From Nonomuraea sp. PA05 (GTDB lineage Bacteria > Actinomycetota > Actinomycetes > Streptosporangiales > Streptosporangiaceae), in NCBI RefSeq assembly GCF_008086045.1, contig NZ_VSEY01000002.1, forward strand, positions 310,001 to 374,000: a stretch of DNA of 64,000 nt. Direction: 5' to 3'. This document shows positions 1 through 64,000 of the stretch, piece by piece. The position numbers and the translations under genes are program-made. A model generated the notes under the pieces. It had not been told where the DNA came from and did no database searches. It worked only from the letters and a program-made list of their open reading frames with translations. The first letter of the stretch is position 1; each line of letters begins with the position of its first letter.

Positions 1-10
1 GAGCGGTCAA

Positions 11-1006
11 ATGAAACGCCCAACGATCCACGACGTCGCCGCCGCCGCGGGAGTCTCCCGCGGCACGGTCTCCCGCCTGCTCAACGGGGACAAGTACGTG
101 AGCCCGGCGGCGCGCGTGGCCATCGAGAGGGCCATCTCCGAGACCGGGTACGTCGTCAACCGCGCCGCCCGCAGCCTGGTCACGCAGCGTACGGGATCGG
201 TCGTCATGGTCCTGTCGGAGCCGCACGAGAAGCTGTTCGAGGACCCCAACTACAGCACCCTCATCCGCGTCGCCATCAGGATGCTCGCCGAGCGCGACCT
301 GTCGCTGGTCATGATGATGGCCGGCGACGAGGGCGACAGGGAGCGGGTGGTGCGCTACGTCCGCGGCGGCCACGCCGACGGGGTGCTGCTCGTCTCCACG
401 CACGCGGGCGACCCGCTGCTCGACGCGCTCGGCGGCGGCCCGCCCGCCGTCTCCTGCGGCGCCGTCATCGGGCGCGAGACCGTCATCCCGTACGCCGCCG
501 CCGACGACCGGCTCGGCGCCCGCCAGATGACCGAGTACTTCGTCGGCCTCGGCCGCCGCCGCATCGCCATGATCACCGGCCCGATGGACACGCCCGGCGG
601 CATCCAGCGCCTCGAAGGCTTCGCCGACGTCCTCGGCCGCAAGGCCACCAAACGGCTCATCGCGCACGGCGACTGGACGCAGGCCAGCGGCGAGCGGGCG
701 ATGACGGAGCTGCTGGAGCGCACCCCCGACATCGACGCCGTCTTCGTCGCCTCCGACCTCATGGCGGCCGGCGCCCTCGCGGCCCTGCGCGCGGCGGGGC
801 GGCGGGTGCCGGAGGACGTGGCGGTGGGGGGCTTCGACGACTCCTCCGTGGCCGTCTCCACCCACCCGCCGCTCACCACCATCCGCCAGCCGCTGGCCGA
901 GATGGCGCAGGAGACGCTGCGGCTGCTGCTGGCGCTCATCGACGGGGCGGGGCCCGTGGAGCCGGTGATACTGCCTACGGAGCTGGTGATCCGCTCCTCA
1001 GCCTGA
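11..1006 (+). CDS. LacI-family transcriptional regulator
   Basis: This is a 331-residue LacI-type DNA-binding repressor. The N-terminal helix-turn-helix (about residues 4-50) contains HDVAAAAGVSRGTVSRLL. A sugar-binding-protein-like effector domain follows and ends with the family's VGGFDDSS and TTIRQP segments. The length is normal. The ATG lies only ten bases from the window edge, so any regulated genes upstream cannot be seen. The next gene in the same direction is a methyltransferase with its own RBS and is not an obvious target. The effector is unknown. Confidence 0.93.
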   Translation: MKRPTIHDVAAAAGVSRGTVSRLLNGDKYVSPAARVAIERAISETGYVVNRAARSLVTQRTGSVVMVLSEPHEKLFEDPNYSTLIRVAIRMLAERDLSLVMMMAGDEGDRERVVRYVRGGHADGVLLVSTHAGDPLLDALGGGPPAVSCGAVIGRETVIPYAAADDRLGARQMTEYFVGLGRRRIAMITGPMDTPGGIQRLEGFADVLGRKATKRLIAHGDWTQASGERAMTELLERTPDIDAVFVASDLMAAGALAALRAAGRRVPEDVAVGGFDDSSVAVSTHPPLTTIRQPLAEMAQETLRLLLALIDGAGPVEPVILPTELVIRSSA

Positions 1007-1008
1007 CC

Positions 1009-1072
1009 CGCACCCGCACCCCGCACCCCGCACCCGGCACCCGGCACCCGGCACCCGGCACCCGGCACCCGG
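1009..1072. repeat. 7-bp tandem repeat (GCACCCG-type)
   Basis: About eight or nine imperfect copies of a GCACCCG/GCACCCC unit start just after the LacI stop codon. They form a C-rich tract with almost no G on the complementary purine pattern. No coding role is evident. The methyltransferase gene begins about 85 bases later. Confidence 0.8.
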
Positions 1073-1157
1073 CGGAGCAATTGCGCGACTCTCCCGAAAT
1101 TTCCACATACCCGCAGTAGTACGATCGCCTGAGTTTCCGCACCCGAAGGAGCCCAGA

Positions 1158-1988
1158 GTGGCCGAGAACGGGCAGGAGCGGGCACCCTACGGAGTCGACA
1201 CGACCAGGCCCAACGTCTCCCGCGTCTACGATTTCATGCTCGGCGGCAAGGACAACTACGAAGCCGACCGCCGAATGGCCCAGCGCGCCCTGGAGATCGC
1301 CCCGGACGCCCCCGAGGCCGCCCGCGCCAACCGCGAGTTCCTGAAGCGGGTGGTCAGGCACCTGGCCGCGGAGGCGGGCATCCGCCAGTTCCTGGACATC
1401 GGCTCGGGCCTGCCCACGCAGGGCAACGTGCACGAGATCGCCCAGTCGGCCGCCCCCGGCACCCGGGTCGTCTACGTCGACAACGACCCGATCGTCCTGG
1501 TGCACGGCCGCGCCCTGCTCGCCGTGGACGAGCACAGCACGGTCGTGGAGGCCGACCTGCGCGACCCGGACGGCATCATCGACCACCCGGAGGTGCGCCG
1601 GCTCATCGACTTCGACCGCCCGGTGGGCCTGCTGATGTTCGCCATCCTGCACCACCTGACCGACGACGAGCACCCGGCCGGCATCGCCGCCCGCATGGTG
1701 GACCGCCTGGCGCGGGGCAGCTACCTGGCGGTCTCCCACTTCCACAACCCGGGGCTGGCCTACCCGGAGGTGTCGAGGCAGGCGTTCGCGGCCGAGAAGA
1801 TCTTCAACGAGACGCTCGGGACGGGCCGCTGGCGCACCCGCGAAGAGATCATGACCTATTTCGACGGCCTGGACCTGCTGGAGCCCGGTCTGGTGCCGCT
1901 GCCGGAATGGCGTCCCGACTCCGGCGACCAGGCGGAGCCGGGCATCACGTACCACACGTTCGTGGGAGCGGTCGCCCGCAAGCCCTGA
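1158..1988 (+). CDS. DUF574-type SAM-dependent methyltransferase
   Basis: This 276-residue protein matches the actinomycete SAM-dependent methyltransferase family formerly called DUF574 (PF04672). Visible signs are the N-terminal TRPNVSRVYDFMLGGKDNYE signature, the SAM-binding loop FLDIGSGLPT (about residue 80), VVYVDNDPIV for the second strand and LMFAILHHL near residue 160. The GTG start at 1158 is supported by GAAGGAG about six bases upstream. Members are numerous in actinomycetes and their substrates are mostly unknown, so no pathway is assigned. It is monocistronic as far as can be seen. Confidence 0.92.
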   Translation: MAENGQERAPYGVDTTRPNVSRVYDFMLGGKDNYEADRRMAQRALEIAPDAPEAARANREFLKRVVRHLAAEAGIRQFLDIGSGLPTQGNVHEIAQSAAPGTRVVYVDNDPIVLVHGRALLAVDEHSTVVEADLRDPDGIIDHPEVRRLIDFDRPVGLLMFAILHHLTDDEHPAGIAARMVDRLARGSYLAVSHFHNPGLAYPEVSRQAFAAEKIFNETLGTGRWRTREEIMTYFDGLDLLEPGLVPLPEWRPDSGDQAEPGITYHTFVGAVARKP

Positions 1989-2151
1989 CTGCGGCCGAAA
2001 GATAATCGGGGTTTTAGCGCCGTCCGTTTACGGCCCATTTTCCTTATGAATGGCGATAACCACCGCGAGCGTCTGACGGCGCATGGCACGATGGGCGCGA
2101 TTCTCGGTCGGGGGATTTCCGGTGCGTGTTGCCTGCCATGGAGGCTCGCTC

Positions 2152-3711
2152 GTGAACGGGTCACTGCACGTCGATCAGAAAGCGCCGCGGCGCGTACGGC
2201 TCCGCCTGCGGCGGACGGGCCTGGCCGCGCTCGTGGCGGGCCTGCTGGCGGGAGGGCTCGCGATCATCGACCCGGCCGCGGCGCTGCCCGGCACGGGCAC
2301 GGCGGAGGAGAGCTTCTGGGCCGCCTCCGGCTCGCTGTCGCCGCGGCTGTCGAACGCCCGGCGCCCCGTGGAGCTGGGGATGCGCTTCACCGCCTCGCGG
2401 GCGGGCTCCGTGTCGGCCCTGCGCTTCTACAAGCACCCCAGAAGCTCGGACGGCCACACCGCAAGCCTCTGGGACGACCGGGGGAACCGCCTGGCGAAGG
2501 CGTCGTTCACCGTGGAGAGCAGCCAGGGCTGGCAGGAGGTGCGGCTGCCGAAGGCGGTCGCACTGTCGCCCGGCAGGACCTACACGGTGTCGTATTTCAG
2601 CGCGGACGGGCGTTACGCCGTCGTACCGGGTTACTTCACGCGGAATTCGCCGCGTACCGAATCGTTGCGGGCGCAGTCGCGCAACGGGGTGTACGTCTAC
2701 GATTCCAGTGCTTTTCCGAGGCGAGCGAGTGCGGGAAAGCACAACTATCTGGTCGACGTGGCCTTCCAACCGGCGACCACCTCACCCTCGCCCTCACCTA
2801 CTCCGACGGCGAGCCCGACGATCACGCCCACGCCGACGGTCACGCCGACTCCGTCCGTGACGCCCACCGTCACCCCGACGCCGTCCGTGACGCCCACGAT
2901 CACCCCGACGCCCTCGCCCACGGGCCGGGCCGGCTGTGACCTGCCCCGTCACCCGAACCCGTCCTGCACCGGCGTCCCGCCCGGCACCAGGCTCACGACC
3001 GTCAAGGGCAACGTCACCGCCGCCAAGCAGGGCCAGGTCATCGAGGGGCAGCACATCACCGGCGACCTCATCATCACGGCCGGCGACGTCGTCATCAGGA
3101 ACAGCCAGATCGACGGCCTGATCACGAACTGGGAGACGGGCGGCTCGTTCACCATCACCGACTCCACGGTGGGCCCGCCCAGCGGCTGCATCATCAACCA
3201 GGCCGTCGGCGAGAAGAACTTCAAGGCGGAGCGCATCAGCGTGCGCGGGTTCGACGACGGGTTCCGCATGTCGGGCAAGAACATCGTCGTCCGCGACTCG
3301 TACGTGAAACTGTGCGGCCCGCCGACCAGCCACTCCGACGGCATCCAGGCCTACTGCCCCGGAAAGATCGTCTGCAGCGGCCTGGTGTTCGACCACAACA
3401 CGATCGACCAGCGGCAGGCGCCTGAGCATTCCGACCCGATCAATCTGGTGGACAAGAACCTCAGCGCGGTGACCGTGTCCGACAATCTCGTGGCCGGCGG
3501 CAATTACAGCCTTCTCCTGAAATGGCATTCCGGCCCGAAGTGGAAGGTCTCAGGAAACAAGATCGTGCATGAGGCGTGGGACTTCGGCGCCGTCAGCTCC
3601 GAGGACACCTGCGAGAACATCGACTGGGGCCCCGGGAACGCCGTCGTCACCATCGACCACGACTACCGGATCACCAAGACCGTCCGGACGCTGACGCACT
3701 GCGTGGAGTGA
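2152..3711 (+). CDS. secreted DUF4082 / right-handed beta-helix protein
   Basis: The protein has about 519 residues. The GTG at 2152 is chosen because GGAGG lies seven bases upstream and a basic n-region followed by a hydrophobic stretch (LAALVAGLLAGGLAI) and an AAALPG cleavage-like site begins there. Residues about 48-205 resemble DUF4082 (SFWAASGSLSP, MRFTASRAGSVSALRFYK, YTVSYFSADGRYA). A Pro/Thr/Ser linker of repeated TPTPSVTPT units follows. The C-terminal 250 residues carry repeated ITGDLIITAGDVVIRNSQI-like rungs and paired cysteines, as in secreted parallel beta-helix proteins. It probably acts on or binds extracellular polysaccharide, but no catalytic set could be identified. Confidence 0.8.
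   Translation: MNGSLHVDQKAPRRVRLRLRRTGLAALVAGLLAGGLAIIDPAAALPGTGTAEESFWAASGSLSPRLSNARRPVELGMRFTASRAGSVSALRFYKHPRSSDGHTASLWDDRGNRLAKASFTVESSQGWQEVRLPKAVALSPGRTYTVSYFSADGRYAVVPGYFTRNSPRTESLRAQSRNGVYVYDSSAFPRRASAGKHNYLVDVAFQPATTSPSPSPTPTASPTITPTPTVTPTPSVTPTVTPTPSVTPTITPTPSPTGRAGCDLPRHPNPSCTGVPPGTRLTTVKGNVTAAKQGQVIEGQHITGDLIITAGDVVIRNSQIDGLITNWETGGSFTITDSTVGPPSGCIINQAVGEKNFKAERISVRGFDDGFRMSGKNIVVRDSYVKLCGPPTSHSDGIQAYCPGKIVCSGLVFDHNTIDQRQAPEHSDPINLVDKNLSAVTVSDNLVAGGNYSLLLKWHSGPKWKVSGNKIVHEAWDFGAVSSEDTCENIDWGPGNAVVTIDHDYRITKTVRTLTHCVE
2778..2925 (+). repeat. Pro/Thr-rich linker-coding repeat
   Basis: Short direct repeats built from ACGCCGACGGTCACGCCG-like units encode the TPTPSVTPTVTP linker between the DUF4082 and beta-helix domains. 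This is a coding low-complexity tract, not a mobile element. Confidence 0.75.
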
Positions 3712-3722
3712 GGAGGGGCGGC

Positions 3723-4115
3723 TCAGCCGTCCTTCGTCCCGGCGTAGACCCAGCGGCCGTCGAGGCGGACGAACCTGCTGTTCTCCTCCATCTCGCCCGC
3801 CTTGCCGCGCTCCACGTAGTGGGCGCGGAAGCGGACGGTGCCCTCGGTGTGCACGACGCTGCCCCCGGTGCTCTCCAGCACCTCCAGCCGCACCCATGTG
3901 ACCCGCTTGTCCAGGTCGAGCCGGGGCGGGCGGGCGGCGGGGTGCCAGGTGCGCAGCAGGTACGCCTCGTCGCCCACGCCGAACGCGCTGAACCGGGAGC
4001 GCATGAGCTGCTCGGCGGTGGCGGCGGCGGCCTCGCCGCGGTGGAAGCGGCCGCAGCAGTCCTGGTAGGGGGCGGGCAGGCCGCACAGGCAGGCACGAGG
4101 AGGCATGGGCTCCAT
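3723..4115 (-). CDS. YchJ-like (UPF0225) SEC-C-type protein
   Basis: This 130-residue protein has the YchJ/UPF0225 layout. A cysteine cluster near the N-terminus (ACLCGLPAPYQDCCGRFH) is SEC-C-like and probably binds metal. The conserved AEQLMRSRFSAFGVGDEAYLLRTWHP segment follows, and an NTF2-like half ends in FVRLDGRWVYAGT. ATG 4115 and ATG 4106 are both possible starts; a longer in-frame start at 4151 adds only unconserved residues. It faces the beta-helix gene tail to tail with 11 bases between. The function is unknown. Confidence 0.88.
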   Translation of the reverse strand: MEPMPPRACLCGLPAPYQDCCGRFHRGEAAAATAEQLMRSRFSAFGVGDEAYLLRTWHPAARPPRLDLDKRVTWVRLEVLESTGGSVVHTEGTVRFRAHYVERGKAGEMEENSRFVRLDGRWVYAGTKDG

Positions 4116-4142
4116 TCTGCCCTGCGCACGAGGGTGCGCCCG

Positions 4143-4215
4143 CCCCCTCAAGCCCGCCCCCTCAGCCCTGTCCCCTCAAGCCCGCCGCCTCAAGCCCGCC
4201 GCCTCAGGTCTGCCG
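4143..4215. repeat. short tandem repeat CCTCAAGCCCGCCG
   Basis: Four to five imperfect copies of a CCTCAAGCCCGCCG-like unit fill the gap between the sirtuin stop codon and the YchJ-like gene. No gene fits here. Confidence 0.7.
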
Positions 4216-4217
4216 CC

Positions 4218-5078
4218 TCAGCAGGCCGTGGCGAACTGGGCGGCGAGGTCGGTCAGCGTGGGTCCGAGCGGCGCGTCCAGGGTGAGCGTGGCGTCGGCGT
4301 CGCCGCCGGTGGGCCCCTGGTTGACGATGGCGATGGGGATGCCGAGCGAGGCGGCCTTCGTCACGAACCGCAGCCCCGACTTGATCGCCAGCGACGACCC
4401 GAGCACGAGCAGCGCCCGCGCCCCGCCCACGACGGCGAAGCACTCGTCCACGCGCGGCCTGGGCACGTTCTCGCCGAAGAACACCACGTCCGGTTTGAGC
4501 ACCCCGCCGCAGCCCGCGCAGCCGACCACCCGGAACCCGGCCACCTGCTCGTCGGTGAGCACGGCGTCGCCGTCGGGGTTGATCTGGCCGCCGGCGGCCT
4601 CCCAGGACGGGTTCGCCTCGCGCAGGCGGCGCTCCAGCTCGGCGCGGGGGGTGCGTTCCCTGCACGACAGGCAGACGACGCGGTCGAGGCCGCCGTGCAG
4701 CTCGATGACGCGCTGGGCGCCGGCCGCCTGGTGCAGGCCGTCCACGTTCTGGGTGACGATGCCGGCCAGCAGCCCGTGCCGCTCCAGCTCGGCGACGGCG
4801 CGGTGCCCGGCGTTGGGCCTGGCCGCGCCGATCTGCCGCCAGCCGACGTGGCTGCGCGCCCAGTACCGCTGCCGGGCCTCGGCGCTGCCGACGAAGCGCT
4901 GGTACGTCATCGGCTCGGCGCGCCTGGCCCGGCCCGTCGGGCCCCGGTAGTCGGGGATGCCCGACTCGGTGGACAGCCCGGCCCCGCTGAGCACGGCCAC
5001 CCTGCCGCGGGCGACCAGCTCTGCCAGCTCGGCCAGCCCCGTCACCTTCGTCGTGCGTGGCGTGGTGCTTGGTGTCAC
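4218..5078 (-). CDS. Sir2-family NAD-dependent protein deacylase
   Basis: This is a 286-residue sirtuin. The NAD-binding start VAVLSGAGLSTESGIPDYRG, TQNVDGLHQAAG with IELHG (catalytic His), a zinc site made of CLSC and CAGC, and VLGSSLAIKSG are all present. The GTG at 5078 is taken as the start because a GGAAGG stretch precedes it. It begins 14 bases after the stop of the ABC half-transporter upstream, so it probably belongs to the same transcript as the exporter pair and the LanB-like genes. NAD-dependent removal of acyl groups from lysine is family knowledge. A role in that operon is only suggested by position. Confidence 0.92.
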   Translation of the reverse strand: MTPSTTPRTTKVTGLAELAELVARGRVAVLSGAGLSTESGIPDYRGPTGRARRAEPMTYQRFVGSAEARQRYWARSHVGWRQIGAARPNAGHRAVAELERHGLLAGIVTQNVDGLHQAAGAQRVIELHGGLDRVVCLSCRERTPRAELERRLREANPSWEAAGGQINPDGDAVLTDEQVAGFRVVGCAGCGGVLKPDVVFFGENVPRPRVDECFAVVGGARALLVLGSSLAIKSGLRFVTKAASLGIPIAIVNQGPTGGDADATLTLDAPLGPTLTDLAAQFATAC

Positions 5079-5092
5079 CCTTCCATGGTGCC

Positions 5093-6871
5093 CTAAGCTC
5101 CGGTCTGCTCCTCCTGCGTGATCAGCTCGGCGATCAGCTCCGCGTGCCACAGCCGCCGCATCTCGGGGCAGCCGTCCAGCAGCTCGTCCAGCCGCCCGCG
5201 CCCGGCGACGCGGCCACGGTCGAGGACGATCACCTGGTCGGCGCGTTCGAGTGCGGCCTGCCGGTGGGAGACGACCAGCACGGTCTCCGGGCCGCGCCCC
5301 GCGATCCGCTCCCACAGGAGCCGCTCGGTCTCGACGTCCAGCGCGGAGGACAGGTCGTCCACCACCAGCAGGTCGGGTTCGCGGACGAGGGCGCGGGCGG
5401 CGGTGGCGCGCTGCACCTGCCCGCCGGACAGCCGCACCCCGCGCGGCCCGACGACCGTGCCGAGCCCGTCGGGCATCTCGGCCAGGTCCTGCTCGAACAC
5501 CGCCAGCTCCAGCGCCCGCCGGGCGTCGTCGTCGCTCGCGGGCCTGCCGAGCAGCAGGTTCTCCCGCAGGGACGCCGAGAACAGGCGGGGCACCTGGCCC
5601 GCGTACGCGGTACGGCCGGGGACGAGGAACGTGCCCGGGTCGGCGACCGGGGCGCCGTTCCACGCGATCGTGCCCTCGTCCAGCGGCAGGAGGCCGAGCA
5701 GGGCGCGTACCAGCGTGCTCTTGCCCGCCCCCACGGCCCCGGTGATCACGGTGAAGGAGCCGCGTTCGAGCCGCAGATCGACGCCGTGCAGCGCGCCGCG
5801 CACGGTCAGCCCGCGCGCTTCCAGCACTCGCAGCGGACCGGGGTGCGGGGGCGGCGGAGCGGCGGGCGGTGGGTCGTGGTGCAGCCAGACGTCGGCGCCC
5901 CGCGACAGGGTGCCGGCGTCCTCGTGCGGCGCCATCAGCGCGGTGAGCCGCTCCGTGGCGACCGCCGCCTGGGGCAGCCGGTAGAGGGTCGTGCCGATGG
6001 AGCGAGGCAGCGCGGTGAGCCAGCCGAGGTAGCTGGTGAACAGCGCCAGGTCCCCCACGGTGAAGTCGCCGCCGCGCATGGCGGGCGCGGCCAGCAGCAG
6101 CACCAGGCCGGTGCTCAGCTCGACGGTGGTGATGGTGGCGGCGTCCAGCAGGTCGGTGGCCATGCGGTCGCGGACGGCCGCGTCGCGCCGCCGCCGGTTG
6201 TGCTCGCGCAGCCGTTGCAGGGCCGCGAGCTCGGCGCCCGCGGTCTTGAGCGCGAGGACGCCGCCGAACACCTCGCCCACGTACGCCGTCACGGCCGCGC
6301 CGAGCCGCCTGGCCCGGCGGTGCAGCCTGGCCACGACCCGGTGCATCGACCTGCTCAGCACCCCGGCCGCGAGCATCGGCAGAACCAGCACCAGGGTGAT
6401 CAACGCATCGATCGAGGCCATGATCGGCAGGGCGACGGCCGCGAACAGCGTGGTTCCGACGAGGCTGACGCTCTCGTCGGTGAAGTCCACCGCGTCGGCC
6501 ACGTCGTCCCGCAGCCGGGCGACGCCCTCGCCCGAGGAGTGCGGCAGCCGCGCGGCGGCGGGGCCGCGCGCGGTCAGCACGGAGCGCAGCACGTTGGCGC
6601 GCAGCAGCGTCGCCGCCGCGTTCCACCAGTACACGCCGTACGTCCAGGCTACGACGATCACGACTCCGCGGACCAGCTCGACCCCGGCGAACGCGGCGCA
6701 CAACCACAGCGTGGCCTCCAGGGCGGCCGGCCGGTGCCCGCTGATCCGGTCGAAGACCTGCTGCAGGACGAGCCCGCCGGCCAGCGGGATCACGTGGACG
6801 GGCAGCCACAGCAGCGCCCCGATCAGGTACCTGCGCAGGTCGAACGTGGCCAGCCGGGTGGCCACCAGCAT
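5093..6871 (-). CDS. ABC exporter half-transporter (degenerate Walker B)
   Basis: The protein has 592 residues: a six-helix membrane domain (about residues 1-300) fused to an ATPase domain. Walker A is GAVGAGKST and the signature is LSGGQVQR. The Walker B is followed by Asp instead of the catalytic Glu (LLVVDDLSSALD). Together with the partner gene just upstream, which has the Glu but a degenerate signature, this fits a heterodimeric exporter with one consensus and one degenerate ATP site. ATG 6871 (or GTG 6874) begins 8 bases after the partner's stop codon. The likely role is export of the operon's peptide product, but other substrates are possible. Confidence 0.9.
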   Translation of the reverse strand: MLVATRLATFDLRRYLIGALLWLPVHVIPLAGGLVLQQVFDRISGHRPAALEATLWLCAAFAGVELVRGVVIVVAWTYGVYWWNAAATLLRANVLRSVLTARGPAAARLPHSSGEGVARLRDDVADAVDFTDESVSLVGTTLFAAVALPIMASIDALITLVLVLPMLAAGVLSRSMHRVVARLHRRARRLGAAVTAYVGEVFGGVLALKTAGAELAALQRLREHNRRRRDAAVRDRMATDLLDAATITTVELSTGLVLLLAAPAMRGGDFTVGDLALFTSYLGWLTALPRSIGTTLYRLPQAAVATERLTALMAPHEDAGTLSRGADVWLHHDPPPAAPPPPHPGPLRVLEARGLTVRGALHGVDLRLERGSFTVITGAVGAGKSTLVRALLGLLPLDEGTIAWNGAPVADPGTFLVPGRTAYAGQVPRLFSASLRENLLLGRPASDDDARRALELAVFEQDLAEMPDGLGTVVGPRGVRLSGGQVQRATAARALVREPDLLVVDDLSSALDVETERLLWERIAGRGPETVLVVSHRQAALERADQVIVLDRGRVAGRGRLDELLDGCPEMRRLWHAELIAELITQEEQTGA

Positions 6872-6879
6872 CACGGGCC

Positions 6880-8628
6880 TCACCGGCTCACCCCCGCCAG
6901 GTCGAGCAGCCGCCCGAACCTGCTGTCCGGGTCCGCGGCGAGCTCGTCGCGGCGGCCGTACTCGACGATCTTGCCGTGGTCGAGCACCGCGATCTTGTCC
7001 ACCCGGGACAGCGACGACAGGCGGTGCGCGATGATCACCGCGGTCCTGCCGTGGAGCAGGCGGCCGACGCTGTCCTCGATGCGGCGCTCGGTGGCCGGGT
7101 CGAGGCGGCTGGACGCCTCGTCGAGGACGACCAGCCCCGGGTCCGCGAGGAACGCCCGCGCGAACGCGATGAGCTGCGCCTGCCCCGCCGACACGCCGCG
7201 CAGCTCGGTGCCGAGCCCGTCGGGCAGCCCGGCCGCCCACTCGCCGAGGCCGACGCCGTGGAGCACCTCCATCAGCCGCTCGTCGCCGGGCGACGGCCTG
7301 AACAGCGTCAGGTTGTCGCGGACGCTGGCCGCGAAGAGCTGCACGTCCTGCGTGACCACGCCGATCCTGGTGCGCAGCGCGTGCGGGTCGGCCTCGCGCA
7401 GGTCCACGCCGCCCACCCGGACGGCGCCCTCCACGGGGTCGTGCAGCCGCAGCACCAGCCTGGCCAGCGTGGTCTTGCCGCTGCCCGTCCGCCCGACCAG
7501 GCCCAGCGTCTCGCCGGGCGCCAGCGTGACGTCGATCCCGGACAGCACCTGCTCGTCGTCGTCCGGGTAGCCGAACGCGACCCCTTCGACGCGCAGCCCG
7601 AGCGGCCCGGTGGCGGGCAGCGGGCGCGTGCCGGGGGTCAGCGCGGGCCGCTCCGCGAGCAGCGCCGCGATGCGGGCCAGCCCGGCCAGGGCCGCCTGGT
7701 ACTGCCTGATCTGGTCGATCAGCCGCTCGAACGGCGCCCGCACCATGAGCGTGTACTGGAAGAGCAGCACGGCGGTGCCGACCGTGAGCGTGCCCGCCTG
7801 CACCGTCCAGGCGGCCAGCCCCAGCATGATGGCCGTGCCCGCGGCGAACGCCACCGAGGTGCCGGCGAGCAGCGTGGTGCCGATGCGGGCGTCGCGCCGC
7901 TCGGCCTGGAACAAGGCGGCGGCGACCTGGTGGAAGCGGCGGACCGTGTGCTCGCCCGCGCCGTTGGCCCTGAGGTCCTCGGCGCCCGCCAGGCGCTCCT
8001 CCAGGGTGCCGAACAGCGTGGCGCTCGCGGCGCGGGAACGGGCCGCCGACGGCACGGCCAGCCGCTGGGCGCGCGCCATGCCGTACCCGATGAGCAGGCA
8101 GTACATCAGCAGCACCGCGCCGATGCGCCAGTCGACGGCGAACACCACGACGATCACGCCGGCCAGCAGCAGCACACTGGCCACCACGTCCAGCAGGAAC
8201 GCCACCACGAAGTCGGCGACCGCCACGACGTCGCCGTCCACCCGCTCGATCAGCTCGCCGGGCGTGTGGCGGCCGTGGAAGGCCAGGTCGAGGCCGAGCG
8301 CGTGGCCGGTCAGGCGCTCGCGCAGGCGGTTCGTGCCGTCCCAGGCCAGCCTGCTGGCCAGCCATGCCGTCACCATCCTGGCGGCCTGGCCCGCGACCGC
8401 GAGCCCCAGGTAGGCGAGGGCGACCAGCGTGAGGTGCCGGGTGCTCGCGCCGCCGATGGCGTCGTCCACGAACCGCCGGGTCACCTGCGGCGCGGCCAGC
8501 GGCAGCGCGGTCGCGGCGGCGATCGCGGCGGTCAGCGCCGCGCCGGCGCCCGGTCCTGGACGGAGCAGTCGTAGTACGGAGAGGTCAGAGGTCGATGCGG
8601 AAGAGGCCCCGGTATCGATCGAGCTCAA
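6880..8628 (-). CDS. ABC exporter half-transporter (partner)
   Basis: This is a 582-residue fused membrane/ATPase half-exporter. Six hydrophobic segments occupy residues about 20-300. Walker A is GRTGSGKTT and Walker B with the catalytic Glu is LVVLDEASSRLD. The signature is degenerate (VSAGQAQL). The only plausible start in frame is TTG 8628, which lies inside the 35-codon peptide gene (overlap 44 bases) and has no good RBS, so translation may be coupled to that peptide. The exact N-terminus is uncertain. It pairs with the next gene to make a heterodimeric exporter. Confidence 0.88.
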   Translation of the reverse strand: MSSIDTGASSASTSDLSVLRLLRPGPGAGAALTAAIAAATALPLAAPQVTRRFVDDAIGGASTRHLTLVALAYLGLAVAGQAARMVTAWLASRLAWDGTNRLRERLTGHALGLDLAFHGRHTPGELIERVDGDVVAVADFVVAFLLDVVASVLLLAGVIVVVFAVDWRIGAVLLMYCLLIGYGMARAQRLAVPSAARSRAASATLFGTLEERLAGAEDLRANGAGEHTVRRFHQVAAALFQAERRDARIGTTLLAGTSVAFAAGTAIMLGLAAWTVQAGTLTVGTAVLLFQYTLMVRAPFERLIDQIRQYQAALAGLARIAALLAERPALTPGTRPLPATGPLGLRVEGVAFGYPDDDEQVLSGIDVTLAPGETLGLVGRTGSGKTTLARLVLRLHDPVEGAVRVGGVDLREADPHALRTRIGVVTQDVQLFAASVRDNLTLFRPSPGDERLMEVLHGVGLGEWAAGLPDGLGTELRGVSAGQAQLIAFARAFLADPGLVVLDEASSRLDPATERRIEDSVGRLLHGRTAVIIAHRLSSLSRVDKIAVLDHGKIVEYGRRDELAADPDSRFGRLLDLAGVSR

Positions 8629-8692
8629 GAAGCGTCATGCCCTTTGCGTCGGAGGAGTCACTGAGCTGAGGGATCATGAACACTGCAGCCAT
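8585..8692 (-). CDS. 35-residue peptide, candidate RiPP precursor
   Basis: This small gene starts at ATG 8692 with a perfect AGGAGG at 8699-8704, six bases upstream, the best RBS in the operon. It encodes 35 residues, beginning MAAVFMIPQL, with a central SDSSDAKGMT (Ser11, Ser13, Ser14, Thr20) and ending YRGLFRIDL. It has no cysteine and no signal peptide. It lies 77 bases after the second LanB-like gene and overlaps the start of the ABC exporter gene. The position between LanB-family enzymes and an exporter suggests a substrate peptide. A leader peptide whose translation couples the exporter is the main alternative. I recognise no known precursor family. Confidence 0.6.
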   Translation of the reverse strand: MAAVFMIPQLSDSSDAKGMTLLELDRYRGLFRIDL

Positions 8693-8698
8693 CTCGGG

Positions 8699-8704
8699 CC
8701 TCCT
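8699..8704 (-). promoter_or_regulatory. strong ribosome binding site of the 35-aa peptide
   Basis: AGGAGG (reverse strand) is spaced six bases from ATG 8692. This site is the main argument that the short ORF is translated. Confidence 0.75.
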
Positions 8705-8769
8705 CACGGTGGTGGGCACGCTTCTCGTCCGGGAGTACACCAGGCCCCGGTCTCGCCCGGCAACCGAAT

Positions 8770-10686
8770 TTAGCGGGGCGCGGGACGTACGACGCAGCCC
8801 AGCCGCAGCTCCGCGCACTGCTCCCGGCCGTCCACCCGCCACCAGAGCTGCCCAGGGGCGGGCAGCATCTCGGTGATCAGCACCTCTGCCGGGTCGTGCC
8901 TGGCCAGGTCCTCGACGGCGAACGGGTCGCAGAAGTCGACGTAGAAGGGGGTGGGGGTGGCGGGGTGGTGGACGAAGACGTGGCGGGGCAGGTCACGTTC
9001 GCGGCGCAGGCGGTGGATGGCCAGCCAGCGGTCGAACGCGTCCGCGCCGCGCTCCGCCGGGAGGGGGACGCGCCAGCGGGCTCGCTGGTAGATCAAGTCG
9101 TCCAGGAGGATGCGGGGGGTGTGGGCGCCCAGGTCGATCTCGGGCGGCCGGTCGGGGAGCGGGCGCCGGTCGGGGCCCGGTGGGATGGGCGGGGGCCGGT
9201 CGGGGCCCGGTGGGATGGGCGGGCCGGGGAGCGGGTGCCGGGTGGGGCGGAGCTGGGCGGGGAGGGGGTCGTGGAGGGGGCGGCAGTCGGCGCGTACGCC
9301 GCACAGCAGCCACGTCGCCTCGTCCAGGGTGGGGCCGACGGCCATCAGGTCGGGGCCGGGAAGGGTGGGGCGGGCCTGGGTCCGGGTCCAGAGGTGGGTG
9401 GTGGCGCGGGCCACGTCCTGGCTGGTCAGCTTGATCACGTGCGGCGCGCTGTGGGTCAGCGCCTCAGCCGCGAGCCGCCGCTCGCTGCGGGTCAGCGCGT
9501 CGGACGCGAGCCGCTCCAGGGTCGTGGTGAGTGCGTGCAGGTGCGCGGGGTCGTCGGCGAGGAGCGTGGCCAGGTGCCACAGCGGCAACACCGCCGTGAG
9601 CGCCGCCCGCAGCCCGGTCAGCGCGCCGCCGCCTATCGTGACGCGTTCGCTGTACGGGCTGGAGCGCGCCTCGCGGAACACCTCGTGACGCTGCGGCCCC
9701 CGCGCCTCAGCGTCCCGCGACCGCCCGCCCCACCCGTGCGGATGCGGCCGCCCCTCGACCCCGCCCCGCGCAGGCCCGTCCCCCGCCGTCGCGCCTCTCG
9801 AAGGCCCGTCCCCCGCAAGAGCGCATCTCCCGGCCGAGTCCAGCGCTTCGAGCCGAGCGTCCTCGAAGTGCTCCGCCCGCCGGGGCCAGGGCGCGTCCGC
9901 GTACCGGGCCCGCAGCTCCTCCACCCGCCCCGCGTCCCCGACGTGCCGCGCCAGCCACTCACCCGCCTCGACGACCACCCGCTCGGGCCCCGGCTCCCCC
10001 ACCCGCAGCGCCCGCCCGTCCCCCGGCTCGAACCGCGCATACAGGACGGGCCCGCCGCCCCCGCCTCCGACCGTTAACCGCCGCAGTTGCCGGTGGGCCG
10101 CCGCGCTGAGCAGCCGGGAGCGCCTGGCCGTGCCGTCCCCCGGCCTGCGGGCGAGCGGATGCCGCACGATCGCCTGGTAGAAGGCGGGATCGGCGAGAAA
10201 GGCGGCCTCCCGTACGGACTCCTCGTCGTAGGCTTCCGCGACCTTGCGCCGCGTCACGAGCCAAGCGGCGGCGTAGGCGCTTCTGGCCGCCGCCCGTGCC
10301 GCCCCCGCCACGACCACGGCCGACTGCCACCGCCGCGCCCACTCCCCCAGCCCGAGCGACTCCAGCAGCCCCAGCTCCTCCCCGGACAGCGGCATCCCGG
10401 TGCGCACGCTCCTGATGCAGTGCCTGGCCTGTGCGCGCCGTTCGGGGACGAGCCCCAGGACGCTTCCGCGCATGGGGGCGGCCAGGCGTTCGAAGGCCCG
10501 CCGCTCGGCGGTCAGGCGGCGTTCGGCGGCGAGCAGCCGTTCGGTGAGCCGCCGCAGGCCGGGATGGCCCAGGCCGTCGAGCAGCGACACCGGCAGGCCG
10601 GTGGTGCGCAGCAGGAACCACGGGCACAGCTCGACGACGAGGTCTCCCCGCCCGCCGACCGCGCCGTCCCCCAGCCGCCCGCTCAC
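8770..10686 (-). CDS. LanB-family protein, short (lantibiotic dehydratase-like, no elimination domain)
   Basis: This is a 638-residue relative of the tRNA-dependent glutamylation domain of class I lantibiotic dehydratases. The N-terminus has the family pattern (ELCPWFLLRTTGLPVSLL). The middle has EAAFLADPAFYQAI, like the SFxSP/FYE region of actinomycete LanBs. The C-terminus is diagnostic: HTPRILLDDLIYQRARWRVP, PRHVFVHHP, FYVDFCDP, ITEMLPAPGQLWW and CAELRL. No SpaB_C-type elimination domain follows. It starts at GTG 10686, overlapping the previous stop codon by four bases (GTGA). A proline-rich insert with repeated PPGPDRPPPI lies near residues 490-530. It is shorter than typical LanB proteins (about 800-1000 residues). 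Confidence 0.8.
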   Translation of the reverse strand: MSGRLGDGAVGGRGDLVVELCPWFLLRTTGLPVSLLDGLGHPGLRRLTERLLAAERRLTAERRAFERLAAPMRGSVLGLVPERRAQARHCIRSVRTGMPLSGEELGLLESLGLGEWARRWQSAVVVAGAARAAARSAYAAAWLVTRRKVAEAYDEESVREAAFLADPAFYQAIVRHPLARRPGDGTARRSRLLSAAAHRQLRRLTVGGGGGGPVLYARFEPGDGRALRVGEPGPERVVVEAGEWLARHVGDAGRVEELRARYADAPWPRRAEHFEDARLEALDSAGRCALAGDGPSRGATAGDGPARGGVEGRPHPHGWGGRSRDAEARGPQRHEVFREARSSPYSERVTIGGGALTGLRAALTAVLPLWHLATLLADDPAHLHALTTTLERLASDALTRSERRLAAEALTHSAPHVIKLTSQDVARATTHLWTRTQARPTLPGPDLMAVGPTLDEATWLLCGVRADCRPLHDPLPAQLRPTRHPLPGPPIPPGPDRPPPIPPGPDRRPLPDRPPEIDLGAHTPRILLDDLIYQRARWRVPLPAERGADAFDRWLAIHRLRRERDLPRHVFVHHPATPTPFYVDFCDPFAVEDLARHDPAEVLITEMLPAPGQLWWRVDGREQCAELRLGCVVRPAPR

Positions 10687-12044
10687 CCGCGTCTCCCCGA
10701 CGCCTCGGCCCCGCCACCCGCCACGCCACGCCACGCGTCACCCGCTGCACCACCCGCTGCGCCGCCTGCCGCACCGCCCACCGCGCCGCCCACCACGCCG
10801 CCTGCCGCACCGCCCACCGCGCCGCCCACCACGCCGCCTGCCGCGCCCCCGGCAACCGCGCCCCCAGCCACCGTCCCACCGGCGGCCGTGTCCCCGGCGA
10901 CCGTGCAGGCGGCGAGCCGTCCCGGCGGGAGGTCGTGCAGCCGGTCGCGCCACGTCCTGATCGTGCTCGCCACCTCCCAAGCCCGCATGGTCTCTGGCGC
11001 GTCGAACTCGATCCACCGCGTCAGGTCGTCCCCCGCACGCGGCGGGAAGCGCACGCTGTGCCCGGCCCAGACCGTACGGATCCCCATCCGGTACGGCCGC
11101 AACCCCCCGAGCCGAACCCCGCCCGGCCCGTCCGCCAGCAGCTCCAGCGACTCCCCCACCACACCCGCGTCGATCCCCGGCGCGCCCACCGCCAGCTCGC
11201 ACGTCACCGGCGCCGGCATCGGGATCGCGGCCAGCAGGCGGCGGAGGTTGACGGTCATGCCGTTCAGCCCGGTCACGGCGGCCAGGAAGTCGATGCGCGT
11301 CACGATGATGGTCAGCCCCAGGCAGCGGGCCAGCGTGCCGAGGGGGAAGCGCGCCACCCGTACCGCGTCCAGCCTGCCCGCCCACGGGCCGCTCGGGGGC
11401 GGCGCGTCGCCTCCGGTCAGCCAGCGGACGTGGGTGCGGGAGCCGCCGGCGTACCAGCTCGGGCGGATCACCCGTTCGGGCGACCAGCTCAGCCACTCGG
11501 CCCCGGCCAGCTCGGGGACCCGCCGCAGCGCCGCGACCTGCTCGGCCACGAGCCGCCCGCACAGCGTCACCCGCTCCGCGCCGAGCGCCCGGACCAGCGC
11601 GAACGCGGCGGGAAGCTGCCGCTCGCCGTCCACCACGACGTGCACGCGCCGCTCCTTGGCTGCCTCCACCGCCTGGTCGATCTCGGGACGGAACAGCTCG
11701 CACCTGGCGGCGGCGGTGAGCACGTCGCGGCTGCTCTGCGTGCTGCCCTCGGCCAGTTCGAGCCCGTCGATGCTGAGCCGGAGGGCGGGGTCGCCAGCCA
11801 GGCGCAGCGCCGTGCCGACGGCTCGCAGGTGCGCGTCGTCGTAGCCTGCCCGCTCGATGACGGCCGCCGCCCGCCCGGCCGGGGCGGTGTGCGGCCCGCC
11901 GGGGCGTCCTGCGGCGGCGCGCAGGAGGGAGGGGTCGGCGAGGCGCTCGACGACGCGGGTGCCCAGGTCGAGCACCTCGGTGCCGGGCGGCGGGACGATC
12001 TCGGTGGTGAAGTCGGTGAACGGGGGGATGACCAGAAGTTCCAT
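10683..12044 (-). CDS. unrecognised protein resembling a B12-type radical SAM enzyme without the CxxxCxxC motif
   Basis: The protein has 453 residues. It opens MELLVIPPFTDFTTEIVPPP, which resembles the start of cobalamin-binding radical SAM proteins (LLxxPPF...PPLG). Later stretches such as RRVHVVVDGERQLPAAFALV and AERVTLCGRL look like alternating TIM-barrel strands and helices. No CxxxCxxC cluster motif is present; its few cysteines are scattered. The C-terminal 60 residues are Gly/Ala/Val repeats (AGGVVGGAVGG). It starts at ATG 12044, sharing one base with the preceding stop (TGATG), and ends in a GTGA overlap with the short LanB gene, so the three are translationally coupled. The function is unknown; a cofactor-free partner or scaffold for the LanB proteins is a guess. 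Confidence 0.7.
   Translation of the reverse strand: MELLVIPPFTDFTTEIVPPPGTEVLDLGTRVVERLADPSLLRAAAGRPGGPHTAPAGRAAAVIERAGYDDAHLRAVGTALRLAGDPALRLSIDGLELAEGSTQSSRDVLTAAARCELFRPEIDQAVEAAKERRVHVVVDGERQLPAAFALVRALGAERVTLCGRLVAEQVAALRRVPELAGAEWLSWSPERVIRPSWYAGGSRTHVRWLTGGDAPPPSGPWAGRLDAVRVARFPLGTLARCLGLTIIVTRIDFLAAVTGLNGMTVNLRRLLAAIPMPAPVTCELAVGAPGIDAGVVGESLELLADGPGGVRLGGLRPYRMGIRTVWAGHSVRFPPRAGDDLTRWIEFDAPETMRAWEVASTIRTWRDRLHDLPPGRLAACTVAGDTAAGGTVAGGAVAGGAAGGVVGGAVGGAAGGVVGGAVGGAAGGAAGGAAGDAWRGVAGGGAEASGRRG
10735..10870 (-). repeat. Gly/Ala-coding tandem repeat
   Basis: Repeats of about 12 bases, also arranged in a longer ~48-base unit, encode the C-terminal AGGVVGGAVGG tail of the radical-SAM-like protein. 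Polymerase slippage is a likely origin. Confidence 0.8.
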
Positions 12045-15000
12045 CAACCGCCCTCTCCGGGCCAGGGGTAGGGGTGTGCCGGACGGCCCCGCAAGTTCTC
12101 CGGCCGGGGCCGCAGGTCGTCCGCGCGAGGCCGCAGGTCGTCCGTGCGGGGCCGCAGGTCATCCATGCGGGGCCGCAGGTCATCCGCGCGGGGCCGCAGG
12201 TCGTCCAGCCTGGGGCGCCGATCCGTGGTGCGCGGGCCGGAGAGCTGCGGCTGTCCTTCCCACGCCGCCCCGCGCCGCTCCATCCACCGCGCGGCGGCGG
12301 CCCCTCGCGACGGCTGCGCGGGCTGTCGCAGACCTCTGACAGCCTGCTGGACCGGCCCGGACAACCGCCGCACCTCCTGTACGGACCGGTTCGTCCTTTG
12401 AGCGGAGCCGTCACGCCCTCGCGACTCACCGGCCACCTCCGGCCGCACGCCACCACCCGCACGCTCCCCGGCCGCACGCTCCCCGGCCGCACGCTCCCCG
12501 GCCGCCGCCCTCTCCCCGCCCTGCGCGGGAGATCCGGCAGGCCGCAGGTAGACGCACCGCAACTCGGCCGCGAACCGCCGCTCCCCCTCCCGCAGCCAGC
12601 ACTCCCCCGGCCCCGGCAACACCTCGGTCACCGTGACCTCGTCGGCGGAGGCGGCCAGGCGGGCCAGCCCTTCGAGCAGCGCCGGCGCACGCGTGTCCAC
12701 GTAGAAGGAGCGCCGCTCCCGCGCCGTGGACGCGAAGAACGCCACCGGCAGGTCGTGGGCCTCCCGCAGCCGCGCCATCGCCACCAGCAGCTCACGATCG
12801 CCCCCGGCCTGCTCCAGCGCCTCGAACGAGGCGCGCCCCACCCGCCACAGCCGCCGCGAGAAGACCACGTTGTCCCAGGTCAGCCGTGGCACGCGGGCCA
12901 GCTCGCGAAGCCTCGGCAATCGCACCCTGGGCAGCGCGAACGCCGTGTGCAACGCCGTGTCGTGCTCGCCGTTGTGCAGCAGCAGCGGCTCCTCCATCCC
13001 CTTGGCGTACAGGACGGCCCGCTGCCCGTCGCTGTGCACGTACAGCTCGTCCAGCCCGATCCGCCGCCGCCTCGGGTCGGCCGCCACCCCGCCGAGCTCC
13101 AGCACAGGGCCGGGCAGCTCCAGCGGCGGAACGCCGTTGGAGCGGCGCGAGACGACGTTCAGCACGGTGAACCCGGACAGCGCCCGCCTGATCCCGGTGT
13201 CCCGCTCGGCCAGGCACGCGGCGCGTTCCTCGTGGAACTGCAACGCCCACGGGGTGAGCAGCACCGCGTCGTGAATTCTGCTGAGGACCAGCGGGGTCAC
13301 CCCCGCCTCGTACGCCTCCAGCGCGGGCGCGGCCACCATGACGTCGGCCGAGCAGAGCACCGGGGCGGCGGGCGCGGCCGGTGCGGGGAGCAGTCCGGCG
13401 AGGTTCAGCTCGGTGGTGCCGGCGGGCGAGTCGCGGACGAGGGCGGCGATGCGCTCGTCCAGCCGGTCGCCGTGCTCGATCTCCAGGTCGCCGGTCGAGC
13501 GCAGCACCTCGGCCAGCTCGTACGTGCCCGGCCCGAGCCTTCCGGCCAGCAGCCGGTTGGTGCGCTGCCTGGTCAGCTCGGCCTCCTCGGCGAGCAGGTC
13601 GAGCACCCTCGGCACGCGGCCCCGCAGGTCGGCGGCCAGCCCGTCGCCGACGGTGACCCGTAGCGTGCCGGCGGCGGCCTCGTGCACGATCGCCCGGTCG
13701 TCGCGGCGCCCGCCGCCGGCCAGCGCCTCGATCCGGCGTTGCACGGCCAGCTTCACGTCGGGTGACGCGCCGGGGTACTGGGCCAGCAGCTCGCTGATCT
13801 CGCCGACGCGCCTGCCGAGCGGGAGGTCGGCGTCCTGGGCGGGGCGGGTGCCGATGATCGCGCGGGCGCGCTGCGCCGGTACGCCGGGGCGGGACACGAA
13901 CGGTCTTCGGGGTACTCCCGAGGCCAGCATCCTGCTTACGCGCGCCTCCCGTCCGCCCGCGCTCTCCTCCCCCGGGCCACGGCCCTTCCGGGTACGGCCC
14001 TCGGCCTCGGCGCACCCGCACTCGCAAGCGCCCGAAGCCGCCCTGGCCCGCATCCCCTCACCCCGCGCCACACCGTCACGCGCCCGGTCACCACGCGCCA
14101 CACTGTCACGCGCCACACCGTCACGCGCCACACCGTCACGCGCCACACCGTCACGCGCCACACCGTCACGCGCCACACCGTCACGCGCCACACCGTCACG
14201 CGCCACACCGTCACGCGCCACACCGTCACGCGCCACACCGTCGCGGGCCGTACCCTCGCGGGCCTCGTCACCCCCCGCCACCGGCACCCCCTTGGCGACC
14301 AGCCGCTCACGCAACCACCCGAGCGTGTCGCAGACGGTGGCGGGCGGGCACAGGTCGTGGGTGAGCAGCCCGCGCCGCACCGCCACGGCCATCGCCGCCG
14401 AGGCCCGCTCCACACCCGCCCCCGTCTCGGCCGCGATCTCGGCCAGCGTGCGCCCGCCGTCGCAGTGCCCCACGAAGGCGGCCCCGTCGAGCACCTCCCC
14501 CGTCCATGTCTTGCGGCGCGGCACCAGCCCGGCGACGAGCGCGGGCTCGGCGAGCACGCGCTGCTGCAACGCCTCGCCCACCCGCGCCGCCGGGAACGCC
14601 ACCCGCCGCGCGTACTCGGCGGCGCCCGCCCACGTGTGGCCGCCGCGTTCCCCCGGGGCGACGACTCCGTAGTTGACGGGCCCGTAGCAGCCCGCCGTCT
14701 CGCACGACGCCGACAGCCGCTGTACCTGTTCGGCGAGCTCGCGGCGGATCTTGCCGCTCTTGGCGCCGCGTCGCAGGTCGCGGTAGAGGGCGGGCGCGGA
14801 GCACACGAGGGCGTCGAGGAAGCGCTCGTCGGCGACGATCCCCGCCACTGCGGCCCTGCCGAGCGCGGCGTCCCCGGTGACCAGGCCGGACAGCGTGAGC
14901 CTGGCCTCCTCCAGCCGCCCGGTCACCTCGTTCCACGCCGCCAGCCAGCCGGCCGGGGCGGGCGTGCCGTCCGGCAGGGGCCGCAGGGCGCGCAGGCGTC

Positions 15001-15319
15001 CGCGCAGGCCACGCGGCAACCGCCCGCTCCCCGCCCAGCCGCTTCCCGCCCGCCCAGGGGACGCGTCGGGCGGGCCAGCGTCGGGCGGGCTTGCGTCGGG
15101 CGGGCCAGCGTCGGGCGGGCTTGCGTGGGACGGGCGGGCGTCGGTGTCGTGGCCAGGCGGCTCGGCGAGCAACTCGCGAGCCTCCCGCTCCAGCCCCGCG
15201 ACCACCACCGCACTCTCCGCCGCCCGCGAGTAGACGAGGGACATGACGAGCTCCCAGGAAAACCCGGCGCTCCGGACGACCACGGCCGGCAGCAGGTTCC
15301 AGTCGTGCTCGATGTCCAT
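12044..15319 (-). CDS. LanB-family protein, long (lantibiotic dehydratase-like, no elimination domain)
   Basis: This is a 1091-residue protein of the lantibiotic dehydratase N-terminal (tRNA-glutamate-dependent) family. Signs are PAVVVRSAGFSWELV at residues 11-25, SASCETAGCYGPVNYGVV (compare the usual CAKNET..FFGPVNYG) near 205, a middle region with LSRIHDAVLLTPWALQF, and the C-terminal VPRLTWDNVVFSRRLWRV, SFYVDTRAPALL, VTEVLPGPGECWL and AELRCVYLRP. No SpaB_C domain follows; the last 150 residues are low complexity with DDLRPRxx repeats. Three repeat tracts enlarge it (residues about 58-88, 343-418, 1034-1075). ATG 15319 has GGGAG upstream. It is the first gene of the operon. Family knowledge suggests aminoacyl-tRNA use, either for Ser/Thr glutamylation or for amino-acid addition as in PEARL enzymes. 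Confidence 0.82.
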   Translation of the reverse strand: MDIEHDWNLLPAVVVRSAGFSWELVMSLVYSRAAESAVVVAGLEREARELLAEPPGHDTDARPSHASPPDAGPPDASPPDAGPPDASPGRAGSGWAGSGRLPRGLRGRLRALRPLPDGTPAPAGWLAAWNEVTGRLEEARLTLSGLVTGDAALGRAAVAGIVADERFLDALVCSAPALYRDLRRGAKSGKIRRELAEQVQRLSASCETAGCYGPVNYGVVAPGERGGHTWAGAAEYARRVAFPAARVGEALQQRVLAEPALVAGLVPRRKTWTGEVLDGAAFVGHCDGGRTLAEIAAETGAGVERASAAMAVAVRRGLLTHDLCPPATVCDTLGWLRERLVAKGVPVAGGDEAREGTARDGVARDGVARDGVARDGVARDGVARDGVARDGVARDGVARDGVARDSVARGDRARDGVARGEGMRARAASGACECGCAEAEGRTRKGRGPGEESAGGREARVSRMLASGVPRRPFVSRPGVPAQRARAIIGTRPAQDADLPLGRRVGEISELLAQYPGASPDVKLAVQRRIEALAGGGRRDDRAIVHEAAAGTLRVTVGDGLAADLRGRVPRVLDLLAEEAELTRQRTNRLLAGRLGPGTYELAEVLRSTGDLEIEHGDRLDERIAALVRDSPAGTTELNLAGLLPAPAAPAAPVLCSADVMVAAPALEAYEAGVTPLVLSRIHDAVLLTPWALQFHEERAACLAERDTGIRRALSGFTVLNVVSRRSNGVPPLELPGPVLELGGVAADPRRRRIGLDELYVHSDGQRAVLYAKGMEEPLLLHNGEHDTALHTAFALPRVRLPRLRELARVPRLTWDNVVFSRRLWRVGRASFEALEQAGGDRELLVAMARLREAHDLPVAFFASTARERRSFYVDTRAPALLEGLARLAASADEVTVTEVLPGPGECWLREGERRFAAELRCVYLRPAGSPAQGGERAAAGERAAGERAAGERAGGGVRPEVAGESRGRDGSAQRTNRSVQEVRRLSGPVQQAVRGLRQPAQPSRGAAAARWMERRGAAWEGQPQLSGPRTTDRRPRLDDLRPRADDLRPRMDDLRPRTDDLRPRADDLRPRPENLRGRPAHPYPWPGEGG
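12109..12213 (-). repeat. 21-bp tandem repeat, five copies
   Basis: Five copies of a 21-base unit beginning GCCGCAGGTC (plus strand) encode the C-terminal DDLRPRxD repeats of the long LanB-like protein. Confidence 0.88.
14105..14239 (-). repeat. 15-bp tandem repeat, nine perfect copies
   Basis: Nine identical copies of GTCACGCGCCACACC, with degenerate copies on both sides (about 14070-14260), encode a VARDG repeat in the long LanB-like protein. Perfect identity indicates recent expansion. There are no spacers, so it is not a CRISPR array. Confidence 0.92.
15055..15130 (-). repeat. Pro/Asp-coding tandem repeat
   Basis: About five units of roughly 15 bases (GCGTCGGGCGGGCCA-like) encode PDAGPPDASPPDAG near residues 60-88 of the long LanB-like protein. 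They form a proline-rich insert between the N-terminal strand and the rest of the fold. Confidence 0.8.
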
Positions 15320-15741
15320 ATGGGCGGCTCCCTATCCAGACATGAATTTGTTGTTCCGCGTCTCAACTCAGATATTTACAAGATCATTTTCGTGTGTCAA
15401 TGGATACCGAGATTAGAAGAAAATGAGAACCAGGAAACCCCGCCCACCAACAACGGCAAATCCCACCATAAAGGGCAGCACTGTTTACTTTCCGTAGCCA
15501 GCCCGCCTATCCTTGCAGCACAGAGCGTCAACACCGCTCTGAAAAGCGCATTTCCCAATGCGCCGCGCCGCCCGTCGATTTCCCCGCCATTCAAATCACC
15601 GCGGGACGTTCGCCCGGATATTAATGCGCTCGAAGGCGTTCCCATTCGCACGCCAGGGCAAGGTGCGGTCAAGGGCGCGTGCCAGTGCGCCGAAGAGGAG
15701 AAACGGACTGATAGAAGGTGACATGAGGTGAAGGGAGAGCG
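15320..15741. other. divergent intergenic region, AT-rich
   Basis: These 422 bases separate the LanB-like operon (minus) from the PP2C phosphatase gene (plus). The stretch about 15340-15610 is notably low in GC. It holds the operon promoter. A minus-strand 82-codon ORF (15397-15645) ends inside the -35 box and lacks an RBS, so it is not called. Nothing else coding was seen. Confidence 0.6.
15373..15400 (-). promoter_or_regulatory. sigma-70-type promoter of the LanB-like operon
   Basis: On the minus strand, TTGACA (15400-15395) and TAAATA (15378-15373) are separated by 16 bases. The predicted transcript starts near 15366, giving a leader of about 47 bases before ATG 15319 with GGGAG as RBS. 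The surroundings are markedly AT-rich compared with the rest of the window. Confidence 0.6.
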
Positions 15742-16845
15742 GTGACGGACGACGTGAGACTGCGGCACCGCGACGGGCCGCGGCTGAGCACGCCGGTGCT
15801 GGTGGCGGTGTGCCTGCTGGTCACGCTCGTGGTGGTCGCGCTGGACGTGGCCACGGGCACGGCGGTGCGACTGTTCCCGCTGCTGATCTTCCTGCCGGCG
15901 ATCGTCTCGGCGCTCGGCGAGGTGTGGCAGACGGCGCTCGTCTCGGTGTGGGTCATCGTGTGGGAGATCGGCACCGGCTTCTACCTCGGCGCGGAGACCG
16001 ACGACATCCTGCTGGCGACCGGGTTCATGGTGCTGTTCGGGGGGCTGAGCGTGTTCGGCTGCCGGTACCGGGTGCGGCGCGAGGAGGAGGTGTCCCGGCT
16101 GCGCTCGGCCGCGGCGGCGCTGCAACGGCAGATCGTGCGCCCGCTGCCCCTGCGCACCGCCGACGTGGTGGTGAACGGCCTCTACCAGCCGGTCGAGGAG
16201 GACGCGATGGTCGGCGGCGACATGTACGAGGTGGCCGCCTCCCGCCACGGCACCCGCGTGCTGATCGCGGACGTCCAGGGCAAGGGACTGCCCGCGATCG
16301 GCACGGCGCTGGCGGTGCTGGGCTCGTTCAGGGAGGCCGCCTACCGCGAGCACACGCTCACCGGCGTCGTGGCCGCCCTGGAGAACTCCGTGGTGAGGCA
16401 GAACGCGTTCGCCACCCAGACCGGCGAGCCGGAGCGGCTGGTCACCGCCCTCGTGCTGGACATCGGCAGGGGCCCGGCGGTCGAGGCCGTCAACTGCGGC
16501 CACATCGCCCCGTTCGTCATCCACGACGGCGACGCGATCCAGGCCGACCTGGGCGAGCCCGCCGTGCCCCTCGGCCTGGCGGCCCTGTCGTCGGAGCCCA
16601 GGAGGGGGACGCGGTTCACCTTCCCGGCCGGCGCCACGATGCTGCTGTGCACCGACGGGGTCACCGAGGCCCGCGACCCCAGCGGCGCCTTCTACCCGCT
16701 GGAGGCGCGGCTGCGTTCCTACGCCCGCGCCCCGTCCGGCGGCCTGGCGGCCAGGATCGACGCCGACCTGCGGGTCTTCACCGGCACCGCGCCGCGCGAC
16801 GACATCGCGATCCTCACGCTCCGCAGAACCGACCCGTCTTCATGA
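15742..16845 (+). CDS. membrane-anchored SpoIIE-type PP2C serine/threonine phosphatase
   Basis: The protein has 367 residues. Four hydrophobic segments lie at about residues 17-37, 43-60, 65-80 and 88-105. A short helical linker rich in Arg/Glu follows, then a SpoIIE/PP2C domain with metal-binding Asp motifs: VGGDMYEV, IADVQGKGLPA, TDGVTEARD and DDIAILTLRR. GTG 15742 has GGGAG upstream. Such proteins in actinomycetes dephosphorylate anti-sigma-factor antagonists in partner-switching cascades. No anti-sigma gene is adjacent, so the partner is unknown. Confidence 0.9.
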   Translation: MTDDVRLRHRDGPRLSTPVLVAVCLLVTLVVVALDVATGTAVRLFPLLIFLPAIVSALGEVWQTALVSVWVIVWEIGTGFYLGAETDDILLATGFMVLFGGLSVFGCRYRVRREEEVSRLRSAAAALQRQIVRPLPLRTADVVVNGLYQPVEEDAMVGGDMYEVAASRHGTRVLIADVQGKGLPAIGTALAVLGSFREAAYREHTLTGVVAALENSVVRQNAFATQTGEPERLVTALVLDIGRGPAVEAVNCGHIAPFVIHDGDAIQADLGEPAVPLGLAALSSEPRRGTRFTFPAGATMLLCTDGVTEARDPSGAFYPLEARLRSYARAPSGGLAARIDADLRVFTGTAPRDDIAILTLRRTDPSS

Positions 16846-16904
16846 ACCACTGACGACACCCGCGCGTACCTACACACATCGGACACGTGGTCCATGGAGG
16901 TGTC

Positions 16905-18068
16905 GTGGAGCTCAGTCTCTTGCGGGCGCAAGCGCACAGCCCGTCGTACTTCTCACTCCTGCGCAGCTCGTCGGGAGAGCGCGCCCCGGTGGACTTCTGC
17001 ATCCCTTGCAACCCGTATTTCCCCACACCGGAGATCTTCGAGCACCTCGGGAGAAATCTGGAGACGATACTCAAGTTCTATCCGAGCGACGCGGGCACGA
17101 TCACCGAGGAGCTCTGCTCCACGCTCGGGCTCCACCCCAAGACGGTCGCGATGGGCAACGGCTCCACGGAGCTGATCACCTGGATCGACCATCTGCTGGT
17201 CCGCGAGAGCCTCGCGGTGCCGATCCCGACCTTCGGCCGCTGGACCGACCAGCCGCTGGAGACGGGCAAGCGGGTGGACATGTATCCGCTGCAGGAGAGC
17301 CGCAACTTCACGCTCGACGTGAACGACTACGTCTCGTTCATCCGCACGCGCGGCTCGCGGGTGGCGGTGATCTGCAACCCCAACAACCCCGACGGCGGCT
17401 ACCTGCCCAAGCACGAGGTGCTGCGGCTGCTCGACCAGCTCATCGATCTCGACCTGGTGATCGTGGACGAGTCGTTCGGCGACTTCGTGGACGCCGAGCC
17501 GTACCCGGGGATCGCGACGGAGGCCGCCGTGCGGCCGAACGTGATCGTGCTGCGCAGCCTCGGCAAGAACTTCGGCCTGCACGGCATCCGCTTCGGCTAC
17601 ATGGTCGCCAACCCGGCCCTGGCAGGACGGGTGCGCGACGCGCTGCCCAAGTGGAACCTGAACTCGTTCGCCGAGGTCGTGGTGTTCATGATGCGGCAGT
17701 TCATGCCCGAGTACCAGGAGAGCCTCAGGCGGCTGGGCAACGACAGGAGGGCGATGTTCCAGCAGCTCAGCACGATGCCGGGGCTGTCGGTGTTCGCCTC
17801 GCAGGGCAACTTCCTGCTGGTGAAGCTGCCGCCGGGCCACGACGGGGTGCCGCTGCGCGACCACCTGCTCGCCGAGCACGGGGTGTACGTGCGCGAGTGC
17901 GGCAACAAGCTCGGCACGACGAGCCAGTTCCTGCGGCTCGTCGTACGCCCTCAGGAGGACGTACGACGGCTGCTGATCGGCATGACGCAGTTCCTGTACT
18001 CGGGCAGCCTGCACGAGATCCCGGTGATCGGCCTGCATCACCGGGCCGTGAACTCGATCTCCGCGTAG
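16905..18068 (+). CDS. PLP-dependent class I/II aminotransferase (HisC-like)
   Basis: This 387-residue fold-type I aminotransferase resembles histidinol-phosphate aminotransferase and CobC-like enzymes. FCIPCNPYFPTP replaces the usual N-terminal NENP motif. GNGSTELI binds the cofactor phosphate, VICNPNNPDGG is the NPNNP motif, VDESFGDF carries the PLP Asp, and LRSLGKNFGLHGIRFGY contains the Schiff-base lysine. GTG 16905 with GGAGG just upstream is preferred to a start at 16887. It is not next to other his genes, so the substrate is open. Confidence 0.87.
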   Translation: MELSLLRAQAHSPSYFSLLRSSSGERAPVDFCIPCNPYFPTPEIFEHLGRNLETILKFYPSDAGTITEELCSTLGLHPKTVAMGNGSTELITWIDHLLVRESLAVPIPTFGRWTDQPLETGKRVDMYPLQESRNFTLDVNDYVSFIRTRGSRVAVICNPNNPDGGYLPKHEVLRLLDQLIDLDLVIVDESFGDFVDAEPYPGIATEAAVRPNVIVLRSLGKNFGLHGIRFGYMVANPALAGRVRDALPKWNLNSFAEVVVFMMRQFMPEYQESLRRLGNDRRAMFQQLSTMPGLSVFASQGNFLLVKLPPGHDGVPLRDHLLAEHGVYVRECGNKLGTTSQFLRLVVRPQEDVRRLLIGMTQFLYSGSLHEIPVIGLHHRAVNSISA

Positions 18069-18102
18069 CGGCCCGTGCGAAACCCTTCGCGAGGACCTCC
18101 GG

Positions 18103-19209
18103 CTACGCCTTCCCGCCCGGCCCGCGCAGGTGGTGGCGCTTGGGCAGCTTGAGCCCGCGCGCGTCCATGACCTGCCGCAGCCGGTCGGGGTAGTCGGTGA
18201 TGAGCCCGTCGATGCCGTCGTCGATGAGCTTGTTCATGGTCGCCTCGTCGTCCACCGTCCACGGGATCACCTTGATCCCGAGGGCGTGGGCCTGGTCGAC
18301 CATCTCCTTGGTGACGTACGGCTGGTAGTTCGCGTCGGTGACCTTGCCGTTCTGCGGGAACCCGTGGACCGGAGAGAACGCCTGCGCCCCGAACGACCTG
18401 ACCGCCTTGAGCGGGTCGCCGCCGAAGTCGTCGATGTCGAGGCCGCCCAGCCACGGCGACGCGCCGGCCTGCCCGGTCTGCAGGAAGTCGCGGTTGGTGA
18501 GGGCGACGAGCGGCAGGCGCGGCTCCAGCTCGCGCATCCGCATGAGCGCGCCCCAGTCGAAGCTCTGGATCGTCACCTGCCGCAGCAGACCGGCCCGGCG
18601 GATCTCGCGCAGCGTCACCTGCACGAACTGCTCCCTGGGCGCCGTCTCGCTGGGCGCCCCGGCCTCCACCTTGGTCTCGACGTTGAGCTTGACGCCGTGC
18701 GCCCGGTAGCGCCGCACCAGGTCGAACACCTCGCGCAGGGTGGCCATCGGCGCGCCGGGCACGGCCCGCTGGCCGGGGAACTCCGCGAGCGTCAGCGTCC
18801 CGCAGTCCATGGTCCTGACCTGCCGCAGGGTCAGCGTGTTGACGTATTTGCCGACGTAGGGGAACTCGGGGTCCCCTTCGACGGCGGGCGCGGTGTCGCG
18901 GCACTTCCTGTCGCTGATCCTGCGGTCGTGCGTCACGACGGCCTGGCCGTCCTCGGTGATCTGCACGTCCAGCTCCAGCGTGCTCACGCCGAGCTCAAGG
19001 GCGTTCGCGAACGCGGGCAGCGAGCTCTCCACCACGAGCCCGAGCCCGCCCCGGTGCGCCTGGAGGTCGAAGTCGCGCCCCCGCGTCCCGGCGGAAGCAG
19101 TGCCGGCGGAAGCAGTGCCGGCGGAAGCAGTGCCGGCGGAAGCGGTGCCGGCGGGCAGGGCCGCGAGCGCCAGGGCCGCCGTCGCGGCGAGCGCGTGCCA
19201 TCTCTTCAT
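18103..19209 (-). CDS. secreted glycerophosphodiester phosphodiesterase
   Basis: This 368-residue GDPD-family enzyme has an N-terminal signal peptide (MKRWHALAATAALALAALPA). DLQAHRGG with ESSLPAF and the TLELDVQITEDGQAVVTHD segment hold the catalytic His residues and metal-binding Glu/Asp. KLNVETK and the closing WTVDDEATMNKLIDDGIDG with TDYPDRL are typical. ATG 19209 has GGAAG upstream; the longer frame to 19260 adds a region without signal character. It releases glycerol-3-phosphate from deacylated phospholipids outside the cell (family knowledge). The signal-peptide region contains a small tandem repeat. Confidence 0.92.
   Translation of the reverse strand: MKRWHALAATAALALAALPAGTASAGTASAGTASAGTASAGTRGRDFDLQAHRGGLGLVVESSLPAFANALELGVSTLELDVQITEDGQAVVTHDRRISDRKCRDTAPAVEGDPEFPYVGKYVNTLTLRQVRTMDCGTLTLAEFPGQRAVPGAPMATLREVFDLVRRYRAHGVKLNVETKVEAGAPSETAPREQFVQVTLREIRRAGLLRQVTIQSFDWGALMRMRELEPRLPLVALTNRDFLQTGQAGASPWLGGLDIDDFGGDPLKAVRSFGAQAFSPVHGFPQNGKVTDANYQPYVTKEMVDQAHALGIKVIPWTVDDEATMNKLIDDGIDGLITDYPDRLRQVMDARGLKLPKRHHLRGPGGKA
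19091..19150 (-). repeat. 15-bp tandem repeat, four copies, at a signal-peptide junction
   Basis: Four copies of GCGGAAGCAGTGCCG encode repeated SAGTA at the signal-peptidase region of the glycerophosphodiesterase. The repeat presents several possible AxA-like cleavage sites. Confidence 0.88.
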
Positions 19210-19312
19210 GTCTTTCTTCCGTCCCCGTAGAGATGCTGGTCTCGCGACAAGATCGGGCATGACGGGGACGGGCGGGCGTACGCGGGGTGAGCACCGGGCG
19301 AAGCCTGCGCGA

Positions 19313-19672
19313 TCAGCCGCCGTCCGTCACAGAAGCGCCGTCGCCGTCCGTGACGGCGTCGAAGACCCGCCGCAACCCCTGTGCCGGCGCCCCGCCCGCC
19401 GCGAGCGTCTCGGCCAGCAGGGCGGCGGTCAGCCCGTACTGCAGCAGCGTGACGCCCTTACGCGCGAGCACCAGCCCGGCGGACGCCTTCAGCCCGAGCC
19501 CTTCGACCAGCGCACCCGCACCGGGCCGCACCTCGTGCCCGCCACCGGGCCGCACCAGCCCGTCCTCGTACCCGTCGCCCAGCCGCACGAGCGCGTCCTC
19601 GTCCCCCTCGGGAAAGGACCACCCGAGGAACTCCTCGACGGCCGCCAGCGCGGCGGGCAGTTCCAGACTCAC
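19313..19672 (-). CDS. hypothetical protein paired with YbaB-like gene
   Basis: This is a 119-residue acidic protein that I do not recognise. It has an N-terminal helical stretch (LPAALAAVEEFLGWSFPEGDEDALVRLGDGYEDG), a Gly-rich middle, and a hydrophobic helix near residues 65-90 (AGLVLARKGVTLLQYGLTAALLAETLA). GTG 19672 starts four bases after the stop of the YbaB-like gene, so the two form an operon. A small type VII-secretion-associated or regulatory protein is possible but unsupported. Confidence 0.65.
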   Translation of the reverse strand: MSLELPAALAAVEEFLGWSFPEGDEDALVRLGDGYEDGLVRPGGGHEVRPGAGALVEGLGLKASAGLVLARKGVTLLQYGLTAALLAETLAAGGAPAQGLRRVFDAVTDGDGASVTDGG

Positions 19673-19676
19673 GACC

Positions 19677-20369
19677 TCACACCGCCTCCGACACGTCGCC
19701 CCCGACCACGCCGGCCGCCCTGACCTGGTCCATCATCGCCGCCATGTCCCGCACGTACCCCCGCATCCGCGACGCCCCGGCCCGCCGCAGCTCCTCCACC
19801 CCTGCCATGATCTGCTCGGTGCCGGCGCCCGCCTCGGCGCGCCGCCGCAGCAGGCCGTGCCGCAGGTCGTCCAGGGCGATGTTGACCCCGTCCACCACGC
19901 GTTCGCCCAGCAGCCGCGAGCCGCCGTACATGGCCCGCGCCGTCACGTTCAGCGCGACCAGCCGCGGCCCTGGCGCGCACACGGCGCTCACCGGCCCCTC
20001 GGACGTGCCGCGCACGTCGCCGTCCGGCACGCCGCCGATGGTCTCCAGCATCGCGATCAGCCGGTCGAACAGCTCGCCGAAGTCCAGCAGCGGCACCCCC
20101 GCGCCGGCGCACAGCGCGGCGGCGCTCACCTCGATGGAGGCCGTCACGCGCGCCATCCGCGCGTCGAGGTCGGCGCGCACGGCGCGCAGCTCGCGCGCCA
20201 GGGCGAGCGGTTCGACGAACGGCACGGCGTCGTCGACCGGCGACTCCCCGGCGAAGGCGGCGTCCACCGCCTCGGCCACCTGGGCGGCCACGGTCTCTGG
20301 CGGCTCGCGCATCAGCCAGGGGTCGATCCCGACCGCGACGAGCCTTCCCCTCGTAAGGACGGCGCGCAC
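19677..20369 (-). CDS. YbaB/EbfC-like protein
   Basis: The first 45 residues (VRAVLTRGRLVAVGIDPWLM, then a helix ending AEAVDAAFAG) resemble the beta-hairpin-plus-helix of actinomycete YbaB/EbfC nucleoid-associated proteins. A long helical region follows with heptad-like RELRAVRADLDARMARV, and a helical C-terminus ends MAAMMDQVRAAG. GTG 20369 with GGGAG upstream gives 230 residues; TTG 20396 would add nine more. The downstream 119-residue partner follows after four bases. DNA binding is inferred only from resemblance. Confidence 0.6.
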   Translation of the reverse strand: MRAVLTRGRLVAVGIDPWLMREPPETVAAQVAEAVDAAFAGESPVDDAVPFVEPLALARELRAVRADLDARMARVTASIEVSAAALCAGAGVPLLDFGELFDRLIAMLETIGGVPDGDVRGTSEGPVSAVCAPGPRLVALNVTARAMYGGSRLLGERVVDGVNIALDDLRHGLLRRRAEAGAGTEQIMAGVEELRRAGASRMRGYVRDMAAMMDQVRAAGVVGGDVSEAV

Positions 20370-20428
20370 GCCGGGCTCCCGATGATTCCTGCGCAACTCG
20401 ATGTGACTCCGACGGATTTCCTCTGGTG

Positions 20429-20461
20429 GCGCCTGCCACGCTAACCCCGCCTGGCAGGCGC
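20429..20461. promoter_or_regulatory. perfect 10-bp inverted repeat in divergent promoter region
   Basis: GCGCCTGCCA (20429-20438) and TGGCAGGCGC (20452-20461) are perfect inverted arms 13 bases apart, lying between the divergently transcribed YbaB-like and UvrA-like genes. The location suits an operator better than a terminator. No cognate regulator is evident. Confidence 0.5.
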
Positions 20462-20595
20462 TGAGCAGGGCGTCGCTCCGAGTTCACGACATGTTCGCCC
20501 GCCCGCAGAGGTGCCCGGCGCGTCCAGGTTGGGGGTAAGCTGTCCCGGCCAATCCCTTTACACCATAAACAGTCAGCCGACGATGGAAGGGTTCC

Positions 20596-22899
20596 GTGCT
20601 CTCCAGCCACCAGGCCAGCACCGTCCAGACTCGCGATCACAGCGCCGCCGACAGCCACGACAGCATCCAGGTGCGCGGCGCGAGGGAGAACAACCTCAAG
20701 GGCGTCTCCGTCGACGTCCCCAAGCGGCGCCTCACGGTCTTCACCGGGGTGTCCGGCTCCGGCAAGTCCTCGCTCGTCTTCGACACGATCGCCGCGGAGT
20801 CGCGGCGGCTGATCGACGAGACCTACACGGCGTTCATCCAGGCGTTCATGCCGAGCCTGTCGCGTCCGGACGTGGACGCGCTGCACAACCTGAGCGCGGC
20901 GATCATCGTCGACCAGGAACGCATGGGCGCCAACGCCCGCTCCACCGTGGGCACCGCCACCGACGCGCACACCATGCTGCGCATCATCTTCAGCCGCCTC
21001 GCCGAGCCGCACGTCGGCTCCGCCTCCACCTTCAGCTTCAACATGGCCGAGGGCATGTGCCCCGAGTGCGAGGGGCTGGGCAAGGCGACCGAGATCGACG
21101 TGGACGCGCTCGTCGACAGGGAGCTGTCGCTCAACGAGGGCGCGATCACGGCCCCCGGCTACGCGGTGGACAGCTGGCCCTGGCAGATCGTGGCCGGCTC
21201 CGGCCTGTTCGACCCCGACGCCAAGCTGAAGGACTTCACCGAACAGCAGTGGGCGGACCTGCTGCACAAGCCGGCCACCAAGTTCAAGTACGGCACCAGC
21301 AACTTCACCTACGAGGGCCTGCTCGTCCGGGTCAAGCGCGCCTACCTGGGCAAGGACCGGGATTCGATGCAACCGGGCGCGCGGGCGTTCGCCGACCGGG
21401 CGATCAAGCTGGCCCCCTGCCCCGCCTGCGAGGGCACCCGGCTGAACGAGGCCGCCCGCGCGGCGCGCATCCACGGCAGGAACATCGCCGACTGCTCGGC
21501 CATGCAGGTCAACGACCTGGCCGACTTCATCCGCGGCATCGACGACCCCCGCGTCGGGCCGGTGCTGGAGGGCCTGCGCTCGACGCTCGACTCACTGGTC
21601 GAGATCGGCCTCGGCTACCTGAGCCTCAACCGCGAGTCGGGCACCCTGTCCGGCGGCGAGGCGCAGCGGGTGAAGATGGTGCGCCATCTCAACTCCAGCC
21701 TCACCGACGTGACCTACGTCTTCGACGAGCCCACCGCCGGCCTGCACCCGCACGACATCCAGCGGATGAACCGCCTGCTGCTGGCGCTGTGCGACAAGGG
21801 CAACACGGTCCTGGTGGTCGAGCACAAGCCGGAGACCATCGCCATCGCCGACCACGTCGTGGACCTCGGCCCCGGCGCGGGCACGGCGGGCGGCCAGATC
21901 TGCTACTCGGGCAACCTGCTGGGGCTGCGCTCCTCCGGCACGCTGACCGGCCGCTACCTCGACCATCGCGTACGGCTGCGCGACACCTTCCGCCGGCCGT
22001 CAGGACAGCTCCCGATCAGGAACGCGACCCTGCACAACCTGCGGGACGTCAGCGTGGACATCCCGCTCGGCGTGCTCACCGTGGTCACCGGCGTGGCGGG
22101 CTCGGGCAAGAGCTCCCTCATCCACGGCCACGTGGCGGGCCGCGAGGGCGTGGTGGTGGCCGACCAGTCGCCGATCCGCGGGTCGCGCCGCAGCAACCCG
22201 GCCACCTACACCGGGGTGCTCGACCCCATCCGCACCGCCTTCGCCAAGGCCAACGGCGTCAAGGCGGGCCTGTTCAGCGCCAACTCCGAGGGCGCCTGCC
22301 CGGCCTGCAAGGGCATCGGCCTCATCTACACCGACCTGGCGATGATGGCCGAGGTGGCGTCGGTGTGCGAGACGTGCGAGGGCAAGCGGTTCACGCCCGA
22401 GGTGCTGACGTACCGGCTGCGCGGCAAGAACATCAGCGAGGTGCTGGAGATGCCGATCTCCGAGGCCCGCGACTTCTTCCCCACCGGCCAGGCCGGCACC
22501 ATCCTCGACCGCCTCGTCTCCGTCGGCCTCGGCTACCTGGGCCTCGGCCAGCCGCTCACCACCCTGTCGGGAGGCGAGCGGCAGCGGCTCAAGCTCGCCA
22601 TCAACATGGCCAAGAACGGGACCACGTACGTGCTGGACGAGCCCACCACGGGCCTGCACCTCGCGGACGTGGACCAGCTCCTGGCCCTGCTCGACCGCCT
22701 CGTGGACGACGGCAACTCGGTGATCGTCATCGAGCACCACCAGGCGGTCATGGCCCACGCCGACTGGATCATCGACCTGGGGCCCGGCGCGGGGCACGAC
22801 GGCGGGCAGGTCGTCTTCTCCGGCACCCCCGGCGAGCTGGTCGCCGACGGGACGTCGCTGACGGCCATCCATCTGCGCGACTACGTCAACCACGGCTGA
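20596..22899 (+). CDS. UvrA-like ABC ATPase (UvrA2/DrrC class)
   Basis: This 767-residue protein has two ABC ATPase halves. The first has [21 protein letters not shown] and [10 protein letters not shown]; the second has [21 protein letters not shown] and [10 protein letters not shown]. Zinc-finger cysteine pairs [18 protein letters not shown] and [18 protein letters not shown] are present. It is clearly shorter than canonical UvrA (about 950), as in UvrA2/DrrC-type proteins tied to tolerance of DNA-binding drugs. GTG 20596 has GGAAGGG just upstream. It stands alone and is followed by a strong terminator. Repair versus self-resistance cannot be separated here. Confidence 0.92.
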
Positions 22900-22906
22900 A
22901 CCCGCT

Positions 22907-22931
22907 GGGCTCCCTCCTGGCGAGGGAGCCC
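22907..22931 (+). terminator. terminator after UvrA-like gene
   Basis: GGGCTCCCTC and GAGGGAGCCC form a perfect 10-bp stem with a 5-base loop, eight bases after the stop codon. Confidence 0.8.
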
Positions 22932-23071
22932 ACATGCCGGGTTGCACGGGACCGCGTGAACAGCGCCATTGAGCGACGGACAGCGCCACGTCCGGCCCTG
23001 TGGCACAGGATGGCGGTGCCCGGCGCACTGATGCGGCGGCCGTGCTGCTCCGTACGCGCTGGAGCCGGTGC

Positions 23072-23935
23072 TCAGACGGCGAGCCGGGCCAGCACGCGGG
23101 CGAAGTCCGGCGGCGGCGCCACCACGAGCCGCGTCTGCCCGTCCCTGGTCACGATGTCGGCCCTGATCAACGTCAGCCGCCCCTCGTGCCACCAGTAGAC
23201 CTGCGAGCTGAGCCCGTCCGTACGGGCCGCGTGCACCCGCAGCCGCTCGATCGCCCGCACCACCCCGATCCCGTCCACCGGATGCAGCAGCAACGTGTAC
23301 GGATCGGGCAGCACCACCAGCACCCCGTCGGACGGCACCGCCAGGTAGCTCGACAGCCACCGCAGGTGCGTGGCGGCCGACGGGCTGGACGCGGTGAGCC
23401 GGGTGACGGGCGTGCCGGACAGCTCGATGTGCTCCACCCGCAGCCGCTCCCTGGCCCGCACGTTGGCGACGGCCAGGTCGAGGGCCTGCCCGGTGGGCAC
23501 GGGCCAGCAGCCGGACTCCTCGGGCCGCACCAGCCGCGACCCGGCGGTCAGCAGCTCGACGAGCTCGGCGTTGAGGTGGCGGCCGACGACGCGGGTCAGG
23601 TCGGGGATCTCGTCCACGGCCTCCACGCGGGTGCGCAGCAGGGACCGGACCTGTTTGAGGTCGCACACGTCGAGCCGGTCGCCCGCGGTGGCCACGGCGT
23701 GCGCGAGGTGCTCGGAGACCAGCATGGGCCAGTCTTCCCTGGCCCTGCGCCCGGCCTCGCGCCGCAGCCCCTTCAGCTGGACGACAAGCGGTTGCGGCCC
23801 TCCGAGGGTCACGGTGGACCCGTCAGGGGCGAACTCGAAGGAGTATCCGAGGGATTCCGCGACGAGAGCGAGCAACGAGTCGAGATCGACGTCCTCGACC
23901 GGCCGGCGAGAGGGCTCACGCCTGAACAAGTTCAC
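23072..23935 (-). CDS. hypothetical protein (DUF1444/YtpQ-like resemblance weak)
   Basis: This is a 287-residue cytosolic protein with no signal or membrane segment. It is mixed alpha/beta: an N-terminal VDLDSLLALVAESLGYSFEF, then QPLVVQLKGLRREAGRRARE, a mid-region with TGQALDLAVANVR and SYLAVPSDGVLVVLPDPYTLL, and a C-terminal WWHEGRLTLIRADIV strand pair. The overall layout loosely recalls DUF1444 (YtpQ) proteins, but I cannot confirm it. It is convergent with the UvrA-like gene and 33 bases downstream of the carboxypeptidase. Confidence 0.7.
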   Translation of the reverse strand: MNLFRREPSRRPVEDVDLDSLLALVAESLGYSFEFAPDGSTVTLGGPQPLVVQLKGLRREAGRRAREDWPMLVSEHLAHAVATAGDRLDVCDLKQVRSLLRTRVEAVDEIPDLTRVVGRHLNAELVELLTAGSRLVRPEESGCWPVPTGQALDLAVANVRARERLRVEHIELSGTPVTRLTASSPSAATHLRWLSSYLAVPSDGVLVVLPDPYTLLLHPVDGIGVVRAIERLRVHAARTDGLSSQVYWWHEGRLTLIRADIVTRDGQTRLVVAPPPDFARVLARLAV

Positions 23936-23968
23936 GCGTCGTGTCCCTTTCTGTCGGATTCGTCCCTC

Positions 23969-24874
23969 CTACCTTGCCTGCTCCTCATTCCGCATCGCGC
24001 CAGTTAGCGAGCACGATTCGGTATCGATACCACCAAGTACGTTGAACCAGACACTGTGTTGCGGTGAGCCGTGCCCGACCGGCAGCCCCGCCACGATCGG
24101 CACTCCGAGCGGCTTCAGCCGGTCCTCCAGAACGGGGTACGGATCGCCGCACTTCACCCACGACCCCAGCGCGATCCCGCGCACCCCGTCGAACACGCCG
24201 ACCTGCAGAAGCTGGGTCAGCATGCGGTCGATCCTGTACGGCTCCTCCCCCACGTCCTCCAGGAATGCGATCGCCCCGTCGAACGACGGCTGCCACCGCG
24301 TGCCGCACATGGAGGCGATCAGCGACAGGTTCCCGCCGCGCACCACGCCCTCGGCCCGCCCCGGCGCCAGCACCCGGTCACCGGCGACCGTGCCGGGCGT
24401 GCCGGGCGTGCCGAAGAGCGCCGCGCGCAGGCTCTCCCAGGTCCGCGGCTCCGGCCCGTTCTCGTCGCCCGCGATGACGTCGCAGGCGGCCATCGGCCCG
24501 TGCAGGGTGGCCACGCCCAGCTCGATGGCGAACGCGTTGTGCAGCGCCGTGATGTCGCTCGACCCGAGCAGCACCTTGGGGCCCGCCTCACGCATCAGGT
24601 CCCAGTCGAGCAGGTCGAGCAGGCGCGCGGCGCCGTACCCGCCCCTGGAACAGAACACGCCGGAGACGGCCGGGTCGCACCAGGCGGCCTGGAGGTCGGC
24701 GGCTCTGGCGGCGTCGTCGCCCGCCAGGTAGTCGAGACCCTGGCGGTCGAGGACGTGCTCGCCCGCGATCACCTTGAGCCCGAGTGACTCCAGCCGCTGG
24801 ATGCCGCGCCTGAGCAGCACGGCGTTGGGCGGTCCTGACGGGGAGACGACGGCGACGGTGTCACCTGGCCGCAT
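23969..24874 (-). CDS. LD-carboxypeptidase (peptidase family S66)
   Basis: The protein has 301 residues. VAVVSPSGPP opens the family fold, FCSRGGYGAARLLD lies near residue 75, and LLGSSDITALHNAF holds the nucleophilic Ser of S66 peptidases. FLEDVGEEPYRIDRML carries the catalytic Glu, and GLPVGHGSPQHSV the catalytic His. Family members cleave the L,D bond of recycled muropeptides (LdcA) or inactivate microcin C-like compounds (MccF). It overlaps the end of the upstream sirtuin gene by 14 bases, so the two are co-transcribed. No signal peptide indicates a cytoplasmic enzyme. Confidence 0.92.
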   Translation of the reverse strand: MRPGDTVAVVSPSGPPNAVLLRRGIQRLESLGLKVIAGEHVLDRQGLDYLAGDDAARAADLQAAWCDPAVSGVFCSRGGYGAARLLDLLDWDLMREAGPKVLLGSSDITALHNAFAIELGVATLHGPMAACDVIAGDENGPEPRTWESLRAALFGTPGTPGTVAGDRVLAPGRAEGVVRGGNLSLIASMCGTRWQPSFDGAIAFLEDVGEEPYRIDRMLTQLLQVGVFDGVRGIALGSWVKCGDPYPVLEDRLKPLGVPIVAGLPVGHGSPQHSVWFNVLGGIDTESCSLTGAMRNEEQAR

Positions 24875-25598
24875 CGATCAGCTCCTTGACGAGAGCGGGT
24901 AGTGCCTGGCCGATCGGCTCGGCGATGACCCGGTCGGCGAACGGATCATACGGGGTGGGCTGGGCGTTCACGATCACCAGCCGGGCGCCGGCGTCGAGCG
25001 CCTCGCCGCACAGCCCGGCGGCGGGATGCACGGTCAGCGAGGTGCCGACCGCCACGAACAGGTCGCACGAGCGGGCCGCGTCGAGCGCCGCGTCGATCAC
25101 CTCGCGCTTGAGGTTCTGCCCGAACGAGATGGTGTTCGACTTCTGGATGCCGCCGCAGCGCGGGCACGGCGGGTCGTCCTCACCCGCGGCCACCCTGGCG
25201 AGCACCTCCTCCATGGGGGTGATCAGGTCGCAGGACAGGCACTCGGCGCGGCGCATGGTGCCGTGCAGCTCGATGACCTTCCCGGGCGAGGAGCCGGCGA
25301 GCTGGTGCAGCTCGTCGATGTTCTGCGTGATGAGCGCGCGCAGCAGCCCGGCGTGCTCCAGCTCGACCAGCGCGTGGTGGGCGACGTTCGGCTTCGCCTG
25401 CCACGCCGGGGACTCCAGCCTGGCCTGCCACGTGGCGCGCCTGACGTCGGGGTCGGCGAGGTAACGATCGATCGTGGCGTTGGCCTCGGCCTGCGGATTC
25501 TTCGTCCAGACCCCCTGCGGCCCCCGGAAGTCGGGGATGCCGGAGTCGGTGGAGATGCCCGCACCGGTCAGCACCGACACTGAGGTTGGCTCGTTCAC
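24861..25598 (-). CDS. Sir2-family NAD-dependent protein deacylase (second copy)
   Basis: This is a 245-residue sirtuin. VSVLTGAGISTDSGIPDFRG, ITQNIDELHQLAG, IELHGTM (catalytic His) and the zinc cysteines CLSC and CPRCGG are present, as is VGTSLTVHP. It differs clearly from the sirtuin at 4218-5078 and is not a recent duplicate. GTG 25598 is the likely start; no RBS is visible and the divergent sulfotransferase gene begins only a few bases away, so the transcript may be leaderless. It overlaps the LD-carboxypeptidase gene by 14 bases. Confidence 0.92.
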   Translation of the reverse strand: MNEPTSVSVLTGAGISTDSGIPDFRGPQGVWTKNPQAEANATIDRYLADPDVRRATWQARLESPAWQAKPNVAHHALVELEHAGLLRALITQNIDELHQLAGSSPGKVIELHGTMRRAECLSCDLITPMEEVLARVAAGEDDPPCPRCGGIQKSNTISFGQNLKREVIDAALDAARSCDLFVAVGTSLTVHPAAGLCGEALDAGARLVIVNAQPTPYDPFADRVIAEPIGQALPALVKELIDAAR

Positions 25599-25628
25599 GT
25601 GGCAAACGGTGTCACACTTGCTTTCCGT

Positions 25629-26513
25629 ATGCGACTTCCGCCCCACATCCTCGTGGTCAACGGCATCAAGGTCCGCCGGCCTGTCTTCCTGCTCGGAGCT
25701 CCGCATTCCGGCGTCGACCTGCTGGCCCGCGCCCTGAAACGCTCGCCGGGCTTCCACGTGACGATGGGCCGCGCGAGCGTGGCGCACGTGGTGTACGCGT
25801 TCGCCCGCAAGCCGTCCATCGCCCGCACGTCCGGAGCCGTGCGCGTCCTGCGCGACGCGCTGGCCGAGTCGTGGCAGGTGCTGCCCCGCTCCTGCGCCGA
25901 GTGCGCCGAGCCGTGCCGCGAGGCCGGCGGCGTCACCGGCGCGGGCCCCTGCGTCGCCGCGAACGACGTCATCCGCTTCGGCGACGGCAGCCCCGACCTG
26001 CTCTACAGCGCGCCCGTGCTGCTGCAGGCCTTCCCGGACGCCCGCTTCGTCCAGCTCATCCGCGACGGCCGCGACGTGGTAACCGGCATGCTGGGCGACC
26101 CGGCCTGCCTGGCCTGGTTCAAGCCGGCGATGCTGAGCGAGCAGACCGAGTTCCCCAACGCGTTCCTGGGCGTCAACAAGGACGAGCACCTGGAGCGCTG
26201 GAAGACCATGCCGGCGGCGGGCAAGAGCGCGCTGCGCTGGCGCAGCGCCGTGCGGATGAGCGCCGAGCTGCGCCGCGCGCTGCCGGAGCCGCAGCTCCTC
26301 ACGCTGCGCTACGAGGACCTGGTCGAGCAGCCGCCGCAGTCGGTGGCGACGCTGGCGGAGTTCCTGGAGACGCGGGTGTCCAAGGTCGTCCTGTACGACA
26401 CCGCGGTGCCCAAGGTCGGCGTCTACCGCACCCGGCTGCGGCGCGCCGACCTGGAGCTGGTGGAGAAGGTGGCCAGGGAGGAGCTCAAGCGGCTGGGCTA
26501 CCAGCAGAGCTGA
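25629..26513 (+). CDS. sulfotransferase-family protein
   Basis: The 294-residue protein has the sulfotransferase fold. The 5' PAPS-binding loop is VFLLGAPHSGVDLLARAL, FVQLIRDGRDVVTGML supplies the 3'-phosphate-binding Arg, and LLTLRYEDLVEQPPQSVATL is typical of the family. ATG 25629 is preferred; an in-frame GTG at 25599 would abut the divergent sirtuin start. CAECAEPCREAGG adds an unusual cysteine group near residue 100. The acceptor is unknown. Confidence 0.82.
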   Translation: MRLPPHILVVNGIKVRRPVFLLGAPHSGVDLLARALKRSPGFHVTMGRASVAHVVYAFARKPSIARTSGAVRVLRDALAESWQVLPRSCAECAEPCREAGGVTGAGPCVAANDVIRFGDGSPDLLYSAPVLLQAFPDARFVQLIRDGRDVVTGMLGDPACLAWFKPAMLSEQTEFPNAFLGVNKDEHLERWKTMPAAGKSALRWRSAVRMSAELRRALPEPQLLTLRYEDLVEQPPQSVATLAEFLETRVSKVVLYDTAVPKVGVYRTRLRRADLELVEKVAREELKRLGYQQS

Positions 26514-26527
26514 GCCGGGCGCGCGAC

Positions 26528-28414
26528 TCAGGCGGCCGGACTGCCCGCGGAGCTGAACTGGGTGCGGTAGAGCTCGGCGTAGAGCCCGCCGCGCGCCAGC
26601 AGCTCCTCGTGACCGCCGCGCTCGGCCACCCGGCCGTCGTGGATGACGAGGATCTCGTCGGCCTCCCTGATCGTCGACAGCCGGTGCGCGATGACCAGCG
26701 ACGTACGCCCCCGCAACGCGGTCTTCAGCGCCACCTGCACCGCGGCCTCCGACTCCGAGTCGAGGTGCGCGGTGGCCTCGTCGAGCACGACCACGCGGGG
26801 CGCCTTCAGCAGCAGCCGGGCCAGCGCCAGCCGCTGCTTCTCGCCGCCGGACAGCCGGTAGCCGCGATCCCCGACCACGGTGTCCAGCCCGTCGGGCAGG
26901 CTCTCGACCAGCTCGCCGATCTGCGCCGCGCGCAGCGCCTGCCAGATCTCCTCGTCGCTCGCGCCGGGCCTGGCGTAGCGGAGGTTGGCGCCGATCGTGT
27001 CGTGGTAGAGGTGGGCGTCCTGCATGACCACGCCGACGGTGTCGCGCAGCGAGTCGAGGGTGGCGTCGCGCACGTCGAGCCCGTTGATCCGCACCGCGCC
27101 CTCGTTGACGTCGTACAGCCGCGACACCAGCGAGGTGATCGTGGTCTTGCCCGCCCCGCTGTGCCCGACGAGCGCGATGAGCTGCCCGGGCGCGGCGGTG
27201 AACGACACGCCCTTCAGCACGGGGTACGACGGGCCGCTGTCCTGCCTGGCCACCGACTCCAGCGAGGCCAGCGACACCTCCTCGGCGGCCGGGTAGCGGA
27301 AGCGCACGTCGTCGAATTCGATCGTCACCGGCCCTTCCGGCACGGGCACGGCGTCCGGCTTCTGCGCCACCATGGGCTTGAGGTCGAGGATCTCGAAGAC
27401 CCGGTCGAAGCTGACGAGCGCGGTCATCACGTCCACGTGCACGTTCGACAGCGACGTGAGAGGCCCGTACAGGCGCATCAGCAGCGCGGTCAGCGCCACC
27501 AGCGTGCCCAGCTCGAACGCCCCGGACACGGCCAGCACCCCGCCGATGCCGTAGACCAGCGCGGTGGCGAGGGCCGCGACCAGGCCGAGCGCGACCCGGA
27601 ACACGGTGCCGTACATGCCGACGGTCACGCCGACGTCGCGCACCCTGGCCGCGCGGGCGCCGAACACGGCGGCGTCGTCCTCCGGCCTGCCGTACAGCTT
27701 GGCGACCATGGCGCCGGCGACGTTGAAGCGCTCGGTGGTGACGGAGCTCATCTCGGCGTCGAGCTGCATCTGCTCGCGGGTCAGCGCCGACATGCGGCGG
27801 CCGACGTACTTGGCGGGCACGACGAAGATCGGCAGCAGCACCAGCGCGACCAGCGTCACCTGCCACGACAGCGCCAGCATCGCGCCCAGCACGAGCACCA
27901 GGCTGACCACGTTGGACACGACCGAGGACAGCGTGCTGGTCAGCGCGCGCTGGGCGCCGATCACGTCGGTGTTGAGCCTGCTGACCAGCGCGCCGGTCTG
28001 CGCGCGCATGAAGAACGCGACCGGCATGCGCTGCACGTGGTCGAACACCTCGGTGCGCAGGTCGTAGATCAGCCCTTCGCCGATGCGCGCCGAGAACCAC
28101 CGCTGCACCAGCGTCAGCACGGCGTCCACCACCGCGAGCCCCGCGATGGCCACGGCCAGGCCGATCACCACGCTCGTCCGACCGGGCAGGATGCCGTCGT
28201 CGATGATCGCCTTCATCAGCAGCGGGTTGGCGATCACGATCACCGCGCCCGCCACGACGAGCAGCAGGAACGCCGCAATCTGCCGGGTGTACGGCCGCGC
28301 GTAGCGCGCGATGCGCCGCACCGTGCCTGGACGCAGCCGCTGCTTGGTGACCGAACCGTCGCGCCGCAGGGACATCATCGTGCCGGGGCCGAAGCCGCCG
28401 CCCATCATCGCCAT
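26528..28414 (-). CDS. ABC exporter (fused membrane and ATPase domains)
   Basis: The 628-residue half-exporter has six hydrophobic segments in residues about 40-330. Its ATPase has Walker A GHSGAGKTT, signature LSGGEKQR, Walker B VVVLDEATAHLD and H-loop IAHRLST, all consensus, so it can work as a homodimer. The N-terminus MAMMGGGFGPGTMMSLRRD is a common actinomycete variant. ATG 28414 has AGGAGG upstream. The substrate is unknown. It is convergent with the sulfotransferase gene. Confidence 0.93.
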   Translation of the reverse strand: MAMMGGGFGPGTMMSLRRDGSVTKQRLRPGTVRRIARYARPYTRQIAAFLLLVVAGAVIVIANPLLMKAIIDDGILPGRTSVVIGLAVAIAGLAVVDAVLTLVQRWFSARIGEGLIYDLRTEVFDHVQRMPVAFFMRAQTGALVSRLNTDVIGAQRALTSTLSSVVSNVVSLVLVLGAMLALSWQVTLVALVLLPIFVVPAKYVGRRMSALTREQMQLDAEMSSVTTERFNVAGAMVAKLYGRPEDDAAVFGARAARVRDVGVTVGMYGTVFRVALGLVAALATALVYGIGGVLAVSGAFELGTLVALTALLMRLYGPLTSLSNVHVDVMTALVSFDRVFEILDLKPMVAQKPDAVPVPEGPVTIEFDDVRFRYPAAEEVSLASLESVARQDSGPSYPVLKGVSFTAAPGQLIALVGHSGAGKTTITSLVSRLYDVNEGAVRINGLDVRDATLDSLRDTVGVVMQDAHLYHDTIGANLRYARPGASDEEIWQALRAAQIGELVESLPDGLDTVVGDRGYRLSGGEKQRLALARLLLKAPRVVVLDEATAHLDSESEAAVQVALKTALRGRTSLVIAHRLSTIREADEILVIHDGRVAERGGHEELLARGGLYAELYRTQFSSAGSPAA

Positions 28415-28742
28415 CCGGGGGATCCCCTCCTACTCCGCCGGAGACAGCGCCGCCGGAGCGCATGGGGATTCCCGGCTCAGCTCACCGCGAAACTCCGGCC
28501 CCGGCCCGACGGGCACCCCACTGACGGCACCGCACCCGGAACGCCCTGAACACCCCTTCAGCGCCCCTCGAAGCCCCCTCTGAGCGCCCTACAGCCGCGC
28601 CTCCATAGACGGGGCACAAAATCGGCATAAGGACGGCACAGACCCCCTCACGGCCCGGCGGCGGCCGGAAAGCGCTCGCCGCCGACGCACGTCAACCGCA
28701 GATTCCTTGACCGTTCAATCAGCCGAACAATCAGCCGGGCAG
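28415..28742. other. intergenic region between ABC exporter and enoyl-CoA hydratase genes
   Basis: These 328 bases hold the ABC exporter's RBS and presumably its promoter. Near 28718-28750 TCAGCCG occurs four times as a loose direct repeat, partly inside the end of the hydratase gene. No small gene with an RBS was found. Confidence 0.55.
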
Positions 28743-29558
28743 TCAGCCGAACAAGGCCTTGATCCGCGCCGCCTGCTCGACCCCTTCGGCCACACTCTGC
28801 TCCTCCAGGGTGCGTGCCTGCGCTCCCTGGAGGAGCCGCTTGGTCGCCACGGCCGCGTCCCGGTTGGTGGACAGCAGTTGCGCGACCTTCTCACGTACAG
28901 CGTCATCCAGGTCGCCCCCGGCGACCACTCTCTCGGCGAGGCCGATGCGCATGGCCTCGTCGGCGTGCACGGTCCTGGCGGTCAGGCAGATGTCGATCGC
29001 CTTGGCCAGGCCGACCAGCTCGACCAGGGGCTTGGTCCCCGTCAGGTCGGGCACCAGGCCCAGCGCGGGCTCTTTCATGCAGAACGAGACGTCGTCGGCC
29101 ACGATCCGCAGGTCGCAGGCGAGCGCGAGTTGGAATCCCGCCCCGATCGCGTGCCCTCGCACTGCGGCGACGGAGACGATCTCCGGGCGGCGCAGCCACA
29201 GGAACCCCGCTTGGGCCTGTCTGATGCGCTGCTCGAAATCGGCGCCCTCGCTTCTGGCCGCCGAGCTGAACGAGCCCTGTCCGGGCACCCCCTCAGGTGT
29301 GAACATTCGCAGGTCGATCCCTGCCGAGAAGGACGGTCCCTCACCTTTCACGACGACGACGCGTACCTGCTCAGGCAGGCTGTCGCCAATGCGAGCCAGT
29401 GCCGACCATGTCGCGAACGTCTGTGCGTTGCGCTTTTCCGGCCGGGCCAGCGTGATCGTCGCTATCTCACCGTCCACCTCGAAGCGAACTCCGCCCTCTG
29501 CCGTGGCAGGGCCGTCGTCCGCATACCCCCCGCGCTGTTGCGCCTGCGCTTCCGCCAT
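28743..29558 (-). CDS. enoyl-CoA hydratase/isomerase family protein
   Basis: This 271-residue crotonase-fold protein has ITLARPEKRNAQT near residue 35 and FSAGIDLRMF at the first oxyanion-hole site. The second oxyanion site is VRGHAIGAGFQLALACDLRI, and Glu in FCMKEPALGLVPDLTG is the probable catalytic acid/base. ATG 29558 has GAAGGAG six bases upstream. It hydrates or isomerises acyl-CoA substrates in the cytoplasm (family knowledge); it stands alone so the pathway is open. Confidence 0.93.
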   Translation of the reverse strand: MAEAQAQQRGGYADDGPATAEGGVRFEVDGEIATITLARPEKRNAQTFATWSALARIGDSLPEQVRVVVVKGEGPSFSAGIDLRMFTPEGVPGQGSFSSAARSEGADFEQRIRQAQAGFLWLRRPEIVSVAAVRGHAIGAGFQLALACDLRIVADDVSFCMKEPALGLVPDLTGTKPLVELVGLAKAIDICLTARTVHADEAMRIGLAERVVAGGDLDDAVREKVAQLLSTNRDAAVATKRLLQGAQARTLEEQSVAEGVEQAARIKALFG

Positions 29559-29681
29559 CGCCCGCTCCTTCGTCCGGAGTGCTGACCGTCGCGCCCGAGC
29601 CTACAGAATATCGTTCTGGCACGGGCGCGACGGCGGCTGACTAGGGACGGGCGGCTGCGGTCGCACGTTCCGAGGCGGCCG

Positions 29682-29897
29682 TCAGCGCTTGGACTTGCCT
29701 CGGGTCGCCCCGCCGCGCCCGCGCAGAGTCACACCGGACTCGCTGAGGATGCGGTGGATGAACCCGTAAGACCGACCGGTCGAAGCGGCCAGGGCGCGAA
29801 TGCTTTCGCCCGCGGCGTAGCGCTTCTTGAGATCGCCGGCCAGTTTTTCCCGGTCGGCCCCGGTGACCCGGGTGCCCTTCTTCAGTGTCTCGGCCAC
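29682..29897 (-). CDS. small helix-turn-helix protein
   Basis: The 71-residue basic protein consists mostly of one helix-turn-helix (YAAGESIRALAASTGRSYGF, then IHRILSESGVTLRGRGG), ending in GKSKR. This small Lsr2/resolvase-HTH-like family is widespread in actinomycetes. GTG 29897 has AGGAGG seven bases upstream. It probably binds DNA as a nucleoid-associated or regulatory protein; targets are unknown. Confidence 0.88.
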   Translation of the reverse strand: MAETLKKGTRVTGADREKLAGDLKKRYAAGESIRALAASTGRSYGFIHRILSESGVTLRGRGGATRGKSKR

Positions 29898-30010
29898 GAG
29901 TACCTCCTGTAGTGCCGGACTTCCGCAGCGTTACTCCGCCATGATCAGTCATTTCAGCGGGATCGGCTACCTACTCCACGGGAAAAGATCCGTACCCACT
30001 CAAATTAAGA

Positions 30011-31609
30011 TCAGGCAAGTGCCACAAGATCGGAAAATTCGTCGCTCCACGCGTCTTCAGTTCCGTCCGGTAGCAAGATCACCCTATCCGGTGACAGGGC
30101 GTCAACGGCACCCTCGTCATGTGTGACTAGGACGATTGCTCCTGAATACGACCTCAGGGCGTTGAGAACCTGCTCGCGGCTGACCGGATCGAGGTTGTTC
30201 GTGGGCTCGTCGAGAAGGAGGACATTGGCGCTCGACAGTACCAAGATCGCCAGTGCCAGGCGAGTCTTCTCGCCGCCCGACAGAACACCGGCGGGCTTGT
30301 CGACGTCGTCGCCGGTGAACAGGAACGAGCCGAGCACCTTGCGCAACTCGGTGTCGGTGAATTCGCCCCCGGCCGAGCGCATGTTCTCCAGCAGAGTGCG
30401 GTCCGAGTCGAGGGTCTCGTGCTCCTGCGCGTAGTAACCGATCTTGAGGCCGTGGCCCGGCCTGATCTCGCCGGTGTCGGGCTGCTCGATGCCGCCGAGA
30501 ATGCGCAGCAGAGTGGTCTTGCCCGCGCCGTTCAGCCCCAGGATGACGACCCTGTGACCTCGGTCGATGGCCACGTCGACGTCGGTGAAGACCTCCAGCG
30601 ACCCGTACGACTTGGACAGCTCCTGGGCCGTCAGCGGGGTGCGCCCGCACGGCTGCGGCTCGGGGAAGCGCAGCCGCGCCACCTTGTCGCTCTGCCGCTC
30701 CTCCTCGGTGCCCGCCAGCAGGCGGTGCGCGCGGCGCATCATGTCCTGGGCGGCCTTGGCCTTGGTGGCCTTGGCGCGCATCTTGTCGGCCTGCGCCAGC
30801 AGCGCGCCGGCCTGTTTCTCGGCGTTGGCCCGCTCGCGCTTCCTGCGCTTCTCGTCGGTCTCCCGCTGGGCCAGGTACGCCTTCCAGCCGACGTTGTAGT
30901 GATCGATCACCGAGCGGTTGGCGTCCAGGTGCAGGACCTTGTTGACCGTCGCTTCAAGAAGTCCGACGTCGTGGCTGATGATCACCAAGCCACCTTGATG
31001 ACTGCGCAAAAAATCGCGAAGCCACCCGATTGAGTCCGCATCTAGGTGGTTTGTGGGCTCGTCTAGAAGGAGAGTTTCCGCCCCGCTGAAAAGAATTCGT
31101 GCCAATTCCACGCGTCTGCGCTGGCCACCGGAAAGCGTTTGCAAGGGCTGGCCGAGCACCCGGTCGGGCAGCCCCAGGCTGGAGGCGATGGAGGCGGCCT
31201 CCGACTCGGCGGCGTACCCGCCCAGGACATGCATCTGATCTTCCAGCCGGCCGTACCGCCTGACGGCCTTCTCCCTGGTGCGGTCGTCGGCCGAGGACAT
31301 GCCGAGCTCGGCCTCGCGCAGCTTGCGGATGACCTCGTCGAGGCCGCGCGCCGACAGGATGCGGTCGCGGGCGAGCACCTGGAGGTCGCCGGTGCGCGGG
31401 TCCTGCGGCAGGTAGCCGACGCTGCCCGTGGTGGTGACGGTGCCCGCGGCGGGGATGCCCTCACCCGCCAGCACCTTGGTCAGCGTCGTCTTGCCCGCGC
31501 CGTTGCGGCCGACGAGGCCGATCTTGTCGCCGGGATTGACCCGGAACGAGGCCTTCTCGATGAGCAGGCGCGCGCCCGCGCGCAGCTCGATATCATTAGC
31601 GATGATCAT
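30011..31609 (-). CDS. ABC-F family ATPase
   Basis: The protein has 532 residues, with two ATPase domains in one chain and no membrane segment. The first has GRNGAGKTT, LSGGQRRRVEL and LLLDEPTNHLD; the second has GLNGAGKTT, LSGGEKTRLAL and LLLDEPTNNLD. The linker between them is the charged helical arm typical of ribosome-acting ABC-F proteins (RETDEKRRKRERANAEKQAG). It acts on the ribosome, either in translation-factor style or in antibiotic protection. A possible attenuator leader precedes it. Confidence 0.93.
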   Translation of the reverse strand: MIIANDIELRAGARLLIEKASFRVNPGDKIGLVGRNGAGKTTLTKVLAGEGIPAAGTVTTTGSVGYLPQDPRTGDLQVLARDRILSARGLDEVIRKLREAELGMSSADDRTREKAVRRYGRLEDQMHVLGGYAAESEAASIASSLGLPDRVLGQPLQTLSGGQRRRVELARILFSGAETLLLDEPTNHLDADSIGWLRDFLRSHQGGLVIISHDVGLLEATVNKVLHLDANRSVIDHYNVGWKAYLAQRETDEKRRKRERANAEKQAGALLAQADKMRAKATKAKAAQDMMRRAHRLLAGTEEERQSDKVARLRFPEPQPCGRTPLTAQELSKSYGSLEVFTDVDVAIDRGHRVVILGLNGAGKTTLLRILGGIEQPDTGEIRPGHGLKIGYYAQEHETLDSDRTLLENMRSAGGEFTDTELRKVLGSFLFTGDDVDKPAGVLSGGEKTRLALAILVLSSANVLLLDEPTNNLDPVSREQVLNALRSYSGAIVLVTHDEGAVDALSPDRVILLPDGTEDAWSDEFSDLVALA

Positions 31610-31621
31610 GGTGACCGGAAC

Positions 31622-31679
31622 ACTCCCGAGCTAGGAAACAAGGATTGGGCGTGCGCCGCCGGTCAATCGGGAGTATGCA
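31622..31679 (-). promoter_or_regulatory. possible attenuator leader of ABC-F gene
   Basis: Arms ACTCCCGA (31622-31629) and TCGGGAGT (31667-31674) are perfect 8-bp inverted repeats in the leader, ending about 13 bases before ATG 31609. A five-codon ORF (MHTPD, ATG 31679, stop 31662) covers the first-transcribed arm. Leader-peptide attenuation is known for some ribosome-protection ABC-F genes, so this is plausible, but the mini-ORF has only a weak RBS. Confidence 0.35.
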
Positions 31680-31693
31680 TACCGATCAGTGTA

Positions 31694-31712
31694 GGGCTCC
31701 CGGCGGGAGCCC
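31694..31712 (-). terminator. terminator of the cell-wall sugar operon
   Basis: GGGCTCCC and GGGAGCCC form an 8-bp stem with a 3-base loop, about ten bases after the stop codon of the rhamnogalacturonan-lyase-like gene. Confidence 0.7.
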
Positions 31713-31721
31713 CACCTCTCG

Positions 31722-34394
31722 TTAACGCCTCAGCAGGTGCTCGCCGATCAGCACCAGGTTGTGAATGGCGGCCAGGCCGTACTGCGCGGCGCTGTTGGTG
31801 CTGACGAACGGCGCCTCGTGCACCGGATGCGGCACCTCGGGCCCGTCCACCAGCGTCAGCTCCCAGTTCTCCTGATGCTGCAACGGGTTGCGGTTGAGCT
31901 GGTCCCCCTCCCCGAGGCGGAACTTGCGCCACGCCCAGGCCGCCAGTTCCGCGTCCCCGGTGCGGGCCGCCGCGTACGCCGTGAGCCTGCTGTGCGCCTG
32001 GATCAGCGAGATCCCGCTCAGCCGCTGCCCCACCTCGGCCTCCTGCTGCTCCGGCGGCGCCAGGTAGAGGCGGCAGTACTCCAGCCACGCCTGCTCGAAG
32101 CCGGGCACGCCCAGGTCGAGCGCGATCAGCTCCGCGCACATCTCCGGCAGCCCGAACAGCGACGACAGGTGCGAGATGGAGATCTGGTCGCGGGTGGTGT
32201 CGAAGCGCCCGCTGTCCAGGTCTAGGCGGCCCTCGCCCGACAGGAAGCGGCGCGGCATCGCGCCGATGTCGGCCATCGTGCCGAGCAGCCGGTCCCTGGC
32301 CCGCTCGTCGCCGTGCCGCTCCCACCTGGTCAGCCAGGCCGCCGCCAGCGAGCCCCAGTCGGTGCCGAGCCCGACCGACAGCGCGGACGGGTCGGGGGTG
32401 TAGACGTCCTCGCGCACCTTGCGCAGCGGGTCGATCGCCAGGAACGTCTCCTCGGGGACGCTCAGCTCGTCCATGAGGTCGCCGGCGCGCTCGTCGGCCG
32501 TCAGGTAGTAGTAGAAGCGCCGGTAGGCGGCGTTGGAGATGCGCAACTGCTTGCAGCTGCAGCCCCAGTGCTGCACGTTGTGGCGGCTGCCCAGGCCCTT
32601 CCACCTGCCCAGATGGTAGACGTCCACCTCGCCGGTGTGACGGGTCATGGCCTCGGCGAAGCGGAAGACGTCGGCGCGGCCGGTGCGCAGGAACTGCAGC
32701 CACAGCCACAGGTCGGGTGACAGTTCCGAGTTGTCCCAGGCGTAGCCGCCGACATCGTAGCGCCAGGTGTGCCGGTCGCCGTCGTAGGTGTGCATGACGT
32801 CGCCGTAGTCCCAGAACCCGTACCAGCGGCGCTGCTCGCGCTCGCGCACGTACAGGTCGAAGAGGAAGTCGAGGCGGTCCTCGATCTCGGCGTGCGCGGG
32901 CGTGGAGCGGTCGGGCAGGCCCCACACGCCGAACACGCCCGCCTCGCGCACCCGCTCCGGGCTCGCGACGAGCAGCCCCGGCTCGTTCATGGCGGCGGCG
33001 TGCGCGGCCAGGTCCCGCGCGGACGGCGTGGCGTCGTGGACGCGCAGGCTCAGCTCGTGCGTACGGGCGATGCCGCGCGGATCGCCGAACCCCGGCTCGT
33101 AGTCCTCGTAGGTGATCTCCAGGCCTTCGAGCTGCTCCTCGAACGTGTCCTGGCCCATGCCGTCGTGGTAGAACCGCAGGTCCATGGCGGGCGCGGACGG
33201 CGACCACAGCCAGACGGTGGCGGTGGCGACGTCGCCCGCGGCGTTCCTGACGTCCAGCCGGGACGGGTGCAGCCGCCAGAAGTCGCGCAGCCCGAAGCCG
33301 AGCCCGCCGCCGGCCCCGCCCACGTAGCCGTAGCCCTGGGAGCGGGCGCCCGCGGGGATCGTCACCCAGGAGTGGCCCTCCTTGGTGCGCTTGCGCAGGG
33401 TGTAGCCGTCGGCCGAGGTCTGGTCGAGGGTGTAGTCGTTCCAGGCGGGGATGAGGTGCAGGCGGCTCGCGACCTCGGGGTCCAGCTCGCCCGCCGGGCG
33501 GCCCTCGACCTGGGCGCGGCGGGCGGCCTCTCCCGGATCGACGCGCAGGCCGGTCAGCCCGCGCACGGCCTCGGTGAGGAACCCGTCGCTGCCGGCCAGC
33601 CGCACGTGCCGGTCGTGCGGCTCGTCCCGCATGATCACGTCGGCGCGCAGGCCCAGGCCGGCCAGGAAGTCGCGCTCGGGGTCGCCGTCCCAGATGAAGG
33701 TGTGCAGGACGCGCACCTGCTCGGCGCCCGCGTAGAAGTACAGGCGCACGGTGAACGGCAGCCAGCCGCCGTGCCTGCCCTCCAGCCTGACGACGGCGCG
33801 GACCGGTCCGTCCTGCTCGACCGTGACGCTCTCGACGACGCCTTCCGCCTGCTCGCGGGCGACGTGGCCGCCCTCGTCGGGGGTGGGCTCGGCCTGGCGG
33901 AGGCTGATCAGGCGCACGTCCCTGACGATCTCGCGGCTCCCGCGCGAGATCGACCGGGCCACCGAGCCGCCGCCGATCCTCCAGGTGACGACGCCCGTGT
34001 CCACGACCAGGTCGCGACCCTCGTGCGTGACCGTGACGGCACCGCCGCGGGCCGTGGGCACGCCGTCCGGTCCGGACTGGTACTCCGTCGTGGCGACCTG
34101 GTCGCCGAGAGCCATGGGCGCGCCGCCCGGTTCCGGCCGGTGCTCGTTCGCGGCGGGCGCGCCGGGTTCGAGCCGGTACTCCTTCGCGGCGGGCCGGGCG
34201 CCGATGGCGTGGGCCGTCCACTTGACCGAGCCGTCCGGCCAGGTGGCGGTCACCCAGCTCTGCACCGGCACCCGGCGGCCGTCGCCGTCGGCCAGCGCGA
34301 ACGGCGTGCCCCGCTCGACCGTGCCGCGTGGCCACGGGACTCCCCAGGTCACTCCTTGCTCTCCCGGTCGGTCCAGCCAGCGCAGCTCGGTCAT
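31722..34394 (-). CDS. exo-rhamnogalacturonan lyase-like protein (PcRGLX/YetA-type)
   Basis: This is an 890-residue protein without a signal peptide. The opening VRWLD-like block (MTELRWLDRPGEQGVTWGVP, then QSWVTATWPDGSVKWTAHAI) is the hallmark of PcRGLX-type exo-rhamnogalacturonan lyases and their bacterial YetA-like relatives. The remaining beta-rich and alpha/alpha-barrel-like parts (YGFWDYGDVMHTYDGDRHTW, then WDNSELSPDLWLWLQFLRTG) agree. ATG 34394 overlaps the stop of the esterase gene by four bases (ATGA). It probably attacks pectin-derived oligosaccharides imported by the neighbouring ABC transporter. The exact bond is inferred, not shown. Confidence 0.82.
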   Translation of the reverse strand: MTELRWLDRPGEQGVTWGVPWPRGTVERGTPFALADGDGRRVPVQSWVTATWPDGSVKWTAHAIGARPAAKEYRLEPGAPAANEHRPEPGGAPMALGDQVATTEYQSGPDGVPTARGGAVTVTHEGRDLVVDTGVVTWRIGGGSVARSISRGSREIVRDVRLISLRQAEPTPDEGGHVAREQAEGVVESVTVEQDGPVRAVVRLEGRHGGWLPFTVRLYFYAGAEQVRVLHTFIWDGDPERDFLAGLGLRADVIMRDEPHDRHVRLAGSDGFLTEAVRGLTGLRVDPGEAARRAQVEGRPAGELDPEVASRLHLIPAWNDYTLDQTSADGYTLRKRTKEGHSWVTIPAGARSQGYGYVGGAGGGLGFGLRDFWRLHPSRLDVRNAAGDVATATVWLWSPSAPAMDLRFYHDGMGQDTFEEQLEGLEITYEDYEPGFGDPRGIARTHELSLRVHDATPSARDLAAHAAAMNEPGLLVASPERVREAGVFGVWGLPDRSTPAHAEIEDRLDFLFDLYVREREQRRWYGFWDYGDVMHTYDGDRHTWRYDVGGYAWDNSELSPDLWLWLQFLRTGRADVFRFAEAMTRHTGEVDVYHLGRWKGLGSRHNVQHWGCSCKQLRISNAAYRRFYYYLTADERAGDLMDELSVPEETFLAIDPLRKVREDVYTPDPSALSVGLGTDWGSLAAAWLTRWERHGDERARDRLLGTMADIGAMPRRFLSGEGRLDLDSGRFDTTRDQISISHLSSLFGLPEMCAELIALDLGVPGFEQAWLEYCRLYLAPPEQQEAEVGQRLSGISLIQAHSRLTAYAAARTGDAELAAWAWRKFRLGEGDQLNRNPLQHQENWELTLVDGPEVPHPVHEAPFVSTNSAAQYGLAAIHNLVLIGEHLLRR

Positions 34395-35026
34395 GCGATT
34401 CCCTTCAGTCGTCCGGCGACGATCGCGGCAACCTCGTCGGCGCCGCGGAAGCAGAAGTGGGTGTCGTCGGCCACGCCGTCCGGATAGAGCGGATGCGTGC
34501 CCGGCGGGAAGTGGGTGAACAGGGCCTTCGACCCCTCGGGGCCGAGGCGTTCGTACAGCTCGGTGGTGGCTCGCGTCAGGTCGATGAGCGGTACGTCCCC
34601 GGCGGCGGCCAGCTCGCGCACCTGGTCGGGGTAGTCGCCGTGCGTGGACGCCAGCCGCCCGTCCTCGAACCTGCGCCTTTGCACAGGTGTGCACAGCACC
34701 GGGAGCGCGCCCGCCGCGCGCGCCTCCTCGACGAAGGCACGCAGGTTCTCCCGGTACGGCAGCTCGGGCTCCTTCTGGTCGTTGTGCCCGAACTGGATCA
34801 CCACCACGTCACCGGGCGAGGTCTCGCGCAGCAGCGCCGCCCACAGCCCCTCGGCGCGGTGGCTGGCCGTGGTGGCGCCGCCCTTGGCGAGGTTGCGCAC
34901 CGGGCCGCCGACGTACGACCCGAGCTGCGCCCCCCATCCGGACATCGGTGCTTCGAAGGCCGGGCAGGAGGCGACCGTCGAGTCCCCCGCCAGCAGCACG
35001 GTGCGCGGGCTCACTCCTTGGCTCAC
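34391..35026 (-). CDS. SGNH-hydrolase, rhamnogalacturonan acetylesterase-like
   Basis: The 211-residue GDSL/SGNH hydrolase has block I VLLAGDSTVASC (nucleophilic Ser), block III FGHNDQKEP (oxyanion Asn) and block V DDTHFCFRGADEVA (Asp and His). It is close in layout to rhamnogalacturonan acetylesterases. GTG 35026 overlaps the permease stop by four bases (GTGA); GTG 35014 is an alternative. It has no signal peptide and would deacetylate imported oligosaccharides before the lyase-like enzyme next to it acts. Confidence 0.88.
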   Translation of the reverse strand: MSQGVSPRTVLLAGDSTVASCPAFEAPMSGWGAQLGSYVGGPVRNLAKGGATTASHRAEGLWAALLRETSPGDVVVIQFGHNDQKEPELPYRENLRAFVEEARAAGALPVLCTPVQRRRFEDGRLASTHGDYPDQVRELAAAGDVPLIDLTRATTELYERLGPEGSKALFTHFPPGTHPLYPDGVADDTHFCFRGADEVAAIVAGRLKGIA

Positions 35027-35934
35027 TCCTTGACGCCGCCGATCAGCACGCCCTTGGCGAAGTGCTTCTGCAGGAACGGGTAGAAGAACAGGATCGGCAG
35101 CGTCGCGATCACGATGATCGCGAACTTCACGCCCTGCTCCGGCGGCACCCAGGTGCGGTCCATCTGCGACAGGGCAGCCGCGGGGTCGGTGGCCACGAGC
35201 TGGCGGACGAGGATCTGCAGCGTCCACTTGTTCGGATCGGTGATGTACAGCAGCGGCGACATGTAGTCGTTCCAGATCGCCACCGCGTAGAACAGCGAGA
35301 ACGTCGCGATGATCGGCTTCGACAGCGGCAGGACGATCCTGAAGAAAACGCCCATCTCGTTGCAGCCGTCGATCCTGGCCGCCTCCTCCAGCGCCTGCGG
35401 CAGCTCCTGGAAGAAGCTCTTGACGATGATCAGGTAGAACGGGTTGATCGCCAGCGGCAGGATGAGCGCCCAGTAGCTGTCGAGCAGCCCCAGGTCACGC
35501 ACCACCAGGTAGGTGGGGATCATGCCGCCGGAGAAGACCATGGTGAAGATGACCAGGTTCAGCACCAGCGTGCGGCCCGGCAGGTACCGCTTGGCCAGCG
35601 GGTAGGCCATGGTGAAGGTCAGCATGACCTGCACCACCATGCCGACCGCCGTCACGACGACGGTCGTGAGCAGGGACCGGATGAAGGTGGGGGTGGCGAA
35701 GATGTACTCGTACGCCTCGGTGACGATCTTCTCCGGCCACAGGAAGAACGGCCTGGAGGCGATCTCGGGCTCGCTGGCGAGCGACGCGGCCAGCACGTAG
35801 ATCAGCGGCAGCACCGTGATCAACGCCAGGCCGACGAGCGCGACGACGTTGAGGACGTCGAAGACGCGGCTGCCGACGGAGCTGTTGTTGTTGACCGCGA
35901 GCTTCTTGGGCTTGGTCTCAGTCATAGTGGTCAT
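35023..35934 (-). CDS. sugar ABC transporter permease (LplC/YtcP-like)
   Basis: The 303-residue inner-membrane permease has six hydrophobic segments. The EAA loop is EEAARIDGCNEMGVFFRIVL, and the C-terminus FFYPFLQKHFAKGVLIGGVK is typical of MalG/LplC-type subunits. It is the second permease of an importer with the protein at 35947-36924 and the lipoprotein at 36987. No ATPase is encoded nearby; a shared ATPase of the MsiK type is usual in actinomycetes. Confidence 0.95.
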   Translation of the reverse strand: MTTMTETKPKKLAVNNNSSVGSRVFDVLNVVALVGLALITVLPLIYVLAASLASEPEIASRPFFLWPEKIVTEAYEYIFATPTFIRSLLTTVVVTAVGMVVQVMLTFTMAYPLAKRYLPGRTLVLNLVIFTMVFSGGMIPTYLVVRDLGLLDSYWALILPLAINPFYLIIVKSFFQELPQALEEAARIDGCNEMGVFFRIVLPLSKPIIATFSLFYAVAIWNDYMSPLLYITDPNKWTLQILVRQLVATDPAAALSQMDRTWVPPEQGVKFAIIVIATLPILFFYPFLQKHFAKGVLIGGVKE

Positions 35935-35946
35935 TGCCGGGGCCCC

Positions 35947-36924
35947 TTAGAACAGTCCCCGCTGGCCCATGCGCTTGGCCAGCCAGTTGGAGCCGAAGAT
36001 CAGGATGACGCCGGCCACGCCCTTGAACAGGCCGACCGCGGTGGAGTAGCTGAAGTTTCCGTTCTGGACGCCGGCGTAGTAGACGTAGGTGTCGAACACC
36101 TCGGCGACCTCGCGGTTCAGGGAGGTGGTCATCAGCCAGATCTGCTCGAAGCCGGAGTCCAGCAGGTTTCCGGAGGCGAGGATGGCCATGACGACGACCG
36201 TCGGGCGGATCGCGGGCAGCGTGACGTGCCAGAGCTGGCGGGAGCGGCCGGCGCCGTCCATGCGGGCGGCCTCGTACAGGTTGGGGTCCACGCCGGCCAG
36301 CGCGGCCAGGTAGATGATCGTGCCCCAGCCCGTCATCTTCCAGAGCTGCTGGAGGATGACGATCTCACGGAACCACTGCTCCTGCGCCATGTAGTCGATC
36401 TTGGTGGTGTCACCCAGCAGATCGCGCATCCAGGCGGCGATCACCCCGAAGTCGGCCGCGAACAGCACGTACGTCAGCGCCGCGACGATGGTCCACGACA
36501 GGAAGTGCGGGATGTAGATGAGCGACTGGATCGAGCGCTTGAGGATGTTGACCCGCAGCTCGTTCAGCATCAGCGCGACGATGACCGGCGCGGTGAAGAC
36601 GAACATGATGTGCAGCGCCGCCAGGATCAGCGTGTTGGCCAGCAGCCGGGCGAAGTCCGGCCCGGAGAAGAGCTGCTCGAAGTGCTTGAGGCCGACCCAG
36701 GGGCTGCCCGAGTAACCGAGGAAGGGCAGGTAGTCCTGGAACGCGATCGTCACGCCGTACATCGGCAGGTACTTGAAGATCACGAAGTAGGCGACGCCCG
36801 GCAGGAGCATCAGGTAGAGCCAGCGGTAACGCAGCACCGCGGTGCCGAGCGGCACCTTGTCGGCCCTTTTCGGCTTCTTCGCCTTGGGCGCCGCCTTCGG
36901 AGGCGTCGCCAGGTCGGTGGCCAC
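35947..36924 (-). CDS. sugar ABC transporter permease (LplB/YteP-like)
   Basis: The 325-residue permease begins with a Lys/Pro/Ala-rich cytoplasmic N-terminus and has about six membrane segments. LYEAARMDGAGRSRQLWHVT is the EAA loop. The layout matches LplB/YteP-type importers of pectin-derived oligosaccharides. It begins 18 bases after an intercistronic hairpin and is followed 12 bases later by the second permease. Confidence 0.95.
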   Translation of the reverse strand: MATDLATPPKAAPKAKKPKRADKVPLGTAVLRYRWLYLMLLPGVAYFVIFKYLPMYGVTIAFQDYLPFLGYSGSPWVGLKHFEQLFSGPDFARLLANTLILAALHIMFVFTAPVIVALMLNELRVNILKRSIQSLIYIPHFLSWTIVAALTYVLFAADFGVIAAWMRDLLGDTTKIDYMAQEQWFREIVILQQLWKMTGWGTIIYLAALAGVDPNLYEAARMDGAGRSRQLWHVTLPAIRPTVVVMAILASGNLLDSGFEQIWLMTTSLNREVAEVFDTYVYYAGVQNGNFSYSTAVGLFKGVAGVILIFGSNWLAKRMGQRGLF

Positions 36925-36941
36925 AGCGGCCTCCTTTCAAT

Positions 36942-36973
36942 GTGAGGGGCCCGGCAGCAGCCGGGCCCCTCAC
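36942..36973 (-). terminator. strong intercistronic hairpin between binding-protein and permease genes
   Basis: GTGAGGGGCCCGGC (36942-36955) and GCCGGGCCCCTCAC (36960-36973) form a perfect 14-bp stem with a 4-base loop. It follows the solute-binding-protein stop by 13 bases and precedes the permease start by 17. No T-run follows. It would reduce read-through into the permeases or protect the upstream message. Confidence 0.8.
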
Positions 36974-36986
36974 GCGGGGGGTCGTT

Positions 36987-38546
36987 CTACTTGGGGAGCT
37001 TGGCGAGCAGGTCGTTGACCTCGGTGATGATCTGGTCGCCACCGCCGGCGTGCCACTTCTGGATCTCGGCCTTCAGGCCCGCCTCGTCGATCGCGCCCGA
37101 GAGGAACTTGACCCGCGCGTCACCGATGATCTTGTCGATCTGCGGGCCCTTCTCGACCTGCGCGGGAGCCACGACGGGCAGCGCGACGTTGTGCACCGCC
37201 GTCTTGAGGTCCTCCTCGACCAGTTCCTTCTGCTTGGCGATGATGTCCCGGTACGGCTGGCCCGGAGGGATGCGCTGGTAGGCGATGCCGCCGATGTCCA
37301 TCGTGCCCTTGGTGCTGAGCTGCGTGAACGCGTCGTCCACGTTGTCCTGGACGGTCCTGACGGCGGGGTCGTCCACGTTGATCAGCGTGGCGGTGTCGCC
37401 GTTCTCGACCTTGAAGTTACGGCCCTCGATGCCGTTCTGCAGCAGGACCTGGCCTTCCTTGGTGGCCAGCTTGTCCAGCGTCTTCAGCACGTTGTCCAGC
37501 TCGGCCTCGGTCCGCACGCTCTGCTTGGAGATGGCCAGGGAGTCGGCGTAGCCGCTGAACGGGTAGGAGAACTTCTTGCCGTCGGAGCGCGCCAGATTGC
37601 CGACCATGGTGACCTTGTCACCGTAGTTCTGGTCGCCGTCCTCCCTGAACAGGTCGAGGACCTGGCGGGAGCGGATGTTGACGTCGATGATCATGCCGCC
37701 GCGGCCGTGGAAGAACGGCTCGTTCCACTTGGCGGTGTCGAGGGTGGCGAAGTCGGGGTTGACCAGGCCCTCGTCGACCATCTTCTTGAGGAACTTGTTG
37801 GCCTCGACGAACTCAGGCGTGTCGAAGCCGGGGATGACCTTGCCGTCGCGCTCGCCCCAGCCCGTCGGGGCGCCGAACCAGGTCTCGACCACGTCGAACG
37901 GGCTGGCGCTGGCGTAGGAGCTGGACGGCCACTTCGGAATGATGAGGCCGTAGGTGTCCTTCTTGCCGTTGCCGTCCGGGTCCTTCTCGGTGAAGGCCTT
38001 GGCGACCTCGTAGAACTCGTCGATCGTGGTCGGTTCCTTGAGGCCGACCTTCTCCAGCCAGTCCTTGCGGATCACGACCGCCGAACGCAGCAGGGGGCGC
38101 ATGCGGTAGAGGCCGTAGATCCTGCCGTTGACGGAGGCGTTGAGCGCGGTCCGCTCGTCCGCCGGCTTGAGGTTCGGATACTTGTCGAGCTTGTCGGTCA
38201 GGTCCCAGAACGCACCGGCCTGGGCGGACTTCACGAACGCCGGCATCTTCGGGTCCACGACGACGACCTGCGGAATGCTGTCCGAGGCCAGCGTGACGTT
38301 CATCTTCTCGGTGTACTCGGCGTTGGGGACCCAGGTGACCTTGATCTTCTTGCCGAGGAACTTCTCGATGGCCTGCTGCAGCTCGCCGGTGGGCTCGGGC
38401 GCGGTGCCGAACAGCTTCGCCATGAACGTGATCGTGTTCGGGTCGGACTGGGCCGCGTCGCCACCTCCAGAACAGGCCGAGGCGGTGAGAGCAGCCGTTA
38501 GCGTTAACACACCGGCGAGAAGCCGCCGACGACGGGATGCGCTCAT
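36987..38546 (-). CDS. extracellular solute-binding lipoprotein (LplA-like)
   Basis: The 519-residue protein starts at ATG 38546, with AAGGGA upstream. MSASRRRRLLAGVLTLTAAL leads to the lipobox LTASAC, so Cys27 is lipidated. The mature part is a large LplA/YtcQ-type binding protein (VVIRKDWLEKVGLKEPTTID, then PDGNGKKDTYGL). It captures the oligosaccharide outside the membrane for the two permeases downstream. Its start overlaps the YesL-like gene's stop by four bases (ATGA). Confidence 0.94.
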   Translation of the reverse strand: MSASRRRRLLAGVLTLTAALTASACSGGGDAAQSDPNTITFMAKLFGTAPEPTGELQQAIEKFLGKKIKVTWVPNAEYTEKMNVTLASDSIPQVVVVDPKMPAFVKSAQAGAFWDLTDKLDKYPNLKPADERTALNASVNGRIYGLYRMRPLLRSAVVIRKDWLEKVGLKEPTTIDEFYEVAKAFTEKDPDGNGKKDTYGLIIPKWPSSSYASASPFDVVETWFGAPTGWGERDGKVIPGFDTPEFVEANKFLKKMVDEGLVNPDFATLDTAKWNEPFFHGRGGMIIDVNIRSRQVLDLFREDGDQNYGDKVTMVGNLARSDGKKFSYPFSGYADSLAISKQSVRTEAELDNVLKTLDKLATKEGQVLLQNGIEGRNFKVENGDTATLINVDDPAVRTVQDNVDDAFTQLSTKGTMDIGGIAYQRIPPGQPYRDIIAKQKELVEEDLKTAVHNVALPVVAPAQVEKGPQIDKIIGDARVKFLSGAIDEAGLKAEIQKWHAGGGDQIITEVNDLLAKLPK

Positions 38547-39172
38547 GAGTTCCCTTTCGAATGCAAGCGCGCCTCGTTCTCCTGAAAGAAGCGCTGGCAG
38601 AGCCACGTGTTGAGATAGATCCACGCGCCGAAGCTGATCAGCGGCGCCAGGATGGGCAGCGCCAAGGTCGCGTAGGCGATGGCCGAGAGCGCTAGCAGCA
38701 AGATCACGGACGACGCCGGACGCAGCAGCGCTAGCTGGACCGCCTTGGGCCAGTAGGCCCAGAGCGGCAGGTCGTAGTGCGCGTAAAGCGGCCCTACATG
38801 TGCCCCCACACCCGCGAGCACGATGAGTGCCACGAAACTGGCGATTCGCGGCGCTCCGAGGTCAGGCCCCAGGGCGGAGAAGTAGAGGTAGTTGCCGACC
38901 AGCACGGTGGCGACCAGCACCGCCGGCAGGACCAGCAACGAGGCCCGGACGAACTCCCGTCGGTAGACGGTCCAGAATTCGCTCCAAGCCTGAAACGTTT
39001 CATTCCGGGCATGCCTCCGCGCCAGGGTGTAGGCGGCTACGGTAGCGGGCCCGAGCCCGAGAATCACGCCTCCCGCGAGGGTGAACACGAGCCAGATCAG
39101 GTTCAGGCGAGCCGCCCAGATGACCTCTGAGCAGGCAGCTTGGATCCTGATCGACATGGCGGGATGGTTCAT
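38543..39172 (-). CDS. YesL-like (DUF624) membrane protein
   Basis: The 209-residue protein has four to five hydrophobic segments (about residues 22-42, 75-95, 100-122, 145-190). The opening NLIWLVFTLAGGVILGLGPA and closing LNTWLCQRFFQEN fit DUF624/YesL proteins, which accompany LplABC-type sugar importers of plant cell-wall oligosaccharides. The molecular role is unknown. It is the first gene of the six-gene operon and lies 99 bases after the predicted -10. Confidence 0.85.
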   Translation of the reverse strand: MNHPAMSIRIQAACSEVIWAARLNLIWLVFTLAGGVILGLGPATVAAYTLARRHARNETFQAWSEFWTVYRREFVRASLLVLPAVLVATVLVGNYLYFSALGPDLGAPRIASFVALIVLAGVGAHVGPLYAHYDLPLWAYWPKAVQLALLRPASSVILLLALSAIAYATLALPILAPLISFGAWIYLNTWLCQRFFQENEARLHSKGNS

Positions 39173-39270
39173 CCGGCACCACCTTCTCGTGGCATGTGCA
39201 CGGATACGGGGGTGGAGTATTGCACCGTGGTTCCTGCCCAGTTACAAGCGAGTGAACGGCGGTTGGTGCG

Positions 39271-39299
39271 AAATTAGTGTTGAATCGACTCAAAGTCAA
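39271..39299 (-). promoter_or_regulatory. promoter with LacI-type operator, sugar transport operon
   Basis: On the minus strand TTGACT (39299-39294) and TAATTT (39276-39271) are 17 bases apart. The spacer contains the near-palindrome TTGAATCGACTCAA (39280-39293, plus strand) with a central CG, as expected of LacI-family operators. A matching site lies in front of the LacI gene at 41184-41197. A repressor bound here would block the promoter directly. Confidence 0.72.
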
Positions 39300-39952
39300 T
39301 GACGAGATACGCGGAGATTTGCGTACTCTCCGATCAGCGGAGCCATCTGCCGGAAGCCGATCTTGCCTCCTGCCAGGGCGGGGCCGCCGATGGACCCGTC
39401 GTCCTCCCAGCGGAACGAGACCAAATCGTTGATTGCGAACGTCACGGCACCCGCCTCGACGTCGAGGCGGATCGCGTAGGGGCCGTCGGCGTCCAGCACG
39501 GCCGGCAGCGGGTCGGGGCCCTGGGCGACCAGATGGAAGCCATGGCTCTTGCGCAGGTTGCAGGTGTGCAGGGCCCGTTCCGAGGGCCACATCCGGCGGA
39601 AGTACGACACGTGGTAGGCGTCGAGGTCGCCGTGGTGGTACTGCTCGTAGGGCCCGCTGCGGGGCGCCAGGGCAGGGTCGAACAGGTCCTCGCCGTTCCT
39701 CCCCCGGGCATGGCAGAACATGATCGCCAGGCCCGGCTCCCTGATCGGCCAGAAGTCCCACTCGATCCGGATGTCCTGCGGAAACTCCTCCGGGCACCAG
39801 AGGACGAGGTTGGCCGCCTGGCCGTCGGACGGCGGCCGGAGACTTTCCAGCCTCAGCCTGCCCTGCGGGAACGACACGGCGCCGTCCCCCTCCATGCGGA
39901 AACCGGCCAGGTCCTGAGGGGTGGACAGGGAATTCTCATAGAGAACTCTCAT
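39296..39952 (-). CDS. DUF1961 family protein
   Basis: This is a 218-residue protein of the DUF1961 type. MRVLYENSLSTPQDLAGFRM opens it. FPQDIRIEWDFWPIREPGLA, then MFCHARGRNGEDLFDP, and YHHGDLDAYHVSYFRR are characteristic, and FAINDLVSFRW ends a concanavalin-like beta-sandwich. ATG 39952 has AAGGGAG upstream. The family is associated with polysaccharide breakdown, but the substrate here is unknown. It lies between the repressor gene and the operator of the transport operon. Confidence 0.84.
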   Translation of the reverse strand: MRVLYENSLSTPQDLAGFRMEGDGAVSFPQGRLRLESLRPPSDGQAANLVLWCPEEFPQDIRIEWDFWPIREPGLAIMFCHARGRNGEDLFDPALAPRSGPYEQYHHGDLDAYHVSYFRRMWPSERALHTCNLRKSHGFHLVAQGPDPLPAVLDADGPYAIRLDVEAGAVTFAINDLVSFRWEDDGSIGGPALAGGKIGFRQMAPLIGEYANLRVSRH

Positions 39953-40026
39953 GAAGGTGCTCCCTTGTGCGGGGCAAACGATTGAACGACCGGCAGCCAT
40001 CGCCCGGCGGTGGGGCCACCCCGCGT

Positions 40027-41046
40027 TCAGGCGTCGCGGCGCAGCGCGCTCGACTCCCGGATCACCAGGTCAGGCTGGAAGATGACCTGGCGGTGCCGAT
40101 GCTGCTCGGGATCGGCGACCTCCTCCAGCAACAGGTCGATCGCCGTGCGTCCCAGGAGCTCCCTGGGCTGCCGGATGGAGGACAGCGGCACGGCCGCGGC
40201 GGCCGCGAAGTCGATGTCGTCGTACCCGATGATCGCCAGATCCTCGGGCACGCGGAGCCCCTGCGAGGCCATGGCCTGTAAGAACCCCAGCGCCATCATG
40301 TCGTTGGCGCAGAAGGCGGCGGTCGGCCGCTCGTCGGGAGGCAGCGCCGCCACCCGTTCGCCGATGGCCCGCCCCTCCGCCACGGTGAGCGTGGGCGCGC
40401 TGGAGGTGAGCAGCTCGACGGCGCCGTCCGCGGCGGCGACGGCGCTGGTCACGCCCGCGTGCCGGTCGGCCACCTGTTTGATGGACATCGGCCCGCCGGC
40501 GAACATGATCCGCCGGTGCCCGCGCTCGATGAGGTGCGCGCCGGCGATCTGCCCGCCGAGCCGGTCGTCCACGGCGACCGAGCACTGCAGCCCTGTCGCG
40601 GGGCTGTCGACCAGCACGACCGGGGTGCCGCGGGCGATCAGCTCCTCCACCCACGGGCTCTCCGTCTCGACCGGGGTGATCAGTATGCCCATCACCCGCT
40701 GCTGTTCGAGCTGGTCGAGGTGGCGGCGCTCGCGGCCGGTGTCGCCGGCGCTGTTGCAGAGCACCACCATCGAGTCGTGGTCGTCGGCCACGGATTCCGC
40801 GCCCTGGGCGACGTCCACGAAGAAAGGGTTGGACACGTCCAGCACGACGAGCCCCACCGTCCTGCTGCGGCCCACCCGCAGGTGGCGGGCCACCTCATTG
40901 CGGACGAAGCCGAGTTTCTTGATTGCTTCGAAGACGCGTTCGCGTGTGGCGGGGGACACGATCTCCGGGCGGTTGAGTACATTGCTCACCGTCCCCACTG
41001 AGACGCGCGCCAGCTGCGCGACCTCCTTGATGTTCCTGGTCGCCAT
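40027..41046 (-). CDS. LacI-family repressor of the sugar locus
   Basis: The 339-residue LacI-type regulator begins with the helix-turn-helix NIKEVAQLARVSVGTVSNVL and a hinge region with RPEIVSPATRERV. The effector domain ends GYDDIDFAAAAAVPLSSIRQ. It is the last regulatory gene of the cell-wall sugar locus. Matching operator sequences occur in front of its own gene and of the transport operon, so autoregulation and induction by an oligosaccharide or its breakdown product are likely (inference). Confidence 0.95.
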   Translation of the reverse strand: MATRNIKEVAQLARVSVGTVSNVLNRPEIVSPATRERVFEAIKKLGFVRNEVARHLRVGRSRTVGLVVLDVSNPFFVDVAQGAESVADDHDSMVVLCNSAGDTGRERRHLDQLEQQRVMGILITPVETESPWVEELIARGTPVVLVDSPATGLQCSVAVDDRLGGQIAGAHLIERGHRRIMFAGGPMSIKQVADRHAGVTSAVAAADGAVELLTSSAPTLTVAEGRAIGERVAALPPDERPTAAFCANDMMALGFLQAMASQGLRVPEDLAIIGYDDIDFAAAAAVPLSSIRQPRELLGRTAIDLLLEEVADPEQHRHRQVIFQPDLVIRESSALRRDA

Positions 41047-41159
41047 CGATCCTCACGAGGCCGTGCTGCAAAAAGAAGTACGTCGATCCAGAGTGATAAA
41101 ACGCAGGACTCGCTGCGTACGGCGAACCGCCAACTGCGGTTCACCGTGAACTTCGGCTC

Positions 41160-41197
41160 ATCATAGCGGCATTCAAGATTGTTTTGAATCGTCTCAA
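41160..41197 (-). promoter_or_regulatory. promoter and operator of the LacI gene
   Basis: On the minus strand TTCAAA (41188-41183) and TATGAT (41165-41160) are 17 bases apart. The near-palindrome TTGAATCGTCTCAA (41184-41197, plus strand) overlaps the -35 box. It differs from the 39280-39293 site at one base. The leader to ATG 41046 is about 107 bases. Confidence 0.65.
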
Positions 41198-41210
41198 CGA
41201 CTCGGGGTGG

Positions 41211-41789
41211 TCACGCTCCGGAAGGCGTGGCGGCGCCGGACTTCATCCCGTCGAGCATCAGGAGCAGGTACCGCCCCGGATCGGCGGCGACCGGGGCGGG
41301 AAGCTGGTCCGGGTGGCAGGTGAAGACGTTCAGCAGGTGGACGAGGTCCTCGACGCCGACGTCCGGCCGCATCGAGCCCTCGGCCTGAGCCTTCCTGACG
41401 AGCGCGTCGAACTGCCCCACCCAGCCCGCCCGCACCCGCGCGAACTCCTCCCGCTCCACGATCGCCTCCTCCGGCAGCACGGCCAGCGCGGTCGACAGCG
41501 CGGCGCGTCCCGGCTCGGCGACCCAGGAGACGAACTCCCGGATGGCGTTCCAGGCGTCGGCGGAGCCGGCGGCGGCAGTGTCCAGCGCCTCGGCCATCGT
41601 GTGGATGTAGTGGTCGCCGACGGCCGCGATCAGCGCGTCGCGGTCGGGGAAGCGGCGGTAGAGCGTGCCGATGCCGACGCCGGCGCGCTTGGCGATGGCC
41701 TCCATGGGGGCGTTGACGCCGCGCTCGGCGACCACCTCCGCGGCCGCCTCGACGATCTTGTGCAGGTTCCGCCTGGCATCCGCTCGCAC
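41211..41789 (-). CDS. TetR-family transcriptional regulator
   Basis: The 192-residue regulator has an N-terminal helix-turn-helix (ARRNLHKIVEAAAEVVAERG, then GVGIGTLYRRFPDRDAL) and a helical ligand-binding domain. GTG 41789 is chosen because GGAGG is six bases upstream; the longer open frame to 42311 is antisense shadow of the next gene. It is divergent from an NmrA-like gene 89 bases away, which it probably represses. Confidence 0.92.
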   Translation of the reverse strand: MRADARRNLHKIVEAAAEVVAERGVNAPMEAIAKRAGVGIGTLYRRFPDRDALIAAVGDHYIHTMAEALDTAAAGSADAWNAIREFVSWVAEPGRAALSTALAVLPEEAIVEREEFARVRAGWVGQFDALVRKAQAEGSMRPDVGVEDLVHLLNVFTCHPDQLPAPVAADPGRYLLLMLDGMKSGAATPSGA

Positions 41790-41803
41790 CCACGACCTCC
41801 AAG

Positions 41804-41858
41804 TGGACGATCCGATTCCGCTTAGTGTACCGTCCAGACAACCGGAATCCGAGATTCC
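41804..41858. promoter_or_regulatory. operator-like dyads between TetR and NmrA-like genes
   Basis: GGAATCCGAGATTCC (41844-41858) is a perfect 6-3-6 palindrome. In addition, AAGTGGA near 41801 and TCCACTT near 41856 flank the region as inverted arms with further matching bases (GATTCCG / CGGAATC), so two inverted copies of a 20-bp motif face each other. This is the expected layout for a TetR regulator controlling both genes. Confidence 0.55.
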
Positions 41859-41877
41859 ACTTACCGGAGGGACTCCC

Positions 41878-42702
41878 ATGATCGTGATCACCGGTGCCAC
41901 CGGCAACATCGGCCGCGCCCTCGCCGGGCGGCTGCACGGCCACGGCCACGACACGCTCGCCGTCGTCCGCCGCCCCGCCGACGACCTGGGCAGCCCGTAC
42001 GCGCCGGCCGACTTCGACGAGCCCCGCACCATCGGCGCGCTGCTCTCCCCCGGCGACCGGCTCTTCCTCAACAGCGGCATCTGGCCCGGCTTCGTCGACG
42101 CCCACCGCGCCGTCATCGACCTGGCCGCCGAAGCGGGCGTCGCGCAGATCGTCGCCGTCTCCGTCCGCGGCGCCGCGCCGGGCGCGCGGCTGGGCATGGG
42201 CATGCACGGCCTCGTCGACGCCCACCTCAGGAAATCGGGCGTCCCGTACGCGATCCTCCAGCCCAGCGGCTTCATGCAGACCCTGCCGCGCGACTTCCGC
42301 GACGGCACCATGTACGGCTCCTACGGCCACACCCCGGTCAACTACATCGACACCCGCGACATCGCCGACGTGGCCGCCGCCCTGCTCACCTCGCCGGTGG
42401 GCCCCAGCCGCGAGTACCTGCTGACCGGCCCGCCGTCCCTGTCGCACGACGCGATCGCCGCGCAGGCCGCCGAGGTGCTCGGGCGGGAGGTCCGGTACGT
42501 GAACCTGTCCGTGCCCGAGATGGCCGCCCATCTGGAGGGGCGGGGCGTTCCGCAGCCGTTCGCGGGGGAGCTGGCCGAGCTGCAGGCGGAGACGGGGGAT
42601 GGGAGCTGGGCGCCGGCCACGGGGGTGGTGCGGGAGGTCACGGGCCACGCGCCGCGCACGTGGCAGGACTTCCTCACCGACCACAAGGACGCCTTCGCCT
42701 GA
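41878..42702 (+). CDS. NAD(P)H-binding NmrA-like oxidoreductase
   Basis: The 274-residue Rossmann-fold protein begins MIVITGATGNIGRALAGRL (NAD(P)-binding GxxGxxG). PYAILQPSGFMQTLPRDF and YIDTRDIADVAAALL are typical of NmrA/atypical SDR proteins such as quinone-oxidoreductase-like QOR2. ATG 41878 has GGAGG seven bases upstream. Its divergent TetR neighbour suggests induction by a small toxic compound. Confidence 0.9.
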   Translation: MIVITGATGNIGRALAGRLHGHGHDTLAVVRRPADDLGSPYAPADFDEPRTIGALLSPGDRLFLNSGIWPGFVDAHRAVIDLAAEAGVAQIVAVSVRGAAPGARLGMGMHGLVDAHLRKSGVPYAILQPSGFMQTLPRDFRDGTMYGSYGHTPVNYIDTRDIADVAAALLTSPVGPSREYLLTGPPSLSHDAIAAQAAEVLGREVRYVNLSVPEMAAHLEGRGVPQPFAGELAELQAETGDGSWAPATGVVREVTGHAPRTWQDFLTDHKDAFA

Positions 42703-42713
42703 GCACCCCAGCC

Positions 42714-42804
42714 GGGCGCATGAGGCGGGCGCATGAGGCGGGCGCATGAGGCGGGCGCATGAGGCGGGCGCATGAGGCGGGCGCATGAGGCGGGCGCATG
42801 AGGC
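42714..42804. repeat. 13-bp tandem repeat, seven copies
   Basis: Seven nearly perfect copies of GGGCGCATGAGGC lie between the NmrA-like stop codon and the convergent acVLRF1 gene. Every unit contains ATG followed by AGG, but no ORF with coding character results. Confidence 0.92.
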
Positions 42805-42860
42805 GGGGTCGTCTGGGGCGGGATCGTCTGGGGAGCGTCGGTCCTGATCGCCTGGGCGCG

Positions 42861-43517
42861 TCAGCCGGGGTCGACGACGCGGACGCGTACCGCGCGGAAC
42901 AGGGCGGGCGTGTCCCGCAGCACGGCCAGCCGCGGATCCGGCACCACCAGAAAGGGCTCGGTCTCCAGCGCCAGCACCGGCGCCAGCCGCCGGTCGGCGC
43001 GCAGGGCGTCCACCGCCCTGCGATCACCCCCGAGCACCACCGCGTCCAGCTCCCCCAGGTACGGCGCCAGCACCCGCACCGCCGTGCCCACCGCGTCGTC
43101 GAACGCCTGCGCCGCCTGGTTCCTGCGCCGCCTGGCGAACCGCTGCTGCGACCACCCCCCGGCCGCCGTCCGCCCCTGAACGAGCCGCGACCCGACCTTG
43201 GACGCCACCAGCGAGCCACCGTGGAAGACCCCCGCCGCGTACCCGCCGAGCCGTACCAGGAACACCCCGATGCGCCGCTCCCGGCCGGCGTGCGCGACGA
43301 GCCGGGTCACGTGCGGCGGCCCCGGCGGCGTCATGGGCGGGAACGGCACGTGCAGCTCGGCCACCGCCCCGTCGCCCGCCACCAGCCGCACGACCCGCTC
43401 GTCCCCGCTCGCCGAGAAGGGCCCGTGGCGCGTGGCGAACCCGTCGATCCACGGATGCAGGCGCTCCGGCGGCACGGTGACCCACCGCCCGCCGCCCCTC
43501 GCCGGACGCGCGCTCAT
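42861..43517 (-). CDS. acVLRF1-family peptidyl-tRNA hydrolase
   Basis: The 218-residue protein matches the actinobacterial VLRF1 family (acVLRF1), a release-factor-like fold. GGWSQQRFARRRRNQA corresponds to the catalytic GSxxR..Q loop that hydrolyses peptidyl-tRNA on stalled 50S subunits. The N-terminal VTVPPERLHPWIDGFATRHG and a beta-rich middle (RIGVFLVRLGGYAAGVFHGG) agree. ATG 43517 is the first conserved start. It is monocistronic. Confidence 0.85.
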   Translation of the reverse strand: MSARPARGGGRWVTVPPERLHPWIDGFATRHGPFSASGDERVVRLVAGDGAVAELHVPFPPMTPPGPPHVTRLVAHAGRERRIGVFLVRLGGYAAGVFHGGSLVASKVGSRLVQGRTAAGGWSQQRFARRRRNQAAQAFDDAVGTAVRVLAPYLGELDAVVLGGDRRAVDALRADRRLAPVLALETEPFLVVPDPRLAVLRDTPALFRAVRVRVVDPG

Positions 43518-43549
43518 GCCCCGCAGGCTAGCGGACCCCCGCCGGTCGG

Positions 43550-43668
43550 CCTCACGCGGGAACAAGCCTCACGCGGGAAGAGGCCTCACGCGGGCACAAG
43601 CCCCACGCGGGAACAGGCCTCACGCGGGAACAGGCCCCACGCAAGAACAAGCCCCACCCGGGAACAGC
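43550..43668. repeat. 17-bp tandem repeat, seven copies, upstream of acVLRF1
   Basis: Seven 17-base units of CCTCACGCGGGAACAGG type start 33 bases upstream of the acVLRF1 start codon. The tract would fall in its promoter or leader. The copies differ at several positions, so the expansion is older than the 15-bp repeat at 14105. Confidence 0.88.
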
Positions 43669-43773
43669 GCCGCACGCCGGAACAGAGCCGCGCTCGGGAA
43701 CCAAAGCGGAAATGTCGGTTAATTCTGTTTCGCGGGGCTTTTGAGACGCCTGTGACAGGAGCACCATCTGTAC

Positions 43774-44799
43774 GTGTCCTCCCTGCTCACGAGTCCCCTG
43801 GTGGATCTCGACACCGGGGCCGTCATCGCGCACCCCGCCATCGTGGACGCCACCGGCACCCTCCGCGCCGTCCCGCTCCCCATGGTGCTGGAGCTGCCGG
43901 TCCGGGTGGTGCTGTCGGGCGCGGGCGCGCTGGCGCCGCTGCACGAGGCATTGCGCAGAGCGGGCAGGCATCCGCGCGAGGCGATCCTGCTGCTGGCTGG
44001 ACCGTGCCACGAGCAGGACAGGCCGCTGCTCAAGGTGGGGCTCGACGGGCTGCGCACGATCGGCTACCTGCTCGGGTTCGCGGACGTGGGCACCGCGGGC
44101 GCGGCCCTGGACCTGATCACCGACTCCGCTCCGTACCTGCTGGCCCTCGACCCCGAGGTGGTCTCGCGCGTCCCGGGCGACCACCGGGCGATCGCGGTGG
44201 CGCGGGCGGTGGTGACGCTGGCGCGCGGGATCGGCGCGCACGTCATGGCGCCGGGCGTGGAGCGCGAGGCGCAGGTGGCGACGGCGCGCGGGCTGGGCGT
44301 GCGGCTCGCGCACGGCCCGCTGCTGGCGCCCGGCCCCGACGGCAAGATCCGGGTGCCGCTGCCGATCACCGACGAGTCGCCCGCCACGGTCATGCTCGGC
44401 CCGCGCGTGCAGGAGCTGCTGCTGCCCGCCGTGACGCTGCCGGCGGAGGCGAAGGCGGAGGACGCCGTGGCGGCGTTCGGGCACGAGCCGACGATCACCA
44501 GCGTGATCCTGGTGGACGAGTTCCAGCGGCCCAAGGGCAGCCTGGACCGCAGCCGGTTCCTGCTGTCGTTCGCGGCCCGCTACGGGCACGCGCTGCACGG
44601 CTCGAAGCCGGCGCAGCGGCTGGCCGACCCGCCGCGCACGGTGCCCCGCACCACCCCGGCCATCGCCGCCATGCAGGCGGCCGGCCGGGACGCGACCCGC
44701 GTCTACGACGACCTGGTGGTCACCGACGAGCTGAACCGCTGCCTGGGCATCGTCCGCGTCTCCGACCTGATCAGGCAGATCGCCGCGATCCGCAGCTGA
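43774..44799 (+). CDS. degenerate EAL domain with C-terminal CBS pair
   Basis: The protein has 341 residues. The N-terminal 190 residues have the EAL TIM-barrel pattern, but the catalytic motifs are lost: HPAIV stands where EALVR is expected and MAPGVERE replaces the usual AEGVET. Residues about 200-341 form a CBS-domain pair (VMLGPRVQELLLPAVTLPAE, and NRCLGIVRVSDLIRQI at the end). It is probably a nucleotide or c-di-GMP sensor without phosphodiesterase activity. GTG 43774 has AGGAG rather far upstream. Confidence 0.78.
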   Translation: MSSLLTSPLVDLDTGAVIAHPAIVDATGTLRAVPLPMVLELPVRVVLSGAGALAPLHEALRRAGRHPREAILLLAGPCHEQDRPLLKVGLDGLRTIGYLLGFADVGTAGAALDLITDSAPYLLALDPEVVSRVPGDHRAIAVARAVVTLARGIGAHVMAPGVEREAQVATARGLGVRLAHGPLLAPGPDGKIRVPLPITDESPATVMLGPRVQELLLPAVTLPAEAKAEDAVAAFGHEPTITSVILVDEFQRPKGSLDRSRFLLSFAARYGHALHGSKPAQRLADPPRTVPRTTPAIAAMQAAGRDATRVYDDLVVTDELNRCLGIVRVSDLIRQIAAIRS

Positions 44800-44947
44800 C
44801 GCATGCGGGCAGGGAGCAAGCATGGCCGACGCATGCGGGCAGGAAGCAGGCATCGCTGACGCATGCGGGCAGGAAGCAAGCATGGCTGACGCATGCGGGC
44901 AGGAAGCAAGCATGGCCGACGCATGCGGGTAGGAAGCAGGCATGCTG
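44798..44947 (+). repeat. 30-bp tandem repeat, five copies, containing RBS and start-like unit
   Basis: Five 30-base units begin GACGCATGCGGGCAGGAAGC and end CATGGC or similar. Each carries AGGAAG followed six to eight bases later by ATG or an ATG-like triplet. The last unit supplies the real RBS and ATG 44942 of the aminotransferase gene. Confidence 0.92.
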
Positions 44948-46240
44948 AACAGACGGACCCTGCTCGGTGCGGGGCTGCTTGCCGGGGCGTCGGCGTGCAC
45001 CGCCGAACCGTCCCCGCCGTCCGCTCCGCCACGGAGCTTCGATCCGGCCGACTGGGCGTCGGTGCGCTCCCAGTTCGCGCTCGACCCGGCGTACGGCCAG
45101 TTCGCCGCGTTCGTGCTGGCCCCCGCCCCGGCGCAGGTGCGCGAGGCGATCAGGACGCACCGCGACGGGCTGGACGCCGACCCGGAGTACACACCGCCCG
45201 GCGGCGGCTCCCCGGACGGCTCCCCCGACGGGGCCGTGCGCGAGGCCGCCGCCCGCTACCTGAGAACGGACCCGGGCGGGATCGCGCTGACCGACAGCAC
45301 CACGATGGGCCTGGCGCTGCTCTACTCCGGCCTCGTCCTGCGCCCCGGCCAGGACGTGCTGACCACCGAGCACGACTTCCTGGCCACCCACGAGGGTCTG
45401 CGCCTGCTGGCCGCGCGCACGGGCGCGAAGGTGCGCAGGGTCCGCCTGTACGACGACCCGGCCCGCGCCTCGGCGGACCGCATGGTGTCGGCGATCAAGG
45501 AGGGGCTCGGCCCGCGCACCCGCGTCGTGGCGGTCACCTGGGTGCACTCCAGCACCGGCGTGCGCGTGCCGATCCGCGCCATCGCCGGCATGCTGGCCGA
45601 GGCGAACAAGGGCCGCGCGGAACACGACAGGGCGCTGCTGTGCGTGGACGGCGTGCACGGGTTCGGCGCGATGGACGACGGCGTCGCCGACCTGGGCTGT
45701 GACTTCCTGGCCAGCGGCACCCACAAGTGGCTGTTCGGGCCGCGCGGCACCGGCATCGTGTGGGGCCGCGCCTGGGACGCGGTGGCCCCGATCGTGCCGA
45801 GCTTCAGCCAGGCCGCCTTCACCGCCTGGCAGGGCGGCGGCTCACCCGGCGCCACGACGGCCGAGCTGGTCACGCCCGGCGGGTACAAGGCGTTCGAGCA
45901 CCGGTGGGCGATGCCGCAGGCGTTCGCGTTCATGACGGCGATCGGCAAGGACCGGGTGCGGGCGCGCACCCAGGAGCTGGCCACCCGGCTGAAGGCGGGC
46001 CTGGCCGGGATCCCGCACATCACGCTGGCCACGCCGCAGGCGCCCGAGTTGTCGGCGGGGCTGGTGTGCTGCTCGGTGGCCGGGATGGAGCCGTTCGAGG
46101 CGGTGCGGCGGCTGCACGAGCGCAAGGTGGTCGCGAGCGTGACGCCGTACAACCCCTCGCTGCTGCGGTTCGGCACGAGTATCGTGACGGGCCCCGAGCA
46201 GGTGGATGCGGCGATCAAGGCGGTGGAGGGGCTGAGATGA
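44942..46240 (+). CDS. exported class V PLP-dependent aminotransferase
   Basis: The 432-residue protein begins MLNRRTLLGAGLLAGASACT, a Tat-type twin-arginine n-region followed by a lipobox (ASAC). The rest is a class V aminotransferase fold similar to isopenicillin-N epimerase and cysteine desulfurases: TDSTTMGLALLYSGL, VTWVHSSTGVRVP, CVDGVHGFGAMD, and SGTHKWLFGPRGTG with the PLP lysine. Export of a cofactor-bearing enzyme fits Tat. It is coupled by ATGA to the downstream phosphodiesterase. The substrate is unknown. Confidence 0.88.
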   Translation: MLNRRTLLGAGLLAGASACTAEPSPPSAPPRSFDPADWASVRSQFALDPAYGQFAAFVLAPAPAQVREAIRTHRDGLDADPEYTPPGGGSPDGSPDGAVREAAARYLRTDPGGIALTDSTTMGLALLYSGLVLRPGQDVLTTEHDFLATHEGLRLLAARTGAKVRRVRLYDDPARASADRMVSAIKEGLGPRTRVVAVTWVHSSTGVRVPIRAIAGMLAEANKGRAEHDRALLCVDGVHGFGAMDDGVADLGCDFLASGTHKWLFGPRGTGIVWGRAWDAVAPIVPSFSQAAFTAWQGGGSPGATTAELVTPGGYKAFEHRWAMPQAFAFMTAIGKDRVRARTQELATRLKAGLAGIPHITLATPQAPELSAGLVCCSVAGMEPFEAVRRLHERKVVASVTPYNPSLLRFGTSIVTGPEQVDAAIKAVEGLR

Positions 46241-47022
46241 ACTGGGCGGAGCCGTACGGGCCGCTGATCGGAACCGGCGTGCGCGTGCTGACCTGGAACG
46301 TGTGGGGCGAGCTCGGCCCGTACGCCGAGCGGGCGCCGCGCGTCGAGAAGGTGGTGCGCGACCTGACGCCCGACGTGGTGGCGTTACAGGAGTGGGCCGG
46401 TCAGAGCTTCGGCTACGAGCACGTGGCGGCCGTCACCGCGGCGGCGCCGGTCGCCGTGTTGTCGCGCTGGCCGATCGCGCGGCAGGCGGATCGCCTGCTG
46501 CCGGGCGGGCCGCCCGAGGGCGAGCCGGGCGGGGTGCTGCCCGGCCGGGCGCAGTTCTGCGAGCTGGACGGGCCGCACGGGCCGTTACAGGTGTTCAGCG
46601 TGATGATCGGGGCCTACCGGCTGGGCGACTCGCAGGCACGGCAGGAGCAGGTGCGGGCGCTGGCCGCGTTCGTCGGTGAGGTGGCCTCCCGCAGGCATCC
46701 GACGCTGGTGTGCGGCGACTTCAACGCGCCGCCCGACAGCGACGAGATGCGGATGCTGACCGGGCGCGCCGCGACTCCGGTGCCGGGGCTGGTCTTCTAC
46801 GACGCGTGGGAGGTCGCCGGCGACGGCGGTCCCGGTCACACCTGGAGCGACGCCAACCCGTACGCGCGGCCCGGCCTCTACCCCGACCGGCGCTTCGACT
46901 ACGTGCTGAGCGCCTGGCCGAGGGCGGGCGGCGCGGGGCATCCGACGCGCTGCGAGGTGGTCGGCGACGGCCCCGAGCCCGGCTCCGACCACTACGGGGT
47001 ACTGGCCGAGCTGCGCTACTGA
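46237..47022 (+). CDS. endonuclease/exonuclease/phosphatase family protein
   Basis: The 261-residue EEP-fold enzyme has VRVLTWNVWGELGP, VVALQEWAG (metal Glu), TLVCGDFNAPPDS (catalytic Asp/Asn) and the closing GSDHYGVLAELR (Asp-His). No signal peptide is seen. Its start overlaps the aminotransferase stop by four bases. The substrate could be a phosphodiester or sphingomyelinase-like lipid. The stop overlaps the end of the convergent ABC ATPase gene. Confidence 0.9.
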   Translation: MNWAEPYGPLIGTGVRVLTWNVWGELGPYAERAPRVEKVVRDLTPDVVALQEWAGQSFGYEHVAAVTAAAPVAVLSRWPIARQADRLLPGGPPEGEPGGVLPGRAQFCELDGPHGPLQVFSVMIGAYRLGDSQARQEQVRALAAFVGEVASRRHPTLVCGDFNAPPDSDEMRMLTGRAATPVPGLVFYDAWEVAGDGGPGHTWSDANPYARPGLYPDRRFDYVLSAWPRAGGAGHPTRCEVVGDGPEPGSDHYGVLAELRY

Positions 47023-47801
47023 CGCTGACGCCTACACCCAGCCCTGTGCCCTGGCCCGCCGCACCGCCTCGATGCGGTTGCGGGCGTGCGCCGGTCGAGC
47101 GCGGCCGAGGGCTGGGCGCCCAGCGTGAAGCTGACGGTGTGGCCGCCGGCGTCGGCCTTGATCTGGGCGGCGGTGCCGTCGGCGGCCAGCCGTCCCCTGG
47201 CGATGACGATCACCCGGTCGGAGTGCTCGTCGGCCTCCTCCAGGTAGTGGGTGGCGAACAGCACGGTCCTGCCGCCGGCCGCGTAGTCGTGCATGGCGGC
47301 CCAGAAGCGCAGCCTGGACTCCACGTCCATGGCCGCGGTCGGCTCGTCGAGCAGCAGGACGCGCGGCGCGCCCGCGACGGCCAGGGCGAACCTGACGCGC
47401 TGCGTCTGCCCGCCGGACAGCTTGTTCGCGCGCCGCCCGGCGATCTCGGTCAGGTCGGCCAGGGAGAGGATCTCGTCCAGGGCGAGCGGGCCGGGGTAGA
47501 GCTTCCGGACGAGGTCCACGGTCTCCTTGACGGTCAGCTCGGGGATGAGCGCGCCGTCCTGCAGCATGGCGCCCATCTCGCCGGCCGCGACGGCCCTGGC
47601 CGGGGCACGGCCGTGGACGGCGATCGTGCCCCGGCTGGGCCGCAGCAGGCCGAGCAGGAGGTTGATGGAGGTCGACTTGCCCGCGCCGTTGGGCCCGAGC
47701 AGGGCCACGGTGGTGCCGGGCTCGATGGTGAGTGAGAGGTCGTCCACGGCGAGCACGTCCCCGTAGTGCTTGCTGACGTGGTCGAACACGATGCCGGTCA
47801 T
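47016..47801 (-). pseudogene. ABC transporter ATPase with deletion-scar C-terminus
   Basis: The first about 237 residues are a normal drug-export-type ABC ATPase: GPNGAGKSTS, LSGGQTQRVRF, LLLDEPTAAMD and the H-loop ATHYLEE. The last 24 residues (RTPATASRRCGGPGHRAGCR...) look unlike any ATPase. In another frame the same DNA (47032-47085) reads ARNRIEAVRRARAQGWV then a stop, the C-terminus of a LuxR/NarL response regulator. Operons ATPase-permease-histidine kinase-response regulator are common in actinomycetes, so an internal deletion probably fused both ends. The permease and sensor are missing. The ATPase core might still be expressed. Confidence 0.6.
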
Positions 47802-47871
47802 GCCAGGAACGTTAGGCCGGGCCCGCGGGCCGGCGGCAGTGCGTTCCTTCCGCTTCTGGCGGTGACATTTG

Positions 47872-48456
47872 TCAGATCACGCGGCTCACCAGCCCCGTGT
47901 CGAGGCTGTAGTAGGCGCCGATGACGGTGGCGCTGCCGTACAGGAGGGAGTCGGCTCTCAGGCAGGTGACGGTCCGCTGGATGTGGGCGTGGACCATGGG
48001 TTCGACGCGGCCGTTGGAGGTGGTGTAGGCGGGTTCGAGCGCCTCGACGATCGCGGGCAGCTCGCCGGGCAGGGTGAGGCGCCTGCGTAAGGCCCGCGCG
48101 GCCGCCGTGACCGCGCCGCAGCGCTGGTGCCCGAGGACGACAACGAGGCTGGCCCGCAGGTCCTGCGGGCCGTACTGGACGGCTGCCGTGACGAGGGAGT
48201 CGAGGGTGTGGGCGGCGGTACGGACGACCAGCAGATCGCCGAGGCCGACGTCGAAGACGACCTCGGGCGGCACCCGGGAGTCGATGCACGAGAGCACGAC
48301 CGCCCGGGGCTGCTGCCCGGAGGCGACCTGTCTCCGGCGTCGCGGGTCCTGGTGCGGGTGGGCGGACTTGCCCGCCGCCCAGCGCCGGTTGCCCTGTTCG
48401 AGTAAGGACCACATGTGCCTGGCGGAACCACGCCAAGCGACCGCTTCGTTACGCAC
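47872..48456 (-). CDS. beta-class carbonic anhydrase
   Basis: The 194-residue protein has the zinc motifs of beta-carbonic anhydrases: VLSCIDSRVPPE (Cys, Asp-Arg pair) and VVLGHQRCGAV (His and Cys). VRTAAHTLD replaces the usual RNAGN, as in some actinomycete relatives. It interconverts CO2 and bicarbonate. GTG 48456 is the longest start; ATG 48414 is also possible. It lies 43 bases downstream of hisG in the same direction. Confidence 0.87.
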   Translation of the reverse strand: MRNEAVAWRGSARHMWSLLEQGNRRWAAGKSAHPHQDPRRRRQVASGQQPRAVVLSCIDSRVPPEVVFDVGLGDLLVVRTAAHTLDSLVTAAVQYGPQDLRASLVVVLGHQRCGAVTAAARALRRRLTLPGELPAIVEALEPAYTTSNGRVEPMVHAHIQRTVTCLRADSLLYGSATVIGAYYSLDTGLVSRVI

Positions 48457-48499
48457 GGTTCCGGTATGCCCGCCGGGCCGGTGGCCTAGCGGGCAGAAG

Positions 48500-49345
48500 T
48501 CACAGGCGGCAGGCGTAGATGTCGGTGACCAGGATGGCCCTTGCGCCGATGTCCCAGAGCTGATCCATCACCTGCTGGTGGCCCTTGCGCCGGACCATGG
48601 CGCGCACGGCGACCCAGCCCTCGCGGTGCAGCGGCGAGACCGTGGGCCCCTCCATGCCGGGCGTCAGCGCGATGGCCTCCTCGATGCGCTCGGCGCGGAT
48701 GTCGTAGTCCATCATGACGTAGTCGCGGGCCTGCACGACGCCCTGGAAGCGGCGGATGAGCTGGCCGACCCCCGGGGTGTCGGGCGCGCTGTGCCGCTTG
48801 ATCAGCACGGCCTCCGACTTCATGATCGGGTCGCCGAACACCTCCAGGCCGACGTTGCGCAGCGTGGTGCCGGTCTCGACGACGTCGGCCACGGCGTCGG
48901 CCACGCCCAGCCTGATGGCCGTCTCGACGGCGCCGTCGAGCTTGATCACCCGGGCGTCCACGCCCTGGTCGGAGAGGTACTTGTCGAGCAGGCCCGCGTA
49001 GGAGGTGGCGATGCGCCTGCCGTTGAGGTCCTGCGCGCAGGACATCGTGCCGGCCGCGGCGGCCAGCCGGAAGGTGGAGGCGCCGAAGCCGAGCGGCATG
49101 ATCTCCTCGACCGGCGCGCCGGAGTCGATCAGCATGTCGCGGCCGGTGATGCCGACGTCGAGGGTGCCCTCACCGACGTAGACGGCGATGTCGCGGGGGC
49201 GCAGGAAGAACAGCTCCCAGCCGTTCGCCTCGTCGACGACGACGAGCTCCTTGCTGTCCCTGCGGGACCGGTAACCGGCCTCCTTCAGCATGTCCTGGGC
49301 GGCCTCGCTGAGCGAGCCCTTGTTGGGTACTGCCAGACGCAGCAT
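48500..49345 (-). CDS. hisG: ATP phosphoribosyltransferase
   Basis: This 281-residue long-form HisG catalyses the first step of histidine synthesis (PRPP plus ATP to phosphoribosyl-ATP). MLRLAVPNKGSLSEAAQDML opens the catalytic domain, DVGITGRDML and ADAVADVVETGTTLRNVGLE form the PRPP-binding part, and the C-terminal regulatory domain (HREGWVAVRAMVRRKGHQQV) binds histidine for feedback inhibition. It is directly downstream of hisE, separated by 63 bases. Confidence 0.96.
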   Translation of the reverse strand: MLRLAVPNKGSLSEAAQDMLKEAGYRSRRDSKELVVVDEANGWELFFLRPRDIAVYVGEGTLDVGITGRDMLIDSGAPVEEIMPLGFGASTFRLAAAAGTMSCAQDLNGRRIATSYAGLLDKYLSDQGVDARVIKLDGAVETAIRLGVADAVADVVETGTTLRNVGLEVFGDPIMKSEAVLIKRHSAPDTPGVGQLIRRFQGVVQARDYVMMDYDIRAERIEEAIALTPGMEGPTVSPLHREGWVAVRAMVRRKGHQQVMDQLWDIGARAILVTDIYACRL

Positions 49346-49408
49346 GTCCGTAGGTCCTTACGTGTGTGTGCCTTCCGCTATCTCTGGTGGCGGGCGCACC
49401 GCGGCGCC

Positions 49409-49672
49409 CTAGAGATGCTTGTAGACCTGGTCGAGGCCGATGCCCTTGGCGATCATCAGCACCTGCACGTGGTAGAGGAGCTGCGAGATCTCCTCGGCGG
49501 CCCTGTCGTCTGACTCGTACTCGGCGGCCATCCAGCTCTCGGCGGCCTCCTCGACGACCTTCTTGCCGATGGCATGGACGCCGGCGTCGAGCGCGGCCAC
49601 GGTGCCCGAGCCCGCGGGCCGGGTACGGGCCTTCTCTGACAGCTCGGCGAACAGCTCTTCGAAGGTCTTCAT
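49409..49672 (-). CDS. hisE: phosphoribosyl-ATP pyrophosphatase
   Basis: The 87-residue protein carries out the second step of histidine synthesis. [19 protein letters not shown] opens it. [18 protein letters not shown] and [16 protein letters not shown] supply the metal-binding Glu residues of the MazG-like helical fold. ATG 49672 is the start. It is upstream of hisG, the usual actinomycete arrangement. Confidence 0.96.
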
Positions 49673-49784
49673 GATCTCTCTCGTCGGTCGGATGACGTGC
49701 CTGTTAAGCCTAGTCTGCGTCACGGGGTGACGCCGCCCCGCGTCCGCCACGCGAGACGGCGCCACCCGCTGTTCATCCCGCTGT

Positions 49785-50747
49785 TCACCCCAGCGCCTTC
49801 TTCGCCCTGGCCACCCGCTCCATGGCGTGCGCGGACTCCCCGCCCTCGTGCCCGTTGTACGGGTACACCCTGATGTCCTTCTCCCCCGCGTAGTGGTTGT
49901 AGGCGGCGAACACCGTGGACGGCGGCGTGATCCCGTCCTGCAGCCCGGCGGAGAACAGCGCGGGCGTGCGCGCCCTGGCCGCGAAGTTGACCCCGTCGAA
50001 GTAGGCCAGCGTCGCGAAGACCCGCTCCACCTGATCCTTGAACGCCCGGCAGTAGGCGGCCAGCTCGGCATACGGGTACTCGGGCGTGATCTGCGTGGCG
50101 TGCCTGATGTGGCACATGAACGGCACGTCCAGCAGCGCGCACGCCAGATCGGGCACCAGCGCCGACACGGCCAGCGCGATCGCCCCGCCCTGGCTCGCCC
50201 CGCCGACCGCGACCGCGCCGATGCCCGGATGCGCCCTGGCGGCCTCGACCGCGCGCACGGCGTCGGTGTAGAGCCGCCGGTAGTAGTAGGCGTCGGGGTC
50301 GTGGATGCCGCTGGTCATCACGCCCGGCGTCTGCGGCCCCGTGCCGGGGTACGGATCGGCGGTGTCGCCGCGCCGCCACCCGCCCGCGCCCTGGCCGCGG
50401 CTGTCCATGGCGAACACGGCGTACCCGAAGCTCGGCCACAGCAGCCAGTCGATCGGCAGCCCGCGCCCGCCGCCGTACCCCTGGTACTCCACCACGCACG
50501 GCACCGGCCCCGTGGTGTGGCGCGGCAGCAGCAGCCAGCCCTTGATGGGGTGGCCGCCGAAGCCGGCGAACGTCACGTCGAACACGTCGGCCACGGTCAG
50601 GCCGGTCGGGACGGGGACGAACGCGGGGGCGAGGTCGTGGGCGCGGGCCTCGGCGAGCGTCCGCTCCCAGAAGGCGTCGAAGTCGGCGGGCTCGTCCCGA
50701 TCGGGCAGGTACTCGCGCAGTCGCGGCAGGGGCATGTCGACGAACAT
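49785..50747 (-). CDS. acetylxylan esterase-like (CE7) hydrolase
   Basis: The 320-residue alpha/beta hydrolase of carbohydrate esterase family 7 begins [20 protein letters not shown], the family's usual opening. [14 protein letters not shown] holds the nucleophilic Ser, [12 protein letters not shown] the oxyanion loop, and [17 protein letters not shown] with YNGHEGG the Asp and His. It removes acetyl groups from oligosaccharides or cephalosporin-like esters in the cytoplasm. ATG 50747 is used. It is divergent from the second sugar ABC operon. Confidence 0.92.
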
Positions 50748-50877
50748 CGCGCCACCCTACCCGCAGGCCCTGAACCGGGAAAGCCACCCCCAGCAGGCCA
50801 TGCATCGTGCCAAAAGCGCATCTCGACAGGCCAGCGCCGCGCCGCTCACACTCCGATGAAACTTACATGACTCAGAG

Positions 50878-50906
50878 TTGTCACTTACCCGTTTAAGTGA
50901 TGAGAT
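50878..50906 (+). promoter_or_regulatory. promoter with inverted-repeat operator, second sugar ABC operon
   Basis: TTGTCA (50878-50883) and TGAGAT (50901-50906) are 17 bases apart. The spacer region contains TCACTTACCCGTTTAAGTGA (50881-50900), a near-palindrome with 7-bp perfect arms and a central CG. No regulator gene is adjacent. Confidence 0.5.
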
Positions 50907-50943
50907 TCCGCACATTAGGCGGCGAGAGATCGGATGGCTCCCC

Positions 50944-52203
50944 ATGCGACGTACGACGGCGGCATGCACCACGGTCCTGCTCGCGCTCGTGAGCGCGGCC
51001 TGCGCCACGAGCGGTCAGCCCCAGACCCAGCAGGCGAACAGTGACGCCCCCGCGACCCTGTCCTTCTGGTCCACCGGCGGCGACGACGAGACGGCGATCT
51101 TCCAGAAGGCGGCCGACCTCTACCACCAGCAGCACCCCAACGTGACGGTCAAGGTGCAGACCCTGTCGTGGGACGACGCCTACGCCAAGCTCCTGGCGGC
51201 GGCCACCAGCCGCAGCGGCCCCGACGTCATCTCCGGCGGCATGACCTGGACCATCCAGTTCGGCGCCAGGGGCGCCATGGTGGACCTGCGCAAGCACGGT
51301 CTGGAGTCGCTCAAGGCGCAGGCCCAGCCCGCGCAGTGGGAGTCGGCCGTCTCCCCTGACGGCTCGGTGTACGGCGTGCCGCTGGACATGTCCACGCTCG
51401 CCCTCTACTACCGCACCGACCTGCTGGACAAGGCCGGTCTCGACGGCCCGCCGAAGACGTGGGAGGAGCTGACCGCGGCCATCGGCGAGCTGAAGGCGGC
51501 CGGGGTGGCCAAGCCGTACAGCCAGGACTGGGGCAACCTCGACTGGATCGGCTACTTCAACTACCTCTACCAGGCGGGCGGCACCTTCTACACGCCCGAG
51601 TGCAAGCCCTCGCTCGGCACCCCGCAGGCCGAGCAGGCGCTGGCGTACTGGGTGGACCTCTACCGCGAGCACGGCGCGCCGACCGCCAGCGTGGAGGCCT
51701 CCGACGCGCTCGACACCGGCACCGCGCTGGTGGTGGGCGGCAACTGGATCGCCAAGGGCATCGACGTCAACAAGCCGAAGCTGAAGGGCAAGTGGGCGAT
51801 GACCACGCTGCCCGCGGGCCCGGCCGGGCCGACCACGTTCATCGGCGGGCGCGCGATCGGCGTGACGTCCTTCAGCAAGCACGCGCAGACGGGCGCGGAC
51901 TTCGTGAAGTTCATGTACAGCGACGAGGCCATCGCGGCGATCGTGGACGAGGCCAGGAAGCGGAACCTGCCCTACATCCCGCCGCGCCCCGACAAGGTGG
52001 TGGACTCCTCGTCGTTCACGCCGGACCAGGCCCGCGTGTTCGAGCAGGCGTTCAGCACGGGCAAGGCCGCGCCCGGCTGCCCCGGCTGGGACGAGAGCGC
52101 CCCGGACGTCTCCAAGCAACTGCAGTCGGCCATCCTCGGCAAGGCGGACGTCAAGACCGCGCTGGCCGAGGCCGCCAAGGTGATGGAGCGCAACGCCGGC
52201 TGA
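50944..52203 (+). CDS. sugar ABC transporter solute-binding lipoprotein
   Basis: The 419-residue binding protein starts at ATG 50944; the upstream in-frame ATG 50878 lies in the promoter. The signal MRRTTAACTTVLLALVSAAC ends in a lipobox, so Cys20 is lipidated. TLSFWSTGGDDETAIFQKAA and VSPDGSVYGVPLDMSTLALY fit the extracellular sugar-binding family 1. It is followed 14 bases later by the first permease. It supplies a sugar to the two permeases below. Confidence 0.95.
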   Translation: MRRTTAACTTVLLALVSAACATSGQPQTQQANSDAPATLSFWSTGGDDETAIFQKAADLYHQQHPNVTVKVQTLSWDDAYAKLLAAATSRSGPDVISGGMTWTIQFGARGAMVDLRKHGLESLKAQAQPAQWESAVSPDGSVYGVPLDMSTLALYYRTDLLDKAGLDGPPKTWEELTAAIGELKAAGVAKPYSQDWGNLDWIGYFNYLYQAGGTFYTPECKPSLGTPQAEQALAYWVDLYREHGAPTASVEASDALDTGTALVVGGNWIAKGIDVNKPKLKGKWAMTTLPAGPAGPTTFIGGRAIGVTSFSKHAQTGADFVKFMYSDEAIAAIVDEARKRNLPYIPPRPDKVVDSSSFTPDQARVFEQAFSTGKAAPGCPGWDESAPDVSKQLQSAILGKADVKTALAEAAKVMERNAG

Positions 52204-52217
52204 GGAGGAGCCCCCAC

Positions 52218-53126
52218 ATGGCGAACCCCGTCCCGCTGCGCAGCAGGCTGCGCCGCTACGGCACCTCGTACGCGATGCTGCTGCCCTTTCTCGCGCTGTT
52301 CGCGGCGTTCCTGATCTGGCCGCTGGCCAACTCGCTCTACCTGAGCTTCACCACGTTCGACGGCATCAACCCGGCCGCCTTCACCGGCCTGGAGAACTTC
52401 CGGCGGCTCGCGGAGGACACCCGCTTCCTGCACGCGCTGAGCAACACCAGCGTGTACGTGGTCGCGTCCGTCCTCATCGGCACCCTGCTGTCGCTCGGCC
52501 TCGCGCTGGCGTTCGGCGGCCCGAGCTGGACGCACCGCATCATGCGCACCATCTTCTTCCTGCCCTCCGTCACCTCCTCCATCGCGCTCATGCTCATGTG
52601 GAAGTGGGTGCTGTTCCCCAGTGACGTGGGCCTGGCCAACACGATCGTGCGCTGGTTCGGCGGCACGGCCGTCGCCTGGCTGGCCACGCCGGGGCTGACC
52701 ATCCCGATCCTGGTGCTGATGGCGGTGTGGGGCGGCATGGGTTACGGCATGGTGCTGTACGTCGCCGGGCTCGGCTCGATCCCCCAGGAGTACTACGAGG
52801 CGGCCGAGATCGACGGCGCCTCGGCCTGGCGGCGGCTGCTGCACATCACGCTGCCGCTGCTGCGGCCCGTCACCACGTACGTGGTGGTGACCGGGCTGAT
52901 CGGCGCCTTCCAGGTGTTCGAGGCGGTCTACATCGTCTTCCGCGGCACCAACAGCGTCGGCGGCGTGCTCGACTCCGGCCTGATGATCGTCCCCTACCTG
53001 TACGACCAGGGGTTCACCCACTTCAAGCTGGGCTACGCCTCGGCCATCGCCTGGGTGCTCTTCCTGGTCATCTTCGTGCTCAGCCTCGTCAACCTGCGCC
53101 TGGGCCGCGCGATGAAGGAGCTGTGA
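52218..53126 (+). CDS. sugar ABC transporter permease (MalF-like)
   Basis: The 302-residue inner-membrane permease has six hydrophobic segments. YYEAAEIDGASAWRRLLHIT is the EAA loop that docks the ATPase. ATG 52218 has GAGGAGG upstream. Its stop codon shares a base with the start of the next permease (TGATG). Confidence 0.95.
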   Translation: MANPVPLRSRLRRYGTSYAMLLPFLALFAAFLIWPLANSLYLSFTTFDGINPAAFTGLENFRRLAEDTRFLHALSNTSVYVVASVLIGTLLSLGLALAFGGPSWTHRIMRTIFFLPSVTSSIALMLMWKWVLFPSDVGLANTIVRWFGGTAVAWLATPGLTIPILVLMAVWGGMGYGMVLYVAGLGSIPQEYYEAAEIDGASAWRRLLHITLPLLRPVTTYVVVTGLIGAFQVFEAVYIVFRGTNSVGGVLDSGLMIVPYLYDQGFTHFKLGYASAIAWVLFLVIFVLSLVNLRLGRAMKEL

Positions 53127-54064
53127 TGGCCACCGCGGCCTCCGCCGCCCCGGCGGCCCGCGCGGTTCCGGCGGCCCCCGGCCGGTCGCGGGCCGGCGGG
53201 CATCTGCTGCGCCTGCCGTTCTACCTGCTGTCGCTGACCATGGTGGTGCCGTTCTACTGGCTGCTCATCACGGTGTTCAAGCCGCCGGCCGAGCTGGCCA
53301 GGACGCCGCCGTCGTTCGTGCCGCAGTCGCCCACCTTCGCCAACTTCCACGACGTGGAATGGTCGGCCGAGCGCGTCAACCCGGGCCATCTGCAGGGCAT
53401 CTTCCAGCGGTTCCAGGTGGACTTCGGGTTCTGGCGGTTCCTGTTCAACAGCCTGTTCATCACCAGCGTCATCACCGTCGGGGCGCTGCTGATCTGCTCG
53501 CTGGCCGCGTACGTGATCGCCAAGCACGACATCAAGGGCCGCAGGGTCATCTTCCTGCTGGTCGTCGCCTCGATGATGGTGCCGTGGCAGACCACGCTCA
53601 TCCCCAACTACGTGATCATGCGGAACCTGGGGTGGCTGGACAGCTACGCCGGCTACATCATGCCGGCGCTGGCCAAGGCGTTCGTGCTGTTCTTCCTGGT
53701 GCAGTTCCTGCAGTCGCTGCCGGACGAGCTGATTCACGCGGCCAGGGTGGACGGGGCCGGGGAGTGGCGCATCTGGTGGCGGATCGTGCTGCCGCTGCTG
53801 CGGCCGGCGCTCGCCGCGATGTCGATCTTCATCGTGCTCGGGGAGTGGAACAACTTCCTGTGGCCGCTCATCATCGTGCAGAGCGACGAGATGGCCAACC
53901 TGCCGGTGGCGCTGGCGCGGCTGAACTCGTACTACGCGGGGCCGGATCATCAGGGGGCGATCATGGCGGGCGGGTTGATCGCGTCGGTGCCGACGATCGT
54001 GTTCTTCCTGATGTTCCAGCGGTACTTCGTCCGGGGCATCGCGCTGAGCGGGCTGAAGGGCTGA
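53126..54064 (+). CDS. sugar ABC transporter permease (MalG-like)
   Basis: The 312-residue permease begins with an Ala/Pro-rich cytoplasmic tail and has six membrane segments. LIHAARVDGAGEWRIWWRIV is the EAA loop, and FQRYFVRGIALSGLKG is the standard MalG-type end. It is translationally coupled to the first permease. No ATPase follows, so a shared MsiK-type ATPase is expected. Confidence 0.95.
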   Translation: MATAASAAPAARAVPAAPGRSRAGGHLLRLPFYLLSLTMVVPFYWLLITVFKPPAELARTPPSFVPQSPTFANFHDVEWSAERVNPGHLQGIFQRFQVDFGFWRFLFNSLFITSVITVGALLICSLAAYVIAKHDIKGRRVIFLLVVASMMVPWQTTLIPNYVIMRNLGWLDSYAGYIMPALAKAFVLFFLVQFLQSLPDELIHAARVDGAGEWRIWWRIVLPLLRPALAAMSIFIVLGEWNNFLWPLIIVQSDEMANLPVALARLNSYYAGPDHQGAIMAGGLIASVPTIVFFLMFQRYFVRGIALSGLKG

Positions 54065-54072
54065 AAACGGCG

Positions 54073-54106
54073 CTGCCCGCCGCACCGGGAAGGGTGCGGC
54101 GGGCAG
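54073..54106. terminator. bidirectional terminator hairpin
   Basis: CTGCCCGCCGCACC and GGTGCGGCGGGCAG form a perfect 14-bp stem with a 6-base loop between the convergent permease and helicase genes. Confidence 0.85.
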
Positions 54107-54137
54107 TCAGGTACAGCCGGTAGTGCGTTACGGCCGG

Positions 54138-56030
54138 TCAGCGCTCGAAGCGGCGGCCGGAGTTGCGGCGGAAGCCGCCGCCGTTGCCGCGCTCGTCGGA
54201 GCGGCCGGCGCCGGAGCGGTAGCCGTCACGGGCGGCCGGGCGGTCGCCGGAACGGAAACCGTCACGCGCGGGACGGTCACCGGAGCGGTAGCCGTCACGG
54301 GCCGGGCGGTCGTCGGAGCGGAAGCCCCGGTCGCGGTCGCCCGCGAAGGGGCGGCCACGGTCGGAGTTGTAGCGCGGGCCCCGATCGCCGACACGGTCGC
54401 CGCCACGGTCGCCGCCGCGGTCGTCCTGGCGGAACGGCCGGTCGTCGGAGCGGTAGCCGCCGCGTCCCTGGCCGTCACGCCGGCGGTCGTCGCCGAACGT
54501 GCGCGGCTCCTGCGTGCGCCCGAACGGCCGCTCGCCCTCGCCGTGCCTGCGCGGACGACGGTCGTCGCCGCCGCCGAAGGGACGCCCGCCGTCCTCGTGC
54601 CTGCGCGGGCGGCGGTCGTCACCGGAGTTGAACGGACGCTCACCGTCCTCGTGGCGGCGCGGGCGGCGCTCGCCGTCGAAGTCGCGGCGGCCACGGCGGC
54701 CACGGCGCTCGGACGTGCCGTTGTCACGGCGGGGCCGCAGCGGCTTGCGGACGTCCGGCTCCCACACGGGGATGGCCTCGCCGCTCGGCGTGCGGGCCCC
54801 GGTCACCTCGGCGACCCTGGGGTGGCCTGGCGTGGCCTTCAGGCGGAACGGGTGAATGCCGGCGCGGCGGGTGAGCGCGTCGGTCGAGCGGCGCTCGTTC
54901 GGCAGCACCAGCGTGACGACCGTGCCCTTCTCGCCGGCGCGGGCGGTGCGGCCGCCCCTGTGCAGGTAGCTCTTGTGGTCCTGCGGCGGGTCGACGTGCA
55001 GCACCAGGCTGATGTTGTCGACGTGGATGCCGCGCGCCGCGACGTCCGTGCAGACCAGCACGTTGACGGAGCCCTCGCGGAACTCCGACAGGATGCGGGT
55101 GCGCTGGTTCTGGCGCTTGCCGCCGTGCAGGCCGCCGGACTTGACGCCGACGCGGGCGAGCTGCTTGCACAGCCGGTCCACGCCGTGCTGGGTGCGGACG
55201 AAGATGATGGTGCGGCCCTCGCGGTTGGCGATCTCGGCCGTCACGTCGAACTTGTCGTCGCGGGTGACCTGGATCACGTGGTGCTCCATGGTGTCGACCG
55301 GCGAGGTCGCCGGGGCCACGGAGTGCGTGATCGGGTCCTTCAGGAAGCGCTGCACCAGCTTGTCGACGTCGCCGTCGAGGGTGGCGGAGAACAGCAGCCG
55401 CTGACCGTCGGCCGGGGTCTGCGCGAGCAGGTCGGTGACGACGGGGAAGAAGCCGAGGTCGCACATGTGGTCGGCCTCGTCGAGCACGCTCACCTCGACG
55501 TCGCCCAGTGAGCACTCGCCCTGCCTGATCAGGTCGCCGAGGCGGCCCGGGGTGGCGATGACGACGTCCACGCCGCGCCGCAGCGCCTCGATCTGCTTGC
55601 CCATGGACATGCCGCCGACGACGACCTTCATGCGCAGGCCGAGGCCGCGCCCGAGGGGCTCGAGGGCGTCGTGCACCTGGAGGGCCAGCTCACGGGTGGG
55701 CACGAGGATCATCGCGTGGGGGCGGCCGGGCGCGGGCTTCACACCGGCGATGCGCGCCATGGTGGGCAGGCCGAACGCGAGCGTCTTGCCGGAGCCGGTC
55801 TGGCCGCGGCCGAGCACGTCGTTGCCTGCGAGCACGTCGGGGATCGTCGCGCTCTGGATGGGGAACGGGCTGTCGAAGCCCAGCTTGGCCAGCCCGTTCA
55901 CGAGCGGCTTCGGCAGGCCGAGCAGCTCGAACTCGGACGGGCCGGGCTCGGCCACGGGGGCCTCCACCGTGTTGTCCACGGCAGCGGAGGTGTCGCCGAG
56001 CTCGGGCATGACAGCGTCAAGCATGGTCAC
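54138..56030 (-). CDS. DEAD-box RNA helicase with RG/RD-rich tail
   Basis: The protein has about 630 residues from GTG 56030 (ATG 56024 equally possible). The helicase core holds the Q motif, GRGQTGSGKT (motif I), LVPTRELALQ, VLDEADHMCD, LFSATLDGD, TDVAARGIHVD and LHRGGRTARAG. The last about 200 residues are an unstructured RNA-binding tail of repeated DDRRPRRHEDGERPF and RSGDRPARDGY units. It remodels RNA in cold adaptation or ribosome assembly (family knowledge). It follows the suf terminator. Confidence 0.94.
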   Translation of the reverse strand: MTMLDAVMPELGDTSAAVDNTVEAPVAEPGPSEFELLGLPKPLVNGLAKLGFDSPFPIQSATIPDVLAGNDVLGRGQTGSGKTLAFGLPTMARIAGVKPAPGRPHAMILVPTRELALQVHDALEPLGRGLGLRMKVVVGGMSMGKQIEALRRGVDVVIATPGRLGDLIRQGECSLGDVEVSVLDEADHMCDLGFFPVVTDLLAQTPADGQRLLFSATLDGDVDKLVQRFLKDPITHSVAPATSPVDTMEHHVIQVTRDDKFDVTAEIANREGRTIIFVRTQHGVDRLCKQLARVGVKSGGLHGGKRQNQRTRILSEFREGSVNVLVCTDVAARGIHVDNISLVLHVDPPQDHKSYLHRGGRTARAGEKGTVVTLVLPNERRSTDALTRRAGIHPFRLKATPGHPRVAEVTGARTPSGEAIPVWEPDVRKPLRPRRDNGTSERRGRRGRRDFDGERRPRRHEDGERPFNSGDDRRPRRHEDGGRPFGGGDDRRPRRHGEGERPFGRTQEPRTFGDDRRRDGQGRGGYRSDDRPFRQDDRGGDRGGDRVGDRGPRYNSDRGRPFAGDRDRGFRSDDRPARDGYRSGDRPARDGFRSGDRPAARDGYRSGAGRSDERGNGGGFRRNSGRRFER

Positions 56031-56297
56031 GAAAGTCGTGCCTTTCCGTCGAAGTGGCGCGTCACTTCTGCGAAAGGACGAGCCAGGGCGTGCGGCCCCA
56101 GAGGCCGCACGAGGTTCAAGGGCACCCGCCGTCATGGGGGCGGGGTGAAGATGAGGGGGACACCCAGGGCATCGGCCGCAGGCGATGCGATACGCGTGAT
56201 GAGACGTCAGGTGTACCTGTCACTCAACGCCGGGGATGTTATCGGATATTCCCCGGCTATGCGTGGCGGACCTTGCGAAAACGCAAGGCACGCTGAA

Positions 56298-56323
56298 ACC
56301 CCTGACGTTTTACCGCCAGGGGT
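56298..56323 (-). terminator. terminator of the suf operon
   Basis: ACCCCTG and CAGGGGT (7-bp stem, 12-base loop) lie 14 bases after the sufT-like stop codon. Confidence 0.6.
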
Positions 56324-56336
56324 GACAGCAGAAAGA

Positions 56337-56696
56337 TCAGACGTTGAAGCCTAGCATACGGAGCTGCTCGCGCCCCTCGTCGGTGATCTTGTCAGGGCCC
56401 CACGGCGGCAGCCAGACCCAGTTGATCTTGACGTCGGAGACCATGCCGTCGAGCGCCGAGTGCGCCTGGTCCTCGATCACGTCGGTCAGCGGGCAGGCCG
56501 CGCTGGTCAGCGTCATGTCGATGGTGCACACGGGCTGCCCGCCGTCGGCCGCGTCGAGGTTGAGCCCGTAGATCAGGCCCAGGTCCACGACGTTGATGCC
56601 GAGCTCGGGGTCCACGACGTCCTTGAGCGCCTCCATGACCTCCTCGACGGTCGTGTCACCATCGAAGCCGGTCGGCGTCTCCGTCGGCTTGCTCAT
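56337..56696 (-). CDS. sufT: SufT-like iron-sulfur assembly factor (MIP18/PaaD family)
   Basis: The 119-residue protein of the MIP18/PaaD-like DUF59 family has VEEVMEALKDVVDPELGINV, then VDLGLIYGL, followed by MTLTSAACPLTDVIEDQ with the reactive Cys, and VWLPPWGPDKITDEGREQLR. It helps mature or deliver Fe-S clusters. Its ATG overlaps the sufU stop by four bases. It is the last gene of the suf operon. Confidence 0.92.
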   Translation of the reverse strand: MSKPTETPTGFDGDTTVEEVMEALKDVVDPELGINVVDLGLIYGLNLDAADGGQPVCTIDMTLTSAACPLTDVIEDQAHSALDGMVSDVKINWVWLPPWGPDKITDEGREQLRMLGFNV

Positions 56697-57133
56697 TGCC
56701 CAGCACTCCTCACAACAGCGTCCTTGTAGGCCATCCACGAAAGCAACGCGCATTTAACGCGCGCGGGGAACTTGGCCACGCCCGCGAACGCGACCGCGTC
56801 GCCGAGGACCTCCTCGTCGGCCTCGACCTGCCCCCTGCCCTGCATCAGCCGGGTGAACTCGTCGACGACCGAGAGCGTCTCGTCCACCGTGGAGCCGGTG
56901 GTCAGCTCGTGCAGCACCGAGGCGGCGGCCTGGCTGATCGAACAGCCCTGGCCCTCGTAGGACACGTCCAGGATCTTGCCGGCGTCGCCCACCTTGACCC
57001 TGAGCGTGATCTCGTCGCCGCACGTCGGGTTCACGTGGTGAACCTCGGCGTCGTACGGCTCGCGCAGCCCCCGCCCCTGCGGGTGCTTGTAGTGTTCCAG
57101 GATCAGCTCCTGGTACATCGACTCGCCGATCAT
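56693..57133 (-). CDS. sufU: SufU sulfur-relay/scaffold protein
   Basis: The 146-residue protein has the SufU/IscU fold: YQELILEHYKHPQGRG, the zinc/cluster cysteines NPTCGDEI, GQGCSISQAAASVL and ARVKCALLSW. In Gram-positives SufU accepts persulfide sulfur from SufS. The start at ATG 57133 is two bases after the sufS stop; ATG 57118 is also plausible. Confidence 0.95.
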   Translation of the reverse strand: MIGESMYQELILEHYKHPQGRGLREPYDAEVHHVNPTCGDEITLRVKVGDAGKILDVSYEGQGCSISQAAASVLHELTTGSTVDETLSVVDEFTRLMQGRGQVEADEEVLGDAVAFAGVAKFPARVKCALLSWMAYKDAVVRSAGQ

Positions 57134-57135
57134 GG

Positions 57136-58415
57136 CTATGCGAACACCTTCTGAACGTGATGGAGGCCGCGGACCAGGGCATCGATCTCGCCCGTGGTGT
57201 TGTACAGGTAGAACGACGCCCGCGTGGTCGCGGGTATTCCGAACCGCAGGTGCAGCGGGCGCGCGCAGTGGTGCCCGACGCGGACGGCCACGCCGAACTG
57301 GTCGTCCAGGATCTGCCCGACGTCGTGCGGGTGGATGCCCTCCAGCGTGAAGGACACCGTCGCTCCGCGCTGCTCCAGCGTATCGGGGCCGATGAAGCGC
57401 AGCGTGGGCACCTCGCGCAGAGCCTCCAGCGCGTACGCCGTCAGCTCCCGCTCGTACGCCTCGACGGCGTCGAGACCGATGCCGGTGAGGTAGTCGACCG
57501 CCGCGCCGAGCCCGATGGCCTCGACGATCGGCGGCGTGCCCGCCTCGAACTTGTGCGGGATCGGCGCGTAGGTCGAGCGGTCCATCCAGACCGCCTCGAT
57601 CATCTCGCCGCCGCCCAGGAACGGGGGCATGGCCTCCAGCAGCTCGGCCCGCCCCCACAGCACGCCGATGCCCGAGGGGCCGACCATCTTGTGGCCGGTG
57701 AAGGCCACGAAGTCGGCGCCCAGCTCGGTCACGTTCACCGGGTGGTGCGGCACGGACTGGGAGGCGTCGAGCGCGACGAGCGCCCCGACCTCGTGCGCCC
57801 GCGCGGCGATCGCGGCCACCGGGTTGACCGTGCCGAGCACGTTCGACTGGTGGGCGACCGAGACGATCTTCGTCCGCTCGGTGATCAGGGCGGGGTCGTA
57901 GTCGAGCCGCCCCTCGTCGGTGACGCCGAACCACTTCAGGCTCGCGCCGGTGCGCTGCGCGAGCAGCTGCCACGGCACGATGTTGGAGTGGTGCTCCATC
58001 TCGGTGATGACGATCTCGTCACCGGGGCCGAGGGTGAAGCGCGGGTCAGTGTTGGCATCGGTCGTGCCGGAGGCGCGCCATGTGTTACGCCCGAAGGAGT
58101 AGGCGAGCAGGTTGAGGGCCTCCGAGGCGTTCTTGGTGAAGATCACCTCGTCGCGCGACGGCGCCCCGACGAAGCCCGCGATCTTGTCGCGGGCGCCCTC
58201 GTAGGCGTCGGTCGACTCGGCCCCGAGCACGTGCATGGCGCGCCCGACGTTGCTGTAGTGCAGCGCCAGGTGCTCCCGCATGGTCTCGATGACCTGGTTG
58301 GGCTTCTGTGAGGAGTTGCCCGAGTCGAGATAGACGAGCGGTCGCCCGTCGGGCAGCTCGCGGGAGAAGACCGGGAAGTCCTTCCTGATCTTCTCCACAT
58401 CGAAGCTGTTCGAAG

Positions 58416-58419
<4 letters not shown>
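57136..58419 (-). CDS. sufS: SufS cysteine desulfurase
   Basis: This 427-residue class II cysteine desulfurase takes sulfur from cysteine for Fe-S clusters. VYLDSGNSSQKPNQVIETM opens it. ITEMEHHSNIVPW and FTGHKMVGPSGIGVLWG (PLP lysine) are present, and RVGHHCARPLHLRFGI holds the active-site Cys. It overlaps sufC by four bases (ATGA). Confidence 0.96.
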
Positions 58420-59162
<743 letters not shown>

Positions 59163-59166
59163 GTGC

Positions 59167-59493
59167 TTAGGACTCCTTCGAGAGCGAGACGAGGACGTCA
59201 TCGCCGTCGATCTTCACTGTGTAGACGTTCACGGGTTGGGTGGCGGGCGGCCCGGTGGGCTTGCCGGTGTTGATGTCGAAGCACGAGCCGTGCAGCCAGC
59301 ACTCCAGGGTGCCGTCGTACACCTCGCCCTCGCTGAGCTTGACCTCGGCGTGCGAGCAGACGTCGTGCAGGGCGTGCACCTCCTGGCCCTTGCGGATGAG
59401 CGCCACGGGCGTCTCCTCCGCGCCGACCTCGACGCCGATGACGCCCCCGTCGGGGATGTCCTCGACCTTGCACACCTTCTCGAACGTGCTCAT
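59167..59493 (-). CDS. Rieske-type [2Fe-2S] ferredoxin in the suf operon
   Basis: The 108-residue Rieske domain has cluster ligands in CSHAEV and CWLHGSCF (C-x-H and C-x2-H). It is related to the small ferredoxin subunits of ring-hydroxylating systems and commonly sits in actinomycete suf operons. It overlaps sufD by four bases and precedes sufC by four bases. It probably shuttles electrons for cluster assembly. Confidence 0.93.
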   Translation of the reverse strand: MSTFEKVCKVEDIPDGGVIGVEVGAEETPVALIRKGQEVHALHDVCSHAEVKLSEGEVYDGTLECWLHGSCFDINTGKPTGPPATQPVNVYTVKIDGDDVLVSLSKES

Positions 59494-60611
59494 CGGCTCA
59501 GTTCCGCTTCCAGCGCGGCCATGACGCGCTCGCGGATCTCCTCGATCTGGATCTTCTCCACGAGCTGGCCGAGGAAGCCCCGGACGACCAGGCGGCGCGC
59601 CTCGTCGTAGGGGATGCCGCGGGCCTGGAGGTAGAAGATGTGCTCGTCGTCGAGGCGGCCGGAGGCGGAGGCGTGCCCCGCTCCCGCGACCTCGCCGGTG
59701 AGGATCTCCAGGTTGGGCACCGAGTCGGCGCGGGCGCCGTCGGTGAGGATGAGGTTGCGGTTGAGCTCGTAGGTGTCGGTGCCCTCGGCCTCGACCCTGA
59801 TGATCACGTCGCCGATCCAGACGGCGTGCGCCGCCTCGCCCTGGAGGGCGCCGCGGTAGTCGACGTTGCTCTTGCAGTTGGGCTGCGAGTGGTCGACCAG
59901 CAGGCGGTGCTCCAGGTGCTGCCCGGCGTCGACGAAGTAGACACCCGACATGTCGGCGTCGCCGCCCGGCGCGGTGTAGGTGACACTGGGCGACAGGCGT
60001 ACCAGGTCGCCGCCGAGCGTCACCACGAAGCTGCGGAAGGTGGCGTCCTTGGCGAGCTGCGCGTGGTGGTGGGAGACGTGGACCGCGTCGTCCTCCCAGT
60101 CCTGGAGGCTGACGACCTTGAGGTTGGCCCCGTCGCCGACGACGAACTCGATGTTGTCGGCGTAGACGGCGCTGCCCTTGTGGTCGAGCACGAGCACGGC
60201 CTCGGCCATCGGCTCGACCTTGACCACGATGTGGCCGTAGGTCGCGCCGTCGCCCTCGCCCGTCAGCGTCAGCACGGTCGGCTTGGAGGTGACGGCCTCG
60301 CGCGGCACCGTGATCACGGTGGCCTTCTCGAAGCTGTTCCAGGCCTGGGCGCTCACCCGGTCGGTCGGCATGAACGACTTGCCCACGCGGGCGTCGTCGC
60401 GGCCGACCGTCTCGACGGTGACCTCGGGGGCGGCGTCCACGTCCACGCGGACGTGGCCGACCGCGTCGGCCTTGCCGTTGTGCAGGCCCTTGAGGCGGGA
60501 CAGCGGCGTGAAGCGCCACGCCTCCTCGCGCCCGGTCGGGACCTCGAAGTCGCCCAGCTCGTAGGACGCCTTCTCGTGCAGGGTCGACAGGGGCTTCTCG
60601 TTCAGGCCCAT
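59490..60611 (-). CDS. sufD: SufD Fe-S cluster assembly protein
   Basis: The 373-residue SufD partner of SufB and SufC has a right-handed beta-helix core. GREEAWRFTPLSRLKGL opens it, and SGRLDDEHIFYLQARGIPYD, then EARRLVVRGFLGQLV is the conserved C-terminal block. Its ATG shares a base with the sufB stop (TGATG). Confidence 0.96.
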   Translation of the reverse strand: MGLNEKPLSTLHEKASYELGDFEVPTGREEAWRFTPLSRLKGLHNGKADAVGHVRVDVDAAPEVTVETVGRDDARVGKSFMPTDRVSAQAWNSFEKATVITVPREAVTSKPTVLTLTGEGDGATYGHIVVKVEPMAEAVLVLDHKGSAVYADNIEFVVGDGANLKVVSLQDWEDDAVHVSHHHAQLAKDATFRSFVVTLGGDLVRLSPSVTYTAPGGDADMSGVYFVDAGQHLEHRLLVDHSQPNCKSNVDYRGALQGEAAHAVWIGDVIIRVEAEGTDTYELNRNLILTDGARADSVPNLEILTGEVAGAGHASASGRLDDEHIFYLQARGIPYDEARRLVVRGFLGQLVEKIQIEEIRERVMAALEAELSR

Positions 60612-62023
60612 CAGCCGACGGCTCCTTCCATCTGCAGCTCGATCAGCCGGTTCAGCTCGAGCGCGTACTCCATGGGCAGCTCACGCGCGATCGGCTCCAC
60701 GAAGCCGCGCACGATCATCGCCATCGCCTCGTCCTCGTCGAGCCCGCGGCTCATGAGGTAGAACAGCTGGTCCTCGCTGACCTTGGAGACCGTGGCCTCG
60801 TGGCCCATCGAGACGTCGTCCTCGCGGACGTCGACGTACGGGTAGGTGTCGGAGCGGCTGATCTGGTCGACCAGCAGGGCGTCGCACTTGACGGTGCTGG
60901 CGCTGCCGTGGGCGCCCTCCTCGATCTGCACGAGACCGCGGTAGGAGGTGCGGCCGCCGCCGCGCGCCACCGACTTGGAGATGACGCTGGAGCTGGTGTT
61001 GGGCGCCAGGTGCACCATCTTGGAGCCGGCGTCCTGGTGCTGGCCCTCGCCCGCGAACGCGACGCTCAGCGTCTCGCCCTTGGCGTGCTCGCCCATCAGG
61101 TAGACGGCCGGGTACTTCATCGTGACCTTGGAGCCGATGTTGCCGTCGATCCACTCCATGGTGGCGCCCTCGTAGGCGACGGCGCGCTTGGTCACCAAGT
61201 TGTAGACGTTGTTCGACCAGTTCTGGATGGTCGTGTAACGGCAGCGGGCGTTCTTCTTCACGATGATCTCGACGACCGCGCTGTGCAGCGAGTCGGAGGA
61301 GTAGATCGGCGCGGTACAGCCCTCGACGTAGTGCACGTAGCTGTTCTCGTCGACGATGATCAGGGTCCGCTCGAACTGGCCCATGTTCTCGGTGTTGATC
61401 CGGAAGTAGGCCTGCAGCGGGATCTCGACCTCGACGTTCGGCGGCACGTAGATGAACGAGCCACCGGACCACACGGCGGTGTTGAGCGCGGCGAACTTGT
61501 TGTCGCCCACCGGGATCACCGAGCCGAAGTACTCCTTGAAGAGCTCCTCGTGCTCCTTCAGGCCCGTGTCGGTGTCGACGAAGATGACACCCTTCTCCTC
61601 GAGGTCCTCACGGATCTTGTGATAGACGACCTCGGACTCGTACTGGGCCGCGACACCGGCGATGAGGCGCTGCTTCTCCGCCTCGGGGATGCCGAGCTTG
61701 TCGTAGGTGTTCTTGATGTCGGCGGGCAGCTCGTCCCAGGAAGCGGCCTGCTTCTCGGTGGAGCGCACGAAGTACTTGATGTTGTCGAAGTCGATGCCGG
61801 TGAGGTCGGAGCCCCAGGTGGGCAGCGGCTTCTTGTGGAACAGGCGGAGGCCCTTCAGGCGAAGGTCGAGCATCCACTCCGGCTCGTTCTTGAGCGCGGA
61901 GATGTTGCGGACGACCTCCTCGGACAGGCCGCGCTTGGCCGCCGCGCCCGCGGCATCCGGGTCGGCCCAGCCGAACTTGTAATTCCCGAGGCCTTCCAGC
62001 TCCGGGCGGTCGGTGACAGTCAC
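60611..62023 (-). CDS. sufB: SufB Fe-S cluster assembly scaffold
   Basis: The 470-residue scaffold subunit is well conserved: [57 protein letters not shown] and the closing [20 protein letters not shown]. The GTG start overlaps the sufR stop by four bases (GTGA). It is the cluster-building core of the SufBCD complex. Confidence 0.97.
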
Positions 62024-62727
62024 CTTCCGGTCTCCTTGCTCTTGTCTCTATGTGCGGAATCGGCCAATGACTGCGGGGACACGTGCGTCGTGCACACCCC
62101 GTCGCCGTGGGCGATCGTGGCCAGGCGCTGCACCGGGGTGCCGAGCAGCTGCGCGAACGCCTCCGTCTCGGCCTCACACAGCTGCGGGAACTCCGCGGCC
62201 GCGTGCGCCACCGGGCAGTGGTGCTGGCAGAGCTGGTCGCCGCCCGACTTGGCCTTGCTGGCCGAGGCGGCATACCCCTCTGCCGACAGCGCCTGCGCCA
62301 GCACCTGCACGCGCTGGTCCGCGGGCACCGTCGCCATGACGGGCTCCAGCCGCCTGAGCAGGCTGGCCACCTGCTCGCGGGCGAAGTCTGCCACGGCTTC
62401 TCGCCCCATACGCTCGGCCAGGAAACGCAGCGCGCTCCCGGCCAGGTCGTCGTAGGCGTGCTCGAAAGCACTGCGCCCCGCGTCGGTGATCGCGAACAGC
62501 TTGGCGGGCCGCCCGCGCCCGCGCTGTCCGCGCGGGCGTACCGTACGAGGCTCGATCATCCCGTCGGCCAGCAGCGCGTCGAGGTGACGCCGGACGGCGG
62601 CGGGCGTGAGCCCGAGCCGCTCGCCGAGTGCCGCGGCCGCGACGGGACCATGCTCAAGAATCAGCCTGGCGACGCGGGCGCGGGTGCCGCGCTCACCACC
62701 GGGCTCCATCGTGGGCATGTTTTTCAC
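62020..62727 (-). CDS. sufR: SufR-like Fe-S-sensing transcriptional regulator
   Basis: The 235-residue regulator has an N-terminal winged helix ([20 protein letters not shown], then [19 protein letters not shown]). The C-terminal half contains cluster-ligand cysteines in LCQHHC, QLCEAET and CTTH, the SufR pattern. It is the first gene of the suf operon and probably autorepresses it when holding a [4Fe-4S] cluster. GTG 62727, ATG 62718 or ATG 62709 may be the start. Confidence 0.92.
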
Positions 62728-62799
62728 AACATCAGTGTGCCGTAATTCCTTCCCGCTTCACAAACGGATCTGAGCAGGGGCGGGAATGGAATTTGTCAC

Positions 62800-62818
62800 G
62801 CAGGGTAGCCTTACCTAA
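62800..62818 (-). promoter_or_regulatory. possible DtxR/IdeR-type iron box upstream of suf operon
   Basis: On the minus strand TTAGGTAAGGCTACCCTGC matches the IdeR/DmdR consensus TTAGGTTAGGCTAACCTAA at 15 of 19 positions. It lies about 75-90 bases upstream of the sufR start, where it overlaps the 3' end of the MFS gene. Confidence 0.5.
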
Positions 62819-64000
62819 CTTTCGTCCGGCCCAGGATCGTGAACGCCAGGGCCGAGCAGATGAAGAGCCCGAGCATGACACAGGCCATGGGCACCGCGGA
62901 GCCGGTTCCGGCAAGTCCGACCAGCGGGGCGGATGCCGCGCCGAGGGCGAACTGCAGCACGCCGGTCAGCGCCGAGGCGCTCCCCGCGACCTGCGCGGGC
63001 TGGGAGCCCAGCGCCAGCGCGCCGGTGCCCGGCAGGACCAGGCCCTGGCCCAGCATGATGACGATCAGCCCGCTCACGATGCCCCACAGGCCGAGGTCCG
63101 CCAGCGCCGCGGTCATCAGCAGCGCCGCGCCGAGCAGCGCGACGCCGAGACCCGCGCGCACCAGCAGGCCCGGCCGCACCCGGCCCGACAGACGGCCGCC
63201 GAGCTGGGAGGTCGCGATCAGGGCGAAGGCGTTCAGGCCGAAGATGAGGGAGTACTGCTGGGGCGTGGCGCCGTACACGTCCTGGAGGACGAAGGGCGAG
63301 CCCGAGATGTAGCCGAACATGGCCGCGAACGCCAGCCCGCCGGTCAGCGCGTAGCCCATGAACGAGCGGTCGCGCAGGAGCTGCCAGAACGTGCTCACGG
63401 TGTGCCTGAGGCCGCCGCTCTCGCGCTGCTCGGCGGGCAGCGTCTCGCGCACGCCCGCCACCACCGCGAGCAGCAGCAGGAGCCCGGCGATGCTGAGCGC
63501 CACGAACACGCCGCGCCACGAGGTGAACGCGAGGAGCTGCGCGCCGGCGATGGGCGCCAGAATCGGCGCCAGGCCGCTGACCAGCATCAGCGTGGCGAAG
63601 ATGCGGGCGATGGCGGCGCCGTCGTACAGGTCGCGGACGACCGCCCGCACGATGACCAGCGCCGCGCCGCCCAGCATGCCCTGCAGCAGCCGGAAGACGA
63701 TGAGCATCGGCACCGACGGCGCGAACGCGCACAGCAGCGAGGCGACCATGAACCCGGCCACCCCGATCATCAGCGGCGCCCGCCGGCCGCGCACGTCGCT
63801 CGTGGGCCCGGCGATCACCTGGCCGAGCGACACGCCGATGAGGCAGGCGGTGAGCGTGAGCTGGACCTGCGCCTCCCCGCTGAGCATCTCGGAGGTGATG
63901 GCGGGCAGGGCGGGGAGGTACATGTCGATGGACAGCGGGCCGATCGCCGACAGGGCGCCGAGGATCAGCAGCAGCACTCCGCGGCGGCTCTTGCGCTCCG
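62811..64000 (-). CDS. Bcr/CflA-type MFS drug transporter (5' truncated by window)
   Basis: This is a major-facilitator transporter. Twelve hydrophobic segments are expected, and most are visible. ILGALSAIGPLSIDMYLPAL, then GVSLGQVIAGPTSDVRGRRAP (motif A) are typical of the Bcr/CflA drug-export subfamily. The frame remains open to the window edge; GTG 63977 is the first start inside, but an upstream start off the window (ERKSRRG precedes it) is likely. Substrate unknown. Confidence 0.92.
   Translation of the reverse strand, partial: ERKSRRGVLLLILGALSAIGPLSIDMYLPALPAITSEMLSGEAQVQLTLTACLIGVSLGQVIAGPTSDVRGRRAPLMIGVAGFMVASLLCAFAPSVPMLIVFRLLQGMLGGAALVIVRAVVRDLYDGAAIARIFATLMLVSGLAPILAPIAGAQLLAFTSWRGVFVALSIAGLLLLLAVVAGVRETLPAEQRESGGLRHTVSTFWQLLRDRSFMGYALTGGLAFAAMFGYISGSPFVLQDVYGATPQQYSLIFGLNAFALIATSQLGGRLSGRVRPGLLVRAGLGVALLGAALLMTAALADLGLWGIVSGLIVIMLGQGLVLPGTGALALGSQPAQVAGSASALTGVLQFALGAASAPLVGLAGTGSAVPMACVMLGLFICSALAFTILGRTKVR

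Follow-up and report, generated by a model that had tools for sequence, protein, structure and literature searches.

The window analyzed here is a 64,000-nucleotide stretch of the 13.1-Mb genome of Nonomuraea sp. PA05. Its positions 4218-15400 hold a set of minus-strand genes that runs, in order, LanB1, P0007, LanB2, a 35-aa open reading frame (ORF), two ABC half-exporters, and a sirtuin. The features of this region are the following:

15373..15400, minus strand: operon promoter (TTGACA, 16 nt, TAAATA), assigned by sequence and conservation
12044..15319, minus strand: LanB1, 1091 aa; AmmB2-slot PEARL relative without a SpaB_C domain
13844..14257, minus strand: LanB1 insert of low complexity, with GVARD repeats and a CECG motif
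12053..12076, minus strand: HPYPWPGE motif at the LanB1 C-terminus, preceded by a hypervariable linker
10683..12044, minus strand: P0007, Amm10 family; radical-SAM-like fold without the cysteine motif
10686..10895, minus strand: Gly/Ala-rich disordered tail of P0007, replacing the region of its relatives that was published as RRE-like in Amm10
8770..10686, minus strand: LanB2 (638 aa from an uncertain start), a PEARL relative of the AmmB4 slot with segments deleted
8585..8692, minus strand: 35-aa ORF that probably serves the exporter as leader/coupling ORF
6880..8628, minus strand: ABC1, exporter half; the earliest start codon open to it (TTG) falls within the 35-aa ORF
5093..6871, minus strand: ABC2, exporter half
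4218..5045, minus strand: sirtuin (SIR2), a genus-core neighbor that is not island specific

The ORFs, their order, strand, and overlaps can be read from the sequence and are as a preliminary description of this DNA had claimed: TGATG at 12044-12047 is common to the LanB1 stop and the P0007 start, and GTGA at 10683-10686 is common to the P0007 stop and a possible GTG start of LanB2. The proposed promoter is likewise borne out, with a block ATTGACA...GATCTTGT kept 5' of LanB1 in all 11 loci that we looked at. The exporters and the sirtuin are matched by Pfam and NCBIfam models; LanB1, LanB2, and P0007 match no LanB or radical SAM model in either collection. The sirtuin, initially taken for an operon component, is present in 51 of 54 Nonomuraea genomes and also adjoins an empty site. 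We therefore rejected it as a member of the system; it would be a neighbor only. Two further genes are putatively labeled PP2C-like and halogenase-like. Our literature search brought up no publication describing such a locus in Nonomuraea.

The two LanBs had been described as LanB proteins without an elimination domain. SpaB_C (PF14028) is indeed absent from both, its only matches in the host genome being on contigs C119 and C35. At 22.2 and 21.0 bits in the genome scan, the PF04738 matches of the two LanBs stay below the cut-off of 28. The LanB1 of a relative (L050) does match PF04738, at 76.5 bits. In keeping with the preliminary description, the fold predicted for LanB1 is that of a LanB: each of the 11 PDB chains reaching an E value of ≤0.001 is a LanB-type entry (GodF, presumably of this type, is counted as one), and TbtB is the best structural match (2.4e-19). 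The CECG motif of the LanB1 insert is present in several related species, and pLDDT is under 50 at residues 355-492 of the model. LanB1 gained a disordered tail, modeled with low confidence, that finishes with HPYPWPGE or a near variant. Relative to L074-L076, LanB2 has lost the winged-helix region, the CETxSFFGP segment, and about 100 core residues, including part of the C-terminal core; these deletions are in large part common to other Nonomuraea LanB2 rows. As there is no SpaB_C domain in either LanB and no LanC among the operon genes, we rejected an ordinary lanthipeptide cluster, in agreement with the earlier claim.

In a tree of PEARLs, LanB1 groups with Streptomyces uncialis L071_7512, the second PEARL gene of its cluster (AmmB2 slot, that of the Trp-adding PEARL), and LanB2 with L074-L076 and a Kitasatospora gene (AmmB4 slot), each with an SH-aLRT value of 100; wrong-frame ORFs from the host's own genome (L115_own_+0, L116_own_-0, L117_own_+2, and L117_own_-0) sit apart and were disregarded. 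These placements uphold the PEARL kinship that had been suggested. They do not favor the description of the operon as an undescribed system, since with its AmmB2, AmmB4, and Amm10 slots it appears to descend from the ammosamide type. In the S. uncialis locus (L071), an AmmA-like peptide is followed by C1, LanBx, LanB1, Amm10, LanB3, TldD, TldE, DAO, a glyoxalase, a 277-aa product, an FMN reductase, and LanB4, the last of which is cut and has the window's LanB2 as its best match (33%). Full ammosamide-type clusters occur in genera related to Nonomuraea. Across the 54 Nonomuraea genomes, the exact K[IV]APLALA-type pattern of the AmmA-type scaffold was found in none, a search by which a diverged scaffold could be missed. 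A query for the AmmC1/BhaC1-type TPR flavoenzyme, picked from L050 by position, gave weak partial matches of 65-162 residues in 6 of these 54 genomes, none of them convincing, and no match in the host genome. The operon genes include no AmmB1-/AmmB3-type PEARLs, TldD/E, or Amm14-type oxidase. Given this gene content, it is unlikely that the operon makes a pyrroloiminoquinone in the known way.

The published account describes Amm10 as an RRE with an AprD4/TsrM-like portion that lacks the cysteines, and leaves the role of Amm10 unclear (PMC12715798). By its sequence, P0007 fits this family. The best structural matches of its model are radical-SAM enzymes, at middling Z (RimO, 8.5; TsrM, 8.3; AprD4, 8.2); Foldseek returned nothing at an E value of ≤0.001, and PDB sequence searches with P0007 and with its alignment returned nothing relevant. 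A C-x2-4-C-x2-3-C motif occurs in 0 of 22 aligned family members, and the initial reading of P0007 as a cluster-less radical SAM lookalike holds. The RRE-like C-terminal region is absent from P0007 of the window, L004, L031, L041, L042, and L044 and present in L033, L034, L037, L038, L043, L045, and ten non-Nonomuraea rows. PHROGs matches to P0007 were discounted because they fall in the Gly/Ala-rich tail.

For the Trp-adding PEARL BhaBCTrp, published work assigns Asp558, Glu813, and Arg815 to phosphorylation and puts Arg34 near the carboxylate and Tyr205, Arg208, and Arg429 at the tRNA end, where each of the changes R208A, Y205A, and R429A strongly impairs the enzyme (PMC11962472). The same paper reports that two PEARLs can do without the part of the substrate to which the RRE is expected to bind. 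We placed these residues, leaving out Arg429, on the homologues by motif spacing. All 28 PEARL rows from fuller clusters have R34, Y/F205, R208, D558, a His, the Lys of RKP, E813, and R815. Among 19 Nonomuraea LanB1 proteins, Y205 is lost in 18, the Lys in 18, E813 in 7, and R208 in 3, and D558, the His, and R815 are lost in 1 each. These 19 come from the 21 genomes with a LanB1 core (18 aligned rows plus L114) and omit G034, which runs into a contig end, and L045, which has a broken frame and at whose LanB1 C-terminus Gln replaces the active-site Glu; L004 and L030 are one species' locus, counted once. Losses among seven Nonomuraea LanB2 proteins affect Y205 in 7, the Lys in 7, the His in 6, D558 in 5, and E813 and R34 in 1 each. 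The window's LanB1 retains R34, R208, D558, the His, E813, and R815, and its Lys is changed to Arg; at the positions of Tyr205, Arg208, and the Lys of RKP it reads Q, R, R, and the window's LanB2 reads Q, R, T. Both proteins keep the ATP-site Asp, Glu, and Arg (TglB 542/801/803). Among own-genome rows outside the operon, L115 departs from the residue set at R197 and Q201 alone, and L116 and L117 do not retain it. The suggestion that the LanBs might extend peptides as PEARLs do thus stands as to kinship, but the residues thought to hold the tRNA end appear to be eroded.

The LanB1 core is found in 21 of the 54 Nonomuraea genomes and P0007 in 16. One site, between the PP2C-like gene and the sirtuin, shows many stages of loss across sister genomes: the full island (the window, L030, L033, L035, L041, and L042), LanB2 lost (L034 and L044), Amm10 lost (L088, L089, L091, and L093), LanB1 lost with Amm10 kept (L032 and L043), LanB1 without the exporter (L031, L037, L038, L045, L102, and L114), an exporter remnant (L099), and an empty site (L092). 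Such stepwise loss at a single site speaks for slow decay, the main rival to exaptation, in which the LanB and Amm10 genes would be functionless remains of an ammosamide-type cluster and only the exporter and the sirtuin would matter. Also in line with decay are the loss of the active-site Glu in 7 of 19 LanB1 proteins, frameshifts at L035 and L045, the low-complexity expansion in LanB1, and dN/dS values (Nei-Gojobori, uncorrected for codon bias) of 0.34-0.54 for P0007 and LanB1 against farther relatives, compared with 0.20-0.28 for the sirtuin. Against the closest relatives (L030, L041, and L042), however, dN/dS is 0.17-0.21 for P0007, 0.24-0.34 for LanB1, and 0.37-0.42 for LanB2; in these comparisons the ABC genes, the sirtuin, and the PP2C-like gene give 0.18-0.39, 0.15-0.20, and 0.33-0.51, respectively, so that P0007 is there as constrained as the sirtuin. 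Decay is further opposed by values of 0.13-0.44 between pairs of LanB1 that have lost the Glu, by the promoter block kept in every locus looked at, and by an HPYPWPGE tail that is kept while its codons vary at silent third positions. We consider a decaying relic unlikely, though it deserves to be taken seriously.

The preliminary description had instead proposed a new RiPP system, in which the LanBs would modify the 35-aa peptide and the ABC pair would export it. The genes are co-located, and the peptide gene does exist: counterparts of 31-35 aa, with a purine-rich ribosome site and a (K/E)GMT block, occur in 18 of the 44 loci scanned, in 17 of them directly before ABC1. However, the ORF overlaps the ABC1 start and tracks the exporter, not the LanBs. 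In all 18 loci the ABC1 frame has a TGA stop and then a TTG within three codons; therefore, ABC1 starts at this TTG or later. The conserved half of the peptide is the ABC1 start region, where most loci preserve the (K/E)GMT block even at silent positions, two rare CTT codons included (CTT accounts for 5 of 442 Leu codons in the six operon genes). ABC1 (E ≤ 1e-150) occurs in 22 of the 54 genomes, with the ORF directly upstream in 17. The ORF is absent from five of five exporter copies elsewhere in the genome (L106 and L108-L111), and L090 keeps the ORF and has lost ABC1. It is also absent from all six exporter-less LanB1 loci named above, while L107 and L113 have the peptide and the exporter with no LanB in the stretch covered and no LanB1 core match in the genome. 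Because its occurrence follows the exporter, the ORF belongs with the exporter, and we rejected it as a RiPP precursor. No protease or elimination domain is found among the operon genes, which further argues against a RiPP system, and we regard this reading as highly improbable. Leader peptides control resistance genes by translation attenuation, and by analogy leader-controlled translation is the likeliest role of the 35-aa ORF.

A bolder idea, to which we give even less credence, is that loss of the scaffold made an AmmB2-type PEARL self-contained. It would keep its ATP/carboxylate-activation site, no longer need aminoacyl-tRNA, be paired with an RRE-less Amm10, and act on a new acceptor or on the HPYPWPGE C-terminus tethered to itself; if true, this would be a return from tRNA-dependent to ATP-grasp-like ligation. 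Least credible of all is that LanB1 is a ligase for its own conserved C-terminal tail, which would replace AmmA: HPYPWPGE or a close form (HPYP[WY]...) ends 11 of 12 Glu-keeping LanB1 proteins and 0 of 7 Glu-less ones, but this correlation comes from a single joint loss in the tree, which is one independent pair and not significant, the model shows the tail as disordered, L114 has both Glu and Lys but no such tail, and L045 has lost the Glu and kept a PYPW remnant.

Taken together, we lean toward the view that the operon descends, in reduced and exapted form, from an ammosamide-type PEARL (pearlin) cluster and lies beside a leader-controlled exporter. In the exapted operon, LanB1 would still be LanB folded and retain the Asp, Glu, and Arg that phosphorylate the peptide C-terminus. 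Because it appears to have lost the conserved tRNA 3'-end contact and the conserved Lys, LanB1 may be weakly active, use another acceptor, or join P0007 and the shrunken LanB2 as a noncatalytic partner. We see the exporter pair as a separate drug-type module: its TTG start lies within the 35-aa leader ORF, to which its translation would be coupled and by which it is probably regulated. The Nonomuraea loci would then represent a natural series of half-dismantled PEARL pathways in various states of erosion, from which it can be read which PEARL residues fail first once the scaffold is gone. A pair of AmmB2-slot PEARL and Amm10 survives here without a known scaffold, and several small sets keep the two side by side, which makes that PEARL a candidate Amm10 partner, albeit not a strictly tied one, since some species keep only one of the two. 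These loci make the role of Amm10 testable. In addition, a likely false precursor peptide is removed from consideration, and a new leader ORF for a drug-type exporter is suggested.

Compared with the ammosamide cluster (amm, and the orthologous S. uncialis DCA2648 cluster at L071), the operon shares genes of the AmmB2, Amm10, and AmmB4 slots, with the AmmB2-slot gene and Amm10 adjoining and overlapping. It differs in being without genes of the AmmA, C1, B1, B3, TldD/E, and Amm14 types, in its eroded PEARL residues, in an Amm10 without the C-terminal region, and in its ABC pair with a leader ORF. The LanBs resemble PEARLs (TglB, BhaBCTrp, and AmmB1-4) in a LanB fold without an elimination domain and, for LanB1, in the phosphorylation-site Asp, Glu, and Arg, whereas Tyr205 and the Lys of RKP are replaced, no scaffold peptide was found, and LanB2 has lost large segments. 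P0007 is like the Amm10 family in its TsrM/AprD4-like model, its lack of a cysteine motif, and its position adjoining an AmmB2-slot PEARL, but P0007 of the window's group has a Gly/Ala-rich tail in place of the RRE-like C-terminal region. The exporter is like drug-type ABC pairs that adjoin Otr(A)-like genes in other Nonomuraea, with ABC1 identities of 80% (L106) and 77% over 401 residues (L111). In both of these copies, the two that were checked, an Otr(A)-like gene precedes the exporter, its matches to Otr(A)-type ribosomal protection proteins staying below the curated cut-offs, whereas the island exporter has the 35-aa leader ORF upstream instead. This short conserved ORF lying over the start of an exporter gene is the likeness to translation attenuation, a mode of control that is putative here.

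In LanB1, the relative of the PEARL enzyme AmmB2 in the window, the variable insert (window 13844-14257) contains a CECG motif, a possible metal site, that is common to the window and six other Nonomuraea loci (L030, L031, L033, L041, L042, and L088). The window also holds a second sirtuin homologue and another ABC exporter close together, with comparable spacing in L099 (an exporter remnant) and L102 (LanB1 without the exporter):

24870-25580, second sirtuin homologue, 34% identity
26594-28312, ABC exporter, 30% to ABC1, the exporter half

In L106 and L111, where relatives of the ABC pair lie elsewhere in the Nonomuraea genome, the gene immediately upstream of them resembles Otr(A), a ribosomal protection protein against tetracycline. 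Further LanB-type genes matching PF04738 are present on contigs C119, C124, and C35 of the same genome (L001-L003 and L115-L117) and are loci separate from the operon. C119 and C35 carry PF14028 (SpaB_C elimination) domains, and the LanB-type gene on C124 has kept all tested PEARL positions except R197 and Q201.

Ammosamide-type PEARL clusters are present in Actinomadura, Thermocatellispora, and Marinitenerispora (L050-L056, with copies L065, L066, L069, L070, L072, and L073), and one lies on a linear plasmid of Kitasatospora sp. NBC_00039 (L059, 768000-790000; also L005), where blastp identified seven LanB-type genes. Its 40-aa scaffold ORF (L059 13192-13314, ..LDDIEFSLDEIENKIAPLALA) is missing from the PLSDB gene table. 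Three other scaffold peptides have an extra C-terminal stretch beyond IAPLALA, which would have to be trimmed ahead of PEARL action:

L071 (Streptomyces uncialis) 3037-3189, extended scaffold
L053 695-1450, extended scaffold
L054 1463-1642, extended scaffold

Within the stretch seen, the cluster type of Actinomadura chibensis, A. macra, and A. syzygii has only two LanB genes; therefore, its product may differ.
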